Virus record (IMG/VR): IMGVR_UViG_3300010885_048794 | Span: 1-27,706 of that record | Direction: 5' to 3' (one strand) | Source of the DNA: a virus | DNA length: 27,706 bases | Shown here: piece by piece, positions 1-27,706 of the stretch | How the letters are laid out: every line of letters begins with the position of its first letter | Numbering within the stretch: the stretch's first letter is position 1 | Notes under the pieces: model-generated | Seen by the model: only the letters and a program-made list of their open reading frames with translations | The model's database searches: none | Told to the model about the DNA's origin: nothing | Translations under genes and position numbers: made by a program

Positions 1-101
1 ATTTAAGTAGAGGACATTGTTGTGGAAACAAATGTCTGAATTGTCCCTATGAACCAAAACATGAAAAAGGGGTGACTAATATAAAAAAAACTAATACATA
101 A
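1..101 (+). CDS. C-terminal fragment of a small Cys-rich protein (DUF5522-like)
   Basis: Only the last 32 codons are inside the window (first full codon at base 3, TAA at 99-101). The visible peptide carries the motif CCGNKCLNCPY followed by a charged Lys/Glu tail. Paired cysteines and a CxxCPY ending resemble the DUF5522 family of short proteins, whose function is unknown; the motif could bind a metal, but this is inference. It ends 11 bases before the gp25-like gene on the same strand, so it may be co-transcribed with the baseplate genes. The N-terminus is missing, so the family call rests on one motif. Confidence 0.5.
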   Translation, partial: LSRGHCCGNKCLNCPYEPKHEKGVTNIKKTNT

Positions 102-112
102 TATTTATTGTT

Positions 113-577
113 ATGGCTAATGGTAAAACATACGGTATTGCGTTCCCTTTTAATATTTCTACAGATGGTAAGTATTTAAAACTTACTGAAACAGCAAATG
201 ATGAAATAAGAACTGACTTAATACATTTGTTATTAACAAGAAGAGGTTCGAGATATTTTTTACCTGATTTTGGTACAAGATTATATGAATATATATTTGA
301 ACCTATGGATAGCCCAACATTTAATAATATTGAGGCGGATATTAGAGAGGCATGTGAAAGATATATGCCACAACTAAAAATAACTAACATATCAATAAAA
401 GCGGCATCTGACGAAGAGGAAGTGAATGTTGTTACAACCACAGGAAATATAATAAATAAACAACAATATGCAATGCCGGGTAAATCAATTGCTGAATATA
501 CTGCAAAGGTGAGAATTGATTATGCAATAACAGATGATGTCTTTGGTTCTAAAGATTTCGTAATACTTAATATTTAA
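113..577 (+). CDS. Baseplate wedge subunit, T4 gp25 / P2 gpW-like
   Basis: A 154-residue protein of the gp25/GPW lysozyme-like baseplate family. In T4-type phages this protein sits in the inner baseplate next to the gp6-gp7-gp53 wedge core and helps start sheath assembly. Visible family features are the N-terminal stretch turning into a helix with IRTDLIHLLLTRRGSR (about residues 32-47), then FLPDFGTRLYEYIFEP (about 49-64), the characteristic Pro-Asp-Phe-Gly turn and hydrophobic helix. Length is close to the usual 130-150 residues. The ATG at 113 lies 11 bases after the upstream stop, with no Shine-Dalgarno sequence, only an A/T-rich leader. The gp6-like gene follows 6 bases downstream, the order expected of a wedge operon. 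An opposite-strand reading frame across it is a shadow. Confidence 0.9.
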   Translation: MANGKTYGIAFPFNISTDGKYLKLTETANDEIRTDLIHLLLTRRGSRYFLPDFGTRLYEYIFEPMDSPTFNNIEADIREACERYMPQLKITNISIKAASDEEEVNVVTTTGNIINKQQYAMPGKSIAEYTAKVRIDYAITDDVFGSKDFVILNI

Positions 578-583
578 TATTAT

Positions 584-2425
584 ATGGCAGAAAAAAGAAT
601 ATCGTATACGGTAAGAGATTTCCAAGCGTTAAGAACGGAACTTATAAATTTTACAAAAATTTATTATCCTGATTTAATTGACAATTTTAATGATGCGTCA
701 ATTTTTTCAGTTTTATTAGATTTAAATGCTGCTATATCAGATAATTTACATTATCACATAGATAGAAGTATACAGGAAACTGTATTACAATATGCTCAAC
801 AAAAGTCATCTATTTTTAATATTGCTAGAACTTATGGATTAAAACTCCCTGGACAAAGACCCTCAGTTGCGTTAGTTGATTTTTCTATCACAGTTCCAGC
901 TAATGGTGATAAGGATGATGAAAGATATGAGGGTGTTTTAAGAAGAGGTAGTCAAGTAGTTGGTGCGGGACAAATTTTTGAAACAATGTATGACATTGAT
1001 TTTAATTCTCCGTATAACGCTCAAGGGGAACCTAATAGATTAAAAAAACCTAATTTTAACGGTAATAATATTTTAATTAATTATACAATTACAAAAAGAG
1101 AATTGGTTGTTAATGGTATTACAAGGGTGTTTAAGCAATCAATAACTCCGAATGATGTTAGACCATTTTTTGAATTATTTTTACCTGAAAAAAATGTTTT
1201 GGGAATAACTGCGGTAATACAAAAAGATGGTACTACATATGCTAATGTACCTACCGCTCAAGAATTTTTAACCGACAATGGTAAATGGTATGAAGTTAGT
1301 GCTTTGGCGGAAGATAGAGTTTTTATCGAAGACCCTACTAAACCGTCAGATAGACCTGGATTAAAGGTTGGTAAATATATAACAACTAACAATAGATTTA
1401 TTACCGAATATACACCAGAAGGGTATTTAAAGATGACCTTTGGTGGTGGTAACGTTTCTGCGGATGAACAATTAAGAGAGTTTGCTAGAAATGGTATTAA
1501 CGTACAACCAATGCAATCTTATTTAAATAATTTTTCTTTGGGTAGTGCTTTGAAACCTAATAGTACTATATTCGTACAATATAGGGTTGGCGGTGGATTA
1601 GGAACTAATTTGGGAGTTAATGTTATTAATCAAATAGGTAATGTTTCGTTTTTTGTTAATGGTCCTTCTGAAGATACAAATACATCTGTTGTTAATTCAT
1701 TAAGATGTAATAACGTTACTGCGGCGATTGGAGGAGCAGGATTACCAACGATTGAGGAAATAAGAAACTTTGTTAGCTTTAATTTTGCGGCTCAGAAGAG
1801 AGCGGTTACTGTTAATGACTATGAGTCGTTAATTAGACAAATGCCGTCTCAATTTGGAGCGCCAGCTAAAGTTGCTATTATTGAGGACGATAATAAAGTT
1901 AGGATTAAGATACTATCTTATGATACTTCAGGTACGTTAAGTCAAATAGTGTCAAATACTTTAATTAATAATATTGCAGAATACTTATCAAACTTTAGAA
2001 TGTTAAATGATTATATAGCGGTTGAGACTGCTGAAGTTATTGATTTAAGTATGGATGTTGCAGTTGTGTTAGATTCCACACAAAATCAAGGAACTGTAAT
2101 TACTTCTATTATAAATAAAATAACAAATTATTTTAATCCTCTAACAAGACAATTAGGTCAAAACGTAAATATTTCAGAAATTAATAGAATTTTACAATCA
2201 GAAAACGGAGTTATATCTGTAACAGGAATACAGATATTTAACGAAGTTGGTGGGCAATACTCTTCATCCGAAACATCTATGGAGTATATTGATGCGGCGA
2301 CTAAAGAAATCGGTCCTATTGATGGTACTATATTTGCATTACCAAATCAAGTATATCAAATTAGATATCCAAACAAAGATATTAGAGTTAGTGTTAAAAA
2401 TTTCCAAACAGTCTCTATTAGTTAA
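584..2425 (+). CDS. Baseplate wedge subunit, T4 gp6 / baseplate J-like
   Basis: A 613-residue protein, close to T4 gp6 (about 660). In T4, gp6 dimers with gp7 and gp53 form the ring that holds the baseplate wedges together; P2 gpJ and type VI TssF are equivalents. Supporting features are the N-terminal YTVRDFQALRTELINF, then YPDLIDNFNDASIFSVLLDL with an aspartate-rich helix (about residues 28-49), and the strongly typical AQKRAVTVNDYESLIRQMP (about 403-421), where gpJ-type proteins have an [AR]-V-T-x-x-D-Y-E segment. The C-terminal third has the alternating strand/helix pattern of the same family (NPLTRQLGQNVNISEI). It starts 6 bases after the gp25-like stop and ends at TAA; a 95-base gap then separates it from the next block. 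Confidence 0.9.
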   Translation: MAEKRISYTVRDFQALRTELINFTKIYYPDLIDNFNDASIFSVLLDLNAAISDNLHYHIDRSIQETVLQYAQQKSSIFNIARTYGLKLPGQRPSVALVDFSITVPANGDKDDERYEGVLRRGSQVVGAGQIFETMYDIDFNSPYNAQGEPNRLKKPNFNGNNILINYTITKRELVVNGITRVFKQSITPNDVRPFFELFLPEKNVLGITAVIQKDGTTYANVPTAQEFLTDNGKWYEVSALAEDRVFIEDPTKPSDRPGLKVGKYITTNNRFITEYTPEGYLKMTFGGGNVSADEQLREFARNGINVQPMQSYLNNFSLGSALKPNSTIFVQYRVGGGLGTNLGVNVINQIGNVSFFVNGPSEDTNTSVVNSLRCNNVTAAIGGAGLPTIEEIRNFVSFNFAAQKRAVTVNDYESLIRQMPSQFGAPAKVAIIEDDNKVRIKILSYDTSGTLSQIVSNTLINNIAEYLSNFRMLNDYIAVETAEVIDLSMDVAVVLDSTQNQGTVITSIINKITNYFNPLTRQLGQNVNISEINRILQSENGVISVTGIQIFNEVGGQYSSSETSMEYIDAATKEIGPIDGTIFALPNQVYQIRYPNKDIRVSVKNFQTVSIS

Positions 2426-2432
2426 TAATTTA

Positions 2433-2512
2433 TTTATTAGATAAACAACTTATGTTTAATATGTGTGTATTTTGTTTATGAAAAATATACCATCAACTAT
2501 TTATCTAATAAA
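2433..2512. repeat. 13-bp perfect inverted repeat flanking an intergenic spacer
   Basis: TTTATTAGATAAA at 2433-2445 is the exact reverse complement of TTTATCTAATAAA at 2500-2512, with 54 bases between. The right arm overlaps the candidate motif before the gene at 2521. A small internal hairpin is also possible (TAAACA 2442-2447 with TGTTTA 2453-2458, loop ACTTA). The arms are far apart for a terminator; a protein-binding pair of half-sites or two oppositely oriented copies of one element are alternatives. The sequence is A/T-rich, so part of the match could be chance. Confidence 0.5.
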
Positions 2513-2520
2513 AGGAATTA
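2495..2520 (+). promoter_or_regulatory. Candidate late promoter or leader element before the 2521 gene, with a possible RBS
   Basis: Bases 2495-2512 read AACTATTTATCTAATAAA, ending 8 bases before the ATG at 2521. The same string with two changed bases lies at the same distance before the gene at 11029. AAGGA at 2512-2516, four bases before the ATG, is the only Shine-Dalgarno-like sequence seen in the window. The element begins a new gene block after a 95-base gap. Promoter function is inferred from position and recurrence; it does not match the T4 late consensus TATAAATA in this orientation. Confidence 0.35.
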
Positions 2521-5500
2521 ATGGGTCAATCATATAGAATTAGGACAACTCCGGGCGATGACAAAAATATTGTTATACAAGTAGACCAAGATTTTGAACA
2601 ATTAGAGATACTATCATTAAAGATTAGACAAGAGGATGTTTATGATAGAATGTGCTCTGATTATGGGGTAATTGCTGGTAGAGTTTATGCTAACAACGGA
2701 TATGGAATACCTAATGCAAAAGTCACAGTTTTCATACCTGTTACCAATGAAGATTTATTAAATCCTACAATATCTGCAATCTATCCATTTAAAAATTTAG
2801 AACAAACAAACGAAGATGGGTATAGATTTAATATTTTACCATATGAACCTTCATATGATGGGCATATAGCCACAGGAACATTCCCGACTAGGTTGGATGT
2901 ATTAAACAATCAAACGGTTTCTTATCTTTATAACAAATATTATAGATATACTGTAACTACTAATGATAGCGGTGATTATATGATATTTGGTGTTCCAGTT
3001 GGAACCCAAACTATTGTAATGAATGTTGACCTTTCAGATATTGGTCAATTCTCAATGACACCTCAAGACTTAATAAGATTGGGATTGGCGAGTCAGGGAG
3101 ATTTTGACGGAGTTAATTTTAAAAAATCGCCTAATTTTAATATCTTACCTCAAATTGTTGTTATCAATAAAACAATAGAGATTATTCCTTTTTGGGGTCA
3201 ACCTGAAACTTGCCAAATTGGAATAACAAGAAGTGATTTTGATTTGACTAATAATGGTAATGTAGAAATAAAACCTACGGCAATTTTTATGGGTTCATTA
3301 ATGAGTTCCCATGAAAGAAGTAGTATTAAATCAAATGGGGTACCACAAAAATCAACAGGTGATTTATGTAAAATGATTGCAGGTCCTGGTGAAATTATAG
3401 GAATAACTCAAACAATTGATTTAGACTATGATGGACTACCAATATTAGTAAGAGCTGATTTACCTGAAAGTGGTAAATTAATAGACGCTGACGGAGCGTG
3501 GATGTTCGACCTACCGATGAATTTAGATTATGTCTATACAAATGAGTTTGGTCAACAAGTTTTATCTAAAGACCCTAAGGTTGGTGTGCCAACTAGAGGT
3601 AAGTATAGATTTAAAATAAAATGGCAACAAAGTAAAAATTTAAACGAGGATTTTAAAAGGGGTTATTTCTTAGTTCCAAATATTAGAGAAAAAGGGTGGG
3701 ATGATAATAATCCTGACCGTGACCCATTATCAGGGTTATTAGGTACTTTGGCATATGATAAAGCACAAAAATCTTATGCGTTTAGTTTAAATTGGTCGGC
3801 ATATACAACAAGTCCTGTTAGTGTTTCGAATACAGATATATTAGAGGCGATAAATTGTGAAGACACTTTTTATGATTTTGATTATAATAAAGTATATACT
3901 GTGTCAGAATTTATTGATAATGAAAAGTCACATAGAAATAGAGAAAGATTTTTAAGTATTAAAAGAATTGATGAAGACACCTGTCAAGATACGACAAATA
4001 GGTATCCTGTTAATGATGCGGTTTTTCATACAAGTATTCAGTTTATAATTTTTAATATAATACTTACGTTATTATCACCTATTTTATATATAATTGTAAC
4101 TGTTTACAGTATTTTAGCATTTGTTTGGTATGTAATTGTAAATATTATTTTTGTAGTGCTTTGTGTTATATGTGGTATAATATATGTATTAACTTTTGGT
4201 TCTGTTAATTGTACTGGTAAAACTTGTGGAAATATTGGAGATGATTCTATATCATTTCCACCACTAAGGCTACCTATGATTACCTATCCAGATTGTGATA
4301 TGTGCGATTGTAAAGTAGGAAATAATGAGGATGCGGGTCAAATAGTACAAAACACTCCAGTCTCAAATCAAAATAGCCTTCCAAGTTATGGGTTTTTTGC
4401 TGGGTTAAGTAATACCGAAACGTATAGACAAATAGTCACTAATAATTTTACAACGCTTTTTCCATCATTTAATAGTTTGACAGATTTAGACCCTGTTTTA
4501 AAAGTGTTAAGTGGAGAAGGTATTGTGGTTTCAAATGGTGTAACTTACTCGACAAATCAATTACCTTTTTCTGAAAGAATTAATTCTTTTAATGTTAAGG
4601 CAAAATATTATAATGATAATGGTGGAATAAATCAGATATCGGTTAGATACGCACCATCAATCGCAACCAACTCAACAAGTCATTATGACAATACATTAAC
4701 TTTCATTATACCTGTAAATTTACTTGGTAATTTCTCATCAAGTACTATGTTTACAATGGTTGACCCAACAACATCATTAGACCCAAACATTACGGGAAAT
4801 ACAACAAATCAATATGGTACTAATAATACGACAGGAACTACGGTATATCCATCTCAAATAACTATATCGTATTCTAACCCATCCAATAGGATTGGTAATC
4901 TACAAAAAATATATACATTACCTGCGAATTTTACGGATACATTAGTTTATTCTAATGCTTCTGATGTGGAGTACTATCAAGTTATTACAGGTATTACAAT
5001 TAATGATTTTATAAATATTTCAAATACAACACCTATTAATGGTTCTTTTGGTGATATATTAAAAGGGTCAATGACAATTACCAAAAATGGTGGTACACCA
5101 CAAACGGTTAATTTTAAAGATGTTATTGATGGCGGTCAATATGCCGTTTTAGTTGTACAAAGAGGTGTTGACCCATATTCTCCTTTGTATAATACTGAGA
5201 TTGGATTAGGTAAGTTATTTGGATATACAAATCATAGTCATAATTTAGTTACGACTGATTTAAGATTAAACATACCAATTAAAAATATTAATTTATCATT
5301 GGGAGGTGCTAACGGAAATGAAATGTTGTTTATGAATAATTTAGCAACAAATAATAGTACTCCAAATAACGGTCAAAATTTGTTTTTTAATTCGTATATT
5401 TTTACACCGTCAACAGATTATTTATCATACAATACTACATTTCATAATTTTTATTCTAGATTGGATAGTTCTATTTTAACAGTTCCTCCACCGGTATTCG

Positions 5501-7272
5501 TTTCAAATCCGTTAATATCATATGTTAATAATATTGTTTTTGGTAATACTAAAGATGTTACTTCAAAAACAATTAATAGATATTATTCAGGGTCAATTAA
5601 CGATAGTGATACTAATTATACATCAAACGAGTCTTTAGTTGGTGGTACATATAGAATGGGTACAAATACTACAGATTATATTTTTAGTCCTATATATCCA
5701 TTGACTAATAGTTTATCTATGTCAGATAGGTCTAAAATTGTTATGAGGTCTGATAGATTACCGTCGACACAAAATATTCAAATTACAAATGATAATGTTA
5801 AAATTTTACAAGATAACGCAAATACAACTGTTCATATAATAAATAACGGTACTATAGTTTCTATTTTACCTTACATACCATCACAACAATACAATAATAA
5901 TTATGACCCATCATACACAGCGGACACTGCCGGATTACCAGCAACCGTATTCGATACGTTTGATTGTACTAAAATGAAGGCGTTACCTTGCTATAGTAAT
6001 GAGGGACTTGCGTTATCAATAACTAATCCTTGTAAATATAATTATGTAACAAATGGATGTTATGAATTGGTCAAAATACCTCTTTTTGGTCTTATTTCAC
6101 CAGTACCATGGTCTAATGACCGAATCATATTAACAGAATATTTAGAAAGATTAAAATTCTTCTATCAATTATGCCAAGAGAGTGTTTCAAATGTTTTTAA
6201 TAATAATTGGATAAATGGTAATTTATACGCCTTTCCTTTTAAAGTTGCGACATATTTTAATTCTAACAATCAAGTAAGTGCAAGAAAGTATGCAAAAAGA
6301 TTGGTAATCTTACATGAAGAAACAAATAATTTTTATTATAGGTCATCGCCATATACTCAAAGCAGGTTGTTTATTGGTGCACCATCGGTTACTCCAATTA
6401 AGTATGGTTCTAATGTTAGAAATTTAAAAAATCCCACAACAATTTTAAATATGGGGCCTAAAAGTAATTTATTGGGTAGAACTACATTAAGTTCTAATTT
6501 TGATGGTTATAACATAAATAAAATTTCACAAACAAGTTATAATAATATTGATGATTTGTTAAATTATTACGTATTTGCTAGACTAACAAGTTCTAACTTT
6601 TTGTTTGGAATAACAAGTGTTAGACAATTTTTTAACAGACCGGGATTAAAAATTGATGGTGATTTTGCGCAGACAGTGGGAATTAATTCACAGATAGGTA
6701 TTGTTCCGTTTGATGGAGATTTATATAGTTCTCAAAATCCAAATCCGTCAATAATTGCGGTTGCGCCCAATTCATCTTCACCATTCCCTATTTTAGGGGT
6801 GTATTTTTCATCAACAACTAATGATATCCAAATTAGAGATTTAATATCACCTGGTAGAATTTTAAGACCTAATTCAACCTATACTTTCCCTTGTGATTAT
6901 TTAACTATTAAATCCCAAGTTGTACCTCATTATAAGTGGAATGTCGTACCTAGTGGTGTTACGATGTGGGGTAATTCGTTTAATAATTGGGCTACAAACA
7001 CAAATGATATTGTACAAAATATAAAATATCAAAAGTTGGATAGAAGAAGTAGTGGGTATCCAATTGCGGGCTCAATCAGTAATGATTATAATATTAGAGG
7101 TTATTTATATAATGTTGATGCTAATGGAAATTATAGTGTAGTACCTAATGTTACCCCTAATCCGGCATTAGGTGGTGCTCCTTGGTATTTTTATTTTGGT
7201 GTTACAAAAGGAAAAACGGCAATAAACAGATTTTATACCGCATACATCGGAGAAACTAATTTAAATGAGTAA
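2521..7272 (+). CDS. Giant virion/baseplate-associated protein with regulatory-like beta domain and internal membrane segments
   Basis: A 1583-residue protein of unknown exact role. Residues about 48-170 contain two stretches (GVIAGRVYANNGYGIPNAKV and YTVTTNDSGDYMIFGVPVGT) typical of carboxypeptidase-regulatory-like/transthyretin-type beta domains, common in Bacteroidota and their phages. Residues about 506-560 are continuously hydrophobic, enough for two membrane spans, followed by a Cys-rich piece (CTGKTC, then YPDCDMCDC at about 589-597). The region from about 600 is Asn/Thr/Ser-rich and looks like extended beta structure. The C-terminal 450 residues are compact, with motifs such as NNWINGNLYAFPFK (about 1222-1235). 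There is no signal peptide. The start at 2521 has a nearby AAGGA. It overlaps the next gene by 8 bases (ATGAGTAA), suggesting translational coupling. Location between gp6- and gp7-like genes suggests a baseplate or fibre-attachment component. Confidence 0.65.
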   Translation: MGQSYRIRTTPGDDKNIVIQVDQDFEQLEILSLKIRQEDVYDRMCSDYGVIAGRVYANNGYGIPNAKVTVFIPVTNEDLLNPTISAIYPFKNLEQTNEDGYRFNILPYEPSYDGHIATGTFPTRLDVLNNQTVSYLYNKYYRYTVTTNDSGDYMIFGVPVGTQTIVMNVDLSDIGQFSMTPQDLIRLGLASQGDFDGVNFKKSPNFNILPQIVVINKTIEIIPFWGQPETCQIGITRSDFDLTNNGNVEIKPTAIFMGSLMSSHERSSIKSNGVPQKSTGDLCKMIAGPGEIIGITQTIDLDYDGLPILVRADLPESGKLIDADGAWMFDLPMNLDYVYTNEFGQQVLSKDPKVGVPTRGKYRFKIKWQQSKNLNEDFKRGYFLVPNIREKGWDDNNPDRDPLSGLLGTLAYDKAQKSYAFSLNWSAYTTSPVSVSNTDILEAINCEDTFYDFDYNKVYTVSEFIDNEKSHRNRERFLSIKRIDEDTCQDTTNRYPVNDAVFHTSIQFIIFNIILTLLSPILYIIVTVYSILAFVWYVIVNIIFVVLCVICGIIYVLTFGSVNCTGKTCGNIGDDSISFPPLRLPMITYPDCDMCDCKVGNNEDAGQIVQNTPVSNQNSLPSYGFFAGLSNTETYRQIVTNNFTTLFPSFNSLTDLDPVLKVLSGEGIVVSNGVTYSTNQLPFSERINSFNVKAKYYNDNGGINQISVRYAPSIATNSTSHYDNTLTFIIPVNLLGNFSSSTMFTMVDPTTSLDPNITGNTTNQYGTNNTTGTTVYPSQITISYSNPSNRIGNLQKIYTLPANFTDTLVYSNASDVEYYQVITGITINDFINISNTTPINGSFGDILKGSMTITKNGGTPQTVNFKDVIDGGQYAVLVVQRGVDPYSPLYNTEIGLGKLFGYTNHSHNLVTTDLRLNIPIKNINLSLGGANGNEMLFMNNLATNNSTPNNGQNLFFNSYIFTPSTDYLSYNTTFHNFYSRLDSSILTVPPPVFVSNPLISYVNNIVFGNTKDVTSKTINRYYSGSINDSDTNYTSNESLVGGTYRMGTNTTDYIFSPIYPLTNSLSMSDRSKIVMRSDRLPSTQNIQITNDNVKILQDNANTTVHIINNGTIVSILPYIPSQQYNNNYDPSYTADTAGLPATVFDTFDCTKMKALPCYSNEGLALSITNPCKYNYVTNGCYELVKIPLFGLISPVPWSNDRIILTEYLERLKFFYQLCQESVSNVFNNNWINGNLYAFPFKVATYFNSNNQVSARKYAKRLVILHEETNNFYYRSSPYTQSRLFIGAPSVTPIKYGSNVRNLKNPTTILNMGPKSNLLGRTTLSSNFDGYNINKISQTSYNNIDDLLNYYVFARLTSSNFLFGITSVRQFFNRPGLKIDGDFAQTVGINSQIGIVPFDGDLYSSQNPNPSIIAVAPNSSSPFPILGVYFSSTTNDIQIRDLISPGRILRPNSTYTFPCDYLTIKSQVVPHYKWNVVPSGVTMWGNSFNNWATNTNDIVQNIKYQKLDRRSSGYPIAGSISNDYNIRGYLYNVDANGNYSVVPNVTPNPALGGAPWYFYFGVTKGKTAINRFYTAYIGETNLNE

Positions 7273-9031
7273 TAGAATAGATACTAAAATAGTCTTAGGT
7301 TCAAAAAGATATAAGTCGGCAATAAATACCGATTTATCAGTTCAAGTGCCTTTAGTCAATACTCAAAAAGAAATGGATGAGTTTGATAGGAGTGCTTTGG
7401 TTAATCTTGCACAAATCTTTGATGACGAAAGACAAAAGTCGAGTATTTTTAGATTAAGTGGTGGAATTGATTTAATATTTTACAATGCTTATAGTGGTGT
7501 AACCACAATAAATGGTGTGGATTATAAACCATTTACAAATAATTTATATTATGTAAATTCACAAAATTCTTATTTAACCAACGCTTGGTCTGGATATCCT
7601 CAATATTCTGAGTTTGATATGGTTAGAATTGATAACGATGTTTCGGGATATACTAGTTATTCAGGAACGACTCCTCCACATATTAATTTTGTTAATCAAA
7701 GTGCATCTACGTATAATTGGATGGAGTATATTAGTTATCCTTATGAGAATGATTATAATAGAGTTTTACAATATTTTAGAACGCCTAATAATTCCTCAAC
7801 ATGGGTTTCGGGGGATGGGCTACCGTTTTATGTTGTTAATCCGTATATATCTAACGGACAAAGTTTAATATCCTTTGTTTGTCCTGTTGAGCATAACTTA
7901 TCTGAAGGAGAATATGTTGAGTTAAGTATTGCAGGTTGGAACGGATATAATGGAATTAAAACATTTCAAGTATTCTCTTTAGGTAATGAAGGTTATAATT
8001 CTGATAAGTATGTGTTTAATCTTTATAATAATGGTTATACGGGTACTACATTTTTTAATTCGGTTGAGGGTACGTTTAAAAGAATTATAGATATTAATAA
8101 TTCAGCTGAAACTAAATCAATATATTATGTTCGAAAACATAAAATCATTACAAATATTAATGAGACTATTTTAACTAAAGCTGCGTTTAGTTTAATTGGG
8201 TTTAGTAATAAAAGACAGTTTGAATATTGTTCTTTAACTCCTGACCAAACATCGAGAGTAACTCAAAAAGAGGGAAATCAAAGTTATTTGATATCTTTTT
8301 CTAAAGATATTGACATTTCATTATATAGGGATAACTTAAATAGACCAATAACCGAATTATTCATAACAATAATTAATAGAGGTTATTTTGGATGGATGAA
8401 TGCACCAATTGTTTCTAATTTAAGTGTTAGAGAAGGATATGAATATAATTTAACTACTTCGGTATCACCATATTGGAGTCTAACAAATTTTAATGTTAAC
8501 ATATCAAATATAGAAAATACTTCATATACAAGAACCCAAGGAACTAATGTTTTTACTTTTTATTATAATAAAGAGTTAGTTAGTGGTGACACACTAAACG
8601 GAGATTTTTGTGAGTTTAATAAATTTGAACAGAAAGAAAGGGTTGTTTCTAACATTTATCATAAATTATGGATTAACCCATTTTTATTTAAAACAAATCA
8701 AAACCCAACTTTAAATCCTAATGGTTATTATTATAAACCACATCATGGAATTAAATTACGAGAATACTCAGATTATATTGAGGAAGGAATTTTAGATGAT
8801 ATAGATAACGTACCATATTATGCTTACTACTCAAGCTATAGTAATAAATTAATATGGAGAGACTTATATACTTATGGATATAAAGATGATAATGGAAATG
8901 GGGTTGATTATCCGTTTTTGAATGGAACTCATTACCCACCAACTAAAATAATTTTTAAATTATTTCCTGAAGGAAATATTAAAGAGAATATATCAGCAAT
9001 TGCTGACCCAATAACAGATGGCTGCGAATAA
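7265..9031 (+). CDS. Putative phage structural protein, 588 residues, unknown function
   Basis: I do not recognise a named family. The protein is rich in Tyr, Asn and Ser, has no signal peptide or membrane segment, and reads as beta-rich. The N-terminus (TKIVLGSKRYKSAINTDLSV) is basic. The C-terminal part holds aromatic patches such as YYYKPHHGIKLREYSDYIEE and DYPFLNGTHYPP, the kind of conserved aromatic stretches seen in virion proteins. Its ATG lies within the last codons of the preceding gene (8-base overlap) and its end overlaps the next gene by 14 bases. It is thus part of one translationally coupled cluster with flanking structural genes. Structural role is inferred from context only. 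Confidence 0.6.
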   Translation: MSNRIDTKIVLGSKRYKSAINTDLSVQVPLVNTQKEMDEFDRSALVNLAQIFDDERQKSSIFRLSGGIDLIFYNAYSGVTTINGVDYKPFTNNLYYVNSQNSYLTNAWSGYPQYSEFDMVRIDNDVSGYTSYSGTTPPHINFVNQSASTYNWMEYISYPYENDYNRVLQYFRTPNNSSTWVSGDGLPFYVVNPYISNGQSLISFVCPVEHNLSEGEYVELSIAGWNGYNGIKTFQVFSLGNEGYNSDKYVFNLYNNGYTGTTFFNSVEGTFKRIIDINNSAETKSIYYVRKHKIITNINETILTKAAFSLIGFSNKRQFEYCSLTPDQTSRVTQKEGNQSYLISFSKDIDISLYRDNLNRPITELFITIINRGYFGWMNAPIVSNLSVREGYEYNLTTSVSPYWSLTNFNVNISNIENTSYTRTQGTNVFTFYYNKELVSGDTLNGDFCEFNKFEQKERVVSNIYHKLWINPFLFKTNQNPTLNPNGYYYKPHHGIKLREYSDYIEEGILDDIDNVPYYAYYSSYSNKLIWRDLYTYGYKDDNGNGVDYPFLNGTHYPPTKIIFKLFPEGNIKENISAIADPITDGCE

Positions 9032-9332
9032 ATATAAAATATTATTACCAAAAAATTCTGACAAAGAAATCAATATTCCTATTGAGATGACATGGGATTT
9101 ATTAGATAGAAGTGATAGTCTTGTTGATTTTGAAAAAGAAACAATAAGTGAAGTAATTAATCAGGATAAAGATTTTGAGGTTGCGAGGTTTACTCATTAT
9201 CATAATCCATATTCTGAAACAACAGATATTAATTATGAGTTTAATTTTGTACCTTCAGGTGCTACAAGTGCCACCACTTTTTGGGCTTCATCATATATTG
9301 TACAAGGATTTACGGCGGATGAGATATATTAG
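9018..9332 (+). CDS. N-terminal fragment of a structural protein cut by an in-frame TAG
   Basis: This 104-codon stretch starts at an ATG inside the end of the previous gene (14-base overlap) and stops at TAG 9330-9332. The same frame continues without another stop to TAA at 9819-9821, and the residues after the TAG (YANSFKKSFFKLDFYDS) read smoothly on from those before it (GFTADEIY). The natural gene is therefore probably one 267-codon frame, 9018-9821, interrupted at codon 105. What is visible is an acidic/charged N-terminal half (KILLPKNSDKEINIPIEMTW) followed by a Thr/Ser/aromatic stretch. Family not recognised; baseplate-associated by context. It could be a real short protein, a nonsense mutant, a readthrough product, or a sequence error. 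Confidence 0.6.
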   Translation: MAANKYKILLPKNSDKEINIPIEMTWDLLDRSDSLVDFEKETISEVINQDKDFEVARFTHYHNPYSETTDINYEFNFVPSGATSATTFWASSYIVQGFTADEIY

Positions 9333-9363
9333 TATGCTAACTCATTTAAAAAATCTTTTTTTA
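9330..9363 (+). other. In-frame TAG with overlapping restart ATG and T TTT TTA heptamer
   Basis: TAG at 9330-9332 is followed by an ATG at 9334-9336 in the +1 frame. That frame runs CTA ACT CAT TTA AAA AAT CTT TTT TTA and meets a canonical -1 slippery heptamer, T TTT TTA, at 9357-9363. A -1 slip there returns to the frame used by the downstream 151-codon stretch. So the arrangement offers two ways to make the downstream part: reading through the TAG, or restarting at 9334 and slipping. All of this is seen in the sequence; whether either happens is unknown, and T runs are common in A/T-rich DNA. Confidence 0.4.
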
Positions 9364-9365
9364 AA

Positions 9366-9821
9366 TTGGATTTCTATGATAGTACAAATCAGAATGTCCA
9401 ACAGAATTATATTACAGTTATATTACCAACACAACAAGGATTAACAACACCTGAATTGGTTAGTAAATCGATACAACAGGTTAAAAAACCAACATTTAAA
9501 TTGGATTTTTTGGGTGACAAAGAAGGATTTTTTATTTACTGGTTAAAAAATAAAGATTTTATTAATTTGGACACTTTTTATATGACTGCTAAGTTTTTTG
9601 ATGCAAAGACAGGAATTTTTATTAAAATGATGAATAGGTCTCAGGCGACGTTAACGGGAATAAATAAATTTAATTTCCCACAGGAATTTTATTTATATTA
9701 TAAGGTTGTTTTAAATTATACTGACTACACTTATAAAGTGTATGATATTAATACTGGTTTTGATGTTTTGGTTGGGGATAGTTTAAATCTCATAAAATGG
9801 TATGAATATATTAATCCATAA
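9366..9821 (+). CDS. C-terminal fragment of the TAG-interrupted structural protein
   Basis: Open frame of 151 codons if the TTG at 9366 is taken as start, but this start is doubtful. Coding character extends back to the TAG at 9330-9332 (YANSFKKSFF just before), and the first in-frame ATG is at 9582, deep inside. The frame equals that of the 9018 fragment, so this is best read as the second part of one gene. Visible features are LDFYDSTNQN, YITVILPTQQG, then FKLDFLGDKEGFFIYWLKN, and a C-terminal beta-rich part ending in IKWYEYINP. No signal peptide or membrane span. The TAA overlaps the ATG of the next gene (TAATG), so expression of this part would couple to the gene at 9821. Family not recognised. 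Confidence 0.6.
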   Translation: MDFYDSTNQNVQQNYITVILPTQQGLTTPELVSKSIQQVKKPTFKLDFLGDKEGFFIYWLKNKDFINLDTFYMTAKFFDAKTGIFIKMMNRSQATLTGINKFNFPQEFYLYYKVVLNYTDYTYKVYDINTGFDVLVGDSLNLIKWYEYINP

Positions 9822-10990
9822 TGGACGAAGATAAATATTATATTAAAATATCACCTGAGAATATCCTTGGAGATTTGTTATCAAAACCATATACGGGATA
9901 TTCTTATGTTATTACGGGAATAACAGGGAGTTGTTGTTATGTATCCTCAATATCAAGTAGTACTGTATATGTGACAGGGATGACAGGGGTGTATTCGTCA
10001 ATGACGAGTTTATTAAGTGGAGGTACTAATGGAAGTTCGTTATTTACGGGATTAACAATATCGATTTTGTTTAGAGAAAATGCTGTGGATATTGGGTATT
10101 ACTCAGTTTTTGATGGTGCTATTTTACAAGCGGATGTTGTTAAAAATTTTTTGTTTTCGGCAACAACCACATTACCATATAGATATTATTTTTACAATAC
10201 ATCTGAGAGAGACTTAAGAAATTTTTTACAGTTATCGAGTTATTCTGTGGATTGGGGTGATGGTACACCAGGACAAAATCTTACAACGTTATCACCAAAT
10301 TATCTATCACACGATTATGTTACTGCTGGTGAATATAGGATTACATTAACTCAAACTACTCCTTGGGGTGTTAATACAGTTAAAAAAGATGTTGTAGTAC
10401 CATTTACGGGTACCACAATACCTAACCCAAGAGGGACGGCTTATTTTACATCAAATGTTGGTTCTTGGTCGGCAACTCCAATATCTTATGACTTTATTTT
10501 TAGTGGTGATTCTGATAATCGTATATCATCACAAACATCAAATAACTATGTATCAGTACCATTTTTAATAAGTGGATATACAAGTTCAAGATTAAATGAG
10601 TTGAGGCAATATGGAGTGGTCCAATTTCCTTTGTATGTTCCTGTAGTTCAAAATGGGCAAGTATATGGTGTTATTACTGCAATAACTCCAACATATACTG
10701 GATATACGATTGAGGATATACAATATTTAGACTTCCCTGATAAAACAACAATTTATATAGTTGGTAGTTCTGGTTTAACGTCAAATTGGATGGTCCAATC
10801 GGCGATGACTAAAAACGAATATCTAATGAATATTGTGGGTGACGCTGAGATACAATCGGACATTTTTATTGAGAGGGGAAAAAATAGTGCGTTGGAAAGA
10901 ATAGAACGACTTGGAGAGGTTGACAATATAGGTGACTTAGAGAATTATGGATATGGGTTTTTTAATTTTGTTGACCAAAATAACTTTTAA
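9821..10990 (+). CDS. Structural protein with a PKD-like domain
   Basis: A 389-residue protein. Residues about 141-192 form a PKD-like beta domain: VDWGDGTPG, later LSHDYVTAGEYRITLTQ, matching the W-G-D-G-T and H-x-Y-x-x-x-G-x-Y-x-[IV]-x-L-x pattern. PKD domains are extracellular beta sandwiches common on Bacteroidota surface proteins and phage fibres. The N-terminal 80 residues are Gly/Ser/Thr-rich. The last 55 residues (from KNEYLMNIVGDAEIQSDIF through ERIERLGEVDNIGDLENYG) are charged and look conserved, possibly an attachment segment; this is inference. Its ATG overlaps the upstream TAA (TAATG). It ends this block; a 38-base gap follows. Confidence 0.7.
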   Translation: MDEDKYYIKISPENILGDLLSKPYTGYSYVITGITGSCCYVSSISSSTVYVTGMTGVYSSMTSLLSGGTNGSSLFTGLTISILFRENAVDIGYYSVFDGAILQADVVKNFLFSATTTLPYRYYFYNTSERDLRNFLQLSSYSVDWGDGTPGQNLTTLSPNYLSHDYVTAGEYRITLTQTTPWGVNTVKKDVVVPFTGTTIPNPRGTAYFTSNVGSWSATPISYDFIFSGDSDNRISSQTSNNYVSVPFLISGYTSSRLNELRQYGVVQFPLYVPVVQNGQVYGVITAITPTYTGYTIEDIQYLDFPDKTTIYIVGSSGLTSNWMVQSAMTKNEYLMNIVGDAEIQSDIFIERGKNSALERIERLGEVDNIGDLENYGYGFFNFVDQNNF

Positions 10991-10997
10991 AAAACAT

Positions 10998-11028
10998 TAA
11001 TAAACTATTTATTAAATAAAGAAATAAA
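10998..11028 (+). promoter_or_regulatory. Second copy of the AACTATTTAT..AATAAA element
   Basis: Bases 11003-11020 read AACTATTTATTAAATAAA, 16 of 18 identical to bases 2495-2512, and end 8 bases before the ATG at 11029, the same distance as at 2521. Here the element also sits in a short hairpin: TAATAAA (10998-11004), loop CTA, TTTATTA (11008-11014). The copy precedes the first gene of a translationally coupled block. Candidate late promoter or mRNA leader; no Shine-Dalgarno sequence is present. Confidence 0.35.
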
Positions 11029-11937
11029 ATGGCGATTGGAACGTATGGAAATATAAGACCTAGTGATGTTTCACCTGAAGATGTTGAGATAATTTTAAAT
11101 TATACACCATCTAGAGATGTGACAGACAACTTTACATTAAAAAAATTAAATGCGTCAAATATATTAAGACCGTATTATAATAATAGTAGTACAGGTGGAA
11201 ACGCTAATATTGAGATACTTGGTGGTTTATATAATTTAAAATTACCCGCAAACGAATTTAATGCTCTTGGAATATACACATTATATATTAGACCCGCACA
11301 AATAAGAACTGAAATTACTGATTGTGGTGTTTTATCGGCATTACCGAATGTTAAAGGATTAGTTATTAATTTAGATAATGTACCAAGTCAATATAGAAAT
11401 AAGTTTGTTTCACAAGGTCTTGTTGGTTTTAGAATTGAGTACTTAAATGATGACGGTACAAAAATACCTAACTTTTTCAGAATAATAACATCAAACTTTT
11501 TTTGTGAACCTGTTACTCAAAATTTAACAAATACCGCTCAAAAGGCTATTAGATATAGATACGTTGATGGAGTTACAAATTTAATGTTTTGTACTGTAAC
11601 ACCATCATCATCACCAACAAACAAACCTAATGCAACACCGTTTATTGGTCAACCCGCTCAAAATATTATAATCACAAATACATTTTTTAATCCAATTACA
11701 ATTGATATTGAGATTGTAGACCAAGACATATCAACTTTGGCAATTGCTCTTTATGGTAATCAGACTAAGTCTATTGATGACGGAATTTACACGATTTACG
11801 ATTCGGCTAATAATATATACAAACAATACAATTTGTATGAAATTAGAGACCAATTTAATAAATTATTATATGAGGTTAGACAAGATAGATTAGATAATAT
11901 AGATTTTAGTAAAAACTTTACAAATATAACACAATAA
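11029..11937 (+). CDS. Putative baseplate/tail structural protein, 302 residues
   Basis: Not recognised as a named family. The start ATG follows an A-rich leader (AAATAAA) typical of Bacteroidota-type initiation. The N-terminus (MAIGTYGNIRPSDVSPEDVEIILNYTPSRD) is hydrophilic, the middle is beta-rich with two aromatic/Cys patches (FRIITSNFFCEP, then YVDGVTNLMFC), a short Ser/Pro/Thr linker follows at about 190-202, and the C-terminal 80 residues look helical and charged (YNLYEIRDQFNKLLYEVRQD). The stop codon overlaps the gp7/gpI-like start (TAATG), so it is coupled to a wedge component. A role in the wedge or its periphery, perhaps the position of gp53 in T4, is possible but not shown by any motif. 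Confidence 0.6.
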   Translation: MAIGTYGNIRPSDVSPEDVEIILNYTPSRDVTDNFTLKKLNASNILRPYYNNSSTGGNANIEILGGLYNLKLPANEFNALGIYTLYIRPAQIRTEITDCGVLSALPNVKGLVINLDNVPSQYRNKFVSQGLVGFRIEYLNDDGTKIPNFFRIITSNFFCEPVTQNLTNTAQKAIRYRYVDGVTNLMFCTVTPSSSPTNKPNATPFIGQPAQNIIITNTFFNPITIDIEIVDQDISTLAIALYGNQTKSIDDGIYTIYDSANNIYKQYNLYEIRDQFNKLLYEVRQDRLDNIDFSKNFTNITQ

Positions 11938-14888
11938 TGGCGAGAAAGTTTTATAGATATCCACCAAGACCATCAAGCGGTGCTGGTACCTTTTCTGACA
12001 ACATAGTTGGTTTACAACTTGTTGATGGGGGAGGACTTACCCAAGGTAATTTTGAATTTACCACATCGGTTGTTGAGAAGGTTAATAGGTATTTTGATAT
12101 AGGGTCTTTCTCGGAACCAATATCTTTAAATACGTTAAATATTAATAGTGTTGCCGAATCTCGAGCAATATCGGCTAAAGAGTTTAGAGTATATCCTAAT
12201 TTTGATTTAAGTGAAATAACTAAATTTAATTTATACGGTTCTTTAACTAAAAGATTATCAACTTCAGTACAAAAGGTAATTAATTTTTTTCCGGCCGCTT
12301 TAGAAATAACAAATTTAGGGTTTGATTATACGACGGGTTATACCGCAATAAATTGTGTATTTGATGATGTGGATAATCTTACTACATTTGAAATTAATGT
12401 TAGTAAAATATCAAATCCATTGGCGATTGATTTTTCGGTTAATGCAACCAGAAATATTTCTCTTTTAGATTATGAGGTATCACCATTAAGAAATCTTACA
12501 ACACAATATTTTAAATATTCTTTATTTATTCGTGATGAGGAATTTCCGGTGTTGAGTTTTGTACCATCAAATAGTTTATATTCAGGAGTTATAGAATTTA
12601 CTGTAAATGGAAATCCGTTTTCAGGTCGGTCAGTGTCAATAGAAGATTTGGTTATTAGACCAAATAGTTATTATACTGATAAGTCGTTTATAGAACCTTT
12701 TGATGAGGTTGAGCAATTTTTATTAAATAGGTTAATAGTTCCTTTATATACGGCAACTTTTCAAGTACCAAAACAATCTGAGGATGGTACACTTTATACT
12801 AGTTATCAAAAAGTTACATGGCCAATAGACGGTATATGGAATTTGGATATACGAACAGTCGCTTTTGATAATTATTTAGTAACTTTAAATGATATAGCCG
12901 TTTCGTTTGATGAGAATAAAACTAATTTAATTACGAGGTTTTTAACAACGGATGCGTTTAAGGAGTTTGATACCGATGACCAAAGAGTACAAAAAGTACT
13001 ATCAATATATGGTAGAAGTTTTGATGAGGTTAAGAAATTTATAGATACTTTAGGGTACATGAACTCAGTTAACTATACTGTTAAAAATGACATACCTTCA
13101 CAATTACTCAAAAACTTAGCCGAAACGTTAGGATGGAAGACAAGTATGTCACCAATACAAAATGATGATTTCTTAGATTCGGTTTTTGGTAATAATAGTA
13201 AAAAACAATACGCTGGTTATTCGAGAGCTGAAACTCCTGTGGAATTAAACTACCAATATTATAGGAATTTAATATTAAATTCCGCATATCTTTTTAAATC
13301 AAAAGGTACACGTAAATCTATAGAATGTTTATTGAGATTGGTAGGTGCTCCTGAGGCGTTAATAGAGTTTAATGAACATATTTACATTGCGGGACAAAGA
13401 ATAAACATGGCGGATTTTAATAGGAGATACGCTCAAATATCGGGTGGTACTTATGTTGATGAAATCCCTGTGTATGATAATACAACATTTAGTATTTTTG
13501 GTCATCAGTATTCTGGATTTACAACACAAAAAACTGTTATAGATACTAATGTTGCTTTTGAAGATTTCCCTGTGGATTCTATAGGTTATCCAAAAGCACC
13601 TCCTGATACACCCAATTACTATTTCCAAAAAGGTGCTGGTTGGTTTGAGTTAGTTAATAGTCACCAAAGTCCTCTTCAAGTAAATTATACTGCTAGTACA
13701 TTTACAGGCCAAAATTTTGATGTTCAAACAGAATTTGAACAATTTACATATGGTCAAAAATATTTAGATAGGTTTAGAAGATTTCCTTATATGAAAACGG
13801 GATTTAGATTAAACAAAACTATTGATAATAAAAAAAGTTGGCCCACAAATGATGTTGGTTTAAGAATTGGAAGTCAGGATTCTGGTTATGAGGCGTATTA
13901 CAGTGTGTATAATGATAAGTTAGCGTTAAATGTTAAAAACATTGATTTGTTTTTAAATCCGTCTCAGGGTATACTATATGATATATGGTATATGTCAAGA
14001 AAGTATAATTATCCAATACCTAATACAGGGTTAACATCACCATATCCACAACCTGGAGGAATAGATTGGACATTTATTAATCCACAACCAGCTAAAAAAT
14101 CATTTTTTGAGTTTGCCCAAACTTTTTGGTTAAACATGATTAATGTTAGGAATAGATTAACAAGTACAGACGGTAAAACAAGTGGGTATCCAACATTATC
14201 TTCGATTTATTGGAAATACCTTTTATCCATGGAATTGGCCGGAATACCAAATGATAATTTTACATATCAAACAATGATTGATTATGTGAATGGTTTGGGT
14301 GATTATTGGATTAGACTTGTCGAGCAAATGATTCCGGCAACAACTATATGGAATACGGGTATTAAATACGAGAATTCGATATTTCATAGACAAAAATTTG
14401 TTTATCGAATACAAAGAGGATGTCAAATTTTACCAGTTCCTTGTGAACCATGTACATTAATCGGTGACTTGTTTAATTATAGTTGTATTGAGGAATCGGT
14501 TGCTTGTCCTATTTATCCTTGGTCAACGTCAACAGCGCAATCTTTCAGTGATATTTTAAATCAAACGGTTACTAATTATATAAACACAAATTCTTTAACA
14601 TGTAATACTAACACATTAATAACTGATTGGTATATTGATTTAAAAATTGCGGGGCAATTATTGATACAAGAAAAAATATATACAGGTTTTGGATTATTAG
14701 ATGTTCCGAGTAATAGTTATTGGAAACAATCATTAGAGAATAAATTAACAGGATTAATTAATGATGGGTTTAATTATTTAATTAGTGGAGATACTTTATA
14801 TATTTCTACTTCAGGGTGTTTACCAAAATATGAAGGTAAAGAATTTCAGTTAAACGTAGGATTAAATTTTAATATAACTTGTAATTAA
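11937..14888 (+). CDS. Baseplate wedge protein, gp7 / P2 gpI-like
   Basis: A 983-residue protein, near the size of T4 gp7 (about 1030). Residues about 345-480 carry features of the P2 gpI-type fold: VQKVLSIYGRSFDEVKKFID, an LPS/QLLKNLAETLGW stretch, and the motif KGTRKSIECLLRLVGAP (about 456-472), where gpI-family proteins have a K-G-T followed by an amphipathic helix. In T4, gp7 partners gp6 and gp53; P2 gpI partners gpJ. Later there is a beta-rich insertion and an aromatic/charged segment IPATTIWNTGIKYENSIFH (about 799-817), then a Cys-rich tail (CQILPVPCEPC and further cysteines). Start and stop both form TAATG overlaps with neighbours. The gp7/gpI assignment is by motif and context; a structural comparison would settle it. 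Confidence 0.65.
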   Translation: MARKFYRYPPRPSSGAGTFSDNIVGLQLVDGGGLTQGNFEFTTSVVEKVNRYFDIGSFSEPISLNTLNINSVAESRAISAKEFRVYPNFDLSEITKFNLYGSLTKRLSTSVQKVINFFPAALEITNLGFDYTTGYTAINCVFDDVDNLTTFEINVSKISNPLAIDFSVNATRNISLLDYEVSPLRNLTTQYFKYSLFIRDEEFPVLSFVPSNSLYSGVIEFTVNGNPFSGRSVSIEDLVIRPNSYYTDKSFIEPFDEVEQFLLNRLIVPLYTATFQVPKQSEDGTLYTSYQKVTWPIDGIWNLDIRTVAFDNYLVTLNDIAVSFDENKTNLITRFLTTDAFKEFDTDDQRVQKVLSIYGRSFDEVKKFIDTLGYMNSVNYTVKNDIPSQLLKNLAETLGWKTSMSPIQNDDFLDSVFGNNSKKQYAGYSRAETPVELNYQYYRNLILNSAYLFKSKGTRKSIECLLRLVGAPEALIEFNEHIYIAGQRINMADFNRRYAQISGGTYVDEIPVYDNTTFSIFGHQYSGFTTQKTVIDTNVAFEDFPVDSIGYPKAPPDTPNYYFQKGAGWFELVNSHQSPLQVNYTASTFTGQNFDVQTEFEQFTYGQKYLDRFRRFPYMKTGFRLNKTIDNKKSWPTNDVGLRIGSQDSGYEAYYSVYNDKLALNVKNIDLFLNPSQGILYDIWYMSRKYNYPIPNTGLTSPYPQPGGIDWTFINPQPAKKSFFEFAQTFWLNMINVRNRLTSTDGKTSGYPTLSSIYWKYLLSMELAGIPNDNFTYQTMIDYVNGLGDYWIRLVEQMIPATTIWNTGIKYENSIFHRQKFVYRIQRGCQILPVPCEPCTLIGDLFNYSCIEESVACPIYPWSTSTAQSFSDILNQTVTNYINTNSLTCNTNTLITDWYIDLKIAGQLLIQEKIYTGFGLLDVPSNSYWKQSLENKLTGLINDGFNYLISGDTLYISTSGCLPKYEGKEFQLNVGLNFNITCN

Positions 14889-17800
14889 TGGCATTATTAG
14901 ACTATACAATATTAGTAACGGGGGATTGTCAGAACACAAGTTCTGGTATTTTGGAATTATTTCCAGTGGATGGTGCGGGTCCATATACTGTTGATTGGTA
15001 TAATCCTAATTTGGGTGTTGATACAACAGTAACTACGAGTTCTGTAAGGACGGGGTTATCGGCGGGAACATACCAAGTTATGATTACTGATACGACAACA
15101 CCAACGAATCAGGTACTGTACGTTAATTTATATGTATCTTCGGGTGTTTGTCTCAGTACTGAATCTGTTAATACGACATGTAGTTATGACAATGGTTATC
15201 TAATAGTTACCGCAACAACAGATTATTCACCTGTTAGTTATTATTTATATAGTCTTAATCACGGATATATAACATCGGCTAGTACCTTAGTTGGGTTTCA
15301 AATATTTAACAATTTAAGTGCGGATACGTATTACGTTGAGGCATTTGACGATGGCGGATGTAGTGGAAGTACCGCAACATGTTTAATTCAAGATTCGATA
15401 GAGTTTGATTTTGGTATATTTGTAATTAACGATTCTAATTGTAGTGGTATTGACAACGGTAAGTTGTATGTGACGGGACAAACAGTTGGTTCTCCATACA
15501 CTTATTTGTGGTCTAATGGTGAAACAACATCAACTATAACAGGACTTACGGCAGGTACATATAGTGTTACGGTAACAAATAGTTTAGGTTGTGTTAAAAC
15601 AAAAACAGCAACAGTTGTTAATGTTGATAGTTTAAACATTGTAACTTATTTATTAACAAATCCAAATTGTTTTTCATCTGATGGTGAAATAACACCGATA
15701 ATAACAGGAGGAACACCACCATATTATTATCAATTATCTAATGGTGATACTCAAATAACTTATACTACTTCTCCAACATTTACTGGTTTATCTTCAGGTA
15801 TTTATTCATTAACTGTAACAGATGCTGGTTTATGTGTGGCTAGTGGGGGTACAGCATTATCCACTTTAGATTCATTTACGGTTATTGGGGTAACTATTAC
15901 ACCTTCATTTTGTAATGCGAATAATGGAACTATTAGTGTTTCGGTTCAGGGGGGTAATACACCATATACTTATATTTTAACAAATTCTCTTGGTTATTCG
16001 TATATAAGTGCAACAACCTCAACAAGTTTTGTATTTGCTAATTTATTATCTGACACATACCATTTAACAATATCAAATTCTAGTAACTGTCAATATGAAG
16101 CGGACATGACAATTATTAATCAAGATAAGTTTACTCTTGACGCTTTATCTGTAAGTACTACTTGTGGGTTAGATAACGGACAAATAACTTTATCTGTTAA
16201 TACGGGTGGTACTTATACTTATGAAGTTGCTGGTTATTTGCAAACAACGACTTTAACATCGGTAACATATAATAATATCGCAACAGGTGTTTATCTTGCA
16301 AGCGTCACAGACCAAACAGGTTGTAAACAAAGTACTTATGTTTTTATTGGTGATAGTAACCCTGTTCAGTTTAGTTTAATTAATAGTGGGTGTGGTACGG
16401 GTAGTGATGGTACTATAACAGCCGCGATTACAAATGGAATACAACCACTTACATTAGAATGGTCATCAAATGTTGGTGCTCAATCTGGAATATTTGTTAC
16501 GGGTCTAACAGCGGGAACCTATAGTTTAAAAGTTACTGATTCTAATGGATGCACTTTAACAAAACAAACTACAATAGATTGTCTTGGTAACTATAAAACA
16601 TATTCTATTTTTAATATTTGTGATGATAAGTTTGTTGACACTCAATCAACAAAAACTGGAATATCTCAAATGTTTAACCAAGGATATCAAGATTTAATAC
16701 AGGGAGATATTAACTGTAAACTAACAAGTGCTGATTTTATTTTATTGGTGAACGTTGGAGGAACCGCATATACAAGTAATTTCTACACCTCAACATCTTT
16801 GACTGATTATCCGACAGACCAACAATATGTTGACTCATTAAATGCGATATTAGAAACCATACCAGGTATTGGAGCTATAATTATAAGTCTAATAGATAAT
16901 TCTATAGTTTTAAATACAGATTGTAGTTACTCATTATCCGATATTAACTTAAGTGTTAATTTATTAATAGATTATAATATTTGTTGTATGGATTTCCCAC
17001 AATGTATTTTATTATATTATGATTTAATAAACGGAACACCAATCCAACCTCAATTACCACCTATATTACCGTCAGTTACACCGATTATTTTTACATCAGG
17101 TAGTACAATTAATGGTTATAATTCTTGGGTTGGAAGTGTTAGTGGTAATCCGGTCACGTTATATTATAATACAACTAATTCAAGATGGGAAACAAGTGGA
17201 TTTACCAATTTTTCATTTATCGAAAGTTTCCAATACTTTAGTCCGATTGGAAATTGGGTTAATATGGGAAATCCTAATTATTATTTAGTAACACAAGAAG
17301 GTTCGGGTTTAGATTGTCTTGAGTCAAATTTACAGTTAAGGTTTAATTCAGATGGTTTTAGTTCACAAAACATATATATAGAAGGTACGGGTAATTTTGA
17401 TATGAGAATAAATTGGGGGGACGGAACAACAAATGATTATATTGGGGATTCAGTATATAATTTTTCACGAGCATATTCACAACCCGGAGTATATACCGCA
17501 ACAGTAACTTTAAGTAATGTTAGTGTGTTTTATTTAGGGATTAGCAATAGTAATCTTGTATTGATATCGGGGGTTGAGACATTGGTAAATTTAAACTCAT
17601 TATTTTTAAATGATAATCAATTAACTTCATTTGACCCAACATTACCATTACCAAGTTTATTGGCGTTATTAGATTTAAATAATAATCAATTAACTTCATT
17701 TAACCCAACATTACCATTACCAAGTTCATTACAAACTTTAAGTTTATATAATAATCAATTAACTTCATTTGACCCGGTATTACCATTACCAAGCTCATTG

Positions 17801-18739
17801 ACGATTTTAATATTATCATATAATTTTTTAACTTTGTTTAGTCCTACGTTACCATTACCAAATTCATTAAATTATTTGATTATTGATAATAATCAACTAA
17901 CTTCATTTAATTCGACAGTATTACCAAATTCATTATTTAGATTAAATTTAGGATTTAATCAATTAACGTCATTTGACTCAACTTCATTACCAAGTTCATT
18001 AGGGGAATTATATATAAATAATAATTTACTAACAATATTTGACACAACTTCATTACCAAGTTCATTAGGGGAATTATATATAAATAATAATTCACTAACA
18101 ATATTTGACTCAACTTCATTACCAAGTTCATTAACTAAATTATTTTTAAGTTATAATCAATTAACTTCATTTGACACAACTTCATTACCAAGTTCATTAC
18201 AAGAATTATATGTTGATGCTAATTTACTAACGTCATTTGACTTAACTTCATTACCAAGTTCATTAAGTAAATTATTTTTAGGTTTTAATCAATTAACTTC
18301 ATTTGACTCAACTTCATTACCAAGTTCATTAATTGATTTATTTTTACCAGGTAATCAACTAACAATATTTGATACGACTTCATTACCAAGTTCATTAGTT
18401 AGATTATTTTTAGAAGGTAATCGATTAACAATATTTGATACGACTTCATTACCAAGTTCATTAATTTGGTTAACTTTATATAGTAATAGATTAACAACAT
18501 TTAATTCTACGACAACATCACTTAATTCGTTAAATACTTTATGGTTAAGTAGTAATGAACTTGCAACTTCAGATATTACTAATATTTTTATTAATCTATC
18601 AAATACTTCTGTTTCTTATGGTTATTTTAATTTAGTGAATCAAACAACAGGAGGATGTTTTGATAATACTGGTGCTGGAAATATTGCGTATGATAGTTTA
18701 ATTAGCCAAGGTTGGGGTATCAATGTTGACTTCTGTTAA
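14888..18739 (+). CDS. Chimeric phage adhesin: SprB-type repeats, PKD-like domain, leucine-rich repeats
   Basis: A 1283-residue protein built of modules. Residues about 13-563 hold seven divergent SprB-type repeats of 60-75 residues, each with a form of TGLTAGTYSVTVT-x-x-x-G-C. SprB is the gliding adhesin of flavobacteria, and such repeats are a Bacteroidota hallmark. Residues about 565-720 hold a different domain starting YKTYSIFNICDDKF, not recognised. A PKD-like domain follows (INWGDGTTND, W at 843; YSQPGVYTATVTL). Residues 910-1222 are fourteen leucine-rich repeats of 22-23 residues with an N-x-L-T-x-F-D-x-T-x-LPSSL pattern, and a short cap ends in GINVDFC. No signal peptide or membrane span, as expected for a virion protein. 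It is coupled to the gp7/gpI-like gene by TAATG, suggesting a baseplate-attached adhesin or fibre. A role in binding host surface polymers is inference. Confidence 0.75.
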   Translation: MALLDYTILVTGDCQNTSSGILELFPVDGAGPYTVDWYNPNLGVDTTVTTSSVRTGLSAGTYQVMITDTTTPTNQVLYVNLYVSSGVCLSTESVNTTCSYDNGYLIVTATTDYSPVSYYLYSLNHGYITSASTLVGFQIFNNLSADTYYVEAFDDGGCSGSTATCLIQDSIEFDFGIFVINDSNCSGIDNGKLYVTGQTVGSPYTYLWSNGETTSTITGLTAGTYSVTVTNSLGCVKTKTATVVNVDSLNIVTYLLTNPNCFSSDGEITPIITGGTPPYYYQLSNGDTQITYTTSPTFTGLSSGIYSLTVTDAGLCVASGGTALSTLDSFTVIGVTITPSFCNANNGTISVSVQGGNTPYTYILTNSLGYSYISATTSTSFVFANLLSDTYHLTISNSSNCQYEADMTIINQDKFTLDALSVSTTCGLDNGQITLSVNTGGTYTYEVAGYLQTTTLTSVTYNNIATGVYLASVTDQTGCKQSTYVFIGDSNPVQFSLINSGCGTGSDGTITAAITNGIQPLTLEWSSNVGAQSGIFVTGLTAGTYSLKVTDSNGCTLTKQTTIDCLGNYKTYSIFNICDDKFVDTQSTKTGISQMFNQGYQDLIQGDINCKLTSADFILLVNVGGTAYTSNFYTSTSLTDYPTDQQYVDSLNAILETIPGIGAIIISLIDNSIVLNTDCSYSLSDINLSVNLLIDYNICCMDFPQCILLYYDLINGTPIQPQLPPILPSVTPIIFTSGSTINGYNSWVGSVSGNPVTLYYNTTNSRWETSGFTNFSFIESFQYFSPIGNWVNMGNPNYYLVTQEGSGLDCLESNLQLRFNSDGFSSQNIYIEGTGNFDMRINWGDGTTNDYIGDSVYNFSRAYSQPGVYTATVTLSNVSVFYLGISNSNLVLISGVETLVNLNSLFLNDNQLTSFDPTLPLPSLLALLDLNNNQLTSFNPTLPLPSSLQTLSLYNNQLTSFDPVLPLPSSLTILILSYNFLTLFSPTLPLPNSLNYLIIDNNQLTSFNSTVLPNSLFRLNLGFNQLTSFDSTSLPSSLGELYINNNLLTIFDTTSLPSSLGELYINNNSLTIFDSTSLPSSLTKLFLSYNQLTSFDTTSLPSSLQELYVDANLLTSFDLTSLPSSLSKLFLGFNQLTSFDSTSLPSSLIDLFLPGNQLTIFDTTSLPSSLVRLFLEGNRLTIFDTTSLPSSLIWLTLYSNRLTTFNSTTTSLNSLNTLWLSSNELATSDITNIFINLSNTSVSYGYFNLVNQTTGGCFDNTGAGNIAYDSLISQGWGINVDFC
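14924..16576 (+). repeat. Seven SprB-type protein repeats
   Basis: The encoded repeats begin at about residues 13, 95, 180, 255, 340, 425 and 500. Each starts near a Cys-containing segment (for example NCSGIDNGKL, TCGLDNGQIT), passes a PYTY or similar turn, and ends with a G-x-Y-x-[VL]-x-[VI]-T/S-D/N motif and a glycine-cysteine pair. At the DNA level the copies are clearly diverged, unlike the leucine-rich repeat array further on, so this is an older duplication series or several acquisitions. Confidence 0.7.
17615..18553 (+). repeat. Fourteen-unit leucine-rich repeat array, 66-69 bp units
   Basis: Units run without interruption from the AAT codon at 17615. The first four and the last are 23 codons; the nine between are 22. 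Units 6 to 13 are nearly identical in the section encoding TTSLPSSL (ACTTCATTACCAAGTTCATT), while the section encoding the variable L-x-L-x-x-N part differs between units. This is the pattern of bacterial LPSSL-type leucine-rich repeats, where the variable residues line the concave binding face. High DNA identity suggests recent expansion or ongoing recombination. Confidence 0.9.
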
Positions 18740-18757
18740 CTCCCTTATTTTTTTTTT
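18725..18757 (+). terminator. Candidate intrinsic terminator after the adhesin gene
   Basis: GTTGAC (18725-18730) can pair with GTTAAC (18735-18740) through one G-U pair around a TTCT loop. After seven bases comes a run of ten T (18748-18757). The stem overlaps the stop codon. The stem is short and the spacer longer than ideal, so termination would be weak. Confidence 0.35.
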
Positions 18758-18811
18758 CTATTTATTTGTTAATTACAAAACTTATTATATTTATAATTAA
18801 ATAATTTAATT
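18758..18811 (+). promoter_or_regulatory. A/T-rich leader with TATTTAT motifs and a palindrome at the start codon
   Basis: CTATTTAT occurs at 18758-18765, and a second TATTTAT at 18788-18794 sits 24 bases before the ATG at 18812, close to the spacing at 2521 and 11029; AATAA follows at 18800-18804. A perfect palindrome with arms ATAATTAAAT (18793-18802) and ATTTAATTAT (18804-18813) around a single A covers the start codon's first two bases. Placed just after a candidate terminator, this is a plausible promoter or leader for the fibre genes. Low sequence complexity limits certainty. Confidence 0.3.
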
Positions 18812-21800
18812 ATGGCTCAATGGTGTGCGACTTGTTGTAGAGACATTCTCCCAAATGATTGCGGAGGTAATACAAATCCAAATGCTACGGTTTTTTGTGA
18901 TAATAATATTGCCATCTATGGCGGAGACCAAGGAGTGTATGTTGACGTTAACGGTATTTGTTGGTGTATTGAATATGAATTAACAGATACGACACAATCT
19001 AATACTACTTATCCCGGCCCGCTACCTTGGCCAACTTTTGACGGTGTAAATTTCTTTTTAAATGCTAATGCAAATTGTGCGGTTTGCGTTTCTCAAAACG
19101 GAAATATACCTTGTCCTAGTAAAGATATAACTACCCCAACTCCAACCCCAACCAGAACAAGTACTCCAACTCCTACAAATACTTTAACTTTAACTAGAAC
19201 TGTAACCCCTACTCCGACAAACACTCCTACAAATACAACAACGTTAACTGCTACACAAACACCAACATTAACTAATACCCCAACTAAGACATTAACTTCC
19301 ACACCTCCAAGTACTGCAACTCAAACAGTTACTACCACACCTACAAATACTCCTACTAATACAACGACGTTAACTGCTACGCCAACAAAAACTTTAACGA
19401 GTACTCCGACTCAAACAATCACTTCTACGCCAACTCAAACAGTGACATCAACGTTAACTGTAACTCCGACACAAACTTTAACTAATACTCCGACACAGAC
19501 TTCTACTAATACTCCGACACCTACAAAAACTGTTACTGCAACACCGACAAATACGCCAACATATCCACCACCAACACCGACAAATACGCCAACAATAACT
19601 GTAACTAATACAAATACTAATACACCGTCACAACCCATCCCAACTGAGACTCCGACTCCAACACAAACAGTTACTTCGACTCAAACACCAACATTAACCA
19701 ATACACCAACATTAACCCAAACTCTAACGAATACACCAACTAACACACAAACTCTAACTAATACTCAAACACAGACTGTTACGTCAACACCAACACAGAC
19801 GGTAACTAATACTCCTACACAAACTGTAACTAATACTCCAACACAAAGTGTTACGGCAACTAATACTCCAACATTAACTAATACTCCGACACCTACCACT
19901 ACAGTTACAAGTACACCAACGGCGACCGTAACGTCAACACCAACAACAACTTTTACTAACACTCCGACTCAAAGTGTTACACCAACCCAGAGTGTAACAC
20001 CAACTCAAACGGTTACTGCGACCTTAACTCAGACATCAACACCTACTTTAACTGCGACCTTAACTCAGACATCAACACCTACTTTAACTGCAACTGCAGG
20101 ACCTACAAGTACTGCTACGAATACACCTACAGTAACTCCAACATTAACATCCACACCAACAAATACTCCAACATTCCCAATACCTACAAATACTCAGACT
20201 GTAACTCAAACTTTAACTAGAACATTAACAAATACGCCAACTAATACATTAACTCAAACAATAACACCAACTTTAACATTAACTTTAACAAGCACACCAA
20301 CTCCAACTACAACGCAAACAGATACTCCAACACCAACGGTGACGAGCACTCCAACAACTACGTTAACTCAGACGGTAACTCAAACTGTAACAACGACTCC
20401 AACACAAACACCTACAAATACGACTACAGTGACTCAAACTGTTACCAGTACTCCTACAACAACTTTAACTAATACTCAAACTCAAACGGTTACAAGTACA
20501 CCAACTACAACTGTTACGGCAACACCAACACAAACTGTAACGAATACTCAAACGGTAACATCCACACCAACTCTTACTCCAACAAACACATTAACTAACC
20601 CTCAAACTCAAACACCGACCCCAACAGTAACGGCAACTCCAACTAATACGCCAACATATCCACAACCAACACCTACTCAAACATTAACTCAAACTTTAAC
20701 TGCAACAAACACTCAAACACCTACAATAAGCTTAACTCAAACATTAACTCAAACATTAACTCAAACATTAACTAGTACGCCAACACCAACAACAACTTTA
20801 ACTAATACACCAACTACAACTGTTACGGCAACACCAACACAAACTGTAACGAATACTCCAACGACCACTCAAACTAATACACAAACTGCAAGTCAAACAC
20901 CAACAGTGAGTGTTACGGCGACTTTAACTGTTACTCCAACAAATACACCGACAAACCCTCAAACAGTAACACCAACAAAAACTGTGACTGCAACACCAAC
21001 TAATACACCAACATATCCAATACCGACAAATAGTCCTACTTCAACACCAACTTTGACAGCGACTAATCCACAAACATCAACGCCTACACCAACCTCAACA
21101 CAGACATTAACGCCTTCAAAAACTCCTACAAATACACCATCACCAACATTAACTAATACCCCAACACCTACTGATACCGTTACTCCTACACCAACAACTA
21201 CGTTAACGAATACACCAACTGCGACAATCACAAGTACTCCAACAACAACTTTAACTAATACTCCTACAACAACTATTACTGCAACTCAAACATTGACTAA
21301 TCCTCAGTTAACACCAACAAATACAACAACTAACTATCAAACCGTAACTCCAACTAAAACGTTAACCCCAACACCAACAAATACACCTACATACCCACAA
21401 CCAACAACAACTCAAACTGTTACTCAAACTGTTACTCAAACATTAACTCAAACTTTGACAAATACCTTAACTCCATCAGCGACAGTTACAAGTACACCAA
21501 CAACAACTCTGACTAACACTCCTACCACAACATTGACTAACACTCCTACAACAACTTTAACTAATACTCCAACACCAACATTAACTAATACTGTTACAAA
21601 AACAACAACACAAACTAATACACCTACTCGTACACAAACTAACCCTAATACGGCAACACCAACACCGACATTAACAAATACACCAACTAATACACCGACA
21701 TTCCCACAACCAACACCAACATTAACAAGAACAAATACTCCAACTAATACTAATTTTAATACTGCAACACCAACGCCAACATTAACTAATACTCCGACTA

Positions 21801-23053
21801 AAACTGTAACCGCAACAGTTACATTAACAAGAACTGTTACTCAAACACCAACAAATACAACAACTTTAACTTCTACACCAACGCCAACAGTAACAAATAC
21901 TCCAACAAAAACTGTCACCGCAACACCAACTAAGACTGTTACTAATACACCAACAACCACACAAACAAATACTCCAACAAAAACATCAACAAATACACCA
22001 ACACCAACACCAAGTCAAACCGTTACTAGTACACCTTCACACACACCAACAAAAACTTTAACATCAACACCAACTAATACAAGAACGTTAACACCAACTC
22101 AAACATTAACATCAACTTTAACTCAAACTCCAACTAATACTCAAACTCAGACATTAACATCTACTTTAACTTTAACACCAACTAATACACAAACATTAAC
22201 AAGAACATTAACTAGTACACCAACACCAACAACAACTTTAACTAATACATTAACAAGAACTCCAACTAATACTCCAACACCAACTAAGTCAGGTATTATA
22301 CCAACACAAACTCCTACAAGAACTGTAACTCCAACTAATACTCCTACAAGAACTGCGACTTTAACACCAACAGTTACACAATTTTTGAATTGTGTTCATG
22401 GAATTGAGATAGAAGAAATACCGGACCCAACAAAAGTACAAGTATGTTACTCAATTCTTTATTTCTGTTTAAATTCTCACGCATATATAACAACTGGAGG
22501 TACATATACTGCGACATCATTCTGTCAAATGTTAACAATAGGAAGTGTTAATAGTGTAACAGGTGTTTCTATAGGTGATTCAGTGATTGATGGGTGGAGT
22601 CTTGATGGTATTAATTTAATTACAACTAATAATACATTAACTTTTACTGCAACTAGTACTTCTACTCATTATTATCTACATTTAAACAATCAGAAATCAT
22701 GTGTAATGTCTTTACAATTTTGTTACTTTACTAGTTTTGATGTATATAATATGTGTACAAGCTGTTTTGACCCTGTTACGTTATATACATATGTTAATGA
22801 CTATAATAATGCTGGCATTACTGGAGTTAGGTGGTATACAGACATTAATCTAACTACATTAGCAACACCGGGGTATTATGTGTTAAATATGCCACCATAC
22901 ACGAATCAACCTATATTCCAAATGAATTCAGGTATAATTAATCCTACTAATCATTTTATACAGGTTGCTAATTGTGATAGTGTTGCAGATATGTATTGTT
23001 CACCAATACCAACAAATACACCAACACCAACAAATACACCGACACGTATTTAA
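18812..23053 (+). CDS. Fibre protein with a 1080-residue Thr/Pro stalk between two Cys-containing domains
   Basis: A 1413-residue protein in three parts. Residues 1-106 form a Cys-rich N-terminal domain ([13 protein letters not shown], then CWCIEYE and [13 protein letters not shown]), probably a compact head or anchor. Residues 107-1190 are a low-complexity stalk where nearly every second residue is Thr and the residue between is mostly Pro, Asn, Leu, Val, Gln, Ser, Ala or Lys. Residues 1191-1395 are a globular domain with several cysteines ([15 protein letters not shown], then CYSILYFCL), ending in another short Thr/Pro tail. The stalk may be an extended, possibly glycosylated spacer that holds the C-terminal domain away from the virion; this is inference. 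No signal peptide. Minus-strand frames of Val/Gly repeats over the stalk are shadows. Structural context suggests a tail fibre or head decoration. Confidence 0.75.
20015..20086 (+). repeat. Exact 36-bp tandem duplication in the stalk array
   Basis: Bases 20015-20050 and 20051-20086 are identical, encoding two copies of [12 protein letters not shown] (12 residues). The length is a multiple of six, so both the reading frame and the Thr alternation are kept. It looks like a recent slippage or recombination event. Confidence 0.85.
20497..20858 (+). repeat. 53-bp exact direct repeat pair in the stalk array
   Basis: Bases 20497-20549 recur exactly at 20806-20858, 309 bases downstream. Both copies encode the same residues ([17 protein letters not shown]). 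The repeat is longer than the average similarity of the array, so it likely reflects a segment copied within the array. Confidence 0.8.
20732..20773 (+). repeat. Three and a half copies of a 12-bp unit
   Basis: TTAACTCAAACA repeats exactly three times from 20732 to 20767 and starts a fourth copy (TTAACT). It encodes the TLTQTLTQ pattern, and is a likely site of length change. Confidence 0.8.
21506..21577 (+). repeat. 24-bp period tandem repeat in the stalk array
   Basis: Three consecutive 24-base units encode [16 protein letters not shown] and TLTNTPTP. The units differ at silent positions, so they are older than the exact 36-bp duplication at 20015. Confidence 0.7.
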
Positions 23054-23081
23054 TAAATAAAAAAAAATAAAATAATAAAAA

Positions 23082-26000
23082 ATGCCGTATACAAATTCAG
23101 TTACAATTAATCTACACAATTATGACTATTCAAGCCCAAGACCTTCATTTGCGGTAACGGGAAATACGTATGATTCAAGATTAAGATTTGCAAATAAGAC
23201 ATCCCAATTTCATGTTCAAGAAAGTACATATGGGTATGTTGTTTTTAGAGTTTCGTATACAGGACCAATTAGTTATTTATCAGTTTGCTTTAGACCTGAA
23301 AACGGACAGAGTGTTTCTGTTAGTACTGATTTGAATGGTTTATATTTAATGTCCTCAATGTTACTTCCAGTAGAGTGGAAAATTCTTGATGGGACAAATA
23401 CTACACCAAATCCATCAACATTTTATGTTGTTGTCAATGTGCCTCAAGCACTTACTGATATTTTAGATGTGTCTATTGCTGCTGGTGTATTCGGAACCCC
23501 ACCAACAGATTCTAGTGTTACTATTGATTATAGCTGTGTTACACAAATAAATACGTATGTAACAGGGTTGCATGTGTATTCACCATATGATGCTCAAGGT
23601 AGTATTTCTAAATTAAGAACCATATTATATTCTATGACACCAATTCAAAACTGGACATATGATACAATGGTTTGGAATAGTCCTAATTTACAAAATCCTG
23701 CTTTACCGTGGTATTATGGATATGGTGATTATGTTTATAAAATTGGAGGTCCTTTTGATAGAGCATTTGGAAATCAAGTTAGATATAGAATTAAAAAGAA
23801 AAATTTCCAAAGACCAAAAAAAACAAGAGAAATTGTTGGACCTCAGTGGTGGATAGTTGACCCAACAACAGAACCATACCATCCTAATTGTGTTGCTCCA
23901 ATAATGACGGATTTGGGGTTAGTTAAACAAATTTATCTTGCTAGTACATTACCAAAACCTCCTTATTATAGATATTATATGGGTTATGACCCAACCGACA
24001 GTGTTGCGTCTAATAATAGTGTTTTTGATGTTTGGAGTTGGACAACCAGTCAAAATTATCCTATTATTGGTTCCAAACATGCATTACTTAAGTTGTTAAG
24101 TGGTATTATGGAAGGTTACAGATATTCTGGAGGGTATTTTAATGATTTCCAATTTAATTATAATCCATTTGATAATGATTTGGGGTATGCGGGATTTGCT
24201 CTTATTTCTGCCGGTACGGCTACTTTTGCATTAGCGGAACTTTGCAAATCATTAGTGAATTGTGACCCAAATTGTCCGTCTAATCAAATTCCAACATCAA
24301 CAGTACCAGGACACGGTGGTGTAGGATGTCCAACTGACCCATCAGGGCCTGGTAGTAGTGGTAATAATACTAGTGGTGGATATGGAGGTGATTCAAATAT
24401 TCCGGCTCTTTGTAAGATTTGTAATGCATTAGAACTTTTAGGATTGGGTTTATTGGCTCTTGGAGGTTTATTTTTATTAATTGATTTAATCATAAGTTGG
24501 TTTACACACTATACACATTATTATGTAGAAACTTGTACAAACATCCTACATTTCTTTTGTGATACTCCATATGTAAGTGGTGATACTAGAACAACATTAT
24601 ATAGGAATATTAATATTTCTCATGTTTTACCTGGATGGCACAATGATGGATGTTATAAATACTATCAATCTGGCGGTTTTGTAGTGAGTAAAAATGTTAA
24701 TGAAATACCTAGAGGATTTGAATACGAAACTGCGGCCGGTGTTGTATGGGCGGCTCAACGGGCAACACAACCCGATGTTCCAACATTAGTTACCGATTTT
24801 AAAAAACTTGTTATATTATGTTATACGTCAGGTAAACCATTACCTTATTGTGGACGTGGGTTACCTATTTATTATAATAGCGGTTCTACTACGACTATAT
24901 CACCTAAAGATTTGGATTGTTGTGATTTAGAGTTATGTAATCCAGTTGTTATTACATTACCTTCAGCAACAACATGGAGTTGTATAAGTCAAGCAGATGC
25001 TGAGGCACAGGCTCAGTTACTATTTAATTATCAAGTACAATATGCGATAAGTCACCATACAACAATACCTTTGGCCGATAGTGCTTATGGTGAAATAGAT
25101 GTCATATTTAGTCATGAATTAAAAATTGAAGATATACCAACTTACGATAGTTTAACGTTTGATGCTAGAATTAGTCAAACACCTAGAATTGGTATGAAAC
25201 TATATTATGATTCTTATGGTTGTACATTAACATTGGATGGTTATTATGCAACAACCGGAAATACGATATCATCACCTTATAGAACATTTTATCATACAAA
25301 AAATGGAGTTGTGGATGCTATCGAATTAATGTTATTACCAACTAGCACTACAACTGTTTCAGGTAAACCAATTATTACTTTAAATAGAGATTATACAAGT
25401 AATTGGTATTTAACTGAAACAGATTCAGCAACACTAAATACTTGGTCAAATCAGTTAGCGGGTATTAGGCATTTTAATCCTAATGTTTTGTATACACCAT
25501 ATACGTTATCATTACTTAATGGTGCATCTCATACTTATACACTAAAAAAAGGTTTTATAAAGACACCTAGTAGCCATAATAATTTTCAACTATATACCGA
25601 TTTTGTAAATACAACATATTCTGAAGCACCATATGGATGGTACAGACCATTAATTACTTGGTTGGATGAGGCACAGTTTTTATATCAACAAAATGGTAGG
25701 GTTTTGTATCTAAATATTGAGGAAGATTGTGGATATATTGTTGGTAGTACATCGGCAAGAGGCGTTCATGTGACTTGTGTTGATAGTAACGGGGTTATTA
25801 CGGGAATAGATACTAATATGTCAATTGGTATTAATATCTATGATGTTAACGGTGTTATTGTTAATACATCTCAAGTACTATTATATTTAAATCAAGGACA
25901 ATCAACACAATTTTTTAATTTAAGTAATATAATTCGTCCAACGACAGATGTTGGCTCAATTGTAATTACTAATATTAATATTTTGATACCAACAAATACT

Positions 26001-26606
26001 AACTATACACCAGGAACTTCATCGTCTTGTACAGTAAAAATATGTAACCAAATATGGATGACACATAATTTAGATGTATCCCATTATACTAATGGTGATT
26101 TAATAAGTGAAGTATCAGATGCTACAGAATGGTCTAACTTATCAAGAGGTGCTTATTGTTATTACAATAATGATTCTTCCAATAATTCGACATATGGTAA
26201 ATTATATAACTGGTATGCGGTAAATGACCCAAGAGGATTGGCACCTAGAGGATGGCATATTCCTCATCCTGATGAGTTTATGGCATTAAGTGCTTGTTTA
26301 GGTGGAGACGCAATTTCAGGAGGTCATTTAAAAGAAATTGGTACAAATCATTGGTCATTTCCTAATACAGGTGCAGATAATTTAAGTAATTTTACAGCAT
26401 TACCTGGAGGTATGAGATTAGTGCCACAGTTACAACCTCAACCAACAAATTTTATTGGACTTAATATATACGCAAATTTTTGGACTAATAGGTTAAATGT
26501 TGCTAATTTAGCGTATTATAGGTATTGTTCTTGGAATGATGCTTCATTTGTTTCAAGTAGTCAAACAATTAAAACCGGATTTTCTGTTAGATGTGTTAAA
26601 GATTAA
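23082..26606 (+). CDS. Large fibre/virion protein with a membrane segment and C-terminal FISUMP domain
   Basis: A 1174-residue protein. The N-terminal 370 residues are beta-rich and aromatic (GPQWWIVDPTTEPYHPNC at about 252-269) and resemble no family I can name. A Gly/Pro/Ser linker (about 402-440) is followed by CKICNALELLGLGLLALGG, a 23-residue hydrophobic span at about 450-472, and further cysteines. At about 625-665, WSCISQADAEAQAQLLFNYQ fits the DUF5977-type S-Q-A-D-A-x-A-x-A-Q motif seen in Bacteroidota proteins. Residues 985-1174 match the FISUMP (Fibrobacter succinogenes major paralogous) domain: CNQIWMTHNLDV, YGKLYNWYAV, GWHIPHPDEFMAL, ALPGGMR, and the ending GFSVRCVKD. A C-terminal FISUMP is likely the receptor-contact tip; this is inference. 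The leader is A-rich with no Shine-Dalgarno sequence. Confidence 0.75.
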   Translation: MPYTNSVTINLHNYDYSSPRPSFAVTGNTYDSRLRFANKTSQFHVQESTYGYVVFRVSYTGPISYLSVCFRPENGQSVSVSTDLNGLYLMSSMLLPVEWKILDGTNTTPNPSTFYVVVNVPQALTDILDVSIAAGVFGTPPTDSSVTIDYSCVTQINTYVTGLHVYSPYDAQGSISKLRTILYSMTPIQNWTYDTMVWNSPNLQNPALPWYYGYGDYVYKIGGPFDRAFGNQVRYRIKKKNFQRPKKTREIVGPQWWIVDPTTEPYHPNCVAPIMTDLGLVKQIYLASTLPKPPYYRYYMGYDPTDSVASNNSVFDVWSWTTSQNYPIIGSKHALLKLLSGIMEGYRYSGGYFNDFQFNYNPFDNDLGYAGFALISAGTATFALAELCKSLVNCDPNCPSNQIPTSTVPGHGGVGCPTDPSGPGSSGNNTSGGYGGDSNIPALCKICNALELLGLGLLALGGLFLLIDLIISWFTHYTHYYVETCTNILHFFCDTPYVSGDTRTTLYRNINISHVLPGWHNDGCYKYYQSGGFVVSKNVNEIPRGFEYETAAGVVWAAQRATQPDVPTLVTDFKKLVILCYTSGKPLPYCGRGLPIYYNSGSTTTISPKDLDCCDLELCNPVVITLPSATTWSCISQADAEAQAQLLFNYQVQYAISHHTTIPLADSAYGEIDVIFSHELKIEDIPTYDSLTFDARISQTPRIGMKLYYDSYGCTLTLDGYYATTGNTISSPYRTFYHTKNGVVDAIELMLLPTSTTTVSGKPIITLNRDYTSNWYLTETDSATLNTWSNQLAGIRHFNPNVLYTPYTLSLLNGASHTYTLKKGFIKTPSSHNNFQLYTDFVNTTYSEAPYGWYRPLITWLDEAQFLYQQNGRVLYLNIEEDCGYIVGSTSARGVHVTCVDSNGVITGIDTNMSIGINIYDVNGVIVNTSQVLLYLNQGQSTQFFNLSNIIRPTTDVGSIVITNINILIPTNTNYTPGTSSSCTVKICNQIWMTHNLDVSHYTNGDLISEVSDATEWSNLSRGAYCYYNNDSSNNSTYGKLYNWYAVNDPRGLAPRGWHIPHPDEFMALSACLGGDAISGGHLKEIGTNHWSFPNTGADNLSNFTALPGGMRLVPQLQPQPTNFIGLNIYANFWTNRLNVANLAYYRYCSWNDASFVSSSQTIKTGFSVRCVKD

Positions 26607-26628
26607 TAAAAAAAAATATTAAAATAAA

Positions 26629-27426
26629 ATGAGTAGATATATTAGAGTATCAATTTCACAAGGTTCATCATTAGGACCATACACTATTTACTATAATACC
26701 ATAAACCCTGTAAATATAGCGTCCATTTATAATGGTGTTGGACAACCGACACCATTGGCTAATAGTGTAACATTTGCCCAATTAACCAGTCCTACTTCTT
26801 TTATAGTGATAGTTCCGGATACGGCGACTCAAATAATTTTAGTTGATAATGTTAGTCCGTGTCCGCCAATAATACAAATAATACCTATACCGACATTAAC
26901 TCCGACATTGACTCCGACATTGACTCCGACACCTACTCGTCTTGTTGGAACTAGACTTACATTACAATGGGTGGTTAGACCTCAAGTACCTAATAATTTA
27001 CAAATAGCCACGGCGCCAATTATTAATAGTATATATCCGAATTCGTACACGTATGCGACATTAATTAGGAATGGTAATACAATAACTTCCCCAACATATC
27101 CTTTTCTTCCACCAACTTTAGTTACAAATAATAATGTTATTGTTAGTAGAACTGTTGATATTGCGACATTTATTACTCCAATTGATTCTAATTCTTTTGG
27201 TATATCAGGTGCTTGGACATACCCATCAGGAACGGTTAGTAATTTTACATTAAAAATTAATTTATATATTAATGGTATTCTTAAGACTACAACAACGATT
27301 AATCAAGGATGGACAACAGCACAATTAAATTCTACGGGTTTTGCTCAGTTATTAACTGGTAGTATATTTAGTGGTCCTGTAGTATTAAATAATTATGATA
27401 CTATATTAATAGAATATACGGTGTAG
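26629..27426 (+). CDS. Small fibre-like protein with a short Thr/Pro linker
   Basis: A 265-residue protein. Residues 1-75 form a small beta-rich domain, then SPCPPIIQII leads into a 16-residue Pro/Thr linker (88-103, PTLTPTLTPTLTPTPT), then a beta-rich C-terminal domain of about 155 residues (YTYATLIRNGNTI, AWTYPSGTVSNFTLKINLY). The linker is a miniature of the stalk in the 1413-residue protein, so the two probably belong to the same surface structure. It starts 22 bases after the FISUMP gene behind an A-rich leader. It ends with TAG, the only normal gene end here not using TAA, and the next base begins the stop of the minus-strand gene. No family recognised. Confidence 0.65.
   Translation: MSRYIRVSISQGSSLGPYTIYYNTINPVNIASIYNGVGQPTPLANSVTFAQLTSPTSFIVIVPDTATQIILVDNVSPCPPIIQIIPIPTLTPTLTPTLTPTPTRLVGTRLTLQWVVRPQVPNNLQIATAPIINSIYPNSYTYATLIRNGNTITSPTYPFLPPTLVTNNNVIVSRTVDIATFITPIDSNSFGISGAWTYPSGTVSNFTLKINLYINGILKTTTTINQGWTTAQLNSTGFAQLLTGSIFSGPVVLNNYDTILIEYTV
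26890..26937 (+). repeat. Four 12-bp units encoding the Thr/Pro linker
   Basis: CCGACATTAACT is followed by two copies of CCGACATTGACT and one of CCGACACCTACT. They encode PTLT three times and PTPT once. Unlike the long stalk array, CCG is used for every Pro, suggesting independent or recent expansion. Confidence 0.8.
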
Positions 27427-27706
27427 TTATTTATTATCACCCATTGTACGACCAATAGAATATTGGTTTAAATCAAGACCTGTTAATTTATTTAATTCTT
27501 GAACGTATTTTTCATGAAGTGATTCGCCTTTATTATAATCATTCATAAATTCTGCAGGTACATTATAAAAAGTTAAGGATAGCTTTGGATTCTCACCACT
27601 TCCACGAAAACCTATTTCTATTTCAGGATATGATGATTTTTTAATGGCATTCTCAATTCTATTTTCTATATTGTCAATATAGTCGTGATTTTTATAATTA
27701 AACCAA
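27427..27706 (-). CDS. C-terminal fragment of an unrecognised protein on the minus strand
   Basis: The minus strand is open from the window edge (first full codon at 27705-27703) to TAA, whose complement is TTA at 27427-27429: 92 codons without a start. The peptide is charged and Asn/Lys/Glu-rich, with a helical N-terminal part (YIDNIENRIENAIKKSS), a beta-strand pair (EIEIGFRGSG, KLSLTFYNVP) and a helical end (HEKYVQELNKLTGL), finishing in GRTMGDNK. It looks like a small soluble cytoplasmic protein; no family recognised. It is the only minus-strand gene in the window and marks the end of the late block. Confidence 0.7.
   Translation of the reverse strand, partial: WFNYKNHDYIDNIENRIENAIKKSSYPEIEIGFRGSGENPKLSLTFYNVPAEFMNDYNKGESLHEKYVQELNKLTGLDLNQYSIGRTMGDNK
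27451..27467 (+). terminator. Hairpin at the convergent gene junction
   Basis: ACCAATA (27451-27457) and TATTGGT (27461-27467) form a perfect seven-pair stem with a GAA loop, about 25 bases past the end of the + strand gene. It is followed by TTAAAT, a poor T tract. The location suits a terminator for the + strand block, but it lies inside the coding end of the minus-strand gene and could be chance. Confidence 0.3.

Follow-up and report, generated by a model that had tools for sequence, protein, structure and literature searches.

Gene organization and the interrupted gene

The window, meaning the whole stretch of DNA that was analysed, is a linear virus record of 27,706 bases with 12 complete genes in a run on the + strand (Table 1). 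Because the first genes of this run encode gp25-like and gp6/J-like baseplate wedge subunits, the interrupted gene described here lies in a tail/baseplate block. Based on its gp6/J-like protein, which is approximately 26% identical to a homologue encoded in the baseplate block of Flavobacterium phage immuto (Immutovirus; 26.5% identity over 98%), the record probably comes from a large Bacteroidetes-infecting myovirus-like phage, although a Microcystis phage matches that protein almost as well. Two long proteins are encoded further along the window. The product of 14888-18739 (1,283 aa) has repeats that by eye are SprB/PKD-like, followed by a leucine-rich-repeat-like stretch (phrog_21719, phrog_6688). 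The product of 18812-23053, in the tail gene block, is a 1,413 aa Thr/Pro-rich low-complexity protein with TPT-type repeats and a non-repetitive, Cys-containing head and tail.

Table 1. Features of the window that bear on the interrupted gene
Position	Strand	Feature	Basis or remark
113-577	+	Baseplate wedge subunit, gp25-like	phrog_261/phrog_43
584-2425	+	Baseplate wedge subunit, gp6/J-like	phrog_219
9018-9821	+	One gene, 267 codons and stop; uncharacterised structural protein	Homologues are single full-length frames (residues 1-267)
9018-9332	+	Part before the stop; 104-aa product if translation ends at the TAG	Without most predicted strands
9330-9332	+	TAG stop, codon 105	Homologue column Tyr (TAT/TAC) in 164/177, stop in 0/177
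9366-9821	+	ORF after the TAG, called mechanically from TTG	No homologue starts there; not a separate gene
27424-27426	+	TAG as terminator of gene 26629-27426	

The frame from ATG 9018 to TAA 9819-9821 contains exactly two stops, the terminal TAA and the TAG at 9330-9332. The residues that flank the TAG are GFTADEIY before it and YANSFKKSFFKLDFYDS after it. Downstream, the first in-frame ATG is at position 9582, while a TTG at 9366 opens a frame of 151 codons. An earlier note on this DNA had reported the frame, its single internal TAG and the lack of an in-frame ATG before 9582, and its coordinates and flanking residues are correct. The note had also proposed looking through the full genome for further in-frame TAGs in late genes; within the 12 complete genes of the window (9,014 codons), the TAG at 9330-9332 is the only internal stop.

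Homologues and the residue at the TAG column

A query restricted to the sequence downstream of the TAG identified 80 IMG/VR loci. In all 80, the tblastn alignment with the window protein continues past the TAG without a break (over residues 1-267 in most cases), and the open frames that contain these matches are full length (approximately 258-302 codons). The part before the stop, used alone, identified 28 further loci. Together with a pattern-based set, the two fragment searches yielded 226 loci and 177 distinct aligned sequences that span the TAG column. The residue in this column is Tyr in 164 sequences, Phe in five, Met in three, Leu in two, and Thr, Gln and Ser in one each, and a stop codon is found nowhere in the 177 aligned homologues. 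As Tyr was specified in the pattern behind the pattern-based set, an unbiased count comes from the earlier set, collected without it: 63 of 76 distinct proteins have Tyr at the column (45 TAT, 18 TAC) and none has a stop. The sequence comparisons thus strongly support the classification of 9018-9821 as one gene. The earlier note had claimed a single gene with protein-like sequence across the TAG, had proposed aligning homologues of both fragments, and had named consistently separate proteins in relatives as a result that would count against it; the alignment shows single full-length proteins, no homologue is split, and in the three closest relatives identity is the same before and after the TAG. 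Members of this protein family (motif EIYYYxNxFxKSFFKLDFYD) are widespread in viral metagenome contigs. Searches of Pfam, PHROGs and PDB sequences with the 9018-9821 protein identified no family, and, unlike the gp6/J-like gene that is matched in immuto, the family had no match in the sequenced-phage collection when two of its members were searched.

A degenerate DNA pattern of the conserved stretch after the column, with each codon class placed at the column, was also scanned against 2.9 million viral contigs. At least 120 stretches have TAY at the column; TAG matched one stretch and TAA/TGA six. All seven stop-pattern matches were rejected as homologues, being chance matches in unrelated frames or DNA, and so no homologue with TAG, TAA or TGA at the column was found among the 2.9 million contigs. 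The record of the window itself, and others very close to it, may be missing from these scans, such that a near-identical sister with the same TAG could escape them. The same proviso applies to an exact DNA pattern at the site (26 bases, with the last base of the codon free), which found no near-identical contig. No relative was found when host genomes were searched with the sequence surrounding the TAG.

Conservation is equal on the two sides of the stop. The three closest relatives are 73.1-74.0% identical to the window protein before the TAG and 73.5-74.1% identical after it (tblastn), and pairwise dN/dS against the same relatives is 0.17-0.19 before and 0.13-0.15 after, rough values as dS is near or above 1. 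The part downstream of the TAG is thus undecayed, which argues against an old pseudogene and is consistent with a substitution of very recent date, an erroneous base or suppression. The whole frame was modelled with AlphaFold2, with Tyr placed at the TAG column (mean pLDDT 78). In this model, codon 105 closes a short helix and nearly all of the confident strands (114-263) follow it, such that a 104-residue product would be without most of the fold. Foldseek gave one significant match, A0A6J5L9F8 of an uncultured Caudovirales phage (E-value: 1.1e-21, 25% identity), a single uncharacterised protein with a similar fold that is longer (380 aa) than the 9018-9821 product. Comparison of the model with PDB folds gave weak matches only (Z at most 4.8).

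Stop codon usage and alternative readings of the TAG

Eleven of the 12 complete window genes terminate with TAA and one with TAG. In relatives, orthologues of neighbouring window genes also end in TAG (12 for g2521 and 15 for g7265, counted without deduplication). In the nearest of the large relatives, a 192-kb contig that carries L003, a mechanical ORF count under the standard code gives 158 ORFs with a minimum of 100 codons, together covering 87% of the sequence; their terminators are 135 TAA, 16 TGA and seven TAG. ARAGORN predicts one tRNA-like gene in this contig, a Met-CAT, and no CUA tRNA. The search for a CUA tRNA that the earlier note had proposed was likewise negative in the window, itself a genome fragment, where no tRNA of any kind was found.

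These data bear on the possibility, raised in the earlier note by reference to crAss-like and Lak phages, that the late genes of this phage use TAG as a sense codon; a code 15-like reassignment or a phage suppressor tRNA would be the means. The interrupted gene is in a late structural block, and in crAss-like phages that recode TAG the codon is reassigned to Gln, for the most part in late genes, with suppressor tRNAs that are not always detectable and with one genome described at an early stage of gaining TAGs (PMC7886860). As the window is a fragment, the rest of the phage's tRNAs would also be outside it. However, the 9,014 late-gene codons contain a single internal TAG against 360 Gln codons, all CAA or CAG, the column is a Tyr and not a Gln column, and TAG still terminates a gene in the window, orthologous genes in relatives and ORFs of the 192-kb relative. 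Late-gene recoding is consequently very improbable. An equally small probability is assigned to the stop being tolerated through a Tyr-inserting amber suppressor of the host or through readthrough at a useful level. Insertion of Tyr would restore the family residue and would account for the equal conservation on both sides, but the latter is also expected from a very recent change or an error, none of the relatives has a stop at the column, and no positive evidence for suppression was obtained. Programmed readthrough would be marked by a stop conserved at the column in relatives; with none in 177 homologues and none from the collection-wide patterns, and with the TAG placed ahead of most of the predicted fold, it is unlikely.

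The remaining alternative is that the locus encodes two separate proteins, the second starting after the stop. Although the TTG at 9366 does open a frame, this reading is refuted by the unsplit homologues and its probability is negligible. In the predicted structure, moreover, a restart at this TTG would fall inside strand 114-120, and one at ATG 9582 inside strand 186-195. A broader proposal, in which a phage or host amber suppressor inserts Tyr or another residue and this contig represents the earliest step in a reassignment of TAG, with one internal TAG newly gained by a TAG-terminating lineage, is given a very low probability.

Origin of the stop and comparison with known systems

The TAG differs by one base from the consensus codon (TAT or TAC) and is absent from all relatives. 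Very likely, one base of a Tyr codon has been substituted in this contig alone, whether by a nonsense mutation of recent date or through an error in the consensus. The surrounding genes use the standard code, and the stop is unique among the sequences searched. The proposed explanation is as follows. A Tyr codon would have been changed to TAG in this contig only, in an otherwise ordinary gene of the tail/baseplate region. If the sequenced population carries this recent nonsense mutation, the gene would yield a 104-residue product or lose its protein, with readthrough low at best; otherwise the consensus base would be in error. If the change is real, loss of function would be expected. A nonsense change in a conserved gene of the tail block should be harmful, and to that extent an erroneous base or suppression by the host is favoured over fixation of the mutation. 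Among the three options offered in the earlier note, the nonsense variant and the sequence error stand, while recoding is not supported, given the lone TAG, the Tyr column, the TAG terminator and the absence of a CUA tRNA from both the window and the 192-kb relative.

Single stops of this type also occur in the relatives. With alignment tails past real gene ends (the extreme C-terminus) excluded, two other single internal stops were counted in 537,347 distinct aligned codons, approximately one per 270,000. Both are in homologues of the neighbouring gene 7265-9031 rather than of 9018-9821, and each is a lone stop in an otherwise intact gene, as in the window. L037:5358 (on the same contig as L132) has an in-frame TGA near the C-terminus with similarity on both sides. 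L166 has an in-frame TAG on the minus strand, at alignment residue 467 of 588, after which similarity continues to the normal end. At this rate, the expected chance of one such stop in a 9,014-codon (27.7-kb) window is approximately 3%. A lone stop is therefore uncommon, yet it is an ordinary find for a scan that picks out anomalies.

A lone in-frame stop in a metagenome-assembled phage gene should not be taken as evidence of recoding. Most of the question is settled here by the residue that relatives carry at the column, by the stop codons that neighbouring genes use and by how often singletons occur in the background. Were a suppressor involved, the locus would illustrate an incipient change of the code.

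Crass-like phages that use code 15 (TAG to Gln) resemble the window in having in-frame TAG in a late structural gene (PMC7886860, PMC9523058). They differ in having many late-gene TAGs (one in 9,014 codons here), Gln at the affected columns (one of 177 homologues here) and TAG unused as a terminator; the window has a lone TAG in a Tyr column, still terminates a gene with TAG and, within this fragment of the genome, shows no CUA tRNA, a gene that is common but not universal in such phages. The window also compares with metagenome-assembled phage genomes that carry one nonsense substitution or consensus error: there, too, one base is changed in one contig and the gene is otherwise intact.
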